A stretch of 64,000 nt of DNA from Nodosilinea sp. FACHB-131 (GTDB taxonomy: Bacteria > Cyanobacteriota > Cyanobacteriia > Phormidesmidales > Phormidesmidaceae), in assembly GCF_014695395.1 (NCBI RefSeq), contig NZ_JACJOF010000038.1, forward strand, positions 124,001 through 188,000. The letters run 5' to 3'. Below are positions 1 through 64,000 of the stretch, one piece after another (the first letter of the stretch is position 1; every line of letters starts with the position of its first letter). The notes below the pieces were generated by a model. The model saw only the letters and a program-made list of their open reading frames with translations, was not told the origin of the DNA and did no database searches. The translations under genes were made by a program, and so were the position numbers.

Positions 1-199
1 ACCAGACTTGGTGACCATTGCGGGTGCTCTGCCAAACGCGCAGCTCTTGGGTGCCGGTGAAGAAATTGAGCAGGCGATCGCCCAGAGTACTGAGAGCTTG
101 GCCCACACCTAGGGGCTGCTGAGCAGGCTGTACCAGGGTTTCAAGGCGCTGCCGCTGCCGGTTGAGCTCAGAATTAGAGTTACGAGTAGTAGTGTTCAT
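1..199 (-). CDS. Conserved small protein, truncated at window edge
   Basis: A reading frame on the minus strand starts with ATG at 197-199 and stays open to the left edge, giving 66 visible codons. The start is MNTTTRNSNSELNRQRQRLE, then a stretch with GQALSTLGDRLLNFFTGTQ. It is polar with one amphipathic helix-like segment and no signal peptide. Similar short polar proteins of unknown function occur in cyanobacteria; I recognise the style but not a named family. It is divergent from the LysR gene at 513, which could regulate it. The 3' end is outside the window, so length and function stay open. Confidence 0.55.
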   Translation of the reverse strand, partial: MNTTTRNSNSELNRQRQRLETLVQPAQQPLGVGQALSTLGDRLLNFFTGTQELRVWQSTRNGHQVW

Positions 200-435
200 G
201 GTATTTCTCGGCTAATGGAATTGCAGCGGGCAGGGCGGTGGCACGCCCAACCGAAAGCCTCTGTCAGCCCTGGAGGGGCTGAGCACAGATGCAAAGGGTC
301 AGAATGCAAAGGCTGAGGTCAACGGTTAGGGTTCCACTGTTGGAAGTGGGGCCAGTTGCCCCAAGCCCTACCGCTGCTGATGTATCCAATCTATCTGAGG
401 CGTCAGTTTGTAACAAAGCATGACGTGAATAGGTG

Positions 436-454
436 CTATGCAAAAAATCGATAG
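436..454. promoter_or_regulatory. Candidate LysR-type operator
   Basis: CTAT, 11 bases, then ATAG forms a dyad matching the T-N11-A layout of LysR boxes. It lies 58 bases upstream of the LysR start (513) and between two divergent genes, the usual place for autoregulation plus control of the neighbour. The rest of the 200-512 gap shows no other clear element. The motif is short, so chance is possible. Confidence 0.3.
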
Positions 455-512
455 GCCAGCTCAAGCCTCTGCCCTTAGCCTTGAAATAGGCGTTTAGGTG
501 CCTGGAGCCGCC

Positions 513-1418
513 ATGAACCTCAACAAAATCAAGCTTTCGCAACTGCGGGCACTGGTGACGATCGCCGAGTGCGGCAACTTCAGTGAAGCAGCCCTCAAGC
601 TCGATGTCACCCAGTCCACCATCAGCCACGCCATCGCCACCTTAGAAGATGAGCTAGGCGTTACCCTCCTGAAGCGGGGTCGCCACGGGGCGCGGCTGAC
701 AAGCGTAGGCGATCGCATTACCGCCCACGCCCGCAACGTGCTGGGCCTGCTCGACACCATTGGCAGTGAGGCTAACCAGGCGCGGGGTGTACAGGGGGGC
801 AATTTGCGTATTGCCTCTTTTCGCAGTGTGGCGACCCACGTGCTGCCTGGGGCGATCGCCCGTCTGCACCGTCGCTACCCCACCATCGCCATCAGCGTCC
901 ACGAAATGGATGAAGTGCACCAGTTGAAGCAGGCGCTGTTCAAAGGCGAAGTTGACCTCTGCGTTGCCGAAACCATCGCCGACGACGATGTGGAAACCCT
1001 GCACATCTTTGACGACGACTACGTGGCCCTGCTGCCCCCCGGCTATCGACCCAAAACCGGCCAGCTCACCGTCGATGACATGCGCCAAATGCCCATTATT
1101 GGCTCTAGCCACAGCAGCTGTGGCCTACGCATTCGCACCGTGCTAGGTGCCCAAGAGCATCCTTTAGAGATTGCCTACTGCATTCGCCATGACTCGTCGA
1201 TGGTGGCCATGGTGCAGCAGGGCTTGGGCATTGCCATTCTGCCGCGCCTCGCCGCCGAGCCAGTGCCTCCTGACGTGCAGATTGTCTCTATGCCCTTCCC
1301 AATTTCTCGGCCGATTGGGGCCACCATCTTGAAAGACGCCTTGCACACCCCCGCGCTCTACGCCTTTCTAGACGCCCTGCGAGAAGTAGGCGAATTTAGC
1401 CGCATCAAAGCCGTCTAG
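513..1418 (+). CDS. LysR-family transcriptional regulator
   Basis: A 301-residue DNA-binding regulator. The N-terminal winged helix-turn-helix lies at about residues 5-62, with the typical LysR stretch around VTQSTISHAIATLEDELGV. A two-lobed LysR substrate-binding domain follows at about 85-295. I chose ATG 513 because a GGAG ribosome binding site sits at 504-507; an upstream GTG at 498 in the same frame lacks one. The gene diverges from the small gene at 1-199 and converges with the SDR gene only 21 bases away. The effector and regulon cannot be read from the sequence. Confidence 0.9.
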   Translation: MNLNKIKLSQLRALVTIAECGNFSEAALKLDVTQSTISHAIATLEDELGVTLLKRGRHGARLTSVGDRITAHARNVLGLLDTIGSEANQARGVQGGNLRIASFRSVATHVLPGAIARLHRRYPTIAISVHEMDEVHQLKQALFKGEVDLCVAETIADDDVETLHIFDDDYVALLPPGYRPKTGQLTVDDMRQMPIIGSSHSSCGLRIRTVLGAQEHPLEIAYCIRHDSSMVAMVQQGLGIAILPRLAAEPVPPDVQIVSMPFPISRPIGATILKDALHTPALYAFLDALREVGEFSRIKAV

Positions 1419-1439
1419 AGTTACGAATCGGCCATTGGG

Positions 1440-2522
1440 TTATTGCTCTCTGCTGCCCACCGGGTTGACCTCAGGGGTCGACTTCGGCTCATCGACAGGC
1501 AGCTCGTTGTTGCGGCGCGCGGCGCGATCGCTTAAATAAGTCAGCCAGGATGGTGCCCAAAGCGAGTGGCTGTCTCGGCCAAAGGCTCGCGCTTCGCCAC
1601 CTGCAATGGGCCCCGGCAGCAGCCTGCTTCCCCAGGTTAACAAACTAGTCATGAGCCCCGGAAACAGGCCATAGAGTCGGGCCATGAGCAGAATGGGCAG
1701 CGGCACCACCACCTCGGCCGCTCCCCGACGCATGCCAGCGATGGCGGTCCGGGCTACCTTTTCTGGGCTGGCGGAGATGATCGGCAGCGACTCGCTAATG
1801 CTGAACCACGTGTACTCTTTGCGGCGCTGTCCTTTAAACAGGGCGTGATCGTTAACGCCTGTGTAAATCAAACCGGGACAGACCGTGGTGACGGCAATGC
1901 CGGCCTGGGCCAGCTCAATGTGCAATCCGGCTGATAACCCCGTTAGGGCAAACTTGCTGGCGCAGTAGGCCACCATGTGGGGCGACGCCACCTTGCCTCC
2001 CACAGACGAAATATTGACGATACGACCAGCTCTGCGATCGCGCATCCCCGGCAGCACCGCCTGAGTGGCGTAGAGCGGTGCCCAAAAATGGAGCTGCATC
2101 AGGTCGTCGTAGTCCTGCATGGTCAGGTTCTCTAACGGCCCTACGATGTCAGTACCAGCGTTGTTGATCAAAATGTCGATCGCCCCAAACTGCTCGCTGA
2201 CCTGCTGCACCATCTGCTCGACCTGAGTCTGGTGGGTGACGTCACAGATCAGCGCCAAAATCTCCCCGCCCTGTTGCACCAGTTCGGTTTTTGCCCGCTC
2301 TAGTTCGGCCTCATCCCGCGCACAGATTGCCAGTCGAGCCCCGGCCGCTACCAGTTGCCGGGCCATCACCAGTCCCAGCCCCCGCGAGCCTCCGGTGATC
2401 AAAATGGTCTTGCCCCGCAGGTCATACTGCTGTTCGCGCCACCGGCGACCTAGCCAGAAGACGCCCGTTAGTAGGGCTGCGATCACAACTAAACCCAGTG
2501 GCCCCAAGTGGTTGATCGACAT
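1440..2522 (-). CDS. Membrane-anchored short-chain dehydrogenase/reductase
   Basis: A 360-residue NAD(P)-dependent oxidoreductase of the classical SDR family. A hydrophobic N-terminal helix (about residues 8-25) followed by RRWRE suggests a membrane anchor. The Rossmann motif TGGSRGLG is at 43-50, NNAG at 120-123, and the catalytic Ser-Tyr-Lys set at about S172/S173, Y186 and K190. A C-terminal extension of about 100 residues, partly hydrophobic, goes beyond the usual 250-residue fold, as in SDRs acting on lipids or retinoid-like substrates. The substrate is unknown. It is a lone gene converging with the LysR gene; no terminator hairpin is visible in the 21-base gap. Confidence 0.88.
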   Translation of the reverse strand: MSINHLGPLGLVVIAALLTGVFWLGRRWREQQYDLRGKTILITGGSRGLGLVMARQLVAAGARLAICARDEAELERAKTELVQQGGEILALICDVTHQTQVEQMVQQVSEQFGAIDILINNAGTDIVGPLENLTMQDYDDLMQLHFWAPLYATQAVLPGMRDRRAGRIVNISSVGGKVASPHMVAYCASKFALTGLSAGLHIELAQAGIAVTTVCPGLIYTGVNDHALFKGQRRKEYTWFSISESLPIISASPEKVARTAIAGMRRGAAEVVVPLPILLMARLYGLFPGLMTSLLTWGSRLLPGPIAGGEARAFGRDSHSLWAPSWLTYLSDRAARRNNELPVDEPKSTPEVNPVGSREQ

Positions 2523-2848
2523 GTTTCCCCCTCCAGTGTGGCTTTCACTTTAGGCGGTGCTGCCTGATGCTAGTCTCTTTCGTAGGGCGAAATTGCCTCA
2601 GCCAATGGGCCAGTTTTTCCCATCGTCAGCCCGTCACTACATCGGGTAAGTCCGAGTTGGAACAACCTAAAAATGCCAGAATGCGAACCTATTGAGCATT
2701 CTTTCCGTTCTTTTGCTACAGATTCCCCTAGGCGGCTGAGTGTTCAATGGCGACCAAGCCTGAAGCAACGGCTCAAAAGCCGCATTTGAGATGCTGCGTT
2801 AGTCGTCTGAAACCCGTTTAATATGACTAGTCTTCTCGCAAAACATCC
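2523..2848. other. Intergenic region between divergent SDR and glycosyltransferase genes
   Basis: No gene is seen in these 326 bases. A -10-like TAATAT at 2819-2824 lies 24 bases before the glycosyltransferase ATG and may be its promoter. A small inverted repeat (CGGCT, CAAA loop, AGCCG) is at 2769-2782. No clear -35 box. Confidence 0.35.
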
Positions 2849-3847
2849 ATGCGCCACCTCTACTTTCTGGTTCCCGGCACCGGCAAGCGCTTCCACTGTG
2901 GTGGTCTGTTCGCCGAGCTCAAGACCCTTAAGCTAGCCCAGCAGGTCTGCTCCGCTGAGGTGGTCACCTACGACCAGCGCGAGGTCGACACGCTGTTTTT
3001 AGACGATCTGCTCCAGCGGCCTGGCCTCGACAACAGTATTTTTGTGATTAGCTGGGGGTTCCACATTCCTCGGCTAGTCAAGCGGCTGCGGGGCTATCCG
3101 GTGGTTTACCACGCCCACAGCAGCGGCTACGGGTTCACCTTGCTAGGGGATATTCCTATCATCACCGTCAGCCGCAACTCCATGGGCTACTGGGGGCAAA
3201 AGCGACCTAACGGCTTGGTTTTCTATCTGCCCAACCACATTTCGCCTGAGTTTACCAACCAGCAGCAGCCCAGGGATATCGACGTGCTGGTGCAGGTGCG
3301 CAAGTCGTCGGATTATTTGCTGAATCAGCTGGTCCCAGCGTTAGAGTCTCGCTGCAACGTGGTGACACTGACTGGGTTTGTTGACGATCTCTCGATTCTG
3401 TTTAACCGCAGCAAACTCTTTCTCTACGACTCGGCAGAATACTGGGCGCTGAGTCGGGTGAGCGAGGGATTTGGCCTGCCCCCTATGGAGGCGATGGCCT
3501 GTGGTTGTCAGGTGTTTACCAGCGTCAACGGGGCGCTGGCCGATTATCTAGATCCAGGGTTTAACTGCTACAAGATTGGGGTGTACTCGACGGGGTACGA
3601 CTGCGATCGCATCCTCACCGCCCTGCAAAGGCCCAATCCCCTAGCCATGTCCCCGGCGGACTTAGAGCCCTACCGCGCTCCGGCTCTGCTGCCCCGGCTA
3701 GAAGTCATTCTGGCCGAAATTAATCACTTCTTTGACTATCGAGCCAAGCACCCTGGAGACGTTCCCAACCTCACAAAACCCCGCCTGGCCCGCCTTTGGC
3801 TGCAACGCACCACCGCCAAAGTTCGCAAAAAGCTCAAAGGCCGTTGA
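2849..3847 (+). CDS. Glycosyltransferase, GT4-like
   Basis: A 332-residue cytosolic protein with a GT-B type C-terminal half. The family-4 signature is clear at about residues 206-221 (EGFGLPPMEAMACGCQV), where the first Glu normally contacts the donor nucleotide-sugar. The N-terminal half is less typical and carries YHAHSSGYG at about 87-95. The C-terminus ends in a basic tail (KVRKKLKGR) that could aid membrane contact. The likely role is sugar transfer in polysaccharide or lipid glycosylation; donor and acceptor are unknown. The gene is monocistronic, 87 bases upstream of thf1. Confidence 0.83.
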   Translation: MRHLYFLVPGTGKRFHCGGLFAELKTLKLAQQVCSAEVVTYDQREVDTLFLDDLLQRPGLDNSIFVISWGFHIPRLVKRLRGYPVVYHAHSSGYGFTLLGDIPIITVSRNSMGYWGQKRPNGLVFYLPNHISPEFTNQQQPRDIDVLVQVRKSSDYLLNQLVPALESRCNVVTLTGFVDDLSILFNRSKLFLYDSAEYWALSRVSEGFGLPPMEAMACGCQVFTSVNGALADYLDPGFNCYKIGVYSTGYDCDRILTALQRPNPLAMSPADLEPYRAPALLPRLEVILAEINHFFDYRAKHPGDVPNLTKPRLARLWLQRTTAKVRKKLKGR

Positions 3848-3934
3848 TCCCCAGCTTTGGTCGGGTAGGTTGGCAAAGGCACAGTCCCGCGAGACAATAC
3901 AATATAAGAACTGTAATATTTTGAACCCTAGGCT

Positions 3935-4684
3935 GTGAACAACGCACCCGTACGCACGGTATCTGACGCCAAGCGCGACTTTTACACCCACCACACTCGC
4001 CCCATCAACTCCATCTACCGGCGCGTGGTAGACGAGCTGATGGTAGAAATGCACCTGCTCTCTGTCAATGTTGACTTTGCCTACGACCCCATCTACGCCC
4101 TAGGCATCGTCACTACCTTCGATCGCTTCATGGTCGGCTACGAGCCCGAAAGCGATAAAGTTACCATTTTCAATGGCTTGTGCCGCTCGATCCACAGCAC
4201 CCCCGAGCACTATCGCGGCGATGCTGAGGCCGTAAGGTCCTCCGTCAACGGCATGTCCCTAGATGACTTGAAGGGGCAGTTTGAGCACCTCGGCGACGGC
4301 GGCGATGGCCTGCGCGGCACCCTGGCATCGATCGCCAACCGAGAAAAATTCAAGTACAGCCGCCCCTTTGGTATCGGCCTCTACACCCTGGTAGAAGCTG
4401 TCACTCCCGCCGAAGACCTCAAAGATAAAGCAGCCGTCGAGACCCTGTTTAAAGACCTGGCGAGCAAGCTCAATATCTCTAACGACAAGCTGCTAAAAGA
4501 CGTCGAACTCTACCGCAGCAACATGGAGAAATTTGCCCAGGCCCAGGAAGTCATGAAAGACATGCTGGCCGCCGATCGCAAAAAGCGTGAAGAGCGCAAA
4601 AAGGCTGCTGAAGCCGAAGCGGAAAGCATTGTCGAACCCGTGGCTACTGTCCCTGACGCAGGCGAAACTGGATCGGCGGAGTAG
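3935..4684 (+). CDS. thf1: Thf1/Psb29, photosystem II biogenesis protein
   Basis: A 249-residue protein of the Thf1/Psb29 family, which is conserved in cyanobacteria and plastids and needed for photosystem II assembly and repair, acting with FtsH proteases at the thylakoid. The helical core opens with VSDAKRDFYTHHTRPINSIY, characteristic of the family. Residues about 190-235 form a charged coiled coil (KKREERKKAAEAEAES), followed by a short acidic tail. The start codon is GTG at 3935; no Shine-Dalgarno is evident. A -10-like TATAAG lies just upstream, near 3903. The gene ends in a hairpin terminator at 4710-4757. Confidence 0.96.
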   Translation: MNNAPVRTVSDAKRDFYTHHTRPINSIYRRVVDELMVEMHLLSVNVDFAYDPIYALGIVTTFDRFMVGYEPESDKVTIFNGLCRSIHSTPEHYRGDAEAVRSSVNGMSLDDLKGQFEHLGDGGDGLRGTLASIANREKFKYSRPFGIGLYTLVEAVTPAEDLKDKAAVETLFKDLASKLNISNDKLLKDVELYRSNMEKFAQAQEVMKDMLAADRKKREERKKAAEAEAESIVEPVATVPDAGETGSAE

Positions 4685-4709
4685 GCTACTGTGCTGGAAA
4701 ACTTAGCCT

Positions 4710-4757
4710 AGAGCCCTGAGCCTAGACTTCTCTTGGTAGAGTCTGGGCTCTTTTTTT
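4710..4757 (+). terminator. Rho-independent terminator of thf1
   Basis: AGAGCCC (4710-4716) pairs with GGGCTCT (4745-4751) and AGACT (4724-4728) with AGTCT (4740-4744), followed by a run of seven T. The last codons and stop of the opposing DMT gene (stop at 4722-4724) lie inside this hairpin. Confidence 0.85.
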
Positions 4758-5621
4758 GTTGGGGTTAAACAGGTCGTTGGCGATCGCAGTGCCTAGCAAA
4801 ATCAAGCTGCCTCCCACCGCCATCGATGGGGTGACGGGCTCTGCCAACAGCACAGCACCCCAAAGCACGGCAAACACGGGAATTAGATAGCCCACCGTCA
4901 GCGCTTTAGTTGGGCCGACGTTCTGAATTAGCCGAAAGTAGAGTAGGTAGGCACAGGCTGTGGAGAGCAGCGCCAGAGCCACCACCACAGCGACTACGGT
5001 TGGCGTCGGTATTTGGTGCGGCACGGTAAAGGGCAGGGCCGGTAGCAAAGCTAGGGCAGCCCCCCATAGACTGCCTGCGGTGATGGTCCAGGGCGAGACC
5101 CCGGTCAACTTTTGCCGAATGTAGGGAGCTGCGATCGCATACATAAAAGCAGCAACTAGCCCCGCCGCTACCGCCCAGCCAAACTCCGGTGTCGCCACAA
5201 TCGGCTGCCAACCCACCAAAATCACTACCCCAACAAAGCCCAGCCCAAAGCCAATCCACCGGGTGAGGCTAAGGGTTTCTTGAAGCCAGACAGCGGCCAC
5301 CACCGTACCAAACAACGGCGCTGTGCTGTTCAAAATTGAGGTCAGTCCCGCCGGTAGCGACAGGGAAGCAAAGGCCAGCAGCACAAAGGGGATTGCAGAA
5401 TTAATGCTGCCTACCACCAGAAGGGCTCGCCAGCATTGGCGCAGTTCTGACCACAGATTTAGGCGCGCGACTACAGGCAGCAGGGCACAACCGGCCAGCA
5501 CCACGCGAATCTCAATCAGCCACAGTGGACCCAACACCGGCACCGCTACCCGCATAAACAGAAACGAGCCACCCCACAGTGCCGCCAGCAGTAAAAGCTC
5601 GGCAATATCGATCTTTTGCAT
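4722..5621 (-). CDS. EamA/DMT-family transporter
   Basis: A 299-residue inner-membrane protein of the drug/metabolite transporter superfamily with two EamA repeats and about ten predicted membrane helices. The first helix region reads ELLLLAALWGGSFLFMRVAV, the usual start of such exporters. I chose the ATG at 5619-5621 because it overlaps the stop of the upstream Ada-like gene as TGATG, which indicates translational coupling; a longer frame to 5711 only covers the upstream gene. The substrate is unknown. Its last codons overlap the thf1 terminator. Confidence 0.9.
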   Translation of the reverse strand: MQKIDIAELLLLAALWGGSFLFMRVAVPVLGPLWLIEIRVVLAGCALLPVVARLNLWSELRQCWRALLVVGSINSAIPFVLLAFASLSLPAGLTSILNSTAPLFGTVVAAVWLQETLSLTRWIGFGLGFVGVVILVGWQPIVATPEFGWAVAAGLVAAFMYAIAAPYIRQKLTGVSPWTITAGSLWGAALALLPALPFTVPHQIPTPTVVAVVVALALLSTACAYLLYFRLIQNVGPTKALTVGYLIPVFAVLWGAVLLAEPVTPSMAVGGSLILLGTAIANDLFNPNKKRAQTLPREV

Positions 5622-6508
5622 CACGCTTCCTGAGAGAGGGTCTGGGTCTGGCCCGCTTCCCAACCCAGCAGCAGGGTCTTGCGCGCTGCCCCCCAGCGGT
5701 AGCCACCCCACTCACCTGAGGCTCGAATTACCCGATGACAGGGGATTAGATACCCCACCGGGTTGCGCCCAATGGCATTGCCCACTGCTCGCGCCGCGGT
5801 CGGTCGACCGATCACCTCTGCCAAGCCCTGGTATGTCGTGAGCCCACCCGGTGGAATTTGCAACAGCGCCCGCCATACCTGAATCTGAAAGTTGGTGCCT
5901 TTGACCGCCAGCGCCAAGGGGCGATCGGGGTCTGGGGTGAAGATGCGCTCGCACTCTCCCGCCGTCCCTGGTTGATCGGCCATGAGGGTCGCCCCCGGCC
6001 ACTCTGCTCGCAGCAGATGCTCTGCCATTTCACGGTTGGCAGTATCTAAAAAGTGCAGATTGCAGATGCCTCGCGCGGTCTTGGCCAGTAGACAAGGCCC
6101 AAACGGAGTAGCGTGAATGCCATAGCGAATGTCTAAGCCTGCGCCCCCGGCCTTAAACTCGCCCGGTGACATCGCTTCTAAAGTGATAAACAGATCGTGC
6201 AAACGGCCTAGGCTCGACAGGCCAACGTTCTCTGTTAGCTCTAAAAGGCTTTTGGTTTCAGCAATTTTTGCCTTGGCATAGTCCACCGTCAAATTCTGCA
6301 AAAACCGCTTGGGACTGATGCCCGCCCAACGGGTAAACAAGCGCTGAAAGTGGTACTCGCTGAGGTGCACATGACGGGCTACAGTGGCCAGATCGGGCTG
6401 GTCGAACTGGTGTTGGTGCAGAAATGCGATCGCCTCAGCTATCTGTCTGTAGGTCTCGTCGTTATGGGTTGCAGTTTCTACTACAGGAGTCATGGGTTCA
6501 GTAGCCAA
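5621..6508 (-). CDS. AraC-HTH / O6-methylguanine-DNA methyltransferase fusion, Ada-like
   Basis: A 295-residue two-domain protein: an AraC-type helix-turn-helix (about residues 20-118) and a C-terminal alkylguanine-DNA methyltransferase domain (about 200-285) with the active-site PCHRV motif, nucleophile near C257. It should remove O6-alkyl groups from guanine in a suicide reaction. The N-terminal Ada domain with the zinc/methylphosphotriester cysteines of E. coli Ada is missing, so activation through phosphotriester repair is unlikely. The gene is coupled to the DMT transporter through a TGATG overlap. Direct repair is well supported; a regulatory role is inferred from the HTH. Confidence 0.92.
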   Translation of the reverse strand: MATEPMTPVVETATHNDETYRQIAEAIAFLHQHQFDQPDLATVARHVHLSEYHFQRLFTRWAGISPKRFLQNLTVDYAKAKIAETKSLLELTENVGLSSLGRLHDLFITLEAMSPGEFKAGGAGLDIRYGIHATPFGPCLLAKTARGICNLHFLDTANREMAEHLLRAEWPGATLMADQPGTAGECERIFTPDPDRPLALAVKGTNFQIQVWRALLQIPPGGLTTYQGLAEVIGRPTAARAVGNAIGRNPVGYLIPCHRVIRASGEWGGYRWGAARKTLLLGWEAGQTQTLSQEA

Positions 6509-6713
6509 AGTTGAACTACAGTCCCCAATCTAGCGATCGCACTCAATCTACACCACCCGTTTCTTGCGGCCTCAAACATCACCCTAGCCTCTCGCCGTCG
6601 ATAGGTGCCTTCAGCAGCAGCCCATTGATCTGGCTAGCTAGGTGCCTTGGTTGCTCATGCAAAAGGTCGGCTCTAGCTCGATTGTAGAGATCTAGTGCTT
6701 GATTCCAGCTGAT

Positions 6714-7031
6714 TCAGCGCCGGACTCGGGCAGGGACAGGTTGAAGTACATCTTCTGAATATCTCGATCCAGCAGGAGCTTCTAAAGAGGCCTCTAACCG
6801 TGCAGCATCTAGAGAAACTTCGGAAAAACCCAAATTCAAGGGCTGAGGCAAAAAGTCTAGGGGCTTCATGGCCACCAGCGGAGTTGCAAATACGGGTACA
6901 GCCAAAGAACACGGCGACCACCGGCTTTCTACCGGCACCCCAAGTTGACTGCATTGCCCTCCTCGCCGACCTTCTGGAGCATAAAAACGGCAGCGGCTAC
7001 AAGATGACACCCGGCATTGCGCTGACTTCAT
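6714..7031 (-). CDS. Small cysteine-motif protein, conserved in cyanobacteria
   Basis: A 105-residue protein whose first 50 residues carry ordered cysteines: C6, C11, C14, C27 and C41, within CRVSSCSRCRFYAPEGRRGG. The pattern CxxxxCxxCxFYxPEGRRGGxC looks like a metal-binding or iron-sulfur ligand set and matches, from memory, small proteins found across cyanobacteria. The C-terminal half is low in pattern and acidic. It is a lone gene with about 480 non-coding bases upstream. The function is unknown. The opposite strand is also open here, but without any recognisable motif. Confidence 0.68.
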   Translation of the reverse strand: MKSAQCRVSSCSRCRFYAPEGRRGGQCSQLGVPVESRWSPCSLAVPVFATPLVAMKPLDFLPQPLNLGFSEVSLDAARLEASLEAPAGSRYSEDVLQPVPARVRR

Positions 7032-7512
7032 AGTGGCTTCCTAAAAGCTGCATCTAAACCTCTATATCTTCACTCTTAAAAAAATGGGGATCATCTACCT
7101 TAAGGCCCAAACCTCTAGCTCTTACAAGGATGTAGCCTTCGGAATTGCTAAATGCCTTTTATATTGTCTTCATGTTTATGTTGGGCATAGTCACAATCAT
7201 GTAAATAGATAATTCTTAAAACTTTAACGAACGTAAACTTGCTAGGGATCAGCCCAAACAGGGGTAATATCCCTGTTGCTTAATGGATTAGATAGTGAGC
7301 CAACTCATCTACTTTTGAAAACTCTGTAGCCCATAACACAATTGAGGTTGCTTATTTCGCCTGAATACTGTCGTCTCAACCTCCGTCATGCTTTAGACGG
7401 GAATTGTGTTAACTATTGATTAACTCGAGGACAATAGATTGAGGGGCAATGGTTGCGGCCCAAATCTTGCATCTCTATAGCTAAACCGCTGGTTGTGGCA
7501 TAATCCTGCCCT
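7032..7512. other. Intergenic region with inverted and direct repeats
   Basis: No gene is seen in 481 bases between divergent genes. TAACACAATT (7334-7343) and AATTGTGTTA (7402-7411) form a 10-bp inverted repeat 58 bases apart. TTAACT occurs twice with an 11-base period (7409-7414, 7420-7425), resembling regulator direct repeats. The stretch 7140-7320 is AT-richer than its surroundings. Confidence 0.35.
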
Positions 7513-8478
7513 ATGGGCGAACCATCTAACCTGCTGCTAAAACTGAGTCGTCGGCTGTTTGCCGAGGAGCGCGATCGCGATGCCTTTGTAGAGGCCCTAG
7601 TTAACCCTCAGCCGTTTCCGACTGCCATTGTGTGGATGCAGCCCCGGCCAGATGTGGTGCCCTTTGCGATCGCCCCAGCCCTACCTTGGCAGCCTGCTTG
7701 GGTCGATCGCCTCAGCGGTAATCAGCGCCCTGGCCAGCACCCTCTTCACCAGGCTGGAGCCTACTACTGCCTGGATATGGCCTCGGTGTTCTCGGCGGCG
7801 GTGTTTAGCGCGATCGCCACCCCAACAGAGTCAGTGCTCGATCTCTGCGCTGCCCCAGGGGGGAAAAGCCTGCTGGCCTGGAAAGCCTTAACGCCAACCC
7901 ATCTCTGGTGCAACGAAGTCGTCCGCAAGCGGGTCAGAATCTTGATTTCTAACCTCAAACGCTGCGGGCTGACCGACTCGCTGGTGTTTAACCTCGATCC
8001 TCAAGTCTTTGCTGAACAACTTCCCCATGCTGCCTCAGTAGTAGTAGTCGATGCTCCATGCAGCGGCCAGTCGCTGTTGGCCAAAGGCGATCAGGCCCTA
8101 GGCTGTTTTCACCCCGTCAACATCAAAAAAAACGCCAGCCGCCAAAAGCGAATTCTGGCCAGTGCAGCGCAAACGGTAGCTGGCGGCGGCTACCTAGCCT
8201 ACATGACCTGCACCTTCTCCCCCGACGAAAACGAACAGGTCGTAGAGTGGCTAATTAAGAAGTTTCCTCAGTTCGAGGCGGTAGAGGTCCCCGTTTTGGC
8301 CGACCACGCCTCCTCCCTGGCCGCCTTTCCCTGCTATCGCCTTTGGCCCCAGTCGGGGCTAGGGGCTGGCGGCTTCACTGCCTTGCTGCACAACAAAGCG
8401 GCTTTAACAGAGCCCATCAATTTGGACTTTCTGACCGCTAATGGGATGCAAATCTACAGCGCAGAGCGATCGCCTTAA
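7513..8478 (+). CDS. RsmB/RsmF-type RNA (cytosine-5) methyltransferase
   Basis: A 321-residue SAM-dependent methyltransferase of the NOL1/NOP2/Sun family. The SAM motif CAAPGGK is at 112-118, DAPCSG at 180-185 and the catalytic MTCTFSPDENE at about 231-241; the two cysteines (about 183 and 233) are the catalytic pair that makes and releases the RNA adduct. It lacks the N-terminal NusB-like domain of E. coli RsmB, so it is closer in layout to RsmF. It likely methylates rRNA or tRNA; the target cannot be assigned. It lies 89 bases upstream of ubiA on the same strand. Confidence 0.9.
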   Translation: MGEPSNLLLKLSRRLFAEERDRDAFVEALVNPQPFPTAIVWMQPRPDVVPFAIAPALPWQPAWVDRLSGNQRPGQHPLHQAGAYYCLDMASVFSAAVFSAIATPTESVLDLCAAPGGKSLLAWKALTPTHLWCNEVVRKRVRILISNLKRCGLTDSLVFNLDPQVFAEQLPHAASVVVVDAPCSGQSLLAKGDQALGCFHPVNIKKNASRQKRILASAAQTVAGGGYLAYMTCTFSPDENEQVVEWLIKKFPQFEAVEVPVLADHASSLAAFPCYRLWPQSGLGAGGFTALLHNKAALTEPINLDFLTANGMQIYSAERSP

Positions 8479-8567
8479 CCGTGCTGGTGCCCTGCTACCA
8501 GCGCTTTGGGCCAAGGCTCAACCGCCGCTATGCTGAAGATGTACCTATGCACTGATCGTTGGCGACT

Positions 8568-9452
8568 ATGGCGAGTCCTTCCACCCGTCCCGAACCCTCC
8601 ACCCTAGATGCCATTATTCGCCTGCTGCGCTGGGATAAGCCTACTGGGCGACTGATTCTGATGATTCCAGCTCTGTGGTCAGTGGTGCTGGCTGCTGAGG
8701 GTAGTCCTCCCTTGCCTTTGGTTGGCGTCATCATTCTGGGCACCCTGGCCACCAGCGCCGCTGGCTGCGTCGTCAACGACCTGTGGGACCGCAATATTGA
8801 CCCCCACGTGGCTCGCACGCGCACCCGCCCCCTGGCCGCCCGCGATTTGTCTGTGCAGGTGGGTATTGGGGTGCTGTTTGTGTCCCTCCTCTGCGCCTAC
8901 GGCCTCTCGCTCTACCTCAATGCCCTGAGCTTTTGGCTATGTGTGCTGGCTGTGCCGTTTATCTTGTTCTATCCCCTGGCAAAGCGAGTGTTTCCGGTGC
9001 CACAGCTAGTGCTGTCCTTCGCCTGGGGGTTTGCGGTACTGATCCCCTGGGCGGCAGTCACTAACAACCTAGACTTACCCGTCTGGATTCTCTGGCTAGC
9101 CGTGGTGCTGTGGACTCTAGGCTTCGATACCGTCTATGCCATCCCCGATCGCGACGACGATCGCCGCTTGGGTGTTAACTCCGCTGCCCTTTTCTTCGGC
9201 GACTATACCCCCCAATTCATTGGCTTCTGCTTCTTTGGCGCATGGCTGCTCTTGATTTGGCTGGGCTTGCTGCTGTTCCTCGCGTTCCCGTACTGGCTGG
9301 GGCTGGCCGCTGCGCTAATTGTGTGGTCGCGTCAGTCATACCTGCTCAGCCGCTACAAGCCACCTCTCACCCTCTACGGGCAAATCTTTCGGCAAAATGT
9401 CCAACTCGGCTTCGTGCTACTCATCGGCATGCTCCTAGGCACTCTGCTGTAG
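8568..9452 (+). CDS. ubiA: 4-hydroxybenzoate polyprenyltransferase, plastoquinone pathway
   Basis: A 294-residue UbiA-family membrane prenyltransferase with about eight helices. The first Asp-rich motif is N70-D71-xx-D74-xxx-D78 (NDLWDRNIDPH) and the second is around D187-D198 (DTVYAIPDRDDD); both bind Mg-diphosphate of the prenyl donor. In cyanobacteria this enzyme prenylates 4-hydroxybenzoate for plastoquinone (plqA/slr0926 type). I took ATG 8568; a TTG nine bases upstream is in frame but less likely. It is followed by a pyrimidine-rich gap and gatB. Confidence 0.92.
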   Translation: MASPSTRPEPSTLDAIIRLLRWDKPTGRLILMIPALWSVVLAAEGSPPLPLVGVIILGTLATSAAGCVVNDLWDRNIDPHVARTRTRPLAARDLSVQVGIGVLFVSLLCAYGLSLYLNALSFWLCVLAVPFILFYPLAKRVFPVPQLVLSFAWGFAVLIPWAAVTNNLDLPVWILWLAVVLWTLGFDTVYAIPDRDDDRRLGVNSAALFFGDYTPQFIGFCFFGAWLLLIWLGLLLFLAFPYWLGLAAALIVWSRQSYLLSRYKPPLTLYGQIFRQNVQLGFVLLIGMLLGTLL

Positions 9453-9524
9453 CCAATCCCCACCCCTCACCCTCCTACCCCTTACCCTCTCACCCCTCAC
9501 CCCCTTCACCTACCCGGTCAGGGC

Positions 9525-9530
9525 TACAAT
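9525..9530 (+). promoter_or_regulatory. Candidate -10 box of gatB
   Basis: TACAAT lies 38 bases before the gatB ATG. No consensus -35 is seen. Upstream, 9456-9512 is a pyrimidine tract built of degenerate CCCCTCACC units. Confidence 0.35.
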
Positions 9531-9568
9531 AGTTACTCTAAGAATGCAATTCCCCGTTGGAGCGGTTT

Positions 9569-11071
9569 ATGACCACTGCGGCCCCCGCCAAAACTCAGCC
9601 CGCTAAAACTCAGTACGAAGCCATCATTGGTCTCGAAACCCACTGCCAGTTGTGCACCGAAACCAAAATCTTCTCTCCAGCCTCTACAGCCTTTGGGGCC
9701 GACCCTAACACCTACATCGACCCCATTGTGGTGGGCATGCCGGGGGTGCTGCCGGTGCTCAATCAGCGCGTGCTGGAGTATGCCGTCAAGGCAGGGTTAG
9801 CCCTAAATTGCCAGATCGCGCCCTACTCTAAGTTCGATCGCAAGCAGTATTTCTATCCCGACCTGCCTAAGAACTACCAAATTTCTCAGTACGACCTGCC
9901 CATTGCTGAGCACGGCTGGCTTGAGATCGAGCTGATCGACAAAAAGACTAAGGAAGTCACCCGCAAGCGGATCGGCATTACCCGCCTGCACATGGAAGAA
10001 GATGCGGGCAAGCTGGTGCACGCAGGCAGCGATCGCCTGGCTGGCTCCACCTACTCTCTGGTTGACTACAACCGAGCCGGCGTCCCCCTGATCGAAATTG
10101 TCTCCGAACCCGATATCCGCACCGGCCAAGAAGCTGCTGAATACGCCCAAGAGCTGCGCCGCATCGTGCGCTACCTAGGCATTAGCGACGGCAACATGCA
10201 GGAGGGCTCTTTGCGCTGCGACGTCAATATCTCCGTGCGCCCAGTGGGCCAAGAGGAGTTTGGCACCAAGGTGGAGATCAAAAACATGAACTCCTTTAGC
10301 GCCATTCAGAAGGCGATCGAGTACGAAATCGACCGGCAGATTAAAGCTAACCAGACCGGCGAGAAAATTATTCAAGAAACTCGCCTGTGGGACGAAAGCA
10401 GCCAGCGCACCCAGAGCATGCGCTCCAAGGAAGGCTCCAGCGACTACCGTTACTTTCCTGAACCCGACCTGCCGCCCATTGTGGTGTCGGCAGAGCAAAA
10501 GGAGAGCTGGCTGGCCGAACTACCCGAGCTACCCGCCCAAAAGCGCACTCGCTACGAGGATGAGTTTGGCCTCTCTCCTTACGATGCTCGGGTGCTGAGC
10601 GACGAGCGCACCATCACGGAATATTTTGAAGCGGCCATGGCGGCCGGTGCCGACCCCAAACTCACCGCCAACTGGATCACCCAGGATATTGCCGCCTATC
10701 TCAATACGGAGAGAGTGTCGATTGATGCGCTGCCCCTCACCCCTGTTGCCTTAGCCGAGCTCGTGCAGCTGATTGCGGCGGGCACCATCAGCAACAAAAT
10801 CGGCAAAGATCTGCTGCCCGAGCTGCTGACCCAAGGTGGCTCCCCCAAAGCGATGGTAGAAGCGCGCGGGCTAAGCCAGATCTCTGACCCAGCGCAGATC
10901 GAAGCCATGATTGACGAGGTGCTGGCGGCCCATCCCGAAGAGCTAGAGGCCTACCGTGGCGGCAAGAAGAAGCTCCAGGGCTTCTTTGTGGGTCAGCTGA
11001 TGAAGCAGAGCGGTGGCAGAGTAGATCCAAAGCTGAGCAATCAGCTGCTCAGTCAGAAGCTCAATCAATGA
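9569..11071 (+). CDS. gatB: Aspartyl/glutamyl-tRNA amidotransferase subunit B
   Basis: A 500-residue GatB subunit of the GatCAB amidotransferase, which converts Glu-tRNA(Gln), and where present Asp-tRNA(Asn), to the amidated form by phosphorylation and transamidation. The N-terminal cradle domain has IGLETHCQL and the signature RCDVNISVRP; the C-terminal helical and YqeY-like domains (about 350-500) bind tRNA and end near KKKLQGFFVGQLMK. I chose ATG 9569 because GGAG lies at 9559-9562; an in-frame TTG upstream overlaps that site. The gene is monocistronic with a terminator at 11166. gatA and gatC are not in the window. Confidence 0.97.
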   Translation: MTTAAPAKTQPAKTQYEAIIGLETHCQLCTETKIFSPASTAFGADPNTYIDPIVVGMPGVLPVLNQRVLEYAVKAGLALNCQIAPYSKFDRKQYFYPDLPKNYQISQYDLPIAEHGWLEIELIDKKTKEVTRKRIGITRLHMEEDAGKLVHAGSDRLAGSTYSLVDYNRAGVPLIEIVSEPDIRTGQEAAEYAQELRRIVRYLGISDGNMQEGSLRCDVNISVRPVGQEEFGTKVEIKNMNSFSAIQKAIEYEIDRQIKANQTGEKIIQETRLWDESSQRTQSMRSKEGSSDYRYFPEPDLPPIVVSAEQKESWLAELPELPAQKRTRYEDEFGLSPYDARVLSDERTITEYFEAAMAAGADPKLTANWITQDIAAYLNTERVSIDALPLTPVALAELVQLIAAGTISNKIGKDLLPELLTQGGSPKAMVEARGLSQISDPAQIEAMIDEVLAAHPEELEAYRGGKKKLQGFFVGQLMKQSGGRVDPKLSNQLLSQKLNQ

Positions 11072-11165
11072 TCTTTTTCAAGAACATTGAAAAAATTCAA
11101 TAAGGGGTCTTACCCCCCATGCAATTTTTGGGTTACCATGATATGTAGATGCACCCTGATGGTAG

Positions 11166-11194
11166 GGAGAGCCGTTTGAGCTCTCCTTTTTTTT
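11166..11194 (+). terminator. Rho-independent terminator downstream of gatB
   Basis: GGAGAGC (11166-11172), a seven-base loop, GCTCTCC (11180-11186), then eight T. It lies 95 bases after gatB; the sequence between holds TTGAA/TTCAA (11087-11100) and GGGG/CCCC (11104-11116) dyads. The remaining 11195-11416 shows nothing recognisable. Confidence 0.9.
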
Positions 11195-11416
11195 GTCTAT
11201 TTTTTGTGTGGCTGCTGCCACGGCTATTTAGACGTTTGAGCCAAAAATCTTCGGTGGCCATTTAGTCCTTCGGCTCAGCTTGGCAATCACTCAACCGTTC
11301 CTGCCCAAGCGCACCAACGTTGTACTGCAACTGTCTAACGAGTGCCTACACCATTGAGCGTCCACAGAAACTCAGGGCTTTGCCCTAACTAACCGCCCTA
11401 GACCTGCAACCTGCAC

Positions 11417-12628
11417 TTATCTAGCTAAATTAGCCTGTAGCTGCGGTTCTAGAGGAAGGCTTGGATTCATTTGAAGGGTGTCGAGGATATCTGCCGAGGT
11501 AGCGTTGCGATCGCCGTTACCCCAAACCAATTGTCGGCTGCCAGCAGCAAGGGTAACGGTCTGGGCTCCAGCAGCGGTGAGCCAAATTGTTGTTGCTTGA
11601 GGCAGAGAAATAGCGCGATTCTGACCTAAATCCTCGTCCCACGTCGGTTCTCGTGTCTGAACTGCCGCAGGCTTAATGCTTCGCAAGTCGTGGCCGAGGT
11701 CAGGGTTGACCTCCGCTAGAGCGTGCATCACCCGGGCTGAGTCTCGCAGGGTGTCTGCCTGGGGAACCCACAGAGCTGCGGCAAACCCCTGCTTTAGAGC
11801 GTAGGTGTAGAGCGACGCCGCCGCTACTACTGCCTGCTCAAAGCTCTCCTCATTCCAGCGCGCTGTTGTGTTGAGGGCAATCAAAATTTCTCGACTGGTA
11901 GTTGTGCTTTCTAGCTCGCGCACCCGCAGTTCGCCGTAGCGGGCGCTGGTGCGCCAGTGAATCAGTCGGGTCGGGTCACCCCAGCGGTAGGGGCGCAGCG
12001 ATCGCGTTACTCCCTGGGTATCAGCCTTAGCTAGCGGGCTATAGCGCCAGTGCTGACCCTGGCGCTGGCCAATGGTGTCCAGTAGGGGGCAACGTTTCAG
12101 AGGTAACACCTGGGGATAGACCACAGCTGTGGCAGGAGCGGGCATTGTGCGCCGACACCAGAACAAACCCAGGGGGGCCGCTGTGCGCAGATCGATCGTT
12201 GGCCAGCGATAGACGCCCCGCCGTGTGGTTGGCACTGGATAACGCCAGGTGTGGCTTTGCCCTGGGGGCAGCGCACCCACTGCATGTACTGCTACAGCCC
12301 CCAGCCGCGAGGGCACAGGGTCGATGATTTGAAACAGCCCTTTGCTCTGGCGCTGGGGATTGCGGACCCGCAGCTCAATATCCAGCGGTGCCCCAGCGGT
12401 GACAGGGGCAATAGGCGATCGCGTCATCACCAAACCTTGCAGGTTCCGGGGCGGTAGCACCGCCGCAATCAGCAGTAGCGCCAGCATCACGCCGCTAATT
12501 ACATACAGCCAGCCCGCCAGGGTATTGGTGGCCGCCGCAAAAAAGAACAGCGCCAGCCCCAGCAATATCCAACCCACGTAGGCTGGGTTAACCCAGCGAT
12601 GCTCTAGCCACTGCGTAAACCGTTTCAA
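11417..12628 (-). CDS. DUF58 domain membrane protein
   Basis: A 403-residue protein with two N-terminal membrane helices (about residues 17-60) and a DUF58 domain. The signature RPYRWGDPTRLIHWRTSARY is near 212-231 and is strongly conserved in the family. DUF58 proteins have a von Willebrand A-like fold and usually work with MoxR ATPases and transglutaminase-like proteins; none is adjacent here. The function is unknown, possibly in cell-envelope or complex maturation. The gene stands alone downstream of the typA terminator. Confidence 0.88.
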   Translation of the reverse strand: MKRFTQWLEHRWVNPAYVGWILLGLALFFFAAATNTLAGWLYVISGVMLALLLIAAVLPPRNLQGLVMTRSPIAPVTAGAPLDIELRVRNPQRQSKGLFQIIDPVPSRLGAVAVHAVGALPPGQSHTWRYPVPTTRRGVYRWPTIDLRTAAPLGLFWCRRTMPAPATAVVYPQVLPLKRCPLLDTIGQRQGQHWRYSPLAKADTQGVTRSLRPYRWGDPTRLIHWRTSARYGELRVRELESTTTSREILIALNTTARWNEESFEQAVVAAASLYTYALKQGFAAALWVPQADTLRDSARVMHALAEVNPDLGHDLRSIKPAAVQTREPTWDEDLGQNRAISLPQATTIWLTAAGAQTVTLAAGSRQLVWGNGDRNATSADILDTLQMNPSLPLEPQLQANLAR

Positions 12629-12711
12629 ACCTGTTTCCCCTACCTAGCGTGCCGCTGGCAATATGCTTCAGCGTTCCCAGCCACTGCAGCAACTCAGCGT
12701 TTCTACAAACC

Positions 12712-12769
12712 AAAAGCGTCTACATCCTAGCGCTCTGCCAGAGAAGGCAGGCGAGATGTAGACGCTTTT
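12712..12769 (-). terminator. Hairpin terminator of typA
   Basis: A perfect 15-bp inverted repeat: AAAAGCGTCTACATC (12712-12726) and GATGTAGACGCTTTT (12755-12769), with a 28-base loop. On the minus strand it ends in TTTT and lies 92 bases past the typA stop. Confidence 0.8.
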
Positions 12770-12860
12770 AGCAGGCTAAGCGAAAACCTAACCCAGCTGA
12801 GGTATCCGTCCAGCTCTCTCAGCTTTTGAGCAGCTCCACGCGAGCTGCTGCAACACCGAC

Positions 12861-14651
12861 TTAGCGCTTGGCCAGCTTCTTAGACAGCTTGCGCAGCCGG
12901 ATAGACTCAGGCGTGATTTCCACTAGCTCGTCTGGGCCAATGTACTCTAGGGCACGCTCCAGGCTCATATCCACAGGAGTTTGCAACTGCACCAATTCGT
13001 CGCCGCCAGCGGCGCGGTGGTTGGTGAGCTGCTTGCTCTTACAGATGTTGAGGTCGAGATCCTGGTTGCGGTTGTGTTCGCCGACAATCATGCCTTTGTA
13101 GACCTTGGTACCCGGGGTAATGAAAAATATCCCTCGGTCCTCAGCATTCTTGAGCGCATAGAAGGTAGCTACCCCTTCCTCGAAAGCAATCAACACACCA
13201 TTGCGGCGCGCCTCAATCTCACCACAGAGGGGACGATAGTCTGAGAAGCTGTGGTTCATAATGCCCGCACCGCGAGTCAGACGCATAAACTCACCGCGGA
13301 AGCCAATTAGGCCCCGCGCTGGGATGACAAACTCCAGTGTGGCACGGCCATCGCCCATTACCCGCATATCTTGCAGCTCACCCCGGCGCTGGCCAATCCG
13401 CTCCATGCAGCCACCCACACCCTCTTCGGGCACGTCGAGCACCAGCAGTTCGTAAGGCTCACAGGGCTGGCCATTGACTTCGCGGTAAATCACCTGGGGC
13501 TGGGTCACCTGAAACTCATACCCCTCGCGGCGCATGGTTTCAATCAAGATGCCCAGGTGCAGCTCACCCCGGCCCGACACTGAGAAGCGATCGGGGGAGT
13601 CGGTCGGCTCAACCCGCAGCGCCACGTTGGTCTCAAGCTCACGCATGAGGCGATCGCGCAACTGCCGTGAGGTGACAAAGGTGCCCTCCTGCCCCGCAAA
13701 GGGTGAATCGTTGACCACAAAGGTCATCTGTAGGGTTGGCTCGTCAACCTTGATTAGCGGCAGCGCCTGGGGATTGGTAGGGCAGGTGATGGTCTCACCA
13801 ATGTTGGCATCGGCAAAGCCTGCCACCGCCACAATGTGGCCCGCTGAGGCAGTTTCAATCTCAATGCGCCGCAGGCCATCAAACCCCAGCAGCTTAGAAA
13901 TTTTAGACTTCACCATGCTGCCGTCTTCCTTCACCAGGGCAGCCTGCTGACCCGCGTTGATCACCCCATTGTGAATTTTGCCAATTACAATGCGGCCCAG
14001 GTACTCAGAGTAGTCAAGGGTAGTCACCTGAATTTGCAGGGGCTTTTCAGGATCGCCAATCGGAGGCGGCACATGGTCGAGAATGGCCTCGAACATCGGC
14101 TTCATGTCGATGCCTTCGTCTTCGATCTTGGTCTTGGCGTAGCCCGATATCCCCGAGGCAAATAGGTAAGGGAACTCACACTGATCGTCGTCGGCCCCTA
14201 GCTCAATAAACAAATCCAGCACCTTATCAACCGAACCGTGGGGATCGGCTTGGGGGCGGTCAATCTTGTTGACCACAACAATGGGGCGCAGTCCTTTTTC
14301 CAGTGCTTTCTTGAGCACAAACCGAGTCTGGGGCATGGGGCCTTCGTTGGCATCCACAATCAGAATGCAGCCGTCAACCATGCCCAGCACTCGCTCCACC
14401 TCGCCACCAAAGTCGGCGTGGCCAGGGGTGTCGATGATATTGATCAGCGTCTCACCGTAGTGAACGGCGGTATTCTTAGACAGAATGGTGATGCCCCGCT
14501 CGCGCTCTAGGTCGTTGGAGTCCATCACGCAGTCAGGTACGGCTTCCCCTTCGCGAAAAATGCCGGACTGCCTTAGCAGGGCATCTACCAGAGTGGTTTT
14601 GCCGTGGTCAACGTGGGCAATAATTGCAACGTTGCGAATGGGAAGCGTCAT
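12861..14651 (-). CDS. typA: Translational GTPase TypA/BipA
   Basis: A 596-residue ribosome-associated GTPase related to EF-G. The G domain has AHVDHGKTT (G1), RGITI (G2), [12 protein letters not shown] (G3) and NKIDRP (G4), followed by domain II, two EF-G-like domains and the BipA-specific C-terminal region ending [12 protein letters not shown]. It acts in ribosome assembly and stress or low-temperature growth. I took the ATG at 14649-14651 ([20 protein letters not shown]); the frame stays open 19 codons further but with no family similarity. It is monocistronic between two hairpin terminators. Confidence 0.97.
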
Positions 14652-14813
14652 AACTGTGTAAAACCTTGGCGACAATAAGCGGGCGACGAAACTACCCCAG
14701 AGCGCCAAACGTAAGGAAGCTCAAGACAAGTTTCGAATATGAAAAAATACTTAACAATTGTAGCTCATCCAACAGACTCCTGACGACAGCCGTCTGCCTA
14801 AATTCAGGTCGCA

Positions 14814-14843
14814 AAAAAGGGACGCCAACTAGCGTCCCTTTTT
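14814..14843 (-). terminator. Terminator of the petC-petA operon
   Basis: AAAAAGGGACGC (14814-14825), loop CAACTA, GCGTCCCTTTTT (14832-14843). It lies 47 bases past the petA stop on the minus strand and ends in a T-run on both strands, so it also works against read-through the other way. Confidence 0.92.
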
Positions 14844-14890
14844 CTTATTATCGAAAAGCTCGATGCAGTTTAGCAACTAGGCAGTGAATC

Positions 14891-15856
14891 CTACATGGTC
14901 ATGCCAGCTGCCTGGACCTTCTCGACCTGCTTCTTCTTCAGCACCAGCATAATCTGGGTTAGCATAACCGCTGCCAGGAAGGCCACTAGACCTTTGATGC
15001 GGTTGGGGCTTTGCAGCACAATCTCAGCATCCATCTGACCAAAGCCGCCCACGTTGGGGTTGGTGGTCAGGGGCTTACCGGCTTCCACGACGTCACCCTC
15101 AGCTACAAGTAGCTCAGGACCAGCGGGAATGGTCTCGGTCACAGTGTTGCCCGCGTCTGCTTGAATGGTGACTTGGTAGCCACCGGCAGCTTGGGGTTCA
15201 ACGTCAGTCACGGTGCCGGTCACGGTGGCGTTGTAGACGGTGTTATTGCTAGCCTGACCCGTGGGGTAGACTTGGCCACGACCGCGGTTGCCGCCAACGT
15301 GAATTTGATATTTGCCAAAGGCGACCGACTTGTCTTGACCGGGGTCGGGAGCCAGCACGGGGAAGACAATTTCCTGGTACTGTTCGCCGGGTAGCGGGCC
15401 GACTAGGACAATGTTTTCCTGGGTATCGCTGTAGGGCAGGAAGTAGGTATTGCCAACTTCTTCCTTGAGTTCCTCAGAGATGCGATCGGGGGGAGCGATC
15501 TTGAAGCCCTCAGGGAGAACTACTACAGCACCAACGTTGAGCCCGCCCCGGCTACCGTCACCCAACACCTGCTGGGTGCTGAGGTCGTAGGGGATTTCAA
15601 CCTTGAGCTTAAATACAGAGTCGGGCAGAACGGCCTGGGGCACTTCTACCTTGGTGGGCTTGGCCGCTAGGTGGCAGTTGGCGCACACAATCCGGCCGGT
15701 GGCCTCGCGGGGAACGGCGTAGTTTTCTTGGGCCCAGAAGGGATACGCCTCGGCGGCCTGAGGAACCGCCAGCCAGCCCGCAAACACCGTCAGAACGGCG
15801 GCGCAGGTAATGGCGAGGGGGCGCAGGCCGTTGATTAACGAAGTGAGTCTATTCAT
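14891..15856 (-). CDS. petA: Cytochrome f
   Basis: A 321-residue precursor of cytochrome f, the c-type heme subunit of the cytochrome b6f complex that passes electrons to plastocyanin or cytochrome c6. The signal peptide ends at about A37; mature residue Y38 (YPFWAQ) is the axial heme ligand through its amino group. The heme-binding CANCH is at 58-62. A single C-terminal helix (about 285-305) anchors it in the thylakoid, with a short stromal basic tail. I chose the ATG at 15854-15856; the frame is open further upstream but into the petC spacer. It is the second gene of petC-petA, 75 bases after petC. Confidence 0.98.
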
Positions 15857-15931
15857 GCGTTCAAAAGTTATGTCAACTGGGGTGATGTCAACGGGGTATG
15901 GCGCTGCAGTTGGCCAAAGCACGGGCTCAGT

Positions 15932-16474
15932 CTAGGCCCACCAGGGCGAGTCGCCAGTGCGAAAGTCGGTTTCAGTCCAATTGCTGAGGGTAACTTTGTC
16001 GTCGTCAGTGACGTCGGCGTGAGCCAAGGCCAAAGACAGCGGTGCCGGGCCTCGTACGACTTTGCCTGTGGCGTCGTACTGAGAGCCGTGGCACGGACAC
16101 ATGAACTTGTTTTCGCTGGCGTTCCAGGGTACTACACAGCCCAGGTGGGTGCAGATAGAGCTGATGCCGTAGCTCTCTAGGGAACCACTTTCCTGAATCA
16201 CTAGGTAGGTGGGATCGCCCTTGAGGCCCTGCACCAGGACGCGATCGCCCGGGTTATGGCTCGCGACAAACTGGCTGGCAATCACATCGTTGCCCAGCTC
16301 GTTTTTGGCGGTTACCCCACCGCCGCCGCCGCCACTCGAGGGCGGAATGAAGTATTTAATAACGGGATAGAGCATGCCCCCAACGGCGCCAGAGGCAGCC
16401 CCCAGCAGCAGCAGGTTCATAAATTGGCGGCGCCCCAAATCAGGGACATCGGAGGTTCCAGAAACTTGAGTCAT
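15932..16474 (-). CDS. petC: Rieske iron-sulfur protein of cytochrome b6f
   Basis: A 180-residue Rieske protein. The N-terminal [15 protein letters not shown] is an uncleaved Tat-type signal anchor (twin Arg near 15-16), followed by a glycine-rich hinge (about 48-53) that lets the head domain move. The 2Fe-2S ligands are in CTHLGC (108-113) and CPCHG (126-130). It takes an electron from plastoquinol and hands it to cytochrome f. ATG at 16472-16474 gives the usual length. First gene of petC-petA, with 460 non-coding bases upstream shared with the divergent DUF3067 gene. Confidence 0.98.
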
Positions 16475-16934
16475 AATCCAGACTGGTATACCTGTTTCAA
16501 ATGAATAACAGCTATTAACGGCGGTAGCTGAGCAGGGATCAGCAAGCGGATGCATGACCCGTTACGCTAGCCCGGCAAACCCTTTACGGGGCACCAATGT
16601 GGAGCAGTCCCGATGTCGCTGACCACGCCTTTAGCTTTACCAATCGTATTATTGCACCTTGCTGTTCTCAGAAAATCCTTGCCAAAAGTAAAAGCAAGGG
16701 AGCGATCGCCCAGTCTTGCTCCCTAAATCGCAGAAAAAACAAGAATAGATGAGAAAAAGGGAGAAAAAGATACTTTGAGGCCTAAAAAATGGCTTCAGAG
16801 TCCAAAGGTCTTATATAGTCCTCCTATTCAACCATTTTTAGCCAGTGAAGCCTCGGTGCAAGGGAGGTTGACCGATAGGGCGTATCGTAAAGAAATGTAT
16901 ATACGGCAACGATAGCTAGAGCAGAGGTAGGGGC
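16475..16934. other. Divergent promoter region petC / DUF3067
   Basis: No gene is seen in 460 bases. A hairpin-forming repeat AGGGAGC (16697-16703) and GCTCCCT (16718-16724) encloses a HIP1 octamer. The part 16730-16920 is AT-rich and probably holds both promoters, but I could not fix -10 and -35 boxes. Confidence 0.4.
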
Positions 16935-17252
16935 GTGACAGGGGCAGATTTACAAGCGTTATTGATAGACAAATGGGGCTACTCCTTTGATATTCAGTTT
17001 CGGCGCACCCAGGGCAAGATTTTTCTCCAGGTAATGTGGCGATACCTAGAGCAGGCGTCATTTCCCCTCAGCGAGGAGGAGTATCTGGCCCATCTCAGTC
17101 AGGTCATGCTCTACCTCCACGAGTGGGGCCAGATTGACTACGTGCAGCAGTGGATTGCCCAAACCCGCGATCGCCCCCGGCTCGGCAAAGCCGTCAGCAT
17201 TCCTCTCCCCCTAGGGGAACGCGCCTCAGAGTGGCTAACTGACGAGTTTTAG
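16935..17252 (+). CDS. DUF3067 family protein
   Basis: A 105-residue soluble protein that matches DUF3067, known from cyanobacteria and plants. The conserved core is LIDKWGYSFDIQFRRTQGKI and QVMWRYLEQ, and the end is RPRLGKAVSIPLPLGERASEW. The start is GTG at 16935. Its function has not been fixed as far as I know. It sits head-to-head with petC-petA, and I recall DUF3067 next to petC in other cyanobacteria too, so a role in cytochrome b6f assembly is a reasonable inference. It converges with the VOC gene 12 bases downstream. Confidence 0.87.
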   Translation: MTGADLQALLIDKWGYSFDIQFRRTQGKIFLQVMWRYLEQASFPLSEEEYLAHLSQVMLYLHEWGQIDYVQQWIAQTRDRPRLGKAVSIPLPLGERASEWLTDEF

Positions 17253-17264
17253 GTCGAGGTTACC

Positions 17265-17654
17265 CTAGCCTTCGTACAGCTCGATGGGCAGCTGGTCAGG
17301 GTCTTGGAAGAAGACAAAGCGCTTGCCGGTCAGCTCATCCAGGCGAATACTCTCTGTTGGTACCTGACAATTCTGGAGATGCTGGATCGCCGCCTCCAGG
17401 TCATCTACTACCAGTGCCAAATGTCGTAGTCCCTGAGCTTCGGGCTGTGAGGGACGGGACGGAGGATTGGGAAAGGAGAACAGCTCGATCTGAGTGCCAT
17501 CCCCCAGGCGCAAATCGAGTTTGTAGGATTGACGCTCGACCCGGTAGGTCTCGCACAACACCTCGAACCCCAGCACCTTGGTATAGAAGTGCTTGGATTG
17601 TTCGTAGTCGCTACAGATAATCGCGACGTGGTGAATACCCCGGCAAAATGGCAT
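17265..17654 (-). CDS. VOC (glyoxalase-like) family protein
   Basis: A 129-residue protein of the vicinal oxygen chelate superfamily, like E. coli YaeR. Two beta-alpha-beta-beta-beta modules are visible; metal-ligand candidates are the His of GIHHVA near residue 8, the Glu of QIELF, the His of LRHLAL and the Glu of the terminal PIELYEG. The length fits single-domain members. It may act on small carbonyl or thiol adducts; the substrate is unknown. I chose the ATG at 17652-17654; a GTG 24 bases upstream is in frame. Confidence 0.85.
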   Translation of the reverse strand: MPFCRGIHHVAIICSDYEQSKHFYTKVLGFEVLCETYRVERQSYKLDLRLGDGTQIELFSFPNPPSRPSQPEAQGLRHLALVVDDLEAAIQHLQNCQVPTESIRLDELTGKRFVFFQDPDQLPIELYEG

Positions 17655-17925
17655 AGCTGTTTGAAGTTGGGTTATCACCCATGATTAGGGTTCAGTGGTT
17701 CCACTGCCATCCCCACAGTAGGAGAAGCCGATGGCGATCGCCCCGCGCCCGTGTCTTAGTCCAATTACCCTTTAAACGCCCTCGACCAGGCTGCTGCGAT
17801 CGCGGCCACTTTGGCTAAGTTTCAACACTGTGGGCCGTCGCGGCATCACCGCAGCTCAATCTGTGGAAACTTGGCAGCCCATTCGTTAGAGTGGCCTTCT
17901 ATGTGAATTTTTTAAGGATAATTGC

Positions 17926-17963
17926 TCAAAAGCTTTTGAAGTTGGAATGCTAGGATTTCCTAG
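17926..17963 (+). promoter_or_regulatory. Two palindromes in the prs leader
   Basis: TCAAAAGCTTTTGA (17926-17939) is a perfect 14-bp palindrome and CTAGGA-TT-TCCTAG (17950-17963) a second dyad, both within 45 bases of the prs start. They could be operators or leader hairpins. The remaining 17655-17925 shows no gene. Confidence 0.35.
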
Positions 17964-17968
17964 GTGAA

Positions 17969-18982
17969 ATGCTCAGAGGGCCTGATGTGATCCGTTCCGC
18001 CACTTTGCCGATGCAAACTCCGTCGCTGTCACACTTCGGAGATAACAACCGCCTCAAACTTTTTTCCGGCTCGGCCAACGTTGACCTGGCACGCGAAGTG
18101 GCTCGCTACCTAGGGCTAGACCTCGGCCCTATGGTGCGTAAGCGCTTTGCCGATGGTGAGGTTTACATCCAAATTCAAGAGTCGATTCGCGGCTGTGATG
18201 TATACCTGATTCAGCCCACCTGCTATCCGGTGAATGACCACCTGATGGAGCTGCTGATTATGATCGACGCCTGTAGGCGGGCTTCGGCGCGGCAGATCAC
18301 CGCTGTTATTCCTTACTATGGCTACGCCCGTGCCGATCGCAAAACAGCCGGGCGTGAGTCAATTACCGCCAAACTCGTCGCTAACCTGATGACCAAGGCC
18401 GGGGCCAGCCGAGTTTTGGCGATCGATCTACACTCCGCCCAAATTCAGGGCTACTTCGATATTCCCTGCGACCATGTTTACGGCACCCCGGTGCTGATTG
18501 ACTATATCTCTAGCAAAAAGCTGGAAGACCTGGTGGTGGTCTCCCCTGATGTGGGCGGGGTAGCCCGCGCCCGCGCCTTTGCCAAAAAGCTCAACGACGC
18601 CCCTCTAGCTATCATCGACAAGCGCCGCCAGGCCCACAATGTGGCAGAAGTGATGAACGTGGTGGGCGACGTGCGGGGCAAAACTGCCGTGCTAGTCGAC
18701 GACATGATCGACACCGCTGGCACGATCTGTGAGGGGGCTCGCCTGCTCAAACAGGAGGGGGCTCGCCAGGTTTACGCCTGCGCCACCCATGCGGTGTTTT
18801 CTCCCCCAGCGGTGGAGCGCCTATCGGCGGGGCTGTTTGAAGAAGTGATTGTCACCAATACGATCCCGATGACGGCTGCGCGGCAGTTTCCCCAGTTGAC
18901 GGTGCTGTCGATGGCAAATCTGCTGGGCGAAGCTATCTGGCGCATTCACGAAGAAAGCTCCGTCAGCAGCATGTTTCGCTAG
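17969..18982 (+). CDS. prs: Ribose-phosphate pyrophosphokinase
   Basis: A 337-residue PRPP synthetase making 5-phosphoribosyl diphosphate from ribose 5-phosphate and ATP for purines, pyrimidines, His, Trp and NAD. Seen: the N-terminal LKLFSGSAN, KRFADGEVYIQI, the YYGYARADRK ATP loop, DLHSAQIQGYF, and the PRPP loop AVLVDDMIDTAGTI. The N-terminus is about 20 residues longer than in E. coli, as usual in cyanobacteria. ATG 17969 is listed, but GTG 17987, with AGGG seven bases before it, is an equally good start. A terminator follows at 19088. Confidence 0.96.
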   Translation: MLRGPDVIRSATLPMQTPSLSHFGDNNRLKLFSGSANVDLAREVARYLGLDLGPMVRKRFADGEVYIQIQESIRGCDVYLIQPTCYPVNDHLMELLIMIDACRRASARQITAVIPYYGYARADRKTAGRESITAKLVANLMTKAGASRVLAIDLHSAQIQGYFDIPCDHVYGTPVLIDYISSKKLEDLVVVSPDVGGVARARAFAKKLNDAPLAIIDKRRQAHNVAEVMNVVGDVRGKTAVLVDDMIDTAGTICEGARLLKQEGARQVYACATHAVFSPPAVERLSAGLFEEVIVTNTIPMTAARQFPQLTVLSMANLLGEAIWRIHEESSVSSMFR

Positions 18983-19087
18983 TGGCTAGACTGGGCGATT
19001 CCGGAACGGATACTTGTTCCGAGTCGGTTCCCGTTGGTAGGATGCCGTAGGTTTACGCTGCGCGAATCGCAGCCATGGTGCTGCATG

Positions 19088-19119
19088 AAAAAGGGGATAC
19101 CTGATGGCATCCCCTTTTT
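19088..19119. terminator. Bidirectional terminator between prs and the DUF3531 gene
   Basis: AAAAAGGGGAT (19088-19098) pairs with ATCCCCTTTTT (19109-19119) around a ten-base loop. It has T-runs on both strands and serves the two convergent genes. Confidence 0.92.
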
Positions 19120-19156
19120 GCGGTTTCTTAGGTGCTGCCAACGTCAATGGGACGGG

Positions 19157-19609
19157 CTAGGCGTCTTCATCAACAAACTCGGGCTGCCCACTGCCTGGAA
19201 TCGGCCAGTCGGAGTTTTCGCCCCCGATGTAGCAGGTCTCGATGACCACATACTCACGGCTGAACTGCTCTAGGGTGTTAATCAAAACGTCGATGGCCAG
19301 GGCATCGCTAGTGCCTAGATCGAGCCAGCAGCGGGCCCAAAGCCCTTCATACTCGACTTCGCCCATGTTGTGCATCACCGAGAGCATGCTGTTGCTCAAC
19401 TGCTCTTCGTTGTAGGGAAGATAGCTGATATCGAGGCCCGTATCCTGCACTTGAAGATTTTCGGCATTAAACCCCCCTAGCTTCCCTAGAAAAAACCACG
19501 ACGAAAAAACTTCGTCGATATACTGCTGCTCCATGGCGGAGGGCACAGTTTCAAATTTGAGCCAGATCCAAAGGTTAAAGAAGTCGCACTCGCGAAATTC
19601 AACCTGCAT
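19157..19609 (-). CDS. DUF3531 family protein
   Basis: About 150 residues; matches DUF3531, found in cyanobacteria and in chloroplast-targeted plant proteins. The conserved start is MQVEFRECDFFNLWIWLKFE, then IDEVFSSWFFLGKLGGFNAENLQ is split by family-conserved aromatics. No membrane helix or signal peptide. The function is unknown. I chose the ATG at 19607-19609, which begins the conserved part. It lies 59 bases downstream of the TPR gene on the same strand and may be co-transcribed with it. Confidence 0.85.
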   Translation of the reverse strand: MQVEFRECDFFNLWIWLKFETVPSAMEQQYIDEVFSSWFFLGKLGGFNAENLQVQDTGLDISYLPYNEEQLSNSMLSVMHNMGEVEYEGLWARCWLDLGTSDALAIDVLINTLEQFSREYVVIETCYIGGENSDWPIPGSGQPEFVDEDA

Positions 19610-19668
19610 AGTTAAGCCCCATACTGCATTACTCAGCATAGGGCTTAACTTACCTGAACTGGTGTGGG

Positions 19669-20604
19669 CTAACGAGCGCTATTGCGCGATCGCTCGACGC
19701 AGACCTCCCCAGCGATGCCCTCAGCTTGGCAGGCCTCAAGAGTAATTTGCTGCACCGTCGAGGCTGGCAGCTGATCCGCGTAGGTCAACGCCGACTTATA
19801 TAGGGGCAGGCTGGCGTCGTATTTCTGCTGAAGAAATAGAATCTGAGCCTTGAGATAGATCAAATCAGGATTGTTGGGAGCAGCCGTCAGCGCTTTATCG
19901 ACCTCGGCCAAGGCTTCGTCATAGCGTCCTAGGTCGCGCATGCCAATGGCAACACCTCGGTGGGACAGATAGGCGGGGCTGCCGTTTTGCAGCCGAGCGA
20001 TCGCCTGGTCGGGGTTAGCAAAGGGCAGATTGACCGCCAGCAGCAAATCCATGAAGCCTTTGAGCAAGCTGAGTTCTGGGTCGTTGGCATCGATGCGCTC
20101 CGCAGCTGCTAGCTCGCTAAAGACCCGCTGTAGCAGTCGCAGGGCCGAGGGAGTACCTCGAGCGATCCCCTGGGTTTGCAGAACATGGGCACCTTCCATG
20201 AAGATGCCCACGGCGGTGTAGAGGTGGCCACGCAGGGGGTCTGTTTCTTTGAGAGCGGTGGCAGTTTGCTGGGTGAGGCGAGCCTGTTCGGCCAGCTTAT
20301 CTAAATCTTTGTTGAGGTAGCCAAGCGCTGCCTCAACCGCGTAGTTCATGGGCTCATCGGGCTCAGCCGCGATCGCCTGCCCAACCAGCGACTGGGCTGC
20401 GGTGTAGTTGCCTTCATAGAAGAGCGCGTTAAAAACGGCCTCAGTCTTGTCGCCAATCTCGTGGGGATCGTCGGGGCGAAACGGATCCCCAGCATGGGCC
20501 GACAGAGGAGCAAGCGCTAAAAAGGCTGTGGTGAGAGCACCAGCAGATAGGGCTTTTAGACGCGGACTCAATCGAGGTGGAGCCAGGCGAACGTGAAAAA
20601 CCAT
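19669..20604 (-). CDS. Exported TPR-repeat protein
   Basis: A 311-residue protein with a Sec signal peptide (hydrophobic stretch LSAGALTTAFLALAPLSAHA, cleavage after AHA near residue 38). The mature part is all-helical, with tetratricopeptide-like repeats, clearest at about 230-290 (DEALAEVDKALTAAPNNPDL and the following repeat). It resembles Sll0314-type cyanobacterial proteins located in the periplasm or lumen. It probably acts as a protein-binding scaffold; partners are unknown. I chose the ATG at 20602-20604. The 300 bases upstream (20605-20904) show no gene and separate it from the divergent ABC gene. Confidence 0.78.
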   Translation of the reverse strand: MVFHVRLAPPRLSPRLKALSAGALTTAFLALAPLSAHAGDPFRPDDPHEIGDKTEAVFNALFYEGNYTAAQSLVGQAIAAEPDEPMNYAVEAALGYLNKDLDKLAEQARLTQQTATALKETDPLRGHLYTAVGIFMEGAHVLQTQGIARGTPSALRLLQRVFSELAAAERIDANDPELSLLKGFMDLLLAVNLPFANPDQAIARLQNGSPAYLSHRGVAIGMRDLGRYDEALAEVDKALTAAPNNPDLIYLKAQILFLQQKYDASLPLYKSALTYADQLPASTVQQITLEACQAEGIAGEVCVERSRNSAR

Positions 20605-20904
20605 AAATAAATTACCCCTTACGACCTGAACATCAAAACGGAACCGTATGACTTGGAGGGAGAGATGCCTGCTCAATCAGCCATCGTGATACCTGATGGC
20701 CCAATTGTGGCGAATTACCTAGGAGATTGCAGCGGTAATGTTACAGAAGCTACACTGGCCTAGCTCTCGTCAAATCGGCTCTGGCCTCTACCAATGGCAA
20801 CCTAGTAGGGCACACTGGAAAAGGTATCGGCTATAGGCCATGGTAGCTGTACCGGTTTTCGCAAACTCTAGTTGTGTTGTTTACTGTTTTACTGTGCGGG
20901 TGGA

Positions 20905-21561
20905 ATGCTCTATCTTCGCCAACTGACCTATCACCCCCCGGCCAGCCCTAGGGCCATTTTGCAGGATATTTCCCTCGAGCTAGCACCCCAGCAGCTAGGG
21001 TTGATCTACGGACCGAGCGGGTCGGGCAAGAGTACGCTGCTAGAGCTGATGGCAGGGTTTGCTCAACCCACCCAGGGCACGATTCAGTGGCGGCAGCAAG
21101 ACCTCGACCCTGAGTCGCTGCGGCAGCTGGCGGGGCTGGTGTTTCAATTTCCTGAACGCCACTTCTGCGGGCACAGCCTGCTGGAAGAACTGCGTCTGGG
21201 CCATCCAGAAATGGCCCGTGACCAGATTGAGCAAGCGTTGCGGGCGGTGGGACTAGAGCAGCTCTCCCTCAAGGCGGCGCCCCACGCCCTCAGCGGCGGG
21301 CAGCAGCGGCGATTGGCTCTAGCGGTACAGCTGATTCGCAAGCCCTACCTACTGCTGCTGGATGAACCCACCGCTGGATTAGACTGGTCGATGCGTCAGC
21401 AGATCATTGCGCTGCTCAAGCAGCTCAAGCAGAATTGGACGCTGCTGGTGGTGTCTCACGATGCCGATGAGCTGGCCCAGCTGGCCGATCGCTGCTGGCA
21501 TCTCGATCACGGCCGTCTGGCTCCGGTGCCGACAACAACCCTTTCGACCACCGCCGGATAG
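20905..21561 (+). CDS. ABC transporter ATP-binding protein
   Basis: A 218-residue stand-alone ATPase. Walker A GPSGSGKS at 36-43, Q-loop in VFQFPERHFCG, signature LSGGQ at 129-133, Walker B LLLLDEP at about 149-155 and the H-loop His in VVSHDADE. The Q-loop FPE resembles the EcfA/CbiO group of energy-coupling factor ATPases. No permease gene is near, so the membrane partner must be elsewhere. ATG 20905 starts the conserved part. rsmG follows 15 bases later, so the two are likely co-transcribed. Confidence 0.87.
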   Translation: MLYLRQLTYHPPASPRAILQDISLELAPQQLGLIYGPSGSGKSTLLELMAGFAQPTQGTIQWRQQDLDPESLRQLAGLVFQFPERHFCGHSLLEELRLGHPEMARDQIEQALRAVGLEQLSLKAAPHALSGGQQRRLALAVQLIRKPYLLLLDEPTAGLDWSMRQQIIALLKQLKQNWTLLVVSHDADELAQLADRCWHLDHGRLAPVPTTTLSTTAG

Positions 21562-21576
21562 GCACTTTAGGATTTT

Positions 21577-22311
21577 ATGGACATGCTACCTTCCTACGGC
21601 GATCGCTGGCAGAGCACTTTGCACTGGCAGCCCAGCGATCGCCAGCAGCAGAGCTTTCAGCTGCTCTACGACGCCATTCTGGCGGCCAATCAGCAGGTCA
21701 ATCTAACCCGTATCACCACCCCTGAGGATTTCTGGGAAAAGCACCTGTGGGATTCGCTTCAGGGGGTGACCCCGTGGCTGAGCGAGGGAGCCAGTGCCGA
21801 CGCGCTCAAGGTGGTTGATGTTGGCACCGGCGGCGGCTTTCCCGGTCTGCCGGTGGCGCTGGTGTTTCCTCATTGGGCGATCGCCCTGCTCGATGCCACC
21901 CGCAAAAAGCTCGCTGCCCTAGAAACCGCCTGTGAGGGTCTGGGGATTGCCAACGTCAGCTTTTTGCCCCAGCGAGCTGAGCAGGTGGCCCACCAGCCCA
22001 CTCACCGCGAAGCCTATGACCTGGCTCTGCTGCGGGCCGTCGGCCCCGTCAACACCTGTGCCGAGTATGCTCTGCCCCTGCTGAATCTGGGAGGCCAAGT
22101 CATCCTCTACCGAGGCCAGTGGTCGGCAGAGGAGGAAGCTGGCCTGACGGCCATCCTGCCGCGTCTGGGCGGCAAGCTGCTAGAAGTGCGATCGCAGACC
22201 ACACCCGTTACCCAAGGTGTTCGCCACAACGTCATCCTCACCAAGGTAGAGCGCACGCCAGACAAGTTTCCACGTTTGCCGGGGATCCCGTCGAAGACGC
22301 CGCTGGTGTAG
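21577..22311 (+). CDS. rsmG: 16S rRNA (guanine-527-N7) methyltransferase RsmG
   Basis: A 244-residue SAM-dependent methyltransferase. The family features are VNLTRIT near residue 41, HLWDSL and the SAM loop DVGTGGGFPGLP at about 81-92, then LLRAVGPVN. It methylates N7 of G527 in 16S rRNA; loss gives low-level streptomycin resistance in many bacteria. It is slightly longer than E. coli RsmG at the C-terminus. A dispersed repeat element starts immediately after its stop codon. Confidence 0.95.
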   Translation: MDMLPSYGDRWQSTLHWQPSDRQQQSFQLLYDAILAANQQVNLTRITTPEDFWEKHLWDSLQGVTPWLSEGASADALKVVDVGTGGGFPGLPVALVFPHWAIALLDATRKKLAALETACEGLGIANVSFLPQRAEQVAHQPTHREAYDLALLRAVGPVNTCAEYALPLLNLGGQVILYRGQWSAEEEAGLTAILPRLGGKLLEVRSQTTPVTQGVRHNVILTKVERTPDKFPRLPGIPSKTPLV

Positions 22312-22430
22312 GGAAAGTAAGGAGATTGGGGATCCGCCGAAAGCGTGACTGAGCGGATGAGAAAGGTGAAAAAGTCAAAATTCAAAGTGCAAAATTTTGA
22401 ATTCTCAACTTTGAATTTTGAATTCATCGA
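22312..22430 (+). repeat. Dispersed palindromic repeat, copy A
   Basis: About 115 bases matching, in inverse orientation, the element at 33440-33553. The shared left part includes GGAGATTGGGGATCCGCCG, then AGCGTGA, TGAGCGG and AAGGTGAAAAA; the right part is an AT-rich hairpin of TTCAAAATT-like words. Here the hairpin arms are AAAATTCAAAGT (22377-22388) and ACTTTGAATTTT (22408-22419). It fills the gap between the convergent rsmG and hisIE genes and may act as a bidirectional terminator. Confidence 0.85.
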
Positions 22431-22435
22431 TCCCC

Positions 22436-23086
22436 TCACCGCCGCCGCTGCTGAAGCTTGCGGTACACGTCCTTAATATCAACCCCGTGGTGGGCTAGAG
22501 CAACTAGGGTGTGATACATCAGGTCGGCGGCTTCCCCGGCGATCGCGTCGGCGTCATCATCCTTGCAGGCCATCACTACCTCAGCGGCTTCTTCGCCAAT
22601 TTTTTTGAGAATTTTGTTGTCGCCCCCAGCTAACAGCTTGCAGGTGTAGGAGTCGGGGTTGGGGTGGTCGCGGCGATCGCAGATCACCCCAAACACCTGA
22701 GATAGCGTATCGGCGGGGGGCGCGACCTTGTGGTCATCTACCTGGTGAAAGCAGCTGCGCTCGCCGGTGTGGCAGGCAATGTCGCCTAGCTGTTCTACGG
22801 TGACCAGCAGGGCATCGCTGTCGCAGTCGTAGCGAATGGCCTGCACCTTTTGCACATGGCCCGAGGTCGCTCCCTTGTGCCAAAACTCTTGACGCGATCG
22901 GCTCCAAAACCAGGTTTCGCCGCTATCTAGAGTGCGCTGGAGCGATTCGACATTCATCCAGGCCATCATCAACACGGTGCCGTCAAGATGGTCTTGCACA
23001 ATGGCAGGCACTAGCCCCTGGTCGTTGTAGCGAATGCGATCGACGGGCACAGCGGCGGCAAAGGGCGAAGACGGAGAAGTGACCAT
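22436..23086 (-). CDS. hisIE: Bifunctional phosphoribosyl-AMP cyclohydrolase / phosphoribosyl-ATP pyrophosphatase
   Basis: A 216-residue fusion catalysing steps 2 and 3 of histidine synthesis. The HisI domain (about residues 10-115) has DCDSDALLV and TGERSCFH, with metal-binding Asp and Cys; the HisE domain (about 125-210) has the [13 protein letters not shown] and EAADLMYH helices that bind Mg. Order and length are normal for the fusion. I chose the ATG at 23084-23086; another start six codons upstream is possible. Monocistronic, converging with rsmG across the repeat. Confidence 0.96.
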
Positions 23087-23261
23087 AGCAAAGGGGTAAA
23101 ACATCCTTACCCACTCTAGTATTTCTTCGCCTTGGCCCTGCTCCTATGCTCTAGAAATCGCTGGCCGCTGCGGCTTGCTCCATGACCTGCTCTCATAAAC
23201 GCCCAACCTGATACAAAACGAGGATTAGGCCAATTTGCTGCCAACTTTTCTGCCAACAAAA

Positions 23262-23279
23262 GTTAACATAGTAGTTAAC
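23262..23279 (+). promoter_or_regulatory. Tandem GTTAAC repeats
   Basis: GTTAAC at 23262-23267 and 23274-23279, each itself a palindrome and spaced 12 bases, within GTTAACAT-AGTA-GTTAACAA. TGCCAAC also occurs twice just upstream. The layout resembles the direct-repeat sites of OmpR-type regulators, but it fits neither HLR1 nor the Pho box exactly. About 105 bases before the gene at 23384. Confidence 0.3.
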
Positions 23280-23383
23280 AAACCTTCAGCTAAGTCTAGT
23301 CTGGCCATCTGCCCTGCTTAGGGGCGCTTTGCCTGCGGGCTTGGTTCATTCGACCCTACTATTTACAGACGCAGGAGAGCTTC

Positions 23384-23806
23384 ATGACTGGATTTATTCG
23401 CGGGTTGTTTGGCGGCAAAGCTAAGAATCCCGGCGAGTCAGACCGTCCCGTGCGGCGGCAGCCCGCCCCCCAGCAACCCACCATCAAACAGGTCGGGGGG
23501 GCTTATTTTCTCAATGAGGACGACGCTAAGAGCTACGGCAACATTGAGTACATGCGCTCATCTAAGACCGTGCGACGCACCTTTGCCAAAAAGCGCGGCG
23601 AAACCGTAGAAAAAGAAAGCGTTCGGCAGATTTCTGCCCTAGAGGCTAAACGTTTGCAAGAGCAGCAAGGCCTATCTGTGGAAAAGATTGCCCCGTCTGA
23701 AATCTCTATTCAACCTGCTGTCAAGAAGGATGCTAGCTCCGAGCGTCGCAAGGTCGATACCAGCCTCGACATGTTCCGCAAAATGGCTAAGGACATGAAG
23801 AAGTAG
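23384..23806 (+). CDS. Small basic conserved cyanobacterial protein
   Basis: A 140-residue, strongly basic, probably soluble protein. It starts MTGFIRGLFGGKAKNP, then a Pro/Gln-rich linker, then AYFLNEDDAKSYGNIEYMRS and a basic stretch TVRRTFAKKRGETVE; the end DTSLDMFRKMAKDMKK is an amphipathic helix. I have seen similar proteins in cyanobacterial genomes but know no function. AGGAG at 23373-23377 with a six-base spacer supports the start. A terminator follows at 23860. Confidence 0.75.
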   Translation: MTGFIRGLFGGKAKNPGESDRPVRRQPAPQQPTIKQVGGAYFLNEDDAKSYGNIEYMRSSKTVRRTFAKKRGETVEKESVRQISALEAKRLQEQQGLSVEKIAPSEISIQPAVKKDASSERRKVDTSLDMFRKMAKDMKK

Positions 23807-23859
23807 TCAGTAGTTCTCAGGTTGTGCCTGGGGCTAAAGTCTTACCAGTGAATCAACGA

Positions 23860-23886
23860 GGACGCAGCTAGGCCGCGTCCTTTTTT
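23860..23886 (+). terminator. Rho-independent terminator
   Basis: GGACGC (23860-23865), nine-base loop, GCGTCC (23875-23880), then six T. Ends the gene at 23384-23806. Confidence 0.9.
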
Positions 23887-24016
23887 ATGGGCGCAGCGGC
23901 GAAGCGATTTTTCTACCAGAGATGAATTAGCCAGATAGCGCAAGAGTTAACAACCTGCCCCCATTTTTCGTTACCTTTGGTAAAGATTCGTTTACTCCCC
24001 GCCTTTGGAGCCGCCC

Positions 24017-25726
24017 ATGCTGCGTTTAGAGCACATCAGCAAGATTTACCCCACCGGGGAGGTTCTCAAGGACGTGAACTGGGAGGTGAAGCCGGGCGAT
24101 CGCATCGGTCTCGTCGGTGTCAACGGTGCCGGCAAATCGACCCAGCTCAAAATCATCACCGGCAAGATTGAGCCCACCACGGGCACCATCATTCGCCCCG
24201 CCGATCTCAAGATCGCCTACCTCTCCCAGGAGTTTGAGGTTGACCCCAGCCACACGGTGCGCGACGAATTTTGGACCGTCTTTAAAGAGGCCAACGAGGT
24301 GCAGTCAAAGCTGCACCACATCCCCACGCTGATGGAAACGGCCGACCCCGACGAACTCGATCGCCTAATCCACGAGCTAGACAAGCTCCAGCGACGATTT
24401 GATGCTCTGGGTGGCTACGGGCTAGAGTCGCAGATTGAGAAAATTTTGCCCGAGATGGGCTTTGAGGCCAGCGACGGCGATCGCTACGTCAGCGAGTTTA
24501 GCGGCGGCTGGCAAATGCGCATGGGCCTGGGCAAAATCTTGCTGCAAGCTCCCGACGTGCTGCTGCTCGACGAGCCTACTAACCACCTCGACCTCGACAC
24601 TATTGAGTGGCTAGAGGGCTACCTCAAAAAGCTCACCACCCCCATGGTGATCGTCTCCCACGACCGAGAATTTCTCGATCGCCTCTGCACCCAGATTGTT
24701 GAAACTGAGCGCGGTGTCTCCACCACCTACCTGGGTAACTACACCGCCTACCTCACCCAAAAAGAAGAAAGCCTGGCTGCTCAGCTCAGCACCTTTGAGC
24801 GCCAGCAAAAAGAAATTGCTAAGCAGCAGGCCTTTGTCGATCGCTTTCGGGCCAGCGCCACCCGCAGCACCCAGGCCAAAAGCCGTGAAAAGCAGCTGGA
24901 GAAAGTTGAGCGCATTGAGGCTCCCACCGGCAGTGTGCGCACCCTGCACTTTCGCTTTCCCCCTGCCCCCCGTAGCGGGCGCGAGGTGGTCACTATTAGC
25001 GATCTCACCCACAGCTACGACGAGAAGATTTTATTTCTTGGCACAGACCTGCTGATCGAGCGGGGCGATCGCATCGCTTTTCTCGGTCACAACGGCTCGG
25101 GTAAATCAACCCTGCTGCGCATGATTGCTGGGCTAGAAACCCCCACCGATGGTCAGGTCGAAGTGGGCAACCACAACGTGATCCCCAGCTATTTTGAGCA
25201 GAACCAGGCCGAGGCTCTCGACCTGGAGAAAACCGTCATCGCCACCATCCACGACGAAGTGCCCGATTGGACCAACGAAGAGGTGCGCACCCTGCTGGGA
25301 CGCTTTCTGTTCACGGGCGACATGGCCTTTAAGCAGGTCAAAGCCCTCAGCGGTGGTGAAAAGGCCCGTCTGGCCCTAGCCAAAATGCTGCTGCGCCCTG
25401 CCAACCTGATGATGCTCGACGAGCCCACCAACCACTTAGACATTCCTGCCAAAGAGATGCTGGAAGAGGCCCTGCAGCACTACGACGGTACGGTGCTGCT
25501 GGTCTCCCACGATCGCTACTTCATCTCCCGCGTAGCCACCAAAATCGTCGAAATTCGCGATGGCGAGCTGCGGTTGTACCGGGGAGATTATCACTACTAT
25601 CTCGATAAAGTGGCTGAAGAGGCCGAGGCCAAGAAACGAGCCGCCCTTGAGGCTGAGAAGAAAGCCAAGGCTGATGCCAAGCGTCAGCAACAGCAGGCCA
25701 AGCGCAAGGCAGGCGCTACAAAATAA
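24017..25726 (+). CDS. ABC-F family ATPase
   Basis: A 569-residue soluble protein with two ABC domains and no membrane part. The first Walker A is GVNGAGKST near residue 38 and the second GHNGSGKST; signatures are FSGGW and LSGGEK, and both Walker B have LLLDEPTNHLD or LMMLDEPTNHLD. The helical linker between the domains (about 245-305) is the P-site tRNA-interacting motif region of ABC-F factors, and a basic coiled-coil tail ends the protein, as in Uup. It likely acts on the ribosome to relieve stalling. GGAG at 24007-24010 supports ATG 24017. Confidence 0.93.
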   Translation: MLRLEHISKIYPTGEVLKDVNWEVKPGDRIGLVGVNGAGKSTQLKIITGKIEPTTGTIIRPADLKIAYLSQEFEVDPSHTVRDEFWTVFKEANEVQSKLHHIPTLMETADPDELDRLIHELDKLQRRFDALGGYGLESQIEKILPEMGFEASDGDRYVSEFSGGWQMRMGLGKILLQAPDVLLLDEPTNHLDLDTIEWLEGYLKKLTTPMVIVSHDREFLDRLCTQIVETERGVSTTYLGNYTAYLTQKEESLAAQLSTFERQQKEIAKQQAFVDRFRASATRSTQAKSREKQLEKVERIEAPTGSVRTLHFRFPPAPRSGREVVTISDLTHSYDEKILFLGTDLLIERGDRIAFLGHNGSGKSTLLRMIAGLETPTDGQVEVGNHNVIPSYFEQNQAEALDLEKTVIATIHDEVPDWTNEEVRTLLGRFLFTGDMAFKQVKALSGGEKARLALAKMLLRPANLMMLDEPTNHLDIPAKEMLEEALQHYDGTVLLVSHDRYFISRVATKIVEIRDGELRLYRGDYHYYLDKVAEEAEAKKRAALEAEKKAKADAKRQQQQAKRKAGATK

Positions 25727-25744
25727 CGCAGATGTAGAGTAATA

Positions 25745-25774
25745 TGCAATTTATAAAAAAGTTCTTAAATTGCA
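25745..25774. repeat. Inverted repeat after the ABC-F gene
   Basis: TGCAATTT (25745-25752) and AAATTGCA (25767-25774) with a 14-base AT-rich loop, 18 bases after the ABC-F stop. No T-run follows, so it is a weak terminator at best. The rest of 25775-26011 shows no gene. Confidence 0.4.
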
Positions 25775-26011
25775 CTTTAGCCTGGCCGTATGCCTATAGA
25801 ACGTGACTAGGCTGGGTCTAGAGTACAGTTGCTAGCTTTTTGTGTTGTGAGCATGTCCTTGCAGCACTAAGCGAACGTATCTGCCCAGCGTGATCGCCAG
25901 TAAGTGAATCTTTAAAGGGCTATTCCAGCACCGTCCCAGCTCAGATTGGGGCTAAATTTCTGGATAGTGCGATTGCTGAGACGTTAGTCCAACTCCGAAG
26001 GATTCTTACCT

Positions 26012-27610
26012 ATGAGTCAAGCGTCAATCCCGCCGATGGTTTTAATCATTCTCGACGGCTGGGGATATCGGGAAAATACCGACGGTAACGCTGTCGCTGC
26101 CGCAAAGACTCCGGTGATGGACAGCCTGTGGGCCGCTTACCCCCACACTTTGATTCGGACCTCAGGCAAGGATGTGGGGCTGCCCGACGGCCAGATGGGT
26201 AACTCTGAAGTGGGTCACCTCAACATCGGTGCGGGGCGCATTGTGCCTCAAGAATTGGTGCGTATTTCTGATGCTGTAGAAGACGGCACCTTGCAGGAAA
26301 ATGAGGCCTTGCTAGAGGTGTGTCAGGCGGTGCGCTACCGTAACAGCAAGCTGCACCTGGTGGGGCTGTGCTCTGAGGGGGGGGTTCACTCTCACCTCTC
26401 CCATCTATTTGGTCTGCTAGAGATGGCCAAAGCTCAAGACATTGACGAGGTTTGCATTCACGTCATTACCGACGGTCGTGACACCAAACCCACCGAAGGC
26501 CAGGTGGCGGTACAAAAAATTCAGGACTACGTTGATCGGTTGGGCCTTGGTCGCCTGGTGACCCTCAGCGGTCGCTACTACGCTATGGATCGCGATAACC
26601 GCTGGGATCGCGTCGAGAAGGCCTACCGGGTAATGACTGATCCCGGCGAGGGCAGCGGCAAAACCGCCATGGAAGCGCTGCTAGAATCCTACGAACAAGA
26701 GATCAACGATGAATTTGTCGAGCCAGTGCGGCTGGCCCCCGGTGCGATCGCCCCAGAGGACGGCGTGATCTTCTTTAACTTCCGCCCCGATCGCGCCCGG
26801 CAGCTGACCCAGGCTCTAGTCGATCCCAACTTCAAAGGCTTTGAGCGGGAGTTAATCGCTCCACCCAACTTCGTCACCATGACCCAGTACGACCCGGAGA
26901 TGCCGGTGAAGGTGGCCTTTCAACCTCAAAACTTGAGCAATATTTTGGGCGAAGTAGTGGCCAACAACGGGCTCAAGCAGTTTCGCACTGCTGAAACCGA
27001 AAAGTACGCCCACGTCACCTACTTCTTCAACGGTGGCTTAGAAGAACCCTTAAAGGGCGAAGACCGGGAGCTGGTATCTAGCCCGATGGTCGCGACCTAC
27101 GATAAGGCTCCGGCTATGTCGGCGGCGGCGGTGACCAACACCGCCCTAGCTGCTATTAAAAAAGGAATTTATTCTCTGGTGGTGATCAACTACGCCAACC
27201 CCGATATGGTAGGTCACACCGGCAAAATGGAGTCTACAATCACGGCTCTCCAAGCCGTTGACCATGAGCTAGGCCGCTTAATCGACGGGATTGGCAAGGC
27301 TGGCGGCACCGCCATTATCATTGCTGACCACGGCAACGCTGAGCTGATGTGGGACGAAAACCACAAGCCCTGGACAGCCCACACCACCAACCCGGTGCCC
27401 TTTATTCTGGTCGAAGGCGAGAAGCTCAAGGTGCCTGCCTATGGTGGTGACGTTAACCTGCGCGAAGACGGGCGACTGTCTGATATTGCCCCTACTATTC
27501 TGCAAATTCTGGGTCTGCCCCAGCCCCAGGAAATGACCGGGCGCTCAATGTTTCTCCCTGCCGATGTGGAAATTCGCAACAACCGTACCCCGGTCAAACT
27601 CTCCCGCTAG
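26012..27610 (+). CDS. gpmI: 2,3-bisphosphoglycerate-independent phosphoglycerate mutase
   Basis: A 532-residue di-metal phosphatase-superfamily enzyme that interconverts 3- and 2-phosphoglycerate; it is the cyanobacterial route from Calvin-cycle product toward pyruvate. The catalytic Ser is S65 in GQMGNSEVGHLNIGAGR. Metal and substrate motifs include LDGWG, SEGGVHSH, ITDGRDT, FNFRPDRARQ, YANPDMVGHTG, ADHGNAE and WTAHTTNPVP. In cyanobacteria this enzyme is inhibited by the small protein PirC, whose gene is not seen here. AAGGA lies before the ATG. Confidence 0.98.
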   Translation: MSQASIPPMVLIILDGWGYRENTDGNAVAAAKTPVMDSLWAAYPHTLIRTSGKDVGLPDGQMGNSEVGHLNIGAGRIVPQELVRISDAVEDGTLQENEALLEVCQAVRYRNSKLHLVGLCSEGGVHSHLSHLFGLLEMAKAQDIDEVCIHVITDGRDTKPTEGQVAVQKIQDYVDRLGLGRLVTLSGRYYAMDRDNRWDRVEKAYRVMTDPGEGSGKTAMEALLESYEQEINDEFVEPVRLAPGAIAPEDGVIFFNFRPDRARQLTQALVDPNFKGFERELIAPPNFVTMTQYDPEMPVKVAFQPQNLSNILGEVVANNGLKQFRTAETEKYAHVTYFFNGGLEEPLKGEDRELVSSPMVATYDKAPAMSAAAVTNTALAAIKKGIYSLVVINYANPDMVGHTGKMESTITALQAVDHELGRLIDGIGKAGGTAIIIADHGNAELMWDENHKPWTAHTTNPVPFILVEGEKLKVPAYGGDVNLREDGRLSDIAPTILQILGLPQPQEMTGRSMFLPADVEIRNNRTPVKLSR

Positions 27611-27700
27611 TGCTGGCTCAAGGGGAACCTGGAAGGGCTGAGAAGCTTGGGGTATAGTGAAGGGTGGGCGTTATTTTGAGCAGGTTAGTCTAGGAACGCG

Positions 27701-27955
27701 ATGATAGTCACCACAATTTTGAAAGTTATCTGGATGGTTGCTGCTGTGGGCCTCACGGCCATGGTGCTGCTGCACAGCCCTAAGGGCGATGGTTTGGGTG
27801 GCCTAGGTGGCCAAGCTCAGCTCTTTACCAGCACCAAAAGCGCTGAAACTACCCTCAACCGCGTCACTTGGACCTTAACCGTGCTGTTTATGGGCCTGAC
27901 GGTAGTGCTAAGTGCGGGCTGGCTCGATGTGGCTGCCGCTCCCGCCGCCCTTTAG
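27701..27955 (+). CDS. secG: Preprotein translocase subunit SecG
   Basis: An 84-residue SecG with two membrane helices (about residues 3-23 and 53-77) around a Gly-rich cytoplasmic loop with GLGGLGGQAQLF, typical of the family. It assists SecYE in the plasma and thylakoid membranes. AGGA with a short spacer precedes the ATG, and TATAGT at 27653-27658 is a plausible -10 box, so it may have its own promoter 90 bases after gpmI. The gpmI-secG order is common in cyanobacteria. Confidence 0.95.
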   Translation: MIVTTILKVIWMVAAVGLTAMVLLHSPKGDGLGGLGGQAQLFTSTKSAETTLNRVTWTLTVLFMGLTVVLSAGWLDVAAAPAAL

Positions 27956-28111
27956 AACCCTTGAATTTCTGGCTTTAGGAACGCTACTCATTCCACACTC
28001 GATTTGATGCCCTTGGTTTAAAGATGGGCCATTTTGTAGGAGCAAACGCTGTTTGCCCTAGCCAATTGAGAGGTTCAGGGTAGTAACGGGCTTGGCCAGA
28101 GCTGACAAAAA

Positions 28112-28156
28112 ATAGGAAAAGCCCCCAACTCCAGCTGAGTTGGGGGCTTTTCCTAT
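28112..28156. terminator. Bidirectional terminator after secG
   Basis: A perfect 19-bp stem: ATAGGAAAAGCCCCCAACT (28112-28130) and AGTTGGGGGCTTTTCCTAT (28138-28156) around loop CCAGCTG. It lies between two convergent genes. Confidence 0.93.
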
Positions 28157-28180
28157 AGATGAACAATGTATTGGTGGGGA

Positions 28181-28921
28181 TCACCAATCGCCAGACATCA
28201 CCGCCAGAGCCTGACCTGTCGTGGAAACAATGCTGAGGGGCAAGGTCTGGCCACTCTCGCGGCGGGGAAACTGCACCAGTTGCAGTCCAGTGCCCACGGG
28301 CTCAACAGTAACCAGGTACTGATTGTCTTGCCATTCCAAGTTGACCAAGCGGTGATGCAGTAGCCACATTTCTGCTAGCTCTCCCTGGTTAATCTGCTCG
28401 GGCTGATCGCCGCTGTAGCAGTTCCAAATGTCATCCATCGCCGTCCATATCCCAGAGAGGTAGAGGGGATCGGTGCGGGCGCTGAGACCATAGGTGGTGA
28501 ACACAAAGGCTTCGTGGCTCCACCAGACTTTAGCCAGCTCAGCCATGGGATCGGTATCGAGTACTTCACCGTAGTAGGGCATGGCCTCTAGCTGCTTGGT
28601 TTGAGCGATCGCCGACGGGCGCTCCCACTCCGGTAGATGGGCGCAAATCGTAGCGGCGATCGCATCCAAAGATTGGCCTTGATCGCTGGCAGAGGGAGCC
28701 TCAGCCTCTGCGATCCCCGCTTCTGCTGCTAGGGGCCTCTCTACTTGAGCCAGGTAGTTGGCAAGCGCTGGCACCACAGAACTGGTGCCCATTAGCTCAG
28801 TTTGCAAGGGGCCTAAGGAGTTAAAAGTCTGGGCCTGGGTTGGTTGGGCAGAGACTGTCAACAGTCCCGCTGAACCAACACCAAGGGTAAGGAGCAAAGC
28901 CGTAGCAAACAGGTGACTCAT
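28181..28921 (-). CDS. Secreted protein of unknown function
   Basis: A 246-residue protein with a Sec signal peptide (LFATALLLTLGVGSAGLL; cleavage probably after QAQ near residue 31). The mature part is acidic, with aromatic-rich segments (VWWSHEAFVFTTYG, GIWTAMDDIWNCY) and a C-terminal beta-rich part. Two cysteines (in TICAHLPEW and NCYSGD) could form a disulfide. I do not recognise a family. I chose the ATG at 28919-28921, which starts a proper signal peptide; upstream codons in frame look non-coding. Monocistronic, periplasmic or lumenal by prediction. Confidence 0.7.
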   Translation of the reverse strand: MSHLFATALLLTLGVGSAGLLTVSAQPTQAQTFNSLGPLQTELMGTSSVVPALANYLAQVERPLAAEAGIAEAEAPSASDQGQSLDAIAATICAHLPEWERPSAIAQTKQLEAMPYYGEVLDTDPMAELAKVWWSHEAFVFTTYGLSARTDPLYLSGIWTAMDDIWNCYSGDQPEQINQGELAEMWLLHHRLVNLEWQDNQYLVTVEPVGTGLQLVQFPRRESGQTLPLSIVSTTGQALAVMSGDW

Positions 28922-29389
28922 CGAAGGATTGGTGGGGATGGAGAAAGCAGGAATGCTTAGCGCTGGGGCAAGCGCCAAAGCTATGAAAAAGTACGACCGC
29001 GCTGCCAAGAGTTCGAGAACCCAAGCGAGCTGGTTCCCAAGTTAATGGAAGTTAAGGCTCAAATCTGGCAGTAAGAGGCGAGTTGTTGGCCAGCTCTATA
29101 ACTGCGGCAGGCCAAAGAACTAGACCACCAGGCTTACCTAGCTCGTGACTTAACTCTCGTTAACTAGGGCGGAACCCGACACGTAGGGCTGTGGGGGGGA
29201 AGCCCAAGATCACTAGACGAAACGCGGCATTAAGCCGTGGGCAAAGCTTCGACGTAAGGTTGGGGCGCGATCGCCGATAACCCTCTTCTAGCAAGACTTT
29301 AGCTTACTACTAAGATAGCGTTTGAGGAGCTTTCTGAGCACACTTATGTCCACTATCTTTGGGCTTATTTTTGTGGCACAGATAGACGC
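28922..29389. other. Intergenic region upstream of the secreted protein
   Basis: 468 bases without a recognisable gene. TTAACT occurs twice with a ten-base period (29150-29155, 29160-29165). I looked for a riboswitch fold because of the length and GC-rich patches at 29180-29260 but could not match a known class. Confidence 0.35.
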
Positions 29390-30883
29390 TCAAGCTGGGT
29401 CGGGAGGAGGTAGGGGTGGTGCTTCTGCTGCCCGCGGCACAGCCGGTAGGGGATCGTTGTTATAGACCGGTTTCACCGGCACTAGCTCGAGCTGGCGAGG
29501 ACTAGGCTGCGATGGTTGTACTCCTTGGCGGCGACGGCTGGAAATGGCTTCTTCGGTGGTTTCTTCGGCCACAACTTCGTAAAGCATGGCCTGCTTGTTG
29601 CCGCTGCCCTTGCGCAAGATGCGCCCTAGCCGCTGCACATACTCGCGAGTGGAGCCGCTCCCGGAGAGCAAAATGGCCACCCGCGCCTCGGGCACATCCA
29701 CTCCTTCGTTGAGTACGTGGCTGACCACCAGGGTAGGGTACTGGCCATGGCGAAAATCTTGGAGAATGGCGTGGCGCTCTTTGACTGGCGTTTGGTGGGT
29801 AATAGCGGGGATCAAAAAGGTCTCGGAGATGTGATAAACCGTGGCATTGTCGTTGGTAAATATGATCGTGCGATCGGGGTGGTGCTGAGCGAGCAGGTCG
29901 GCAAGCACTCGCAGTTTGCCCTCAGTACCCAGGGCGATCGCCCGCGCCTCTCGGTGGGCCAGCATCGCCCGCCGCCCGCCTGGGGATTGGGCACTGGCTC
30001 GAACAAACCGCTGCCATCCCTGGGCCGAGCTAAGCCAGATGTTAGCCTCCTGCAAAAAGCGGTTGCGCTGGGCAATCAGCTGGTCATAGCGCGATCGCTC
30101 TTGGTTCGACAGCTTCACCCGAATCGGCACAATCTGAAAAGGAGCCAGGGCATCCCCCGACAGATCCGCCGCTGACTTGGCGTAAACCACTGGCCCCAGC
30201 AGATGGTTGAGATCGTCGTGGCGACCGTCGGCGCGATCGGGGGTGGCGGTTAACCCCAGTCGGTAGGGCGCGATGGAATATTCAGCAATCACCCGATTAA
30301 AGTCGCTGGGTAGATGGTGACACTCGTCGCAAATTAGTAGGGCATATTGGTTGCCCAGGCTCTCGGCGTGGATGGCGGCGCTGTCGTAGGTGGCCACCAA
30401 AATCGGCGTCCGATCCTTTGATCCTCCGCCTAAAAGCCCCACCTTCACGTCGGGAAAGGCCGCCTCTAAATGGGCATACCACTGGTGCATGAGATCGAGC
30501 GTCGGCACGGTAATTAGTGTGGGCCGAGGCGTGGCCTGCATGGCCATTTGGGCCAGGAAGGTTTTGCCGCTGGCGGTGGGCAGCACTACAACTCCACGCC
30601 AGCGCTGGTCGATCCAGGCCTGGAGAGCTTCTGTTTGATGGGGATAGGGTTCTAGGCTCAGCCGGGGATTAAGCTCCAGCGGCTTGAAGGTGTGGGCCTG
30701 ATCGTTGAAGGGCACTTGCTCGGCTCGCAAGGTTTCGACCAGAGCGCGGTACTGCTGAGCGGGGATGCGGAATTTCTCAATGCGATCGTCCCAATGGGCG
30801 AAGTCTACCCAGCTTCTGCCTCGCGGCGGTGGATGCAGGATCAGGGTGCCGCGATCGTAGGTGAGGGTGGGTGTGCGCCCCAT
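29390..30883 (-). CDS. XPB/Rad25-like superfamily 2 helicase
   Basis: A 497-residue DNA helicase. Residues about 1-75 form an N-terminal damage-recognition-like region; the Q-motif region is LEPYPHQTEALQAW (78-90), motif I TASGKT (103-108), motif II DECHH (186-190), motif III LTATPDR, motif V NEGVDVPEARVAIL and motif VI QRLGRILR. The layout is that of archaeal and bacterial XPB. The tail is Pro-rich and probably disordered. XPB in prokaryotes often pairs with the Bax1 (DUF790) nuclease, but none is adjacent; a Uma2-type protein diverges 100 bases away. It may act in repair; this is an inference from the family. Confidence 0.92.
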   Translation of the reverse strand: MGRTPTLTYDRGTLILHPPPRGRSWVDFAHWDDRIEKFRIPAQQYRALVETLRAEQVPFNDQAHTFKPLELNPRLSLEPYPHQTEALQAWIDQRWRGVVVLPTASGKTFLAQMAMQATPRPTLITVPTLDLMHQWYAHLEAAFPDVKVGLLGGGSKDRTPILVATYDSAAIHAESLGNQYALLICDECHHLPSDFNRVIAEYSIAPYRLGLTATPDRADGRHDDLNHLLGPVVYAKSAADLSGDALAPFQIVPIRVKLSNQERSRYDQLIAQRNRFLQEANIWLSSAQGWQRFVRASAQSPGGRRAMLAHREARAIALGTEGKLRVLADLLAQHHPDRTIIFTNDNATVYHISETFLIPAITHQTPVKERHAILQDFRHGQYPTLVVSHVLNEGVDVPEARVAILLSGSGSTREYVQRLGRILRKGSGNKQAMLYEVVAEETTEEAISSRRRQGVQPSQPSPRQLELVPVKPVYNNDPLPAVPRAAEAPPLPPPDPA

Positions 30884-30983
30884 GGTGGTTCATAGTTACT
30901 GGGGATATTGTAGCGGGCAGCCAAACGTGAGGGTTTTAGAAAGCTACAATTCAGGCAGTTGACGGCTAGCGAGGGCCATCGTC

Positions 30984-31553
30984 ATGACTGTTGCTTTACC
31001 CCAACGGTTGACCCTAGAGCAGTTTTTGACGCTGCCCTACATCGAAGAGTCACCGGCGTGGGAATTTGTGCAGGGAGAGGTCAGCCAAAAACCGATGCCC
31101 GGTGGAAAACACAGTCGGATTCAATCGCGGTTAGTTAGCGTCATCAAGAACGCCGCTGATTCTCCCTATGAGGCCCTTATCGAACTACGCTGTACCGTCG
31201 GTGAGCGCTCCATCGTGCCAGACATTGCTGTGCTAAAACACAGCCAGCTCCCCGCTGACGAGAATGGTGAGATTGTCAGCACTGGCGTTAGCGTTGCCCC
31301 AGATTGGATCATTGAGATTCTCTCCCTCCAGCAGAGCCAGATGAAGGTGACGCGCAAAATTTTGCACAGCCTGCGCCACGGGGGGCAACTGGGCTGGCTG
31401 ATCGATCCTGCAGAACGAGTGGTGCTGGTCTACTACCCCGATCGCTTGCCTGAGGAATGGGCTGAAGATGCTGAGCTGCCAGTCCTAACCGGGATGTCGC
31501 TATCGCTGACCCCGGAGCAACTGTTTAGCTGGCTCCGGCTCGATCGTCGCTGA
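30984..31553 (+). CDS. Uma2/DUF820 family putative endonuclease
   Basis: A 189-residue protein of the Uma2 family, which is greatly expanded in cyanobacteria and has a PD-(D/E)XK nuclease-like fold. Seen: LTLEQFLTLPYIEESP at the start, WEFVQGEV with the conserved Glu, PDIAVL with the conserved Asp, and the core strand APDWIIEILS with the D/E-x-K-type acidic residue. Cleavage activity is not proven for most members. It shares a 100-base divergent promoter region with the helicase gene and converges with the channel gene 42 bases downstream. Confidence 0.88.
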   Translation: MTVALPQRLTLEQFLTLPYIEESPAWEFVQGEVSQKPMPGGKHSRIQSRLVSVIKNAADSPYEALIELRCTVGERSIVPDIAVLKHSQLPADENGEIVSTGVSVAPDWIIEILSLQQSQMKVTRKILHSLRHGGQLGWLIDPAERVVLVYYPDRLPEEWAEDAELPVLTGMSLSLTPEQLFSWLRLDRR

Positions 31554-31595
31554 GATCCTGGAATTGGGCGATCGCTGCTTCCACTGCTCACTCTC

Positions 31596-33338
31596 TTACC
31601 CTCTCATCTCCTCTGTGACTGCGGTCGGGGTGTATTGCAAGCAATCTAACCGGTTGGCGGGCATGGTCAGGTAAAGCACGTCGCCATCGGTGAGGGTCAC
31701 GTTGAGCAGGCTGTAGCCGTGGAGCGTGCGACGGGCTGACTCGATATATAGGGGCACCAACTGCGCTGTCTGAGCGATGGTCTGGATCGGCTGGTTGTAG
31801 AAGGGATGGTGAGGGGTGATCAGCGTTGCGATCGCCACCCACAGCAGATCCCCAGACATGCCGTTGCCGAGGATTCTACCCCCGAGGGCAGCGGCGGCAA
31901 AGGTAGGCGCAGCCAAATCCATCGGGCTGAGCACCTGATCAAACTCAAACACCTGCTGCACCTGCTGGGCAAACTCGGCATCAAAGATGCGCACAACGCT
32001 GGGCACCTGGGGGCTAATGCTGCGAGCCGTGAGGGCAATTTCTAAATTCACCGTATCGTCGCTAGTCACGACTAGCAGGGCCTGGGCCGAGGCCAAGTTC
32101 ACGGTTTCTAGGGTGGAGGTCAGGTTGGCATCGGCGATGATGACCGGAATTTTGAGCGCCTTAACCGAAAACAAAAAGCGGTTGTGGGCATCTTGCTCGA
32201 TCACGGCTACCCGATAGCCGGCTTTGTGCAGGTGAATGGCCGTGCGATAGCCCACGCCCCCCAACCCACAAATAATGTAGTGGTGCTGCCGGGGCATGCG
32301 AGCCACGCTCCACAGGCTCTGAAAATGGGAGCCTAAAATAAAGTCGTTGAGCAGGGCGTAGCAGATACCAATCACCCCCGCTCCCACCAGCATCATCACA
32401 GCCGTGAAAACTTTGATGCTGGTTGAGGAGTTTTCTGCCACCTGTTCTTGGCCCCCGGCTCCGGTAATCATGCCCACCGAGAAGTAGAGGGCATCGACCC
32501 AGTTGGTGTTGAGGTCGTGCCAAAGATAGGTGAACGTAGCCAGGCCAATGGTGATCAACAGCGCCAAAATCACCAGCAGCGTGGCACGGGCACGGCGGCG
32601 GCCGTGGTCGAGGGTGACCAGCAGTCGCTGCCAAAACTGGGGTATGTGGCGAGCCTTGAGGATGGGTTGCTGGGGGCGGGTGGCCACTACGACGCGATCG
32701 CCCACCTGCAACACCTCTCCCGTTACCACCGCCGTCACCAGATCAATAGGACGGTGGGCCGAGTGGTAGTGAATCAAGAGCTGGGATCGATTGTCCCATA
32801 AGGTTTTTAGCAGCTTGCCGTGCCAGGGGTGGGCGGCATTGATCACCTCTTCGTACATCGGCCAGGTGAGGTCAAACAGACGCAGCTGCCCGATCGCCCG
32901 GTTGCCCCGCGCCGCAAAGGCAAACAGCGGTGCCGCTAGCGCCGCCGAACTGAAGCTGACGTGGTGGGGCAGGGTGTGGTCGAGCCGCTCACCCAAGCTG
33001 ATGTTGAACAGCCGATTGATGATCCGAATGTTGGGATTGAGGATGCGCGCCTGGGTGAGAATGGCTAAATTCAAGGCGTCGTCGGAGGTAGCCAGCACTA
33101 GGGTGTGGGCCTGGTGAATGCCGGCTTGGGCGAGGGTAGTGGGCGATCGCAGCTCCCCCACCACAATCTCGCCCACCACCTCTGGCATGGGATGGTAGCT
33201 AATGCCCACCACCTGCGCCCCTTGCTGTCGCAGCAGGCTATAAATCCGCAGCCCCGTGCGTCCCAGCCCACAGACAATAATCTGGGGCCGTAGCGAAGGC
33301 AACTCCCGAGGCGTTAAGGATGTCACGGCCATGGCCAT
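31596..33338 (-). CDS. Potassium-channel-like protein with two RCK domains
   Basis: About 580 residues: TrkA-N/RCK domain 1 (about 18-230, CGLGRTG), then a two-helix pore module (about 252-335) and RCK domain 2 (about 352-570, CGLGGVG). The order RCK-pore-RCK is unusual; most channels have the pore first. The expected selectivity filter TxGYG is replaced by ITGAGGQ at about 291-297, so potassium selectivity is doubtful. It may be a divergent cation channel or a nucleotide-sensing membrane protein. ATG 33336-33338 is taken over a TTG one codon upstream; a third start lies two codons in. Confidence 0.85.
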   Translation of the reverse strand: MAMAVTSLTPRELPSLRPQIIVCGLGRTGLRIYSLLRQQGAQVVGISYHPMPEVVGEIVVGELRSPTTLAQAGIHQAHTLVLATSDDALNLAILTQARILNPNIRIINRLFNISLGERLDHTLPHHVSFSSAALAAPLFAFAARGNRAIGQLRLFDLTWPMYEEVINAAHPWHGKLLKTLWDNRSQLLIHYHSAHRPIDLVTAVVTGEVLQVGDRVVVATRPQQPILKARHIPQFWQRLLVTLDHGRRRARATLLVILALLITIGLATFTYLWHDLNTNWVDALYFSVGMITGAGGQEQVAENSSTSIKVFTAVMMLVGAGVIGICYALLNDFILGSHFQSLWSVARMPRQHHYIICGLGGVGYRTAIHLHKAGYRVAVIEQDAHNRFLFSVKALKIPVIIADANLTSTLETVNLASAQALLVVTSDDTVNLEIALTARSISPQVPSVVRIFDAEFAQQVQQVFEFDQVLSPMDLAAPTFAAAALGGRILGNGMSGDLLWVAIATLITPHHPFYNQPIQTIAQTAQLVPLYIESARRTLHGYSLLNVTLTDGDVLYLTMPANRLDCLQYTPTAVTEEMRG

Positions 33339-33439
33339 CAACCACAGATACTACGATCTGTTGTCGAGGCTGGAGACGGTAGCCGCTGTAGTCTGGGGCA
33401 CGTTGTCTTAAAAGTTTGGACGGTGAGGATGAGATAGGG

Positions 33440-33553
33440 GAATGAATGCAAAATTCAAAATTGAGAATTCAAAATTTTGAACTTTGCATTTTTCACCTTC
33501 CTCACCCGCTCACTCACGCTTCCGGCGGATCCCCAATCTCCTCACTCTTCCCC
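33440..33553 (-). repeat. Dispersed palindromic repeat, copy B
   Basis: The inverse-oriented relative of the element at 22312-22430. The hairpin arms are AATGCAAAATTCAAAATT (33445-33462) and AATTTTGAACTTTGCATT (33473-33490), 18 bp with one wobble pair. The GC-richer half (33490-33553) lies inside the 3' end of the small gene at 33514-33726. The arms differ from copy A, yet both copies keep a long stem, which suggests the structure matters. Confidence 0.85.
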
Positions 33554-33726
33554 CGCACCGGCGGCAGCTTTTCTACTAAACCCATCTCAAAGGCCGTGTC
33601 GGGCAGGTCGCCCGCGATATATTTGCCCGGTTCAAACACGCGACCGGGGGTGAAGCACATTTGCCGCAGCTCCACAATCTCGGTATTCAAGAACATGGTG
33701 CGAGATAAGCGTCGTTCGAGGCCCAT
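33514..33726 (-). CDS. Small protein coupled to raf1
   Basis: A 70-residue protein with core ELRQMCFTPGRVFEPGKYIA. An ideal AGGAG with a six-base spacer precedes the ATG, and it overlaps the raf1 stop codon, so translation is coupled to raf1. Short proteins with this core occur in cyanobacteria, by my recollection, without known function. The last 12 codons (GKSEEIGDPPEA) and the stop are made by the dispersed repeat copy B, so the C-terminus is probably a recent addition. The link to raf1 hints at a role near Rubisco assembly, but this is only an inference. Confidence 0.7.
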   Translation of the reverse strand: MGLERRLSRTMFLNTEIVELRQMCFTPGRVFEPGKYIAGDLPDTAFEMGLVEKLPPVRGKSEEIGDPPEA

Positions 33727-33735
33727 AGTTGTCTC

Positions 33736-34818
33736 CTATTCGTCTAGCTGCCAAAGTTCTCGATTGTAGTTTTCATCCAAAATGCGCTTGGGTCGCAGAA
33801 TGAGAATCATTTTGCCCAAAATGGGGGTTTCAATCGGGCTAGGTGACCAAGATAGGCTCAGCTGATCGCCTTCGGTGGTAAGAAAGTAGCCGTCGTCGTC
33901 CCATGTGCGATCGCTGCGATCAACTACCACCAGCACCGTGTCGTCGGCACCATCGCTGGGGTAGTTGGGCAACTGCCGGGCTTGGGTGAGAATGCCCACC
34001 GGGTCCTCGGCCCGAAAAATCACCTGCCAGCCGGGCACCGCAATCCAGGCACTGGCGCCGTTAGCGCTGACCATGCTGAAGGGTTCTTCCGCCACCACTA
34101 CGGGCACTGCCTTCAAATCGTCCACCGTCAGCGGCATCTGCCCCACTACGGGGATCATTCGCGGCAGCTCGCTTTCAGTTTCGAGCCGGTAGAGGGGCAG
34201 CCGAGGGGCGGGGCGGTCTTTAACAACCGTAAAGTCGGTCAGCAGCTTTTCGATGTGCTGGCGGGCGGTGGGGCTTTGGGCAAAGCGCAGGCCTTGGGCA
34301 ATCAGGCGCGATCGGTCTTGCAGGTCGTCTTTTTGACGGGCTAGCTTCCAGAAGTGGTAGGCGATCGCATCCCCTGGCCCATCGCTAAAGCCCTCGGGCT
34401 TGTCTTTGCGGTAGGCATATTCTTTGATCGGCTTTACCAGATCGCGCACCTCCTCAGAGTCGATGCCGTGCTGGAAGATAAAATCGGCAGTGGCGGCGCG
34501 ATCGCCCTGAGAGAGCACCCGCAGCTCGTAGAGGGCATCGCTGCCCCGCTCGGTAAAGTGAGCCTGGGTCGCCTCGGTCACCCCCGCCTTGAGAATGGAT
34601 TGGTAGACCTGCTCCGCCACCATAATCTGGTTTTGGTGGATGGGCTCAAAGCCGGTTTCTTCAAAAATTTGCTGGGGAGTGAACCGCGCCTTTTGCAGAG
34701 CCTGGCAGCCCTGAGCCCAGTTGACCCAAGTGCCTTCTTTACGCCGCAACCGCAGCAGCACATCCTGCACCGCATCGGCATCAGGGGGAGACGAAGAACC
34801 AGGATAAACCATTGCCAT
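33736..34818 (-). CDS. raf1: Rubisco accumulation factor 1
   Basis: About 360 residues; a Rubisco assembly chaperone that clamps RbcL dimers after GroEL folding. The N-terminal alpha domain has the family stretch LLRLRRKEGTWVNWAQGCQ and FEETGFEPIHQNQIMVA; the C-terminal beta domain (about 200-350) mediates dimerisation and includes PLYRLE, PVVGQMPLTVDDL and ILRPKRILDENYNRELWQLD. Three nearby start codons (GTG 34824, ATG 34818, ATG 34812) are possible. It is followed by a coupled small gene, and tRNA-Ala lies upstream on the other strand. Confidence 0.95.
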   Translation of the reverse strand: MAMVYPGSSSPPDADAVQDVLLRLRRKEGTWVNWAQGCQALQKARFTPQQIFEETGFEPIHQNQIMVAEQVYQSILKAGVTEATQAHFTERGSDALYELRVLSQGDRAATADFIFQHGIDSEEVRDLVKPIKEYAYRKDKPEGFSDGPGDAIAYHFWKLARQKDDLQDRSRLIAQGLRFAQSPTARQHIEKLLTDFTVVKDRPAPRLPLYRLETESELPRMIPVVGQMPLTVDDLKAVPVVVAEEPFSMVSANGASAWIAVPGWQVIFRAEDPVGILTQARQLPNYPSDGADDTVLVVVDRSDRTWDDDGYFLTTEGDQLSLSWSPSPIETPILGKMILILRPKRILDENYNRELWQLDE

Positions 34819-34972
34819 TGCCACGTGAACACTACAATCTTCCTGACTCTATCGCGGATGGCTGCCCTTCACCGCTACCGTTGAATAAAACTCAGGGAAA
34901 ATTTGGGGTTGACGACGGTACCCCCCTTAGGTCACTATTGTTGATGCGCTCAGCGAAAAAGTTGGCGCACAA

Positions 34973-35045
34973 GGGGCTATAGCTCAGTTGGTAGAGCACT
35001 TGCATGGCATGCAAGGGGTCAGCGGTTCGAATCCGCTTAGCTCCA
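34973..35045 (+). tRNA. tRNA-Ala(GGC)
   Basis: A 73-base cloverleaf. The acceptor stem is GGGGCTA with TAGCTCC, the D arm has AGCTCAGTTGGTAGAGC, the anticodon stem CTTGC/GCAAG holds loop ATGGCAT with anticodon GGC, and the T arm has GGTTCGAATCC. CCA is not encoded. Confidence 0.97.
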
Positions 35046-35500
35046 TATTCTAGATCAGTACTCAAAGGCTGAAAGCTGAGGTGTTCCGTGTCTGGTGCTG
35101 GACACACAGATCAAACATGGCGCAGGTTCAGCCAGAAGACTTTGGGCCACAGGTTCGTTGTTTGTTTGGTGACCTAAGGCTGAAGCACACTTGGGAAAGG
35201 CATACAGCCACTTCTTTGTGAGCTGGATTTTTGACTGTATTTGTGACGGCGCAAGAGCCATGCATGACACCGTCGCAGCAGTTTCTAAGCCAATGGGGCA
35301 GTGATGGAACTGGCTCAGTATAATTACTCATTAGAAAGCCAGGCTTGAGAATTCAGATAGCGACAAACTCTTTAGATTCTTGAGTACTTGCCTACACCTC
35401 AACTTATGCCTGGTGTGTCGTCCGAAAGATAGACAGGATCAGCTTAAAGATTGCATAGCCTGAATACCAAGAAATCCGCCACCTCCTAGGGGAAAGACAA
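35046..35500. other. Intergenic region between tRNA-Ala and the SLH gene
   Basis: 455 bases without a supported gene; short open frames on the minus strand have no motif. An AT-richer part at 35320-35380 may hold the SLH gene promoter. No clear tRNA terminator is seen. Confidence 0.35.
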
Positions 35501-36634
35501 ATGCTGAATCGCTCTCATTGGTCCGTTGCAGGTGCAACCGTTGCCGTCCTAGGACTCTCAATCGGGACGTTTGTCCCTTTGCTAACGCTGCAACCTACGT
35601 CAGCGATCGCATCCCCTGAGCAGCCTAGCGGACAAGCAGGTTATTTATCAGATACTGAAGGGCATTGGGCGCAGCCTTTTATTCAAAGTCTGACCGCTCA
35701 AAACCTGCTCAAGGGCTATCCAGATGGAACGTTTAGACCCGATCAGCCAGTGCGGCGTGACGAGTTTGCTGCCATCCTCAGCCAAAGCTTTAATCAAGTC
35801 CAAGAAGACCCGATTGCTGATGGCAGCGTTTATAACGATGTGCCGGTAGATCATTGGGCCAAAGATGCAATTGAAGAAGCTCACGAATCTGGATTTATGT
35901 CTGGCTACCCTGGTGGCTTATTTGCACCCGATCGAGAAATTTCAAGAACCGAAGCTCTAGTCTCCCTATCTCAAAACCTCAATCTAGAAGCTCCACCCAC
36001 CCTCAATGCTTCGGATCCCGCGACCCCCACAGCCAATAATTCAACCGCTCCAGAGCAATCCACGGCCAATCAAGCAGATACCAATAATCAAGTCGCTGTC
36101 GCCAACTCAACAGCAGCAAACCAATCCTCTCCTACCACCCAGCGACCTCGCAGAAACACCTTCCTCATGCCGATGGCGCTAACAACTTTGATGCAACCCC
36201 TTGTGGCTCCCGCTAGAGCTAGAAACGTTCCTCCTGCGGCTAATCGCCCTGCTCAATCCCCAGATTCTGCCAGCACTGCCGCCGCTCCCAATTCGTCGGC
36301 TCCGGCCAATACAGCTGAAGCCCCAAATCGCACCGACCGTGCAGCAGGAGACAATGCTGAGTTTGAGGCCCTGCCTTCAGAGGTCGTGAGCAACTACTAT
36401 ACCGATGCCCAAAAAATTCCGATCTATGCAGTAGATCCGATCGCAACTGCAACCCAGGCAGGCTTAGTGGTTAACTATCCCGACCGCCAACTCCTCAACC
36501 CTGATCGGCCCGCTACCCGTGCCGAAATTGCAGCGTTTATTCATCAGGCTCTGGTTCACCAAGGCAGGCTGGCTCCGCTGGCTGATAACCCAGCAGCCAA
36601 CTACATCGTGGATCCGTCTCAGTCTGGCCAGTAA
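35501..36634 (+). CDS. Secreted protein with S-layer homology (SLH) domains
   Basis: 377 residues. The signal peptide is TVAVLGLSIGTFVPLL with likely cleavage after AIA near 37. SLH motif 1 is about 50-98 (GHWAQPFIQSLTAQNLLKGY, then DGTFRPDQPVRRDEFA) and SLH 2 about 113-160 (DHWAKDAIEEAHESGFMSGY). A long Ala/Asn/Ser/Thr/Pro linker (160-290) follows, then a degenerate third SLH-like motif (about 300-355). No OprB porin domain is present, unlike cyanobacterial SLH porins. SLH domains bind pyruvylated or amine-bearing wall polymers, so it probably bridges peptidoglycan and outer layers. GGGGA precedes the ATG. Confidence 0.87.
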   Translation: MLNRSHWSVAGATVAVLGLSIGTFVPLLTLQPTSAIASPEQPSGQAGYLSDTEGHWAQPFIQSLTAQNLLKGYPDGTFRPDQPVRRDEFAAILSQSFNQVQEDPIADGSVYNDVPVDHWAKDAIEEAHESGFMSGYPGGLFAPDREISRTEALVSLSQNLNLEAPPTLNASDPATPTANNSTAPEQSTANQADTNNQVAVANSTAANQSSPTTQRPRRNTFLMPMALTTLMQPLVAPARARNVPPAANRPAQSPDSASTAAAPNSSAPANTAEAPNRTDRAAGDNAEFEALPSEVVSNYYTDAQKIPIYAVDPIATATQAGLVVNYPDRQLLNPDRPATRAEIAAFIHQALVHQGRLAPLADNPAANYIVDPSQSGQ

Positions 36635-36819
36635 GGTTGAGGATTCTAGGGGCGATCGTGGGTAAAGTCCGCCTGGCATAACCTCTAGGAGCTAAGCAAA
36701 TCTGGCAAGTAGAGGTAGGGCGATCGCTTTACTAACACCAATGAAAGTTGGAATTGGCCGAGTAAGGCTCTGAGAGGAGCGCTTAAATTGGCCTCAGTAC
36801 GGGGCTGACCCACAGTGGC

Positions 36820-36835
36820 TTGGTCAATTGACCAA
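36820..36835. promoter_or_regulatory. Perfect 16-bp palindrome TTGGTCAATTGACCAA
   Basis: Lies in the 36635-36948 gap between convergent genes, an odd place for an operator. It could be a binding site, a recombination site or a remnant. The gap otherwise holds the terminator at 36876 and no gene. Confidence 0.4.
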
Positions 36836-36875
36836 TGGCAACATTCTCAACTCAGCGCTGCAACTCAATCAAAAG

Positions 36876-36912
36876 AAAAGAGATCGGTGGAACTTCCACC
36901 GATCTCTTTTTT
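36876..36912. terminator. Bidirectional terminator
   Basis: AAAAGAGATCGGTGGA (36876-36891) pairs with TCCACCGATCTCTTTT (36895-36910) with a tiny loop, followed by TT. It separates the convergent SLH and beta-barrel genes. Confidence 0.92.
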
Positions 36913-36948
36913 GCTAGTTTACTGGTTGAGAGCAGGAGGTCTAGGAAC

Positions 36949-37428
36949 CTAGAATGCGTAACCTAGGCCGACAGAGCCGTTGACATGGGTGTTGTCATAG
37001 AACGACACGTTGACACCACCATTGGCTACGATGCGCTCGGTGATGCGGTAGTCAACCCCACCAGTGAGCATAGGACCGACTTGTGTAGAGCCTTCGGTAG
37101 AGACCGACAGGCCAGCGCCAACGTAGGGCAGTATACGACCGTTGTCGGTAATGGCGTTGAAGTCGTAGGTCACGGGCAGCAGGAAGACGGTTTCGCCATC
37201 GTCGCCATTGAAGTCGAGGTCGCTGATGACGCCGGGGCGCACTGAGATGTTGTCGGCTACGGTAACCTTGCTGTTGATCGAGAGGCCAATGTCGTCACTG
37301 ATGCCGACGCCTGCGCCGACGTAGTTGAGGTCAGTGCTGGCATTCTGGGCGTTAGCGGCCATGGGAAGGGCAGCCATAGAAGCGGCGGTAAGACCTAAGG
37401 CGATCGCAGCGATAGAACGGGTTTTCAT
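36949..37428 (-). CDS. Small outer-membrane beta-barrel-like protein
   Basis: 159 residues with a clear signal peptide (SIAAIALGLTAASMAALPMA, cleavage after ANA near 28). The mature part alternates polar and hydrophobic residues in about eight strands, with glycines at turns and a terminal aromatic (GLGYAF), as in OmpA/OmpX-like barrels. The ligand is unknown. GGAG with a seven-base spacer supports the second ATG (37426-37428) over the one six bases upstream, which sits too close to the site. It is preceded by a long non-coding region with possible control elements. Confidence 0.82.
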   Translation of the reverse strand: MKTRSIAAIALGLTAASMAALPMAANAQNASTDLNYVGAGVGISDDIGLSINSKVTVADNISVRPGVISDLDFNGDDGETVFLLPVTYDFNAITDNGRILPYVGAGLSVSTEGSTQVGPMLTGGVDYRITERIVANGGVNVSFYDNTHVNGSVGLGYAF

Positions 37429-37853
37429 GGTCATTCTCCAAATGCAAACTGTGTGTTGTTGACTGTCTTGTGTTGAGAAGCCCACCCAAAACGGTTTGAA
37501 CAATGCCATTAGGTTGGATGGGGCCGGCGGAGAAGCAGTTGTCTTCGCTTTCGCCATGACACTGTTGTAGCGCTGGGGCCTAGGCACCCCTTAGCAAGGC
37601 CATGACACTTTGTGTAGTGGGTGACACTGGCCCAACAGTGGCAGAGACAGCACCAGTAGGCAGAACCCCTTTATCTACGGGCTTTTTCGGCTTTAGAACT
37701 AGCAAAAATGAGCGCTCAAGCTTTTTACCTGCTCGTCTCAATTGAGGCGATATGGCAGGCAGACGGCTCAACTGGCACACTCAACTGTCATAGTTCTCTG
37801 GTGACTGGGGTGCTGGTCAACTGGGCTAGCCACCCGCTCAGTTCTACATAGAC

Positions 37854-37869
37854 AAATCTATATAGATTT
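37854..37869. promoter_or_regulatory. Perfect 16-bp palindrome AAATCTATATAGATTT
   Basis: Sits in an AT-rich island about 425 bases upstream of the beta-barrel start and 80 bases upstream of the candidate sRNA. It looks like a dimeric regulator site; the regulator is unknown. Confidence 0.4.
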
Positions 37870-37946
37870 AATCGAATTAATCACTAATTCCCCTGCTTTA
37901 AAACAGAGATTAGACAGTCTGCTCAAGGGCAGGTAGTTTAGACGTA

Positions 37947-38041
37947 TTGACCTTTAGATTTGCTTAAAGGTTGTGGGGTTCTACTACTGTATAAAAGACC
38001 CATGAAGTGGGCACACTCACAAGATGCAGTGTGCGTTTTTT
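37947..38041 (+). ncRNA. Candidate small RNA
   Basis: Three consecutive hairpins: ACCTTTA/TAAAGGT (37950-37956, 37965-37971), CCCA/TGGG (37999-38002, 38008-38011) and the terminator stem GCACACT/AGTGTGC (38011-38017, 38028-38034) followed by G and six T. No open reading frame precedes this terminator on the plus strand. TATAAA at 37990-37995 could be a -10 box for a shorter transcript starting near 38003; TTGACC at 37947 could be part of an upstream promoter. The 5' end is therefore uncertain. Confidence 0.4.
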
Positions 38042-38378
38042 AACCACTAAAAATACGGATTGAAATCTTTGAAATCTAGCATTCCACAACTGATTTTAGG
38101 TATGCACGTAGGTATTTTCTAGGATCCCAATCACAAAGTAGATGTCTCTAAACAACCAAAATCTCCAATTTTGAGGGCGCGTTAGACATTTACTTCACTG
38201 TTTTTCCGCGGCGAACTTTACTACCCCAGCATAGCCAGGCTCACTCATTGGGCTCTGAGCGTTTGGCAGTAGTTATACCCATCTATTCGACTCTATCTGC
38301 CTGACCTTGTGCATTATGTGCAGCAAAGTTTAGGCTCATTGCCCTCTTAGGTTTCTTAGCTCCCTCACCTTTTAGCGT

Positions 38379-41300
38379 ATGCAGCGATTTTTTCCGTCCT
38401 GGGTCAATACCAGCCTAGGGATCCGCCTGGGAATTGCTTTTAGCAGCATCACGCTTTTGTTGTCGGCTGTTTTAGGCGGCGTGGCTGGAAAGCAGGCGGA
38501 GGATCAGATCGAGCGCGATATGGGTTACAGATTGGCAATGATGGCCGATCAACTCACAGAAGAACTAGATCGCAGCTTGTTTGAGCGCTACCGTGAGATT
38601 CAAATTATTGCCGAGTTCAAGCTGGTGGGAGAGTTTTCACAACCCACAGGTGAGCGGCAGTCTTTGCTTGAACGCCTCCAGAGCACTTACCCCGACTACA
38701 CCTGGATTGGCTATACCGACGCCCAGGGTGTCGTTCAAGTCAGCACTCAGGACTTGCTAGAGGGAGTGAGCGTGGCTGAGCGAGACTGGTTTGTTGCGGC
38801 TAAAAATGAACCCTTTGTGGGAGATGTGCACGATGCCAAGCTGCTGAGTAAACTCTTGCCCCCCAAGGCCGATGGAGCCCCGCTGCGCCTGCTCGATGTG
38901 GCCGCCCCTGTCTACAGCGATCGGGGAGAACTCCAGGGCGTTTTAGGGGCTCACATCACCTGGGAATGGGTAGAAGGGGTAGCTGCCTCACTGATGCAGG
39001 AGCCCACTGCCAACAACCAAGCTGTTTTTATTGTCGATGCTCTGGGCAAGGTCATTCTTGGCCCTGAGGCCTGGCAGGGGCAGCAGCTGAACTTAAACAG
39101 CTTGCGCCTGGCCCAGACTGAGACAAAGGGTTTTACCGTAGAGCGCTGGCCCGATGGTCAACACTATTTAGTCGGGTTTGTCAGCAGTCAGGGGCACAGC
39201 AGCTACCCCGGCCTGGGCTGGACAATTTTAGTGCACGAGCCGGTGTCTACAGCCTTTAGCCCAGCTCGAGCCCTGTTTTGGAAAATTTTGCTGGGCGGAT
39301 TGGGCCTCGGCAGTGGGTTTGTGGTTGTGGGTTGGATCGCGGCCTACCGCATCACTAAGCCCCTGCTACAAATTGCTGCTGCCGCCGATCAAATTCGCGA
39401 CGGCAACCGCGATGTGTTGCTGCCCCGGGTTAAGGGCCGCAACGAGGTCTCTCGGTTAACGGAGGCGTTTACCCAGCTGACTGCTAACTTGTTTGCCCAG
39501 GAAACAGCGCTGCGCACCAGCAACTCGCAGCTCAGGCAGCAGCTTCAAGCCAAAAGGCTCATGGGGCGATCGCTGAAGCGGAGCCATGAACAACTGCGGC
39601 AAATTGTCGATGGCATCGAAGACTCGCTGCTGCTGCGAGAGGTCAGCACTGGCAAGCTGATTTACTCCAACCATCGGTTTGCGGATCTCTACCAGGATGT
39701 CGTGGCAGACAACTCTTCCCCTGGGGCCTGGCTACAGTATGTTCATCCTGACGATCGCCCCTGGGTTGGTGAGAAATTTGCGAACGAGCTTCAGGGCAAA
39801 GCCTTTTTCAATGACGAATATCGATTCATAGGTGCCGATGGCCATACCCGATGGATTTGGAATCGCTCGTTTCCGATTCGAGACGAGCAGGGTGAGGTTT
39901 ATCGCTACGTTGTGATTGAGCGAGATATTACTGAAATTAAGCAGGCCACCGATGCCCTGCAACAGTTGATGGCTGGTACGGCAGCGGTCACCGGGGAGGC
40001 ATTTTTTCAACAGCTGGTGGGGCATTTGGCCTCGGCCCTAGATGCCGACTGCGTCTATGTGGCAGAACGCCAAACCGATGAGATGCGCACCTTAGCCTTT
40101 TGGTGTGAGGGAGAGCTACAGCCCAATATCACGATCGCAGCGACAGAGATGCCCTGTGCCCTGGTGCTAAATCAGGGTTTTCATCGCTGCGTTGACCAGG
40201 TTGCCCAGTCGTTTCCCACCAACTCCTTTTTGGAGCGTTTGGAGCTAAAGGGCTACGTCGGGGTAACGATGACCAGCGCCGGGGGCGATGTGCTAGGTCT
40301 GCTCTGCGTGATGAGCAAACGGCCACTGCGCGATCGCATTGACTATGCCACCATTCTGCAAATTTTTGCCAACCGAGCCGCCGCTGAGCTAGAGCGTCAG
40401 CAGGCTAAAGCGGCCTTGCAGCAGAGTGAGGTCCGCTTTCGACTGCTGGCCGAAAATGTTAAAGATTTGGTCTGTCTGCACGACCTGTCGGGTAAGTTTC
40501 TCTACCTGAGCCCCTCTTGCAGTGCGCTCCTGGGTTTCGAGCCCGAAGACTTGGTGGGCAGCGATCCCTACCGCCAGTGCCATCCAGAAGATCGCCCCCT
40601 GATTCAGCCTCAGTTTCAGCAGGCACTTCACGATCCAGCTGCTGGCCCAATCACCTATCGGGCGCGCTGCAAAAACAGGCGCTACATCTGGCTCGAAACG
40701 CTCATCAAGGTGATCTGCTCAGACGAGGGCGTGCCCACCTACCTGCAAACCAGCTCTCGCGACATTAGTGACCAGGTGCGAATGCTTCAGCAGATGGAGC
40801 ACGATGCCACCCATGACAGCCTGACCGGATTGCCCAATCGCAGCCTGCTGCTTGAGCGGTTGAATCTGGCCGTCAAGCGGATTCATCAGCACGATGACGC
40901 CCAGTTTGCGGTGCTGCTCATTGATCTCGATCGCTTCAAGGTCATTAACGATAGCCTGGGGCATCAGGTGGGCGATCGCCTGCTCCAGCTGATTGCCAAG
41001 CGGCTGCAGGCGGCCATCGGCGGCGTTGATCTGGCGGCTCGCCTAGGCGGCGACGAATTTGTGCTGCTGATCGAAGATATTGACAATCTGACGGCGGCGG
41101 TGCGCACCGCCGAGCGAGTGTTGAGCAGTTTTCAAACGGCTATACCTCTGGCTAGCCAAGAGGTTGTCATCGGCGCCAGTATTGGCATTGTGGTGGGCGA
41201 TCGCAGCTACAGCGAAGGCATCAATATTTTGCGCGACGCCGAGATTGCCATGTACTCAGCCAAGCAAACGGGCCAGCTGGGCTATACGATTTTCAACCAA

Positions 41301-42119
41301 ACCATGCATCAGAAGGCGTTGCAGCGCCTAGAGCTGGAAAACGCCCTGCGTCTGGCTATTGCCCAGCAGGAGCTGACCCTGCGCTACCAGCCCATCGTCG
41401 ATCTGGCCACTGGCCACCTAGTGGGCTTTGAGGCCCTGGTGCGCTGGCAGCATCCGGTCAAAGGCATGATCTCTCCGGTTGACTTCATCCCCATTGCCGA
41501 AGATACAGGGCTAATCGTGCCCCTCGGCACCTGGGTGTTAAAGACCGCCTGTCAGCAATTGGCCGCCTGGCAGGTGCAGTTCCCTACAGCAGCAGCGCTC
41601 AAAATGAGCGTTAACCTCTCGGTGGTTCAGCTCAAAGAGGCCAACCTGGTGGATCTCGTGGAGCAGGTTTTGGCTGAAACCGGTTTGCCAGGGCATTGTC
41701 TCGCCCTCGAAATTACTGAGAGCATGTTTATGGAAGACATCGAAGTCATCAACCAGCGGCTACAGCAGCTCAACCACCAGGCCATCCAGATCAGCATTGA
41801 CGACTTTGGTACCGGGTTCTCTTCCCTCAGCTATTTGCACCGGCTCTCGGTCAACAATCTCAAAATCGATCGGTCGTTTGTCAGCAACCTGTCTGAGAAT
41901 CACCGCAACCTCAGCATGGCGAGAACGATTATTAATCTGTCTCAGCAGCTAGGCTTAACCACCATTGCCGAAGGCATCGAAACCCCAGAACAACTTCAGC
42001 AGCTTAGATCGCTAGGCTGTCAACTGGGCCAGGGGTATCTGTTTAATGCTCCGGTCACGACGGCGGTAGCAGAAACGCTTTTAGCTGAGCTGACCGAGGT
42101 TCAGGTGGCTCAAGCTTAG
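38379..42119 (+). CDS. Membrane-bound sensor with PAS, GAF, GGDEF and EAL domains
   Basis: 1246 residues. A first membrane helix (about 12-32), a large periplasmic dCache-like sensor (35-300), a second helix (about 302-325), HAMP (about 328-382), PAS with PAC (about 405-530), GAF (about 550-680), a second PAS (about 690-805), GGDEF (about 815-970) and EAL (about 985-1235). GGDEF is intact at about 890 and EAL near 1018, with ITESMF and DDFGTGFSSLSYL of active phosphodiesterases. The RxxD inhibitory site before GGDEF is lost (Gly in place of Arg). It can in principle both make and break c-di-GMP. Ligand unknown. Confidence 0.95.
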   Translation: MQRFFPSWVNTSLGIRLGIAFSSITLLLSAVLGGVAGKQAEDQIERDMGYRLAMMADQLTEELDRSLFERYREIQIIAEFKLVGEFSQPTGERQSLLERLQSTYPDYTWIGYTDAQGVVQVSTQDLLEGVSVAERDWFVAAKNEPFVGDVHDAKLLSKLLPPKADGAPLRLLDVAAPVYSDRGELQGVLGAHITWEWVEGVAASLMQEPTANNQAVFIVDALGKVILGPEAWQGQQLNLNSLRLAQTETKGFTVERWPDGQHYLVGFVSSQGHSSYPGLGWTILVHEPVSTAFSPARALFWKILLGGLGLGSGFVVVGWIAAYRITKPLLQIAAAADQIRDGNRDVLLPRVKGRNEVSRLTEAFTQLTANLFAQETALRTSNSQLRQQLQAKRLMGRSLKRSHEQLRQIVDGIEDSLLLREVSTGKLIYSNHRFADLYQDVVADNSSPGAWLQYVHPDDRPWVGEKFANELQGKAFFNDEYRFIGADGHTRWIWNRSFPIRDEQGEVYRYVVIERDITEIKQATDALQQLMAGTAAVTGEAFFQQLVGHLASALDADCVYVAERQTDEMRTLAFWCEGELQPNITIAATEMPCALVLNQGFHRCVDQVAQSFPTNSFLERLELKGYVGVTMTSAGGDVLGLLCVMSKRPLRDRIDYATILQIFANRAAAELERQQAKAALQQSEVRFRLLAENVKDLVCLHDLSGKFLYLSPSCSALLGFEPEDLVGSDPYRQCHPEDRPLIQPQFQQALHDPAAGPITYRARCKNRRYIWLETLIKVICSDEGVPTYLQTSSRDISDQVRMLQQMEHDATHDSLTGLPNRSLLLERLNLAVKRIHQHDDAQFAVLLIDLDRFKVINDSLGHQVGDRLLQLIAKRLQAAIGGVDLAARLGGDEFVLLIEDIDNLTAAVRTAERVLSSFQTAIPLASQEVVIGASIGIVVGDRSYSEGINILRDAEIAMYSAKQTGQLGYTIFNQTMHQKALQRLELENALRLAIAQQELTLRYQPIVDLATGHLVGFEALVRWQHPVKGMISPVDFIPIAEDTGLIVPLGTWVLKTACQQLAAWQVQFPTAAALKMSVNLSVVQLKEANLVDLVEQVLAETGLPGHCLALEITESMFMEDIEVINQRLQQLNHQAIQISIDDFGTGFSSLSYLHRLSVNNLKIDRSFVSNLSENHRNLSMARTIINLSQQLGLTTIAEGIETPEQLQQLRSLGCQLGQGYLFNAPVTTAVAETLLAELTEVQVAQA

Positions 42120-42126
42120 GGATTAA

Positions 42127-42200
42127 AGGGTTCAGGGTTCAAGGTGTAGGGTTTAAGGTCTGCTTTGAACCCTACACCCTGAACCCTATACCTTAAACCC
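42127..42200. repeat. Telomere-like GGGTTYA repeat with alternative hairpins
   Basis: AGGGTTCAGGG and TGTAGGGTT (42127-42153) pair with AACCCTACA and CCCTGAACCCT (42168-42187). A competing 10-bp stem joins GGGTTTAAGG (42149-42158) with CCTTAAACCC (42191-42200). It lies between two convergent genes and may terminate both. The words GGGTTCA, GGGTTTA and GGTGTAGGG recur. Confidence 0.8.
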
Positions 42201-42234
42201 CAAACCCCGCTCCCCTATCCCTTTGCTTAGCAGC

Positions 42235-42957
42235 CTACTGAGGCTCGCTCTGGCTCTGAATAGCCGCGTTGATCTGGTTAAAAATTTTCTCAAACAGTTC
42301 AGGGGGGGCACCGCCAGGAATCAGCAGGTCATTCATGATGAAGGAGGGCGTGCCCTGAAGCTGAAGCTGCTCGGCCAGGGCTAGGTCTTGGCTAATAGCG
42401 GACTCGGCTGCGGCACTGGTGCGATCGCGGTTGAACTGCTCCATGTCGAGCTGCATGGCTTCGGCCAGTTCAATATAGAGGTCTTCGCCCAAGCGATTTT
42501 GGTTGACAAACAGACCGTCGTGGTAGAGCCAAAACTGCCCCTGCTGCCCCGCCGCCCAGGCCGCCTTCGCTGACGGCATCGCCTCGGGGTGAATTTGGGT
42601 GAGGGGAAAATGCTTATAGACGTAGAAAATTTCGTCCTCGTGCTGGTCCACAAACTCATTCATGTTGCCCGCCGCCACGGCACAGTAGGGGCACTGAAAG
42701 TCGGAGAACTTAAACAACACAATTGGCGCGTTGGGGTTGCCCTTGGTAGGCGAAGAGCCAATTAAGCTAGCCCGATCGCTTGAGGTGATCACCTCGGTGA
42801 CGATTTCCTGATGGGCCTCGGGGTCAGGGGGCGGACTGGCCTGGTTGCGCCGGGGTAAGAAAATCACCAGTGGAATTGCTGTTCCCACCAGCAAAGCGAC
42901 CACAATGCTCCACAGCAGCAGTTTGGATTCGCGCAGCCGCGCCAAGACCTTATCCAT
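42235..42957 (-). CDS. Membrane-anchored DsbA-like thiol oxidoreductase
   Basis: 240 residues. One N-terminal helix (about 13-34) anchors a periplasmic thioredoxin-fold domain. The active site CPYC is at 89-92 in FKFSDFQCPYC, and the cis-Pro loop is GTPSFIMND near 209-217. It matches the DsbA/BdbD-like family (DSBA thioredoxin domain), which introduces or isomerises disulfides outside the cytosol. Cyanobacteria usually rely on a DsbB/VKOR fusion as oxidant; none is here. I chose the ATG at 42955-42957. It lies 83 bases downstream of the sigma-factor gene on the same strand and may be co-transcribed. Confidence 0.9.
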   Translation of the reverse strand: MDKVLARLRESKLLLWSIVVALLVGTAIPLVIFLPRRNQASPPPDPEAHQEIVTEVITSSDRASLIGSSPTKGNPNAPIVLFKFSDFQCPYCAVAAGNMNEFVDQHEDEIFYVYKHFPLTQIHPEAMPSAKAAWAAGQQGQFWLYHDGLFVNQNRLGEDLYIELAEAMQLDMEQFNRDRTSAAAESAISQDLALAEQLQLQGTPSFIMNDLLIPGGAPPELFEKIFNQINAAIQSQSEPQ

Positions 42958-43040
42958 GGGCTTCCTTTTCCGTGCTAGGGCTATCCTCATCATGCCGCTG
43001 TGGGGGCAGCCTAGCCAGCTTTTTCTCAGAGAAACGTTGC

Positions 43041-43700
43041 CTACCGGCAGGGCAGCGGCCCAGCGGGTGGAGCGCCCTGATCAATGCGTTGCCAGACGAT
43101 GTTGTGCAGGCGGCGCTTGGCCCGAGAAGCGCGCTGGCGCAGGGCGACTTCACTGGCTAGCGGCTGCCCCTCAGCGGTCAGCCACTGACTAATTTGGTCC
43201 CACGACCAGCCGCGCACGGTGCGTAGATAGAGTAGGCAGGTGGCGGTGGGGTCTTCTTGGTAGAGCAGGTGCAAAGCCTGGTAGAGCAGGTCCAGCTCTT
43301 CCAGCAGCATCTGCTGCTGCATCAGGTTGAGGCGATAGTCAGGCAGGATCGCCTCTATGACCTGGGGGTCGGTGGCACTGGCGCGGTGCTGGCGCTTGCG
43401 TTCGTAGATTACGTGAACGGCCGTAGCCTTGAGCCAGGCATAGGGGTTGCGAATCACCTCTCCAGTCTGGAGCTTCTTTTTGCCCCGCAGATAGGCCTCG
43501 TGGAGAATTTCGTGGGCTTCGAACTGGGCGTCTAGGTGGTACTGCTTGAGAGTTCTTTGAATGGCACTGAGCAGGGTGTAGGCATGGGCGTTGTCTTTGC
43601 TGAGAATTTCACTCAGCGCTTGATCGAACACATCTTGGGCTGGAGCATCGGCGGGTGGGCGGAACTCATTAAAACCACTGGTGTCGTCAGGTTGGCTCAT
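43041..43700 (-). CDS. ECF-like sigma factor
   Basis: 219 residues with the two-domain layout of small sigma-70 factors. Region 2 is about 62-102 (FEAHEILHEAYLRGKKKL and NPYAWLKATAVHVIYERKR), and region 4 is about 150-205 (YLRTVRGWSWDQISQWL, then a basic RQRASRAKRRLH recognition part). Region 3 is missing. The similarity to canonical ECF factors is moderate; it resembles cyanobacterial sigma factors of this size. No anti-sigma gene is recognisable beside it. A dyad lies 29 bases before its start. The DsbA-like gene follows. Confidence 0.78.
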   Translation of the reverse strand: MSQPDDTSGFNEFRPPADAPAQDVFDQALSEILSKDNAHAYTLLSAIQRTLKQYHLDAQFEAHEILHEAYLRGKKKLQTGEVIRNPYAWLKATAVHVIYERKRQHRASATDPQVIEAILPDYRLNLMQQQMLLEELDLLYQALHLLYQEDPTATCLLYLRTVRGWSWDQISQWLTAEGQPLASEVALRQRASRAKRRLHNIVWQRIDQGAPPAGPLPCR

Positions 43701-43728
43701 ATTCCCTAGGGCCTTAGTGCGGCATCAC

Positions 43729-43743
43729 TCACTTTCTAAGTGA
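43729..43743 (-). promoter_or_regulatory. Dyad upstream of the sigma-factor gene
   Basis: TCACTT-TCT-AAGTGA, a perfect 6+3+6 inverted repeat, 29 bases upstream of the sigma-factor ATG. It could be an operator or a leader hairpin. Confidence 0.3.
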
Positions 43744-44119
43744 TAGAAATGACTCCACTGTGACATTTCAAATCGCGGAAACTGGCGCTCAAAAACCGTG
43801 AAAGAATTCTGGCAAAAAATTTTGGATTGGCTTGTCACAAACGGCGGCCTCAAGCCACTAATACACTAGTGCGGCAATCTCCAAACCCAGTTAGCCTTGG
43901 CTTTAACCGGGTTTAGTTTGGGGCTTTGCCTGGGTTTTGACTGCTTGGCAGCTGGCTGGCGTAAGCCTGTGGCACTCTGCTCTGCGATGGTCGTTGGCAT
44001 AGCCGCCCTAGAGGGGCTAGACCGGCCCCCTAGGGCCATCGCATGGGCACCACAGCAGCGGGCGGTTAGCCAATCTCGGTTGTCTATTTTGCTTTCCCTC
44101 CGGAGGCACGCGAGGAGTC
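43744..44119. other. Divergent promoter region, sigma factor / PG-binding-like gene
   Basis: 376 bases. GGAAAC followed 14 bases later by CGTGA (near 43777-43801) loosely resembles an ECF promoter reading toward 44120, but the spacing is short. A frame at 43897-44226 has no motif and runs into the next gene. Nothing else is recognised. Confidence 0.3.
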
Positions 44120-44653
44120 ATGAACACGGAACACGCGACGGCACCCCTAGACGATCCTTCTATGGCAGGCGCTCCCGGCTCCGCTGTAGTCGATCTACTC
44201 ACCGCCCGAGACCAAGCCCCGATTGACGCGCTCAGGCGGGGGCTAGAACAGCACCGCCAGACGCTGGTTGACTACTGCACTCTGGCCCTTCAACCCCGGC
44301 TGTCTGCTGCTGACGAGGCTCGCTTGAGCGCGATTTTAGACCAGGCCGTCGATGACCCGCTGCTCAGCTTTTGGCTCGACGAGGCCGATGGCTGGGTGGG
44401 CGAACACCTCAACCTCATGCCCGCCGATGTGCTGCGACAGCAGCAGCACCGGCTCCAGCGCATCCTCGGGCAAACCTGGGTTGATACCTTGTGGAACGAT
44501 TTGCAGCACGGTACTAAAGCCCTTCAGGCCTACCTCAAGCGAGTGGGAGTCTACAGCGGTGCGATTGACGGCATCATGGGGCCTACCACCCAGCGCGCGA
44601 TAGAATCCCTGAAGACGGCATACCCCGACGGTCTTCCCCTGGGGTATTTATAG
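44120..44653 (+). CDS. Peptidoglycan-binding-like domain protein
   Basis: 177 residues, no signal peptide. The N-terminal 110 residues are helical and acidic with no recognised family (WLDEADGWVGEHLNLMPADV in the middle). Residues about 128-172 match a PG_binding_1 repeat: LQAYLKRVGVYSGAIDGIMG then PTTQRAIESLK. Such repeats bind wall or other polymers, but the lack of a signal peptide suggests a cytosolic role. GAGGAG just before the ATG supports the start. The cupredoxin gene follows after 11 bases, so both are likely one operon, divergent from the sigma factor. Confidence 0.77.
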   Translation: MNTEHATAPLDDPSMAGAPGSAVVDLLTARDQAPIDALRRGLEQHRQTLVDYCTLALQPRLSAADEARLSAILDQAVDDPLLSFWLDEADGWVGEHLNLMPADVLRQQQHRLQRILGQTWVDTLWNDLQHGTKALQAYLKRVGVYSGAIDGIMGPTTQRAIESLKTAYPDGLPLGYL

Positions 44654-44664
44654 GAATAGGTGCT

Positions 44665-45135
44665 ATGGGCCAGCGACAGGTAGGGCAAGGGCGGCGGGCA
44701 GTCTTGGCTTTGGTAATGGGGCTGCTGCTGGCTCTGAGGCTGACTGTGGGGGCCAGCGGCGCGATCGCATCACCAGCCCCGCCATCAACCGTCACCATTC
44801 ACCTGGGCACACCGGCAGGCAACCTGCGGTTTGAGCCTGACCAGCTCACCTTCACGGCGGGTCAGCGCTATCGCCTGGTGCTCGACAACCCCAGCCCCGA
44901 AAAGCACTATTTCACCGCCAAAGACTTTGCCGACGGCCTCTGGACCCAAAAGGTGCAGGCGGGCAATGTAGAGGTGAAGGGGGCGATCCACGAGCTAGAA
45001 CTCAAGCCGGGAGCGATCGCCGAGTGGGTGTTTGTGCCTGAGCGCCCTGGCACCTACGAGCTGCACTGTGCGATCGCAGGCCATGCCGAAGCAGGTATGG
45101 TCGGGCAGCTTAAAGTTGTTCCAAACCCAGCGTAA
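44665..45135 (+). CDS. Exported cupredoxin-like protein
   Basis: 156 residues with a signal peptide (LALVMGLLLALRLTVGASGA, cleavage near AIA at 36). The mature domain is a beta sandwich with a type-1 copper site: H81 (EKHYF), C135, H140 and M145 in YELHCAIAGHAEAGM, that is Cys-x4-His-x4-Met as in plastocyanin. The rest differs from plastocyanin, so it is a separate cupredoxin group, possibly electron transfer or copper binding in the periplasm. Second gene of the pair with the PG-binding-like protein. Confidence 0.87.
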   Translation: MGQRQVGQGRRAVLALVMGLLLALRLTVGASGAIASPAPPSTVTIHLGTPAGNLRFEPDQLTFTAGQRYRLVLDNPSPEKHYFTAKDFADGLWTQKVQAGNVEVKGAIHELELKPGAIAEWVFVPERPGTYELHCAIAGHAEAGMVGQLKVVPNPA

Positions 45136-45311
45136 CTTTCCTAGAGTTAACCTTCACTTACAAGCCCAAAAGCATGGAAAAGGCCGTGCTTTAATGAACT
45201 AAGCCGTCAGGTTGCGGCGCGATGGCCCTAAAGGGGCCGGTCTTTGACCACCGCCGCCCTTCGCCTCATCAGGGACATCGCTTCTGTGCTCCCCCTCAAC
45301 CGTTAGTGGAG

Positions 45312-46553
45312 ATGACCTTTCAAACCCCTTCGGGCGCAACCACTCTCTCCCGTCGCCTCAGCATCCAGGCCGCCCTCGATCAGGTAGTCTCCCGAGAGGC
45401 CCACCGCAACGAACTCCAGCTGTCCTACGTGCGCATGGGCGTGCTGCTGATCTCCCTGCTGCTCGACGTGGCCGTATTTTTGTTTCCCCAGGCGCTGCTG
45501 GGCAAAGACCACGTGCCGCCCACTGTGATGATCATTAGCCTCTGCGCTAACCTGTTTGCCCTCGGGCTGGTGGTCATTTTGCGCCAGGGCCTGTCAATGG
45601 AAGCCCTGCACCACTGGCAGGTGATCATTCCCCTCTTCGACAACCTGCTGCTGTGGGCCTTCATCACCAATATTTGGCGGGTGCTGGGGGCTACTCAACC
45701 GCTGATTTTGACCAATGTGGTGGCTTTTTGCAGCCTGGTGGCTGTATCGGGAGGGCTGCGTCTGAGCCGCCGCGCGGCGCTGCTCACCTCCCTGCTGGCT
45801 CTGGCTAACTTTGGCTACGCGGCGGTGCTGTTTAAGCTCAATCTGGCCCTGGCCCTGTTTGCCGGCATCACGGTATTTGGCACCGGCTATTTGGGCATGC
45901 GCATGGCGGTGATTGTGCGCCGCCACGTCAAAAATGAGTCGGGCCGCCTGCTGATGGCGCAGTTTTTGCCTAAAACCATTGTCGAAGCGGCCTTTGAGGC
46001 GCCCTTAGAACTGCTGCAACAGTCCCAGAAGCGTGACGTTACCGTGGTGGTGACCGATCTGCGCGAGTTTACCCACTTTGCTGAGGCTCTAGAACCCCAG
46101 ACGGCCCTGGATTTTCTCAATCGCTATCAGGGGTTATTGGCCACTATTGTGGAGCATCACGGGGGCTGGGTAGATAAGTTTATGGGCGACGGCATGCTGG
46201 CGGTTTTTGGCGCCCCCGACCCGTTAGAAAACCATGCCCGTAGCGCCCTCACCGCCGCCTCCGCTATGGTGCGGGAGGTCACGCAAATTTCGCCCTTGGC
46301 TATGGGAGTCGGGGTACACTCTGGCCCAGTGGTTGCGGGCTGCCTGGGCACCAGCGGTCGCCTTGAGTTTACGGTGATTGGCGATACGGTCAACGTGGCC
46401 GCCCGGCTCGAAGCGTTAACGAAGACTTTGGGACATGGGGTGCTAGTGAGCGATGCCACTCGACAGCGAGCGGTTTCCTGGCCTTTGCAGTCTGTGGGGG
46501 TGCACCCTATTCGCGGTCGAGCCCAAGAACTGGAGCTGTTTACCCTCGCTTAG
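45312..46553 (+). CDS. Class III adenylate cyclase, membrane-bound
   Basis: 413 residues. Six predicted membrane helices (about 40-205) precede a class III cyclase domain (about 238-405). Metal-binding Asp residues are in VVTDLREFTHF and DKFMGDGMLAVFG; the latter also has the adenine-binding Lys, IGDTVN supplies the adenine-selecting Asp, and NVAARLE the transition-state Asn and Arg. All catalytic residues are present, so it should make cAMP. There is no CHASE2 domain; the membrane part itself may sense signals. ATG 45312 has GGAG directly upstream; ATG 45222 would add 30 non-family residues. Confidence 0.9.
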   Translation: MTFQTPSGATTLSRRLSIQAALDQVVSREAHRNELQLSYVRMGVLLISLLLDVAVFLFPQALLGKDHVPPTVMIISLCANLFALGLVVILRQGLSMEALHHWQVIIPLFDNLLLWAFITNIWRVLGATQPLILTNVVAFCSLVAVSGGLRLSRRAALLTSLLALANFGYAAVLFKLNLALALFAGITVFGTGYLGMRMAVIVRRHVKNESGRLLMAQFLPKTIVEAAFEAPLELLQQSQKRDVTVVVTDLREFTHFAEALEPQTALDFLNRYQGLLATIVEHHGGWVDKFMGDGMLAVFGAPDPLENHARSALTAASAMVREVTQISPLAMGVGVHSGPVVAGCLGTSGRLEFTVIGDTVNVAARLEALTKTLGHGVLVSDATRQRAVSWPLQSVGVHPIRGRAQELELFTLA

Positions 46554-46732
46554 GATCCTCACTCAGCAACAGCCACAGTAGGGAGGCTATGCCCTCCGAT
46601 AGAGGTTGTTGACACGGTATTGTGGCATCTCTAAGGTTAGATCGTTAAGCTTATTTGCTACCTTGGTTACGCTTTGTAGACCACCACAGAAATTTTATAA
46701 AGAAGTGCCCCGCCAAGAGTGTTGAACCCGTA

Positions 46733-47995
46733 ATGCCTCCGGATTTCCCCGATGACTCCTTCGCTATCCTGGCTGTAGACGATTCTCCAGACAACTTGTT
46801 CCTGATCGAGTCGATTCTGGACGATCCTGACTACCGCATGACCTGTGTGGAGAGCGGCCAGGCGGCCTTGGATGTGGTACGGCAGGTACCTCCCCCGGAT
46901 CTAATTTTGCTCGATGTCATGATGCCGGGCCTAGATGGCTATGCCGTGACCCAAAGGATTCGCGACGATACAAGCCTGCCCTATATTCCCATTTTGCTGA
47001 TCACGGCCCACGATCAGTCGAGTCTGGTGCAGGGGCTTGATGCTGGGGCAGATGATTTCATCCGCAAGCCAGTGGACGTCAATGAACTGCGGGCTAGGGT
47101 GCGATCGCTGCTTCGCCTCAAGCGCAGCATGGATGCCCAAGCCAATATGATTCGTCAGCGGGACGACTTTGTGGCCCGTCTCACCCACGACCTGCGCACT
47201 CCTCTGGTGGCTGCCAACCGCATGCTCAAGCTGTGCCAGGGCGATGCCTTTGGCCCCATGCCCGACGACGGCAAAGAGGCGCTCGCCACCATTGTCGATA
47301 GCAACCGCCATCTGCTCAGCATGGTCAATACGCTACTCGAGGTGTACCGCCATGAGGCTGGGCACAAGGCGCTGACCCTGTCGCCCGTCAATCTCTTTAA
47401 CCTGGCTGAAACCGTAGTGACTGAGTTGGCCCCCATTGCCGCCGAGAAATCGCTTACGGCTGTGCTGTGTCGGGCTGACCGGGTAGATTCTCCTCACCCC
47501 GTCTCTGCCGGGGCCCTCAACGGCGGTGCTACTACAGATGGGTTTACTCGAGGGAACAGTCTGTTGAACGACGATGCGTTTACCGTTGCCGGCGACCATT
47601 TAGAGCTGCGCCGGGTAATTACCAATCTGATTGGCAATGCCATCAAATTTACTGATGTCGGCCATGTCACCGTTACGGTGGGCAGTGAACCGCACCTGCC
47701 GCCTGAGGTTGAGGCGACCGGCTCCCCTCGCGATGGCGTAGCCTCTCCTCTGGAGAATCGCCCCTGGGTTTGGCTGTCTGTAGCCGACACTGGCATCGGC
47801 ATTCCCGCCGCCGAGCAGGCGGCGGTGTTTGAGTGGTTTCGCCAGGGCAACCATGCTCGGGCGGGCCATGGTTTGGGACTGCACCTATCCCAGCGGATTG
47901 CGAAGCTCCACAACGGGATTATTTCCCTCACGTCTGAAGCTGGCCAGGGAAGCTGCTTCACGCTTTATTTGCCCCAACTTGGCAGCGCAGAGTAA
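46733..47995 (+). CDS. Response-regulator/histidine kinase hybrid
   Basis: 420 residues in the order REC - HisKA - HATPase, so an N-terminal receiver sits on a soluble kinase. The receiver (about 10-130) has AVDDSPDN and phospho-acceptor LLDVMMPG; the H-box is LTHDLRTPL near 150; the N-box is NLIGNAIKF and the G-boxes DTGIGIP and GHGLGLHL. An insertion between N- and G1-boxes includes GSPRDGVASPL, encoded by a repeat-like sequence. It is soluble and likely receives phosphate from another kinase. TTG 46655 is an in-frame but weaker start than ATG 46733. Confidence 0.9.
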   Translation: MPPDFPDDSFAILAVDDSPDNLFLIESILDDPDYRMTCVESGQAALDVVRQVPPPDLILLDVMMPGLDGYAVTQRIRDDTSLPYIPILLITAHDQSSLVQGLDAGADDFIRKPVDVNELRARVRSLLRLKRSMDAQANMIRQRDDFVARLTHDLRTPLVAANRMLKLCQGDAFGPMPDDGKEALATIVDSNRHLLSMVNTLLEVYRHEAGHKALTLSPVNLFNLAETVVTELAPIAAEKSLTAVLCRADRVDSPHPVSAGALNGGATTDGFTRGNSLLNDDAFTVAGDHLELRRVITNLIGNAIKFTDVGHVTVTVGSEPHLPPEVEATGSPRDGVASPLENRPWVWLSVADTGIGIPAAEQAAVFEWFRQGNHARAGHGLGLHLSQRIAKLHNGIISLTSEAGQGSCFTLYLPQLGSAE

Positions 47996-48080
47996 GGGAA
48001 GCCCTCGGCCTACTAGGGGATGGCCTCGCCTGGGGGTTTAGCTAGCATGGAAGTACCCTTCCACCTACTTAAGCGACACT

Positions 48081-49196
48081 ATGCGCATTGGGCTACCCAA
48101 GGAAATCAAAGATCAGGAATTTCGCGTGGGGTTGACCCCAGCGGCGGTGCAAAGCCTCGCTCAGCAGGGGCACTCGGTGGTAGTGCAAACCGGAGCTGGG
48201 GCCGGGTCGGGCTTTGAGGATGGCGACTATCACGCGGCTGGGGCCACCCTGGTAGCCGACGCGGCCACCGCCTGGAGCCAGGACATGGTGGTGAAGGTCA
48301 AAGAACCTCAGCCTTCGGAGTACGGCTTTTTTCGCCGCGACCTGATTTTATTTACCTACCTGCATTTGGCCGCCGAGCGATCGCTCACCGCAGCGCTAAT
48401 GCAGAGCGGCATTGAGGCGATCGCCTACGAAACCGTCACCGCTGCCGACGGCAGGCTGCCCCTGCTCACCCCCATGAGCGTGATTGCCGGACGACTCTCG
48501 GTCCAGTTTGGTGCCCGCTATCTAGAGCGCCAGCAGGGGGGGCGAGGGGTGTTGCTGGGCGGCATGCCCGGTGTGGCCCCCGGCACCGTAGTGATTTTAG
48601 GCGGCGGTGTGGTCGGTACCGAGGCTGCCAAAATGGCCATCGGGCTGGGGGCCAGGGTGCAGATTATCGATCTCAACGTCGATCGCCTGGCCTACCTCGA
48701 AACCCTGTTCGGTTCCCGCGTTGAGCTACTTTATAGCGGCCCCGCCCAAATTGCCGCCTCTGTACCCCAGGCCGATCTGCTAATTGGGGCGGTGTTGGTG
48801 CCCGGACGCAAGGCTCCTACCCTGGTCTCGAAGGAGCTGGTGGCCACCATGCGCCCCGGCTCAGTCATTATTGACGTCGCTGTGGACCAGGGCGGTTGCA
48901 TTGAAACCCTGCGCCCCACCTCCCATAGCCAGCCGACCTATGTCGAGCAGGGGGTAGTGCACTTTGGCGTGCCCAACATGCCCGGTGCTGTGCCCTGGAC
49001 GGCCACCCAGGCCCTTAACAACGCTACCCTGCCCTACGTGCTCAAACTAGCGCGCAACGGGCTGGATGCGCTGGCTACTGACAGTGGCTTGGCTGCGGGG
49101 CTGAATGTTTCGGCGGGGCAGATCGTCCATCCTGCGGTGCGAGAGGTGTTTCCCGATTTGGCAGGGCAGACCGGTGGAACGTTGGTAGGGGTGTAG
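48081..49196 (+). CDS. ald: Alanine dehydrogenase
   Basis: 371 residues. NAD-dependent enzyme interconverting L-alanine and pyruvate plus ammonia. Typical features: MRIGLPKEIKDQEFRVGLTP at the start (substrate Arg), VKVKEPQPSEY, TYLHLAAE, the dinucleotide fold VVILGGGVVGTEAAKMA near 171-187 and VPNMPGAVPWTATQALNNA with catalytic His/Asp region before it. Length is standard for the family. It may serve nitrogen or pyruvate balance. Monocistronic by appearance; no terminator clearly follows. Confidence 0.97.
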   Translation: MRIGLPKEIKDQEFRVGLTPAAVQSLAQQGHSVVVQTGAGAGSGFEDGDYHAAGATLVADAATAWSQDMVVKVKEPQPSEYGFFRRDLILFTYLHLAAERSLTAALMQSGIEAIAYETVTAADGRLPLLTPMSVIAGRLSVQFGARYLERQQGGRGVLLGGMPGVAPGTVVILGGGVVGTEAAKMAIGLGARVQIIDLNVDRLAYLETLFGSRVELLYSGPAQIAASVPQADLLIGAVLVPGRKAPTLVSKELVATMRPGSVIIDVAVDQGGCIETLRPTSHSQPTYVEQGVVHFGVPNMPGAVPWTATQALNNATLPYVLKLARNGLDALATDSGLAAGLNVSAGQIVHPAVREVFPDLAGQTGGTLVGV

Positions 49197-49460
49197 AACG
49201 TGAATCATTGACATTCGCTAATGACAGTGACGTTGTGCATTGAGCACCTAAGCCTGTGAAGGGTGACTACGGCAAATTGCTCTACAGCAGCAAAGGATTA
49301 CGTTGCTCCAGGAAAGCCCGGCGCGATGACAGCGACGGTGTAACCATGCGATCGAACGAGTTGTGCAGCTGCACCGAAGTGTTGCGCCGCTGCACCAACG
49401 CATTGAGCCGCAACAGCAACGGTGCGCAGGGAAACTGGACATTGGGCAACGACACATCCC

Positions 49461-49501
49461 TCCTGGGACCCCAGGATGTAGGGTGGACGCAGCCTACATC
49501 C
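49461..49501. repeat. Two overlapping hairpins
   Basis: TCCTGG/CCAGGA (49461-49466, 49471-49476) and GGATGTAGG/CCTACATCC (49474-49482, 49493-49501) share bases and cannot form at once. The second resembles dispersed 'GTAGG' intergenic palindromes of cyanobacteria. Confidence 0.5.
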
Positions 49502-49610
49502 CATACATTTGGTTAGCAGGTTTTCCCTTGCCGTGGTTAGAAAGCTGGTAGGCGAGGCGCTTGGGGGTTAAGCATTGAGGCGGAAGCCCTATCCTTTGCC
49601 TGAGTGGGAC

Positions 49611-49627
49611 GGTGGGCAGTGCCCACC
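49611..49627. repeat. Palindrome GGTGGGC-AGT-GCCCACC
   Basis: A 7-bp stem with a three-base loop, followed by CTACG. Such words recur between genes in many cyanobacterial genomes. It lies 25 bases downstream of txlA (minus strand) and may help end its transcript. Confidence 0.55.
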
Positions 49628-49652
49628 CTACGAGGCGGCGGTAGCTTTTTGC

Positions 49653-50234
49653 TCAGTTCACCACGGTGCTGCCGTGAGCGCGAGGATCGTCATTGACGGC
49701 ACTCTGCCGCGACAGAAAATCGCCCTCTACCTCTGAAGCTCGGCCAAAGGTTTGCCGGTGGGGCAGGGGAGCCTGGGCGATCAGCGCATCTAGGTTGTCA
49801 CTGAGAATCTGCCGGGGCTGTTCACCCACGGCGGTAGCAATCGGGTGGGCGTCAGCTCCCATGTAGACAAAGTGGGGAATGCCCTCAACGCGGTAGGCCA
49901 GCATTTCGGGCAGCCACTTGTTGTTGTCGATGTTAAGCATGACGAAATTGACGCGATCGCCATACCCCTGGCGCAGCTCAGCCATGTCGCCCGCCATGGC
50001 CTGGCAGCTGGTGCACCAGTTGGCATAAAACTCTAGCAGCGTGGGCTTACCGTTGGTTTGGGCCACCTCGTAGGGCACGGCACTGGCGGCCAGTTCGCTC
50101 AGCGAAGGCGTGGTCGATTGGGTGCGAATTCCTAAGACCATGGCGATCGCCAGCCCGATGGCTGCGATCGCGACCACCAAATTGCGGGCGCGGCTCGAAG
50201 GAAATTCCGTAGGGCTAGGGGAATTGTCTGGCAT
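49653..50234 (-). CDS. txlA: Thioredoxin-like protein TxlA
   Basis: 193 residues. One N-terminal helix (about 18-36) anchors a thioredoxin fold; the active site is WCTSC at 73-77, in FYANWCTSCQAMAG. It is the cyanobacterial counterpart of plant HCF164, a thylakoid thiol reductant needed for cytochrome c and b6f biogenesis. The C-terminal tail DDPRAHG is typical of the family. The gene diverges from the NIL-ferredoxin gene and converges with ald. petC-petA in the same window are functional relatives. Confidence 0.93.
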   Translation of the reverse strand: MPDNSPSPTEFPSSRARNLVVAIAAIGLAIAMVLGIRTQSTTPSLSELAASAVPYEVAQTNGKPTLLEFYANWCTSCQAMAGDMAELRQGYGDRVNFVMLNIDNNKWLPEMLAYRVEGIPHFVYMGADAHPIATAVGEQPRQILSDNLDALIAQAPLPHRQTFGRASEVEGDFLSRQSAVNDDPRAHGSTVVN

Positions 50235-50346
50235 AGGGCGACGGCAATCTCAGCATTCGATGAAGGTAGGACAGGCTGGCTCTCCGGTTAGGATGGAAGC
50301 AGCCCGCTAACATTTAGTGTAAAAGAATCGGGGTGTAGAGGCGGCC

Positions 50347-50751
50347 ATGAAAAAACGGGTCAAGCTAATTTTCCCCAAGCGGTCGGTGCACATGCCGATT
50401 ACCTACCGACTGGCCAAAGATTTCAATATTGCTGCCAACATTATTCGTGCCCAGGTCGCCCCCAACCAAGTGGGCACCCTGGTGGTCGAGCTGTCGGGCG
50501 ACATCGACCAGCTCAACGACGCCGTTGACTGGTTAGAGGTGCAGGGTATTGAGGTGTCGAGCGCCAGCGGCGAAATTGTCGTCGACGAAGACCTCTGCGT
50601 CCACTGCGGTCTGTGTACTGGAGTTTGCCCCACCCGCGCCCTCACCCTCGACCCAGAAACCTACCGGCTAACTTTTGCGCGATCGCGCTGCATTGTCTGC
50701 GAGCAGTGCGTGCCTACCTGCCCCGTGCAGGCCATTTCCACCAATCTTTAG
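50347..50751 (+). CDS. NIL domain / 2x[4Fe-4S] ferredoxin
   Basis: 134 residues. Residues about 4-75 form a NIL domain, the ACT-like module also found on methionine ABC ATPases, and residues 80-130 a bacterial ferredoxin with two [4Fe-4S] motifs: C84, C87, C90, C94 (CVHCGLCTGVCP) and C115, C118, C121, C125 (CIVCEQCVPTCP). The combination is common in cyanobacteria and methanogens and is often linked to sulfur or homocysteine metabolism. AGAGG precedes the ATG. A membrane protein gene starts 24 bases downstream. Confidence 0.92.
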   Translation: MKKRVKLIFPKRSVHMPITYRLAKDFNIAANIIRAQVAPNQVGTLVVELSGDIDQLNDAVDWLEVQGIEVSSASGEIVVDEDLCVHCGLCTGVCPTRALTLDPETYRLTFARSRCIVCEQCVPTCPVQAISTNL

Positions 50752-50774
50752 CTGTCCCCTGCGAGGCGATCGCC

Positions 50775-51245
50775 ATGAGACCCGGCCGCTCCCTGTCTAC
50801 CGTGCTCCAGAGCCACTGGCTCTCATGGACGCTCTTGATCATGGCCTACGCTACCTACGGTGGGTTTTTGCACCACAACGAGACATCTCCCACGGGCTGG
50901 GCCGTGAGCGCTCTGCTGGCGATTTGGGGGGCTTGGGCGATTACCCTAGGCTGGCCCAAAATGCGGCAGCTCCTGCTGCTGGGCTTTCAGTCTGATCTGG
51001 GCTATTTCATCATGGCGCTCGCCCTCGCCTCGCTGGCCGTGGCAGCCGTCAGCCAGTTTCAGCGGTTCGCCTACTTCGTCATGCTCATTGCCGTGTCGCT
51101 GCTGGCCCGAGTCGACAATTTAATCGCTGGCTATAGAGACAGGGTGGCCTTTGTTTGGCTGTCAGCCCTAGCGCTTCTGGGGCTAGCCCTGAGCTGGCTA
51201 CCCGTCCTGTTGCGATCGGCCACAATTCCTGGCGCACCCCTCTAA
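50775..51245 (+). CDS. Small integral membrane protein of unknown function
   Basis: 156 residues with four predicted membrane helices (about 16-34, 42-60, 68-100, 130-150). No known motif; it opens MRPGRSLSTVLQSHWLSWTL and contains NLIAGYRDR in a loop. I chose ATG 50775 since the frame upstream overlaps the ferredoxin gene and lacks hydrophobicity. It is probably co-transcribed with the NIL-ferredoxin, which suggests membrane partnership, but no function can be claimed. Confidence 0.72.
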   Translation: MRPGRSLSTVLQSHWLSWTLLIMAYATYGGFLHHNETSPTGWAVSALLAIWGAWAITLGWPKMRQLLLLGFQSDLGYFIMALALASLAVAAVSQFQRFAYFVMLIAVSLLARVDNLIAGYRDRVAFVWLSALALLGLALSWLPVLLRSATIPGAPL

Positions 51246-51464
51246 GCTCTCAACAAGATAAATGTCGGCTTACCCCAATCTCAGCTCCTCAGAATCGTAA
51301 TGGTGTCCACCTCCTCGGTGCCCCATCGCTGTGTAGGATGGTTAACAGCTCCTTGCCAACTGTATACAATTGCGCCTGCTGGGCAGACAACTTTCAATCA
51401 AATCGGGCGCGCAAGCAAGACTGGGGAGTCATGGTTCTTTTGACGCTAGCTAGAGGGTTAAGGT

Positions 51465-53669
51465 ATGACGGTGGCCACCACGCAATCGATTCCGGCTTTT
51501 TGCGAAGGCATTCAGCACTTTGGGGAGCTGCCTCCCGAGTTCGCGGCCTATGGTCAGTCGGCGGCGATCGCCCCAGAGCAAACCGCCGTGTCTTCCCCCA
51601 GCGAGCCGGTAGCCGTCTACCAGACCCTGCTGGCTGCCGATGCGCTGCGCTACCTCACCCTACAAGTCACCGCCAGCAAAGAGTCGGGCCACCCCGGCGG
51701 GTTTGCGAGTATTGCTGAGGCGATCGCCTCCCTAGTCATGTTGGGCCACAAAAACATCATTACCGAGGTCGGCCACCACGCCCCCGGCTTCTACAGCAAT
51801 GTGTTTTTGGATCGCTCCCTAGAGGATATGGGGATTGAAACCGTACAGCAGCTGTGCGATCGCTTTCGCGAGACCCACGGTCTGCTAGGTCACCTGTCTG
51901 GCCAAATTCCCGGCCTGCTCAACCCCGCCGGACCGCTGGGTCAGGGCCAGCACTTCGCCATGGTCGGAGCCAAGCTGCACCCCGGCGTCCTGTTTCCCGT
52001 CACCATCGGCGATGGGGGGCTGGGCGAACCCTACATCATGAGCAGCTTTGGCCACTTCAATACCGCCTACCCCACCGTTACCAATTTTCTACCCATCCTG
52101 GTGTGGAATGGCTACAGCCAGGAGCACCACAGCATGGTCTCGACCAAGTCCAACCAGGCCATGATCGACTACTGGCGCGGCAACGGCTTCCAAGAGGTAA
52201 TACTGGTCGATGCCAAAGACTTCGACGATGCCAACCAGCCTGGCGATTACGTAGACAGTACTGCCTTCTCCTTTCCCCAGCGGTTTGCCTTTACCCAAGC
52301 CGTGCTCGAAGCCACTGATAAAGCGGCCAAGCTCGCTCTGGGCGGCACCCTCAGCGTGCTGATCGTCAAACAGCTTAAGGGGGCCGGTGTCCACAAGCGC
52401 GGCGCTCAGTCCCACAACCTCTACCCCGGCGACTCCCTCCAGCGCGACTACATCGTCAGCGCCCTCACCACCCGCGCCCTGCATCCCGACGCCTGGGCGC
52501 TGGTGCGCACCAACTATGAGCGTTCCATGGGCGGTCCTGGCGCTAAAACAGCGGTCACAGAATCAGTACTGCCCCTGGCCGATCTGGGTTCTCTGCCCCT
52601 CAACGAATTTCCTGTTGGGGGTGACAAGCAGGTGGCCACCACGGCCATGGGTGCTCTGGTGGGCTATGTGGGTCAGCAAGATGCGCAGTTTGTAGTCACT
52701 AACGCCGACGGCAACGCCGCCTCCGGCATCAACAACATCAACCAGGCGCTCAAAATCATTCACCCCACCACCGACGCCACCTACTTCCAGCAGCCCCAGG
52801 GTCAGGTGTACGAACCCCTTAGCGAAGACGCCTGCGCTGGGCTCGCCGCTGCCCAGGCCCTGTTTGGCGCTCGCACTCTCTGGTGCTCCTACGAATCTTT
52901 TGCGATCAATGGCCTGCCAATTTGGCAGACTGTCACCCAAGCGATGGCCGAGTTGCGCCGCCCGACTCCGTCTACGATCGCCCTGTTTACCGCTGGAGCC
53001 TTGGAACAGGGCCGCAATGGCTGGACTCACCAGCGCCCTGAGGTGGAGAACTATTTTGCGGGCATGCTGCGCAACGGCAACGTGTACGCGCTCTTTCCCA
53101 CCGACGCCAACAGCATTCAGGTGTGCTACGACTGGGCTTTGGCGACTCGTAACAAAGGCATCACGATCACGGCCAGCAAGTCGCCCCTGCCCGTTCGCAC
53201 CACCTTTGAGCAGACCCGCCGCGCCCTAGCCGAGGGAGCGGTAACCTTGACCAGCATCGCTGGCGATAAAACCGTTGTGTTTGCCGTGATCGGCGATATG
53301 ACTCTGATACCTGTTTTTGAGGCGGCTGAACAGTTAGCGGTTAAGGGCATTGGCAGCCGCATTGTGTCAGTGGTCAATCCCCGTCAGCTCTATCGCCCTA
53401 CCGACGTTGCTTGGGATATGTGCTCTGAGCCGGACAGTAGTTTCTTGGACGACGCTGGGTTCGAGCGGCTCTTTGGTGGCGACGTGCTGATTGGGGTGAC
53501 GGGGGGGTCGAGCGCCATGCTCGAACCCATCATGCTGCGCAGTACTGCTCCTCGCGACACCTTTTGCTGGAGACGGGGCGAAACCACCGCCAGCGCTGGT
53601 CAGATTATGGCGCTCAACGGCCTTACCGCCGACGAGTTTGTAGCCAGGTCTACGGCGCTGCTAGGCTAA
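51465..53669 (+). CDS. Phosphoketolase/transketolase-like thiamine diphosphate enzyme
   Basis: 734 residues. The ThDP-binding GDGGLGEP is near residue 182, with ESGHPGGF near 70 and HHAPGFYS. The second half has WCSYESFAING (about 473) and FPTDANSIQ (about 544), which resemble phosphoketolase SYEAF and PPDAN motifs. It is too short and divergent for typical XFP (about 790 residues), and it lacks transketolase signatures. I recall close relatives in other cyanobacteria annotated simply as transketolase. The substrate is likely a sugar phosphate, but this is not proven. Monocistronic, ended by the terminator at 53707. Confidence 0.87.
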   Translation: MTVATTQSIPAFCEGIQHFGELPPEFAAYGQSAAIAPEQTAVSSPSEPVAVYQTLLAADALRYLTLQVTASKESGHPGGFASIAEAIASLVMLGHKNIITEVGHHAPGFYSNVFLDRSLEDMGIETVQQLCDRFRETHGLLGHLSGQIPGLLNPAGPLGQGQHFAMVGAKLHPGVLFPVTIGDGGLGEPYIMSSFGHFNTAYPTVTNFLPILVWNGYSQEHHSMVSTKSNQAMIDYWRGNGFQEVILVDAKDFDDANQPGDYVDSTAFSFPQRFAFTQAVLEATDKAAKLALGGTLSVLIVKQLKGAGVHKRGAQSHNLYPGDSLQRDYIVSALTTRALHPDAWALVRTNYERSMGGPGAKTAVTESVLPLADLGSLPLNEFPVGGDKQVATTAMGALVGYVGQQDAQFVVTNADGNAASGINNINQALKIIHPTTDATYFQQPQGQVYEPLSEDACAGLAAAQALFGARTLWCSYESFAINGLPIWQTVTQAMAELRRPTPSTIALFTAGALEQGRNGWTHQRPEVENYFAGMLRNGNVYALFPTDANSIQVCYDWALATRNKGITITASKSPLPVRTTFEQTRRALAEGAVTLTSIAGDKTVVFAVIGDMTLIPVFEAAEQLAVKGIGSRIVSVVNPRQLYRPTDVAWDMCSEPDSSFLDDAGFERLFGGDVLIGVTGGSSAMLEPIMLRSTAPRDTFCWRRGETTASAGQIMALNGLTADEFVARSTALLG

Positions 53670-53706
53670 GGTCTGATCCAGCCGTCCGTGTGGCCATAGC
53701 GGCCCC

Positions 53707-53763
53707 AAAAACAAAAATAGCCGATGGCTTAGTAGAGTCGAAGCCGTCGGCTATTTTTGTTTT
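53707..53763. terminator. Bidirectional terminator
   Basis: A 23-bp stem with one wobble: the left arm starts AAAACAAAAATAGCCGA (53707 on) and the right arm ends GGCTATTTTTGTTTT (53763). T-runs lie on both strands, between two convergent genes. Confidence 0.93.
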
Positions 53764-53810
53764 GCTAATCCCGAATTTCAGTTGGGTTATCCCCAACGGG
53801 ATGGGGAGTT

Positions 53811-54554
53811 TTATTCTCCAGCAGCCGGCGCTGAGTCTTGGGCTCGAATGTAGTTGAGCACTTCAGTAGAGGGAAAGAGTCGCACCTGTTGAAGTTGAGC
53901 GTCGAGTTCAGGATCGCTGTTGCTGGTCATGGTAGCCAGCAACCACTCGAGCGAAAGCACTTGTACCACAATGCCGGCGGCGGCTTCGGCATCAGACTCC
54001 TCGTAGCGATCGAGCAGCGTTTGCAGATCGTTGCGCGAGAAAAACATGGGCAGTGATGCCTGGCCATCCTGATTGATGGTCAGGTAAGGACCGTCTGCCC
54101 CCTGGCGAGCTATGAACAGGGGCACCCCTTGAAAATTGGACTGGAGCGCGATCGCTGTATCCAACTCATCGCCAATGGGAAGATACAGCAGCGGCACCTT
54201 CTCTTCATCGCCGAGGACTGTCTCTTGGTACAGGGTACCGAGATCCACCAGAGCCACCTCAGCGCTGGGATCTTCTTCTTGAGCGCGGGTCAAAAACTCT
54301 TCAGCCGCCTCGCCATCAATAAACACTACGGGCACCTTAACTTCCTGATCATCGACCTCGGCCGCAGCGGTGAGAGGTTGACCGTCAGAGTTCAAAATTA
54401 CAAAGACCGGCACCTGCTCAAGTTTGTCAACAATGGCCTCTTCGCCCAAAGCGGTGGCGGGTAGAGGCATCGTCAGACTCCCCCCCAGCAAGCTGCCGCT
54501 AACCAGGGTCATTAGGGGAAGAGGCCGTAGAAGGGAAGAAAAGAGGTGTTTCAT
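53811..54554 (-). CDS. Tic22-like exported protein
   Basis: 247 residues with a signal peptide (LMTLVSGSLLGGSLTMPLPA; cleavage near ATA-LG at 36). The mature part has a repeated beta-alpha layout: KLEQVPVFVILNSDGQPL and the second block FQGVPLFIARQGADG, with VPLLYLPIGDE between, as in Tic22/Slr0924-type proteins. Cyanobacterial Tic22 acts in the periplasm or thylakoid as a chaperone for outer membrane and other proteins. I chose the ATG at 54552-54554. It is monocistronic, next to tRNA-Pro. Confidence 0.88.
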   Translation of the reverse strand: MKHLFSSLLRPLPLMTLVSGSLLGGSLTMPLPATALGEEAIVDKLEQVPVFVILNSDGQPLTAAAEVDDQEVKVPVVFIDGEAAEEFLTRAQEEDPSAEVALVDLGTLYQETVLGDEEKVPLLYLPIGDELDTAIALQSNFQGVPLFIARQGADGPYLTINQDGQASLPMFFSRNDLQTLLDRYEESDAEAAAGIVVQVLSLEWLLATMTSNSDPELDAQLQQVRLFPSTEVLNYIRAQDSAPAAGE

Positions 54555-54699
54555 AGGGTGTTTCTGCGTAGCGTAACGGCAAAGAAGCAGGCGGATTATC
54601 GTCAATATCCTGACTATAAATACTACAAACCAACAGTATGTTTTGTGGCTCCCTGTGACAGTCCTACTATCTGCCTAAAGCAAGCCACTATACTCAAAA

Positions 54700-54773
54700 T
54701 CGGGATGACAGGATTTGAACCTGCGACATCCTGCTCCCAAAGCAGGCGCGCTACCAAGCTGCGCTACATCCCG
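54700..54773 (-). tRNA. tRNA-Pro(TGG)
   Basis: A 74-base cloverleaf on the minus strand. The acceptor stem is CGGGATG with CATCCCG, the anticodon stem CCTGC/GCAGG holds loop TTTGGGA with anticodon TGG, and the T arm has GGTTCAAATCC. The discriminator is A and CCA is not encoded. The C at position 1 is typical for proline tRNA. Confidence 0.97.
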
Positions 54774-54864
54774 TAGACCAACATGCCCACCAGTATAGCC
54801 TGCTTTTCTGCTGGTACAGCATGGCTCATGCCTAGATGAACGTCCTTATCAATACAGGTTCCCT

Positions 54865-55278
54865 ATGGCTAGCCCAGCCTATCCCCTTGAGCAGCTGCCT
54901 GGTTTGAGTGCCGCCCATGCTCAAGGGATGGCCCAGCTGGGCTTAACAAGCACTGACCAACTCCGTCGCTATGGGGCCACAGTAGACCATCGCCAAATCC
55001 TGGCCAAAAAAATGCAGGTGCCCCTGCGCTACGTCACTAAGTGGGTGATTTTGGCAGAATTGGCTCGGGTGCCAGCCGTGGGTTGTGAGTTTAACGGGCT
55101 GCTGCTGCACGCTGGCATTATCTCAGTGGCGCAGCTGGCTGATGCTACGGCCCAAGGGCTTTATACCCGGCTGCGGCGGCTACATGTGGCTACTCTGCAG
55201 CGCAACGACCTGTGCCCTACCCCTGACCAAGTCAGTCTCTGGATTCAACAGGCCAAAGCCCTTGCTCGCTCAGCCTAA
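54865..55278 (+). CDS. DUF4332-like helix-hairpin-helix protein
   Basis: 137 residues, all-helical and soluble. It opens with LEQLPGLSAAHAQGMAQLGL, a helix-hairpin-helix-like segment as found at the start of DUF4332, and a second such part follows near VAQLADATAQGLYTRLRRL. These folds often bind DNA or proteins non-specifically. Function unknown. The gene is solitary; no clear ribosome binding site precedes its ATG. Confidence 0.75.
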   Translation: MASPAYPLEQLPGLSAAHAQGMAQLGLTSTDQLRRYGATVDHRQILAKKMQVPLRYVTKWVILAELARVPAVGCEFNGLLLHAGIISVAQLADATAQGLYTRLRRLHVATLQRNDLCPTPDQVSLWIQQAKALARSA

Positions 55279-55397
55279 ATTCAGAAGACAGACGGCATTC
55301 TCAGGATTGTTAGCTGGTTGAAATTTTTGATGTGGCTTGGGGCATGACCTGCCGACTGGTTAACACTTTGCTGATCGCTCTGCGCCCTATGCTGGCC

Positions 55398-55919
55398 CTA
55401 ATCCGGGTACCAAAACATGCCCTTGATGCCTTCGGGATCGGGCATAAAACCTAGACCCTTATAAAACTCAACCACCTGCGGGTCAGCAAATAACGTCACG
55501 TTGCTAATATCTTCGCTGCGCAGTTTTTTGATCAGCTGGCGCATAAGCTCTTTGCCTAAACCACGCCCTTGAAAGTCAGGATGCACAACTACATCCCAGA
55601 TCGTGGCGTTAAAGGCGTGGTCAGAGGTAGCGCGAGAAAAGCCGACTAGGCGGCGCCGCGCGCCGCGCTGCTCCCACATGGTGACAACTAAATAGCTGTG
55701 CTGAATGGCTTTTTTAACTTTGCGAATGGGGCGGCGGGCCCAGCCCACAGCGTTGCACAACTCTTCGAGTTCGTAGAGGTCAAGGTCGCGATCGGTGCTA
55801 AACACGATGGTTGACCCTTCACCCTGCTCAGGCAGAGCTTCTAAGACGGTACCTGCCGACCTTGTTTCTCCGGACGCAGCGCCATCAGATCCGACAAAAA
55901 GACTTTTCCAAAAACCCAT
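55398..55919 (-). CDS. GNAT acetyltransferase, Ycf52/NSI-like
   Basis: 173 residues. The acetyl-CoA motif is [19 protein letters not shown] (about 112-130; Q-x-x-G-x-G/A type). It includes [10 protein letters not shown] near the end and a linker-like N-terminus [10 protein letters not shown]. The family corresponds to algal plastid Ycf52 and the plant plastid acetyltransferase NSI, which acetylates photosynthesis proteins and is needed for state transitions. The cyanobacterial substrate is unknown. I chose the ATG at 55917-55919. Confidence 0.85.
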
Positions 55920-56275
55920 GCAGGTCCTGTCTGATAATGAAGTGGCACAACGCTCAGCAGTATAAGTCAAGCACCTCAATAGCGCGGCACATTGGCTACG
56001 GCTAAGGGTTAGACTTAAAAGCCTGACGACCGTTTCTCATAGTATATCCCCATAAAATCCCTATGCTTCTGGTAATACTGGAGATTTATGTGGGCTGCAG
56101 GAGGGCTCTGTCTTAAGGAGTGTGTAGGCGATCGCAGCCTGAGCCTTCAAGGTGCGCTGTAGTTCCTTTGGGTGTCTGCCGCCGCTGCCCCAGTACTTAG
56201 GAGGTTCCCCCGACGACAACGGTGGCCAAAAGCGTTAGGACGGGGATAGATTCTTGCTTTTGCTAGGGTTTCCTG
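55920..56275. other. Intergenic region, GNAT / ACT-like gene
   Basis: 356 bases between divergent genes without a gene or strong repeat. AT-richer 56030-56075 is the likely promoter part. No clear boxes. Confidence 0.3.
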
Positions 56276-57040
56276 ATGCGGCAAATGCTAACGTTACCTC
56301 CATGGAGTTCCATCCTTCCCACCATGGCCGCTGGCTTAAACCCCTCAACGGTTGAGCTGTTGAAGCGCTTCAACCGAGCTTTCCCTCAATTTTATGAGCA
56401 GTTCGTCAGCAGCGAGATTCAGCTGCAAAACTTGCGCTTGGCCTACCAGCTCTATAAGCAGCGCAAGGCTGTGCTCGACATTAAGCCCGAGGGCAACAAA
56501 AGCGCGCTGCACTTTGTCTATCGCAACCAATCATTTTTGCTGAGCGACATTTTTGGGGTGCTAGCGGCCTACGGGCTGACCATTCACAATCTCAGTCTCT
56601 ACGGGCAGATCTATCCGCCCATGCTGGTGTTTATTAAGTTGGTAGTGTCTCGAGGGGGTAAGGCCCTCAGCCCTAAGACTACTGACAATGTCTGCCGCGC
56701 TATTCAAGAAACTCTGGCGGGACATTTTGAAGTAGAAGAAATGCTGACCGTGGAGTTCAACCTCAATGCCGGGCTCGAACGGGTAGAGACAGAGTTTTAC
56801 GTGGATCCAGTTTTTCATCTGCCGGCGCTACTAATCGAAGCTGACAACCAGCCAGGACTTTTTTATAAGGTGATGTACGCCATCTGGCAAGAAGATCTGC
56901 TAGTAGTTAACGCCAACCTATTGGTGTGGCGGGGGCGTACTCGGCTCATTCTTTACTTACTTGGGCCCAACGAGAGCCTGATTCCGGACTACTTGGGGCA
57001 AAAAATTGCTGAGGGCATGCGCTACCGCTTAATGAGCTAG
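56276..57040 (+). CDS. ACT-domain-like conserved cyanobacterial protein
   Basis: 254 residues, soluble. Two ACT-like beta-alpha-beta segments are seen: about 78-140 (FLLSDIFGVLAAYGLTIHNL) and 185-240 (IEADNQPGLFYKVMYAIWQE then VVNANLLVWRGR), similar to the C-terminal ACT pair of GlnD. No nucleotidyltransferase or HD domain is present. It may bind an amino acid or glutamine and act as a sensor; this is an inference from the fold. AGGG lies eight bases before ATG 56276; ATG 56324 is an alternative. The hydrolase gene follows 40 bases later. Confidence 0.75.
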   Translation: MRQMLTLPPWSSILPTMAAGLNPSTVELLKRFNRAFPQFYEQFVSSEIQLQNLRLAYQLYKQRKAVLDIKPEGNKSALHFVYRNQSFLLSDIFGVLAAYGLTIHNLSLYGQIYPPMLVFIKLVVSRGGKALSPKTTDNVCRAIQETLAGHFEVEEMLTVEFNLNAGLERVETEFYVDPVFHLPALLIEADNQPGLFYKVMYAIWQEDLLVVNANLLVWRGRTRLILYLLGPNESLIPDYLGQKIAEGMRYRLMS

Positions 57041-57059
57041 GGTACGATGGTCATAGCCC

Positions 57060-57072
57060 GGCCTCAGAGGCC
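57060..57072 (+). promoter_or_regulatory. Palindrome over the hydrolase ribosome binding site
   Basis: GGCCTC-A-GAGGCC, a 6+1+6 dyad that contains the AGAGG ribosome binding site of the hydrolase gene, whose ATG is at 57081. In RNA it could hide the site, although a one-base loop would force the inner pairs open. Confidence 0.3.
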
Positions 57073-57080
57073 ATGACCCT

Positions 57081-58025
57081 ATGGCCACCGCCACAGTCTT
57101 TGGTGTACCCCACTATTATCAGCTCACCAACGAGGGTGAGGCCCCGCCTCTAGTTTTTATTCACGGCTGGTTGCTCAGCCATCGGTATTGGCAACCGCTA
57201 ATTGATGGGCTGCGTATTGATTACCCCTGCCTGTCCTACGACCTGCGGGGATTTGGCGAATCTCGCCACGGCCTTGAGCACCACATCCCAGGTATTCCTG
57301 CTGCTGCCCAATGCTGGGGAGCTTCGGGATCGCCCTACGGTTTGGGGGCCTATGCCCGTGACTTAGCGGCGCTGCTAGAGCAGCTCAACCTGGGCCCGGT
57401 GTGGCTAGTGGGCCATTCTCTTGGCGGTAGCCTGGCGCTGTGGATGGCCCACTGCTACCCGCAACTGGTGCAGGGAGTGGTCTGTCTGAATGCGGGCGGT
57501 GGTCTTTACCTGGACCGGGAGTTTCAGCAGTTTCGCCAGGCGGGTCAGTACATTGTGGGCTGGCGACGACCTTGGTTAGGGCGATTGCCGCTGCTGCCGC
57601 TGCTGCTCACCCGCATGATGGTGCACCAGCCGTTGGACTACCGCTGGGGCCGCGATCGCTGCCTCGATCTGCTCCAGGCAGACCCCGCCGCTGCCCTGGG
57701 CTCCCTGCTAGAATCAACCACCGAAGCTGAAGTGCACCTGCTGCCCCGGCTAGTGGCTACGCTCAAGCAGCCGGTGTACTTTATCGCGGGTCGCCAAGAC
57801 CAAGTCATGAACCTGCGCTATGTGCACCACTTAGCAGGCTATCTCCAAGGTGGCTGCCCAGGAGAACTTCCGGTCATTGAAATTGAAAACTGCGGCCATT
57901 TGGCCATGCTAGAACAGCCTCAGATGGTCACTCAAGCACTGCGAAGTATTCTCAAAACCCACTGCTTCAATTCAGAAAGAGCTGATCGCAATGGGGAAAA
58001 AGATTCTCAATTTTGCCAGGGCTAG
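57081..58025 (+). CDS. Alpha/beta hydrolase
   Basis: 314 residues. The oxyanion region is FIHGWLLSHRYW (about 26-37), the nucleophile elbow GHSLGGS with Ser near 113, the acid likely D in GRQDQVM and the His in ENCGHLAML. A lid of about 60 residues lies between strands 6 and 7. It fits the general esterase/lipase or haloperoxidase-like group; the substrate is unknown. It follows the ACT-like gene by 40 bases and may be co-transcribed. Confidence 0.87.
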   Translation: MATATVFGVPHYYQLTNEGEAPPLVFIHGWLLSHRYWQPLIDGLRIDYPCLSYDLRGFGESRHGLEHHIPGIPAAAQCWGASGSPYGLGAYARDLAALLEQLNLGPVWLVGHSLGGSLALWMAHCYPQLVQGVVCLNAGGGLYLDREFQQFRQAGQYIVGWRRPWLGRLPLLPLLLTRMMVHQPLDYRWGRDRCLDLLQADPAAALGSLLESTTEAEVHLLPRLVATLKQPVYFIAGRQDQVMNLRYVHHLAGYLQGGCPGELPVIEIENCGHLAMLEQPQMVTQALRSILKTHCFNSERADRNGEKDSQFCQG

Positions 58026-58078
58026 CGCATGAAGCGATGGCCAGAACCCATGACGAATTTTAATCACGTACAAAACAA

Positions 58079-58121
58079 AAGAGATGCCGACGACTGGCCG
58101 TGTTTCGTCTCGGCATCTCTT
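58079..58121. terminator. Hairpin after the hydrolase gene
   Basis: AAGAGATGCCGA (58079-58090) pairs with TCGGCATCTCTT (58110-58121), loop 19 bases. The plus strand lacks a long T-run after it (TCTGG), so termination strength is uncertain; the minus strand has TTTTGTTTTG. Confidence 0.7.
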
Positions 58122-58691
58122 CTGGTTCGCTCCTCACACATTTATACTATAGGCCTGCTCTAGGAAAATGTCACCCCCTAAAACCTGGTTGAACGAACAG
58201 TTTTTCTTATGGAAATTTAGGGGTAAAGCTGCCCGGTGGGGCGATCGCCTTATCATGCAACCTATTAGCTGGCTACAGGGCTTTAGAGAGATAGCAAACT
58301 GAGCTCAACTAACTAAGCTGTTTAATAGAAAGAATAAGAGAAAGGATCCGTAGAATGTCGCCGGTTAGCTAAAGGTGCTACGGGAAATTACGGGATCTCT
58401 GTATTAGTATTGGATGGTTTACGTAACCTTCACGATGACAAATTTACACGAGTCTGAAACAAGTCAGGTTTGCTGCTGTTGCAGAACTGTTTGAACTGGA
58501 GGAAGCGTTTAAATTCGAGAACCCATGCCCGTTGTGATGAGGCCAGTCGATAGCGGCTGATAACCCGCCTGTTCCCGATGGAGTGGTAGTCTACCCAGTG
58601 AGTGCTGCTGACATTACTCACTCGTCCTGAGCGATCGCACCTACCCTTTGCCCCATGGTCACGGTCTGTACCGTTTAGCCCAGCTATTGCT
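58122..58691. other. Non-coding region upstream of the Crp-type regulator
   Basis: 570 bases without a supported gene. GGTTTACGTAACC near 58416-58428 contains the palindrome TTACGTAA and may be a site for the downstream regulator; it does not fit NtcA spacing (GTA-N8-TAC) exactly. A minus-strand frame at 58430-58717 lacks any motif. Confidence 0.35.
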
Positions 58692-59426
58692 ATGCAATCA
58701 TCTCCTCGCTCCGACAATGCCCGACCGTTCTTGACCTGGCAGCGTATTACCGACTGGGCCCATGCCCACTATAGGGCCAGAACCTTTAATAAAGACGAGC
58801 GCATTCCCGCTCGCTCTGGGCTGCTATACCTAGTTGAGCGGGGCTCCGTGCGACTGGTGGGCAGCGCCCAGGGTGCTGAGATGGCTCCGGAGTTGGCTGG
58901 CCCAGAGCTAGATGAATCCGGCGATGACGATACCGTCGACGGGTTAGCGGTCGGGTTAAGTGAAGAGGCATTTCTAGGGTTTGTCGGGGCTGGTCAGCCC
59001 TTTGAAATTGTGGCTCAGTCGCCCTTCCTGCTGCAAAGTTTTGCCCACGTCGATCAGACCACCGTGATTTGGTTGTACTGGAGCGATCTTGACAATTGGC
59101 CTCACTTTCGGCGAGAGGTGCTCGACGCCTTTCGCTACCAACACCAGCGCAAGCTGCTGTGGCTAAGCACCCTGGGCCAGCGGCGCACGATTGATCGCCT
59201 GCTCGGCTTTCTCACCCTGCTAATTGAAGAATTTGGCGAGCCCTACGAGTCTGGCTACTACCTGCCCTGGTCCCTCACCCACGCCCAGATTGGCAGCGCC
59301 ATTGGTTCCACTCGGGTGACGGTGACCCGGCTGATGGGCAAGCTGCGCCAGCGCAAGCTGATTCACATTCACAAAGATGGCTTGATTGCGATTCCAGGCG
59401 ACCCAGCAACAATCCGGGAGGCATAG
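58692..59426 (+). CDS. Crp/Fnr-family transcriptional regulator
   Basis: 244 residues. A cNMP-binding-like beta roll spans about 25-135, but the canonical RxS/T cAMP motif is not seen and an acidic insert (ELDESGDDDTVDGL) interrupts it. The long C helix is about 136-165, and the winged HTH about 185-235 with IGSAIGSTRVTVTRLMGKLR. It resembles a paralogue of NtcA rather than a cAMP sensor. I chose ATG 58692; the frame upstream is open but without family similarity. It converges with rbcR across 26 bases. Confidence 0.85.
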   Translation: MQSSPRSDNARPFLTWQRITDWAHAHYRARTFNKDERIPARSGLLYLVERGSVRLVGSAQGAEMAPELAGPELDESGDDDTVDGLAVGLSEEAFLGFVGAGQPFEIVAQSPFLLQSFAHVDQTTVIWLYWSDLDNWPHFRREVLDAFRYQHQRKLLWLSTLGQRRTIDRLLGFLTLLIEEFGEPYESGYYLPWSLTHAQIGSAIGSTRVTVTRLMGKLRQRKLIHIHKDGLIAIPGDPATIREA

Positions 59427-59452
59427 GTAGGCTGGCCTCGTGCGGAAATCCT

Positions 59453-60475
59453 CTAAGGGCTGAGGTTAAGTGGCTCTGGCGGTGGAGCGGTGGGCTTGGT
59501 GCCGTTCTTGTCAGTCCCGTTCTTCTCCGCGCCTATGGGTTTGAAGTTTAGGGGTAGGTTGGTGAACTGGGGCAAAATCTCAGCGGTAAAAGCAGCGGCG
59601 GCCTTAGAACGATAACGGTTGGGGTTAAAGATCACTGACAGGGTGCGGTTGACAACCACTGCATCGATCTTGGCCCGGTGCAGTACCCCCATCTGCAACT
59701 CTTTCTCGATCGCTGAGTTCGACACAAAGGCCACTCCCAACCCTGACTGCACAGCGGTTTTAATCGCCTCAATGGAGTTGAGCTCCATCTCAATTTTGAG
59801 ACGGCGGGTTTCGATGCCGCAGCGGGTCAGTACCTGGTCGATCACCTTACGAATGGTTGACTGCGAATCCAGGGCGATGAAGTGCAGCTTGTAGAGGTCT
59901 TCTCGCTGAATCACTGCTTGACTGGCCAGCGGATGATACATCGGCATGATCAGTGCGAGTTCGTCCTCGGCGTAGGGCACTCTTTCTAAAGAGTCCTGTA
60001 GTTCGGGAGGCAGTTCGCCACCAATAATCGCTAGGTCAACCTGGCCATTGGCCACACTCCAGGCCGTGCGGCGGGTGGAGTGCACATGCAGCTGCACCGC
60101 CACATCGGCGTACTTTTGGCGAAAGAGGCCAATCATGCGGGGTAGCAAGTAAGTGCCGGTAGTTTGGCTGGCGCCGATAATCAAGGTGCCCCCCTGCAAG
60201 TTTTGCAGATCCTCAATGGCGCGGCAGGTCTCCTGACACAAGCTCAGGATGCGATCGCCGTAGCTCAGTAGCAAATGCCCGGCCTCGGTGAGCTGCGCCC
60301 GTCGTCCACCCCGATCAAACAGCGGCACATCTAGCTGGCGCTCTAGGTTTTGCACCTGAAGGCTGACCGCTGGCTGAGACACGTATAAACTGTCTGCCGC
60401 TCGTTTGAAGCTGCCCTCCGCTGCAATAGCTTTGAGAATACGCAGCTGATCGAGGGTAAAGGGAAGGTCAGACAT
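59453..60475 (-). CDS. rbcR: LysR-type regulator RbcR
   Basis: 341 residues. The start [20 protein letters not shown] with [20 protein letters not shown] is the characteristic RbcR/Ycf30 N-terminus, with winged HTH at 6-65 and the ligand-binding domain about 95-300 ([20 protein letters not shown]). RbcR controls Rubisco and carbon-uptake genes in response to metabolites of photorespiration and NADPH state. A Thr/Pro/Asn-rich tail ends it. I chose ATG 60473-60475; ATG 60479-60481 is two codons upstream. raf1 in the same window serves the same enzyme but is not adjacent. Confidence 0.94.
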
Positions 60476-60688
60476 GGGCATTAACCCTAACGTACGATAA
60501 TCCTGGGCTGCCAACAAACCATGATAGTAATACAGGCTACTCCCCGTGGTGCCACCGCACCACCCCTGGGTAAACTAATGACCCAAGCTCATGCCTTTTA
60601 AGGCCGGTGCTGAATTAAGTCTGCCATCCCTAGATTACTTGGTTCGGGACACTCAACACCAAAATTTAGAGCGAGACCCTAAGGATTT

Positions 60689-61477
60689 ATGAAACGTCAG
60701 GTGATCCAGAATGTCCTGAATTTGCCCGGCATCTCTGGGATGGCGCTCATTGACGGACGCAACCGCCCCTTTTTCTTTGGGCCAGACATCAGCCTCAACT
60801 CCCATCAACAGGATGCCCTCGCCCAGGGTATTCAGCAGGTGGTCGAAACCACTCCCGCCCATTTCGACACGTTTACCTTTCGCTTTGCCAATCAGCTGGC
60901 CCACATCTACAAGCTCGATCAGGGCCTAATTTTGCTGGTGCTCATCACCGACCAGATGCCCCTAGCCGACTATCGTACGGCCATTAGTCAGCTCAAAGCC
61001 ACCCTGGTAGAAGCTCCCCACAACGCAGTGCCGACCTTTCGACTGCTGGCTGGCTGCGTCACCCTCAGCGGTGCTGGCACGGTTCCTGGGGCTGCGGCCC
61101 CTCCGCTGGAGCCTGCGGCCCCTAAGCGGGGTACCCTAACTCCAAGTTGCCAAGAGGTCATTGCGGCCCTCAACCACCTCAGCGATGGCGCTACCCAATA
61201 TCTGGGAAAAACCATGGTCATCAATACTTGGAAGCAGTCTCGCCCGGCTCACCCCTGGCTAGAGCAGTTTGAGATTCAAAAGGATGGCCACTTTACTGTC
61301 GCCGCCGATGGTCGAGCGCCTCTAACGGCAGAACAACACCAGTGGATGAAAGAGTGGGTGACAGCGTTTTTGGGGCGCGGCGGCAGAACTATCCGCAATT
61401 TTCAAACCCTGGCTACTGGTCAAACCCTTACCCCTCAGGAGCAGGGCCTTTTGCTGGGGCCTCTATCCAATGGCTAG
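60689..61477 (+). CDS. Roadblock/LC7-like conserved protein
   Basis: 262 residues, soluble. Residues 1-110 look like a roadblock/LC7 fold: VIQNVLNLPGISGMALIDGR, a helix, then strands HIYKLDQGLILLVLITD. A Pro/Ala-rich linker (about 125-150) leads to a second helical part (150-255, GRTIRNFQTL). Roadblock proteins in bacteria often work with small GTPases; none is adjacent. Function unknown. AGGA lies three bases before the ATG, somewhat close. The ferredoxin gene follows 94 bases later. Confidence 0.68.
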   Translation: MKRQVIQNVLNLPGISGMALIDGRNRPFFFGPDISLNSHQQDALAQGIQQVVETTPAHFDTFTFRFANQLAHIYKLDQGLILLVLITDQMPLADYRTAISQLKATLVEAPHNAVPTFRLLAGCVTLSGAGTVPGAAAPPLEPAAPKRGTLTPSCQEVIAALNHLSDGATQYLGKTMVINTWKQSRPAHPWLEQFEIQKDGHFTVAADGRAPLTAEQHQWMKEWVTAFLGRGGRTIRNFQTLATGQTLTPQEQGLLLGPLSNG

Positions 61478-61571
61478 CTAGGCATAGGCGTCAGCAGAGC
61501 CCTATGGCTGTCGCTATGCGCTTAACCGATGACCAGGCTCTTTCCTCTATATCCTTACCCCCGTTGTACCC

Positions 61572-62057
61572 ATGTCCAAAACTGTTCGCCTAGAGCCTAT
61601 TGCCCAAGAAACCTCCGTTGAAACCAACGGCAACCTGCTTTCAGTACTTCTAAACAAAGATTTAGATGTGCTTAAGGAGTGCGGTGGCCGAGGTATGTGC
61701 GCTACTTGCCACATCTACGTGCAGTCGGGTATGGAGGCTCTGACGCCGATCAACCGTCGCGAGCAGCGCACCCTGGAGGTCATTACCTCCTGCAAACCCA
61801 ATTCGCGCTTGGCCTGCCAAGCCCGAGTGGTGAACAATGGTGTCATCGTCGAGCTACCGCCGGGGATGTACGTCAATTCGCTCCAAGATATTGAAGCTCT
61901 GATTGGCCGCCGGGCTGACCAGGATCTGCTGCACCCGATTACCGGTGAGGTGCTGGTAGAGCAGGGCAAGCTAATTACGCGATCGACGATGGCCCAGCTC
62001 GAGAGCACCGCTAGTTTTAAAGTGGGCGAATTCTTTAGTCAGAGCAAAGATTTGTAG
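61572..62057 (+). CDS. [2Fe-2S] ferredoxin with C-terminal extension
   Basis: 161 residues. Cluster ligands are C37, C43, C46 and C82 (CGGRGMCATC, then LACQ), that is C-x5-C-x2-C-x35-C, the spacing of adrenodoxin/Isc-type rather than plant-type (C-x4-C) ferredoxins. The extension after residue 95 (about 65 residues) is charged and has DIEALIGRRADQDLLHP; I do not recognise it. A fifth cysteine, C74, is not part of the classic set. The redox partner is unknown. Lies between the roadblock-like gene and hrcA. Confidence 0.9.
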   Translation: MSKTVRLEPIAQETSVETNGNLLSVLLNKDLDVLKECGGRGMCATCHIYVQSGMEALTPINRREQRTLEVITSCKPNSRLACQARVVNNGVIVELPPGMYVNSLQDIEALIGRRADQDLLHPITGEVLVEQGKLITRSTMAQLESTASFKVGEFFSQSKDL

Positions 62058-62150
62058 GCTTAGGCCTGTAGGCTGAGGGGCGATGCCGAACCCCAGAAAA
62101 CATCTGTTATGGTAAGGCAATGCCGTAGTTGAGTTTTATACCAACCCCCT

Positions 62151-63248
62151 ATGGACCCTGCCCCTCCCCTGAGTGCTCGCCATGAGCAGGTGCTTCAGGC
62201 CACCATTCGTCACTACATTGCCACAGCAGAGCCGGTTGGGTCACGGGCCTTAGCCCAGGAATATAACTTGCGGGTTAGCCCAGCTACGGTGCGCAACACC
62301 ATGGGCTTGCTCGAGAAATATGGGCTGCTATATCAGCCCCATACCTCATCAGGGCGAGTGCCCTCTGATTTTGGCTATCGACTCTACGTAGACCGGCTGA
62401 TGTCGCCGTCGGCCCGGGTGGGTCGCCGGGTGGATGCAGCATTGTCAGAAGAGTTGCGCTGGATGGGCCGTAGCCTGGAGTCGCTGTTGAAGGAGGCAAC
62501 CCAGATTTTGGCTCAGATCAGTGGCTACCTGGCTCTGGTAACCGTGCCCCAAGCCAACACCGTACTCATTCGCCATATTCAGCTGGTGGTAGTAGATGGG
62601 GGGCAGGTGCTGATGGTGGTGGTGCTCGACTCGTTGGCGACCCAGTCGGTAGTAGTGCAGTTGCCAGCAGTCTTGGGTTCGGCTACGTCGGGAGCGGCCA
62701 GAGAACCCGGTCGGCGGGATCTAGAGATTTTGTCTAACTTTTTGACCCACCACCTGCGGGGGCGGCCCTTGGCCGATGTAACTACCCTCAATTGGGGCGA
62801 TCTCGATGCTGAATTTGAGTATTACGGCGTGCTGTTGTGCCAGGCGCTGGGGGATTTGGCGCAGCGATCGCAGGCCGCCGAAACTCCTCAGCTGGTGATT
62901 AGCGGCCTGGCTGAGGTGCTGCGCCAGCCCGAGTTTTCTGATGCTCAGCGCATTCAGTCGATTGTGCGTCTGCTGGAAGAAGACCAGTCGCAGCTGTGGC
63001 CGTTGTTTTTTGCCACCCCACCCGTGGCAACTCAGACGCTGAAGGGCGTAGACGTTAAAGTGTGGATTGGAGCTGAAAATCCTTTAGAGCCAATGCAGGG
63101 CTGTGCTTTGGTGGTGTCTAACTACACCCGCCACGATACTTCCATCGGCAGTGTGGGGGTGTTGGGGCCGACCCGGATGGTGTACGAAAATGCGGTAGCG
63201 GTGGTCAAGGCGGCGGCTGACTACCTCTCTACTGCCCTAAGCGAATAG
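62151..63248 (+). CDS. hrcA: Heat-inducible transcription repressor HrcA
   Basis: 365 residues. The N-terminal winged helix (about 8-75) has RALAQEYNLRVSPATVRNTM and LYQPHTSSGRVPSDFGYRLY, the HrcA signature; a dimerisation domain and inserted domain follow, ending in GPTRMVYENAVAVVKAAADYL. HrcA represses chaperonin genes through the CIRCE element and needs GroEL to stay folded. No CIRCE sequence was found in the window, and groEL is not present. The DUF4126 gene follows after 39 bases and may be in the same operon. Confidence 0.96.
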   Translation: MDPAPPLSARHEQVLQATIRHYIATAEPVGSRALAQEYNLRVSPATVRNTMGLLEKYGLLYQPHTSSGRVPSDFGYRLYVDRLMSPSARVGRRVDAALSEELRWMGRSLESLLKEATQILAQISGYLALVTVPQANTVLIRHIQLVVVDGGQVLMVVVLDSLATQSVVVQLPAVLGSATSGAAREPGRRDLEILSNFLTHHLRGRPLADVTTLNWGDLDAEFEYYGVLLCQALGDLAQRSQAAETPQLVISGLAEVLRQPEFSDAQRIQSIVRLLEEDQSQLWPLFFATPPVATQTLKGVDVKVWIGAENPLEPMQGCALVVSNYTRHDTSIGSVGVLGPTRMVYENAVAVVKAAADYLSTALSE

Positions 63249-63287
63249 GGTATCCCTGAGAGTAGCCCGAGCCAGGATGGGGAAACC

Positions 63288-63845
63288 GTGATCATTACAG
63301 AGCTACTGGCCATTTTGTCGATCGCGGCGGCAACGGGGCTGCGGCTGGCGCTGCCGCTGCTGCTGATTGGCCTGCTGTCTGGCTCTCAGCTCTGGTCTAA
63401 TGTGCCCCTGCTGTCACGATTGCCCCCGGCTTTGGTGTTGGGGGTACTGGTGAGCTGGTCAATGGCCGAGCTGATGCTTTCGAAGAGCAGTAACAGCCAG
63501 CGATTTTTTCAGGGTCTAGAGCTGATATTGAGCCCTGGTGTCGGCGCTCTTGCAGGGTTGGGGGTGGCTCGGACCTTTGGCCTGGAGGGCTGGCTCTACC
63601 CCCTGATTGGACTAATCAGCGCCCTGCTGGCCTTGGTGATTCAGCTGTTGCAGATGGGGCTGTTTTTTCGGCCTCGTCGCCCACCCCTGTGGAGCTTTTT
63701 TGTAGTTGACGGGCTGTGCATAGTGCTCGCCATACTGGCCTTTGATGCCCCTAAACAGGGAGGCATCATTGCGCTGCTACTGCTGTGGCTGGTGATTCGC
63801 ACCTCGTATCTGTGGCAGCGTTGGCCCCGGCGATCGCGGTCCTAA
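63288..63845 (+). CDS. DUF4126 membrane protein
   Basis: 185 residues with about five membrane helices. It matches DUF4126: [20 protein letters not shown] at the start, [18 protein letters not shown]-like loop and a central [14 protein letters not shown]. Function unknown. Start GTG 63288, with GGGGA five bases before. It likely shares a transcript with hrcA. Its stop codon overlaps the stop of the convergent Hlip gene by sharing 63842-63845. Confidence 0.82.
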
Positions 63846-64000
63846 AGAATGCCCACAAAATGCAGCGGGCCACGGCCGCTAACCAGCTCTAGCAGCAGGG
63901 CTAAAAAGCCTACCATAGCCAGTCGCCCATTCCATACCTCGGCGACGGGGGTTAGACCCCATGCCGATCGCTCTTGGGGGTAAATTTTGACTTTTTTGTC
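63842..64000 (-). CDS. High-light-inducible protein, 5' end cut by window edge
   Basis: The final 52 codons of a minus-strand gene whose start lies beyond the right edge. The single helix has the chlorophyll-binding motif [20 protein letters not shown], where Glu, Asn and Arg are the pigment and pairing residues of the Lhc/Hlip family. The end is [11 protein letters not shown]. Such proteins protect photosystem assembly and chlorophyll under strong light. Its stop (TAG, 63842-63844) overlaps the DUF4126 stop (TAA, 63843-63845). Confidence 0.9.

Follow-up and report, generated by a model that had tools for sequence, protein, structure and literature searches.

The window, a stretch of 64,000 nucleotides, carries on its minus strand an open reading frame (33338..31596) that encodes a protein of 580 residues from the ATG at 33338. 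An alternative TTG start lies at 33341, one codon 5' of the ATG, and would give a frame of 581 codons. The stop codon occupies 31596-31598 on the minus strand, and the whole gene, as delimited by the reading frame and by Pfam, spans 31596..33338 (-) with the stop codon included. In the 6.16 Mb genome, which is assembled in 45 contigs, the gene is placed at G000:C32:155599-157338. The next gene upstream (33736-34824, -) encodes Raf1 (Rubisco accumulation factor 1) with three Raf1 Pfam domains. A gene for a helicase of the XPB/Rad25 type is found at 29390-30883 (-), and a gene for a putative endonuclease of the Uma2 family (30984-31553, +) converges on the frame described here, the two stop codons being 42 bases apart. 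A conserved gene neighbourhood was considered as a clue to the role of the protein and rejected. The protein and its orthologues are termed type A in the following. Among 100 loci (L104-L203) there is no conserved gene neighbour, each neighbour family being present at 10 of the 100 at most. The families that adjoin the gene in the window recur at eight (Raf1), seven (helicase) and seven (a 275-residue protein) of these loci.

Domain layout and predicted fold

The protein consists of two RCK domains with a two-helix pore between them. Pfam detects two TrkA_N stretches (whole-protein E 4.1e-37) and two weaker matches that fall below their cut-offs, namely TrkA_C at residues 162-224 (17.9 bits against 27) and Ion_trans_2 at residues 262-334 (16.8 bits against 22.5), the latter sitting between the two TrkA_N stretches. 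The best NCBIfam matches are to voltage-gated K+ channel, TrkA and Kef models, all far under their cut-offs, and the weaker ones among the matches listed are mostly to unrelated Rossmann enzymes. The NCBIfam model of TrkH, TIGR00933, touches the pore at residues 244-321 with an E of 3.8e-4 and 19.7 bits, against a cut-off of 331. By sequence, the nearest solved relatives are MthK (E 5.6e-9; pore and RCK2), 1id1, which is the RCK of an E. coli K+ channel (RCK2), and, for RCK1, GsuK (E 5.3e-6). Together with an AlphaFold2 model of the whole protein, built on an alignment of 80 sequences (mean pLDDT 82, pTM 0.73), the Pfam matches confirm the RCK-pore-RCK order that a first-pass annotation had read from this DNA.

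RCK1, comprising TrkA_N and a TrkA_C-like lobe, covers residues 18-222 (32673..33287, -) by Pfam, the model (which starts it at about residue 19) and column counts. It has the Rossmann motif GLGRTG and no acid at the end of beta-2, where residue 47 is S or H in 88 of 93 sequences. A variable linker (residues 223-246; 32601..32672, -), delimited by the model, leads to TM1 (residues 247-274; 32517..32600, -), which is placed by the AlphaFold model and bears RRRAR at its presumed cytosolic end. Model and column counts then define the pore helix WVDALYFSVGMIT (residues 280-292; 32463..32501, -), a short helix at the outer mouth (residues 298-302; 32433..32447, -) and TM2 (residues 306-335; 32334..32423, -). 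Between the first two of these lies the filter loop GAGGQ (residues 293-297; 32448..32462, -), which alignments and column counts put in the place of TxGYG. RCK2 (residues 353-560; 31659..32282, -), again from Pfam, model and column counts, has the Rossmann motif GLGGVG and an acid at the end of beta-2 (E381; E in 91 and D in two of 93 sequences), as in nucleotide-binding RCKs. Judged by these motifs, RCK2 carries both signs of nucleotide binding, GxGxxG and the beta-2 acid, and RCK1 has the glycines without the acid at position 47.

The top structure match of the whole model is TrkA (4j9u_F; Z 26.2, rmsd 4.8, 407 residues over model residues 18-570), with KtrA (5but, Z 25.8) and GsuK (Z 25.2) within about 1 Z of it over fewer residues. 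In the model, the two RCK halves together resemble a TrkA chain into whose middle the 2TM pore has been set. TrkA and KtrA likewise have two RCKs, and in the predicted model those of type A adopt the TrkA-chain arrangement; TrkA, however, is the soluble subunit of a separate four-repeat pore, whereas the type A chain has two transmembrane helices of its own between its RCKs. GsuK and MthK also combine a 2TM pore with RCK domains, two of them in GsuK, but carry these C-terminal to the pore, whereas type A has one before and one after. MthK further has the canonical filter TVGYGD, as read in the alignment, which type A lacks, and the filter of GsuK is canonical for K+. The pore modelled alone (pLDDT 77) is most like that of NaK (Z up to 11.7 in the predicted model). 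It matches KcsA and GsuK (Z 10.7 each) as well as cyclic-nucleotide-type and KCNQ pores at a Z of about 10.6-11, and residues 343-446 of KtrB at a Z of 10.8 but with an rmsd of 7.5; Foldseek gave a best E of 2.9e-3 at a TM of 0.65. As predicted, therefore, a TM1-P-TM2 pore fold of the K+ channel type is present.

The filter loop and its conservation

The pore loop is DALYFSVGMITGAGGQE, in which the loop reads MITGAGGQE. In the ungapped register, TxGYG-D falls over G293-A294-G295-G296-Q297-E298, so that the first Gly and the acid are kept and the rest is changed. A MAFFT alignment with four canonical RCK-pore-RCK relatives places DALYFVVTTLTTTGYGD over DALYFSVGMITGAGGQE residue by residue. The same register was returned by HMMER against MthK and by hhalign with pore profiles, where the match to the four canonical RCK-pore-RCK pores (E 2.3e-11) runs through the loop without a gap, and it agrees with the end of the modelled pore helix at residue 292. 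The full MAFFT alignment spreads gaps in the loop because of an insert in a second group of relatives (type B, described below). An alternative register, shifted by one so that TGAGG lies over TxGYG, would need a pore helix one residue shorter, as in the paralogues. It is the less likely of the two, since it leaves the acid that follows GYG without a counterpart. By sequence, the canonical K+ channel filter is absent under either register, with GAGGQ (or TGAGG, if shifted) instead. The loss of GYG noted in the first-pass annotation therefore stands, and its reading of ITGAGGQ in place of TxGYG is refined to GAGGQ (293-297), not TGAGG, over the signature. The preferred register sets G295 over the first Gly of GYG; in a weak hhalign match, G295 also lies over the Gly of repeat 4 of TrkH/KtrB. 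It is quite improbable that the TGAGG loop still builds a multi-site filter and that the protein is a K+-selective channel: the acid after the filter is kept, and GYGD is present in the paralogue and in outgroup relatives, but in the preferred register only one of the four fixed positions of TxGYG survives (T, Y and the second G are changed), and the residue that takes the place of the second glycine varies.

Conservation of the loop was assessed with a protein search free of any pattern, run over 386 genomes of the phylum at E 1e-25. Matches were found in 105 genomes, 94 with a type A orthologue and 11 with more distant relatives only. The loop was read in all 94, and TGAGG is present in 93. 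The sole exception (L103, G439:C1:123000-128000) has TGASG and is a decayed type A copy with several stop codons; one of the 93 (L247, G189:C75) has an apparent frame break between filter and TM2. Similarly, a family-level search matched 35 of 57 genomes at E 1e-30, and all 30 loci fetched carry TGAGG. In column counts, T292, G293, A294, G295 and G296 are invariant (93 of 93), but residue 297 is variable (N 55, K 22, Q 12, H 2, L 1, Y 1; n = 93). Residue 298, at the place of the D of GYGD, is acidic throughout (E 57, D 36), residue 302 is E or D in 93 of 93, and K309 as well as G319, Y327 and D332 of TM2 are invariant in the same 93. Mean entropy (bits, n = 93) is 0.32 for the filter, 0.46 for the pore helix, 0.82 for TM2, 1.03-1.23 for the RCK lobes, 1.81 for TM1 and 2.58 for the linker; no other part of the protein is as well conserved as the filter and the pore helix.

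Selection within the genus was estimated from 14 of 16 genes (L019, which has an in-frame stop, and L022 were left out). NG86 counts over these 14 sequences give a pN of 0 at a pS of 0.537 for residues 280-302, where synonymous differences are thus frequent; dN/dS is 0.048 in the pore against 0.092 over the whole gene. L019 (G035:C4) keeps TGAGG, but its frame is interrupted near codon 530 and its pore helix differs at two positions (VYTLYF where the others have VDALYF); these changes might be those of a decaying copy. Given the conservation in 93 of 94 genomes and the pN of 0, the loop in intact genes is under strong selection for its sequence. Its retention goes far beyond chance, and TGAGG is a conserved replacement and not decay. 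The first-pass annotation had allowed for a lone deviant among homologues with intact GYG; what was found is a loop shared across the orthologues. Decay of the gene in this lineage only is extremely improbable, for although the pseudogene L103, the frame break in L247 and the late stop and altered pore helix of L019 speak for it, the near-universal loop and the low dN/dS of the whole gene speak against it.

Named organisms were drawn from a separate scan of 84,980 species genomes with the patterns VGM[IL]TGAGG and G[IV][CF]YA[LI]LND, which yielded 353 relatives. For the best 80 of the 353, the record titles read as cyanobacterial throughout, and Nodosilinea nodulosa PCC 7104, Microcystis aeruginosa, Synechocystis salina and Moorena bouillonii are among them. 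Because one of the two patterns is the loop itself, these 80 loci were kept out of the loop-conservation count; they also served for structure alignments. Alignment A2 holds 79 of the 80 (L132, which is incomplete, was left out) and alignment A3 holds 74 (L132, L166, L173, L179, L185 and L186 were left out).

Relatives with the same layout

The same genome also encodes a type B paralogue (L102, with L002 as a further label; G000:C14:12000-20000, frame 3179-5407, 743 codons), which shares the RCK-pore-RCK layout at about 25% identity but differs in its loop, LFGGYGD. Both types are present in S. salina. Among 35 type B loops, GGYGD occurs 17 times, GGYAD nine, GGYDN four and GGYSD twice, with GGFGE, GGFDN and GSYDI once each. 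The second Gly of GYG is changed (to A, S or D) in 17 of the 35, and just two of the 35 have T at the first position of TxGYG. In another class of the phylum, four proteins carry canonical filters: TTGYGD (two), TTGFGD and TVGYGD. The canonical-filter RCK-pore-RCK genes L093 (G100:C444) and L094 (G109:C338) lie on short contigs in assemblies that are 7% and 9% contaminated, respectively, and may for these reasons stem from other organisms; L091 and L092, whose assemblies are 2% and 1% contaminated, are safer, and their first RCK is shortened. A tree of 95 rows, which took 54 of 154 type A proteins (L103, L019, L132, L035, L003, L102, L006 and L007 were dropped), unites type A in one branch (support 100) and type B in another (support 93). 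The canonical-filter proteins fall outside both and do not form one group. This tree comes from a quick search, has long branches and is rooted at the midpoint. Since canonical-filter relatives lie outside types A and B, these sequences suggest that GYG was probably ancestral, lost in type A and weakened in type B.

When the window protein was searched against plasmids with tblastn, 13 records were returned, all of which span less than 80% of the query. A single one is cyanobacterial (Kovacikia minuta), and it covers residues 485-565. The search led to proteins of Rhodococcus and Streptomyces with the same RCK-2TM-RCK layout, which, where annotated, are called NAD(P)-binding or NAD-binding protein. 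Seven sequences were compared (H24, H26, H27 and H29-H32 were left out). Those on Rhodococcus and S. nigrescens plasmids (L307, L311, L312) have the loops ATVGPAP, TTVGPGV and AAVGPAS, and those on Streptomyces plasmids (L308, L309, L310, L313) have FAIGDPA, FTMGDPA, FAINEPA and FAINHPA, the protein with FAINHPA being broken into two frames. Two of these four Streptomyces proteins are without even the first filter Gly. Pfam finds two TrkA_N stretches in Streptomyces P0003 and one in Rhodococcus P0002, so the first RCK of P0002 is short or diverged. A tblastn run with an outgroup protein in the plasmid search gave no further group. The Hymenobacter protein H8 (L314), a single-RCK channel with the odd loop SGGGYEV, was excluded from the layout comparison.

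Such loops raise the possibility, which we regard as doubtful, that the type A protein does not conduct and serves as a membrane sensor or regulatory subunit. Its pore would then be a structural hub by which two nucleotide-sensing RCKs are anchored in the membrane, perhaps in assembly with the GGYGD paralogue of type B. GYG is lost, the second-Gly position is variable, and actinobacterial loops of the same layout such as FAINEPA and TVGPAP are unlike any filter familiar to us; further, K+ channels with GAGD in the filter are reported to be expressed but not to conduct (PMC2853561). A dead pore should, however, relax its filter first, whereas here the filter is the most conserved stretch, and not a single amino-acid change has entered pore helix or filter in the 14 sequences of the genus. 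Nor does a heteromer with type B seem obligatory: type A is present in 15 of 59 genomes, six with a type B-like frame of more than 650 codons, and nine of the 15 show no type B-like frame at E 1e-20 or better, which is weak evidence as a distant copy can miss the cut-off. Of the two outcomes that the first-pass annotation had left open, a non-selective or differently gated channel fits better and a sensor that no longer conducts fits less well, since no part is under tighter constraint than filter and pore helix, although this argument is indirect. Collectively, the sequence data suggest an ion channel that still works, with altered selectivity, and not a broken one.

Proposed conduction, selectivity and gating

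The type A protein reads as a variant of RCK-gated 2TM channels, a known class. Our leading reading, which we hold with roughly even confidence, is a homotetrameric RCK-gated cation channel that has a one-glycine filter, is weakly selective among monovalent cations and is gated by a nucleotide. Each subunit would be a TrkA-like RCK pair whose halves are separated by a 2TM pore of the K+ channel type. With four subunits, the gating ring would have its usual eight RCKs and be joined to both TM1 and TM2, a ring of four chains that we infer from the precedent of MthK, GsuK and TrkA. The filter G293-A294-G295-G296 retains the first glycine of TxGYG only, as the loops of TrkH and KtrB do, and in a homotetramer would do so four times over. 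One good site for a dehydrated cation is expected where residues 293 and 294 present their carbonyls, which corresponds to S3 of KtrB, and K+, Na+ and perhaps NH4+ would be told apart only weakly.

The weakly selective reading draws on the one-glycine loops of TrkH/KtrB and on the non-selective conduction of NaKTs. In KtrB and TrkH, each loop keeps only the first glycine of TVGYG, as the type A loop does in the preferred register, and the S3 ion of KtrB lies between the carbonyls of the two residues preceding that glycine (PMC12059179). TrkAH conducts all monovalent cations tested, and KtrAB accumulates K+ selectively in native-like conditions (PMC12059179). NaKTs, a 2TM channel whose filter LPMGNGPLSP is far from TVGYG, conducts non-selectively (PMC5052707); its loop differs in detail from that of type A, and the available text of the report names no RCK of its own. 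Gating would most likely be by an adenine nucleotide on RCK2, the ligand being a guess. GsuK, which has two RCKs, is activated by ADP and NAD+ (PMC3510474), and TrkH is opened through TrkA by ATP and shut by ADP (PMC6987127). Counting against this weakly selective, nucleotide-gated channel are the report on GAGD channels, the varying residue at the place of the second Gly, the weak match of the pore profile to the TrkH/KtrB protein of this genome, the more degenerate loops in other proteins of the same layout, the pore-helix changes of L019 and the lack of a conserved neighbour.

The relation to Trk systems deserves separate comment. The TrkH/KtrB-family protein of this genome (TIGR00933) has the loops VTGL, NAGF, TAGF and TVGL, and the pore profile matches it weakly (hhalign E 0.0087, probability 4.6%). 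Direct homology of the pore to TrkH/KtrB has this weak match only, and the filters are alike in type, which does not prove common descent. Trk, Ktr and HKT proteins have four fused, non-identical M1PM2 repeats, whereas the type A chain has one repeat and one loop. It is rather unlikely, but conceivable, that type A is a one-gene homotetrameric counterpart of Trk, a TrkA split by a single M1PM2 and, to judge by the tree, reached independently; its one-glycine filter would be formed by four identical loops. GYG would on that account have been lost or weakened more than once in the RCK-2TM-RCK class (types A and B and the actinobacterial forms). An intermediate step on the way from 2TM K+ channels to the Trk/Ktr/HKT transporters with their four repeats has long been proposed, and a one-gene Trk counterpart, if true, would be a living stand-in for it.

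The invariably acidic positions 298 and 302 invite comparison with the plant nuclear channels CASTOR, POLLUX and DMI1. The 17 matches that Pfam gives up to E 1 do not include the CASTOR/POLLUX domain model Castor_Poll_mid, in a search in which HMMER filters drop most weak matches. A divalent-cation channel of the CASTOR/DMI1 kind, with rings of E/D298 and E/D302 binding Ca2+ or Mg2+, is improbable. In its favour, CASTOR, POLLUX and DMI1 are RCK-gated and without TVGYG, like type A, and the gating ring of CASTOR controls a Ca2+-selective pore (PMC6697748); the gating rings of DMI1 and CASTOR match the model at a Z of 21.6-22.3, although with a large rmsd of 11-13 Å, and acids stand at both positions in all 93 sequences. 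However, the gating-ring match is common to other tandem RCKs, the type A acids lie outside the loop, where canonical K+ channels also carry one, and the filter aspartate D265 of CASTOR, which is needed for current, has no acidic counterpart inside the type A loop. CASTOR also has four predicted transmembrane helices before its soluble part and the filter AD(S/A)GNHA (PMC6697748). A CASTOR-type channel was rejected by loop, as type A reads TGAGGQE.

TxGYG is the classic K+ channel signature and is used to search for channels; SynK, for instance, was found with the query T-X-G-[YFL]-G-D (PMC2853561). Searches of this kind pass over the type A family by construction, because its loop lacks the signature. 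Among the open-licence PubMed Central papers listed, no title or abstract describes an RCK-pore-RCK channel or a TGAGG filter. A widespread and conserved non-standard loop would amount to a natural experiment in the rewriting of a K+ filter, and the presumed homotetramer would allow the one-glycine filter of Trk to be studied without four unequal repeats. The family further offers a candidate ion pathway that the cyanobacterial inventory lacks; for Synechocystis PCC 6803, congeneric with S. salina, at least five K+ channel homologues are listed (PMC13099474).

Sll0536 of Synechocystis was considered as an orthologue of the type A gene and very probably is not one, as another S. salina gene (L251) looks like its counterpart. 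L251 is a frame of 378 codons with one RCK. An ammonium transporter gene (PF00909, E 1e-106) adjoins it on one side; on the other lies the end of a ClpX gene (TIGR00382, E 5.5e-48), with one frame of 169 codons between. In Synechocystis, sll0535 is presumably clpX and sll0537 presumably an ammonium permease. If these neighbours are right, transcript and deletion data on sll0536 are irrelevant to the type A gene. The loop of L251 reads FGVGYGE, with Gly where Thr is usual.
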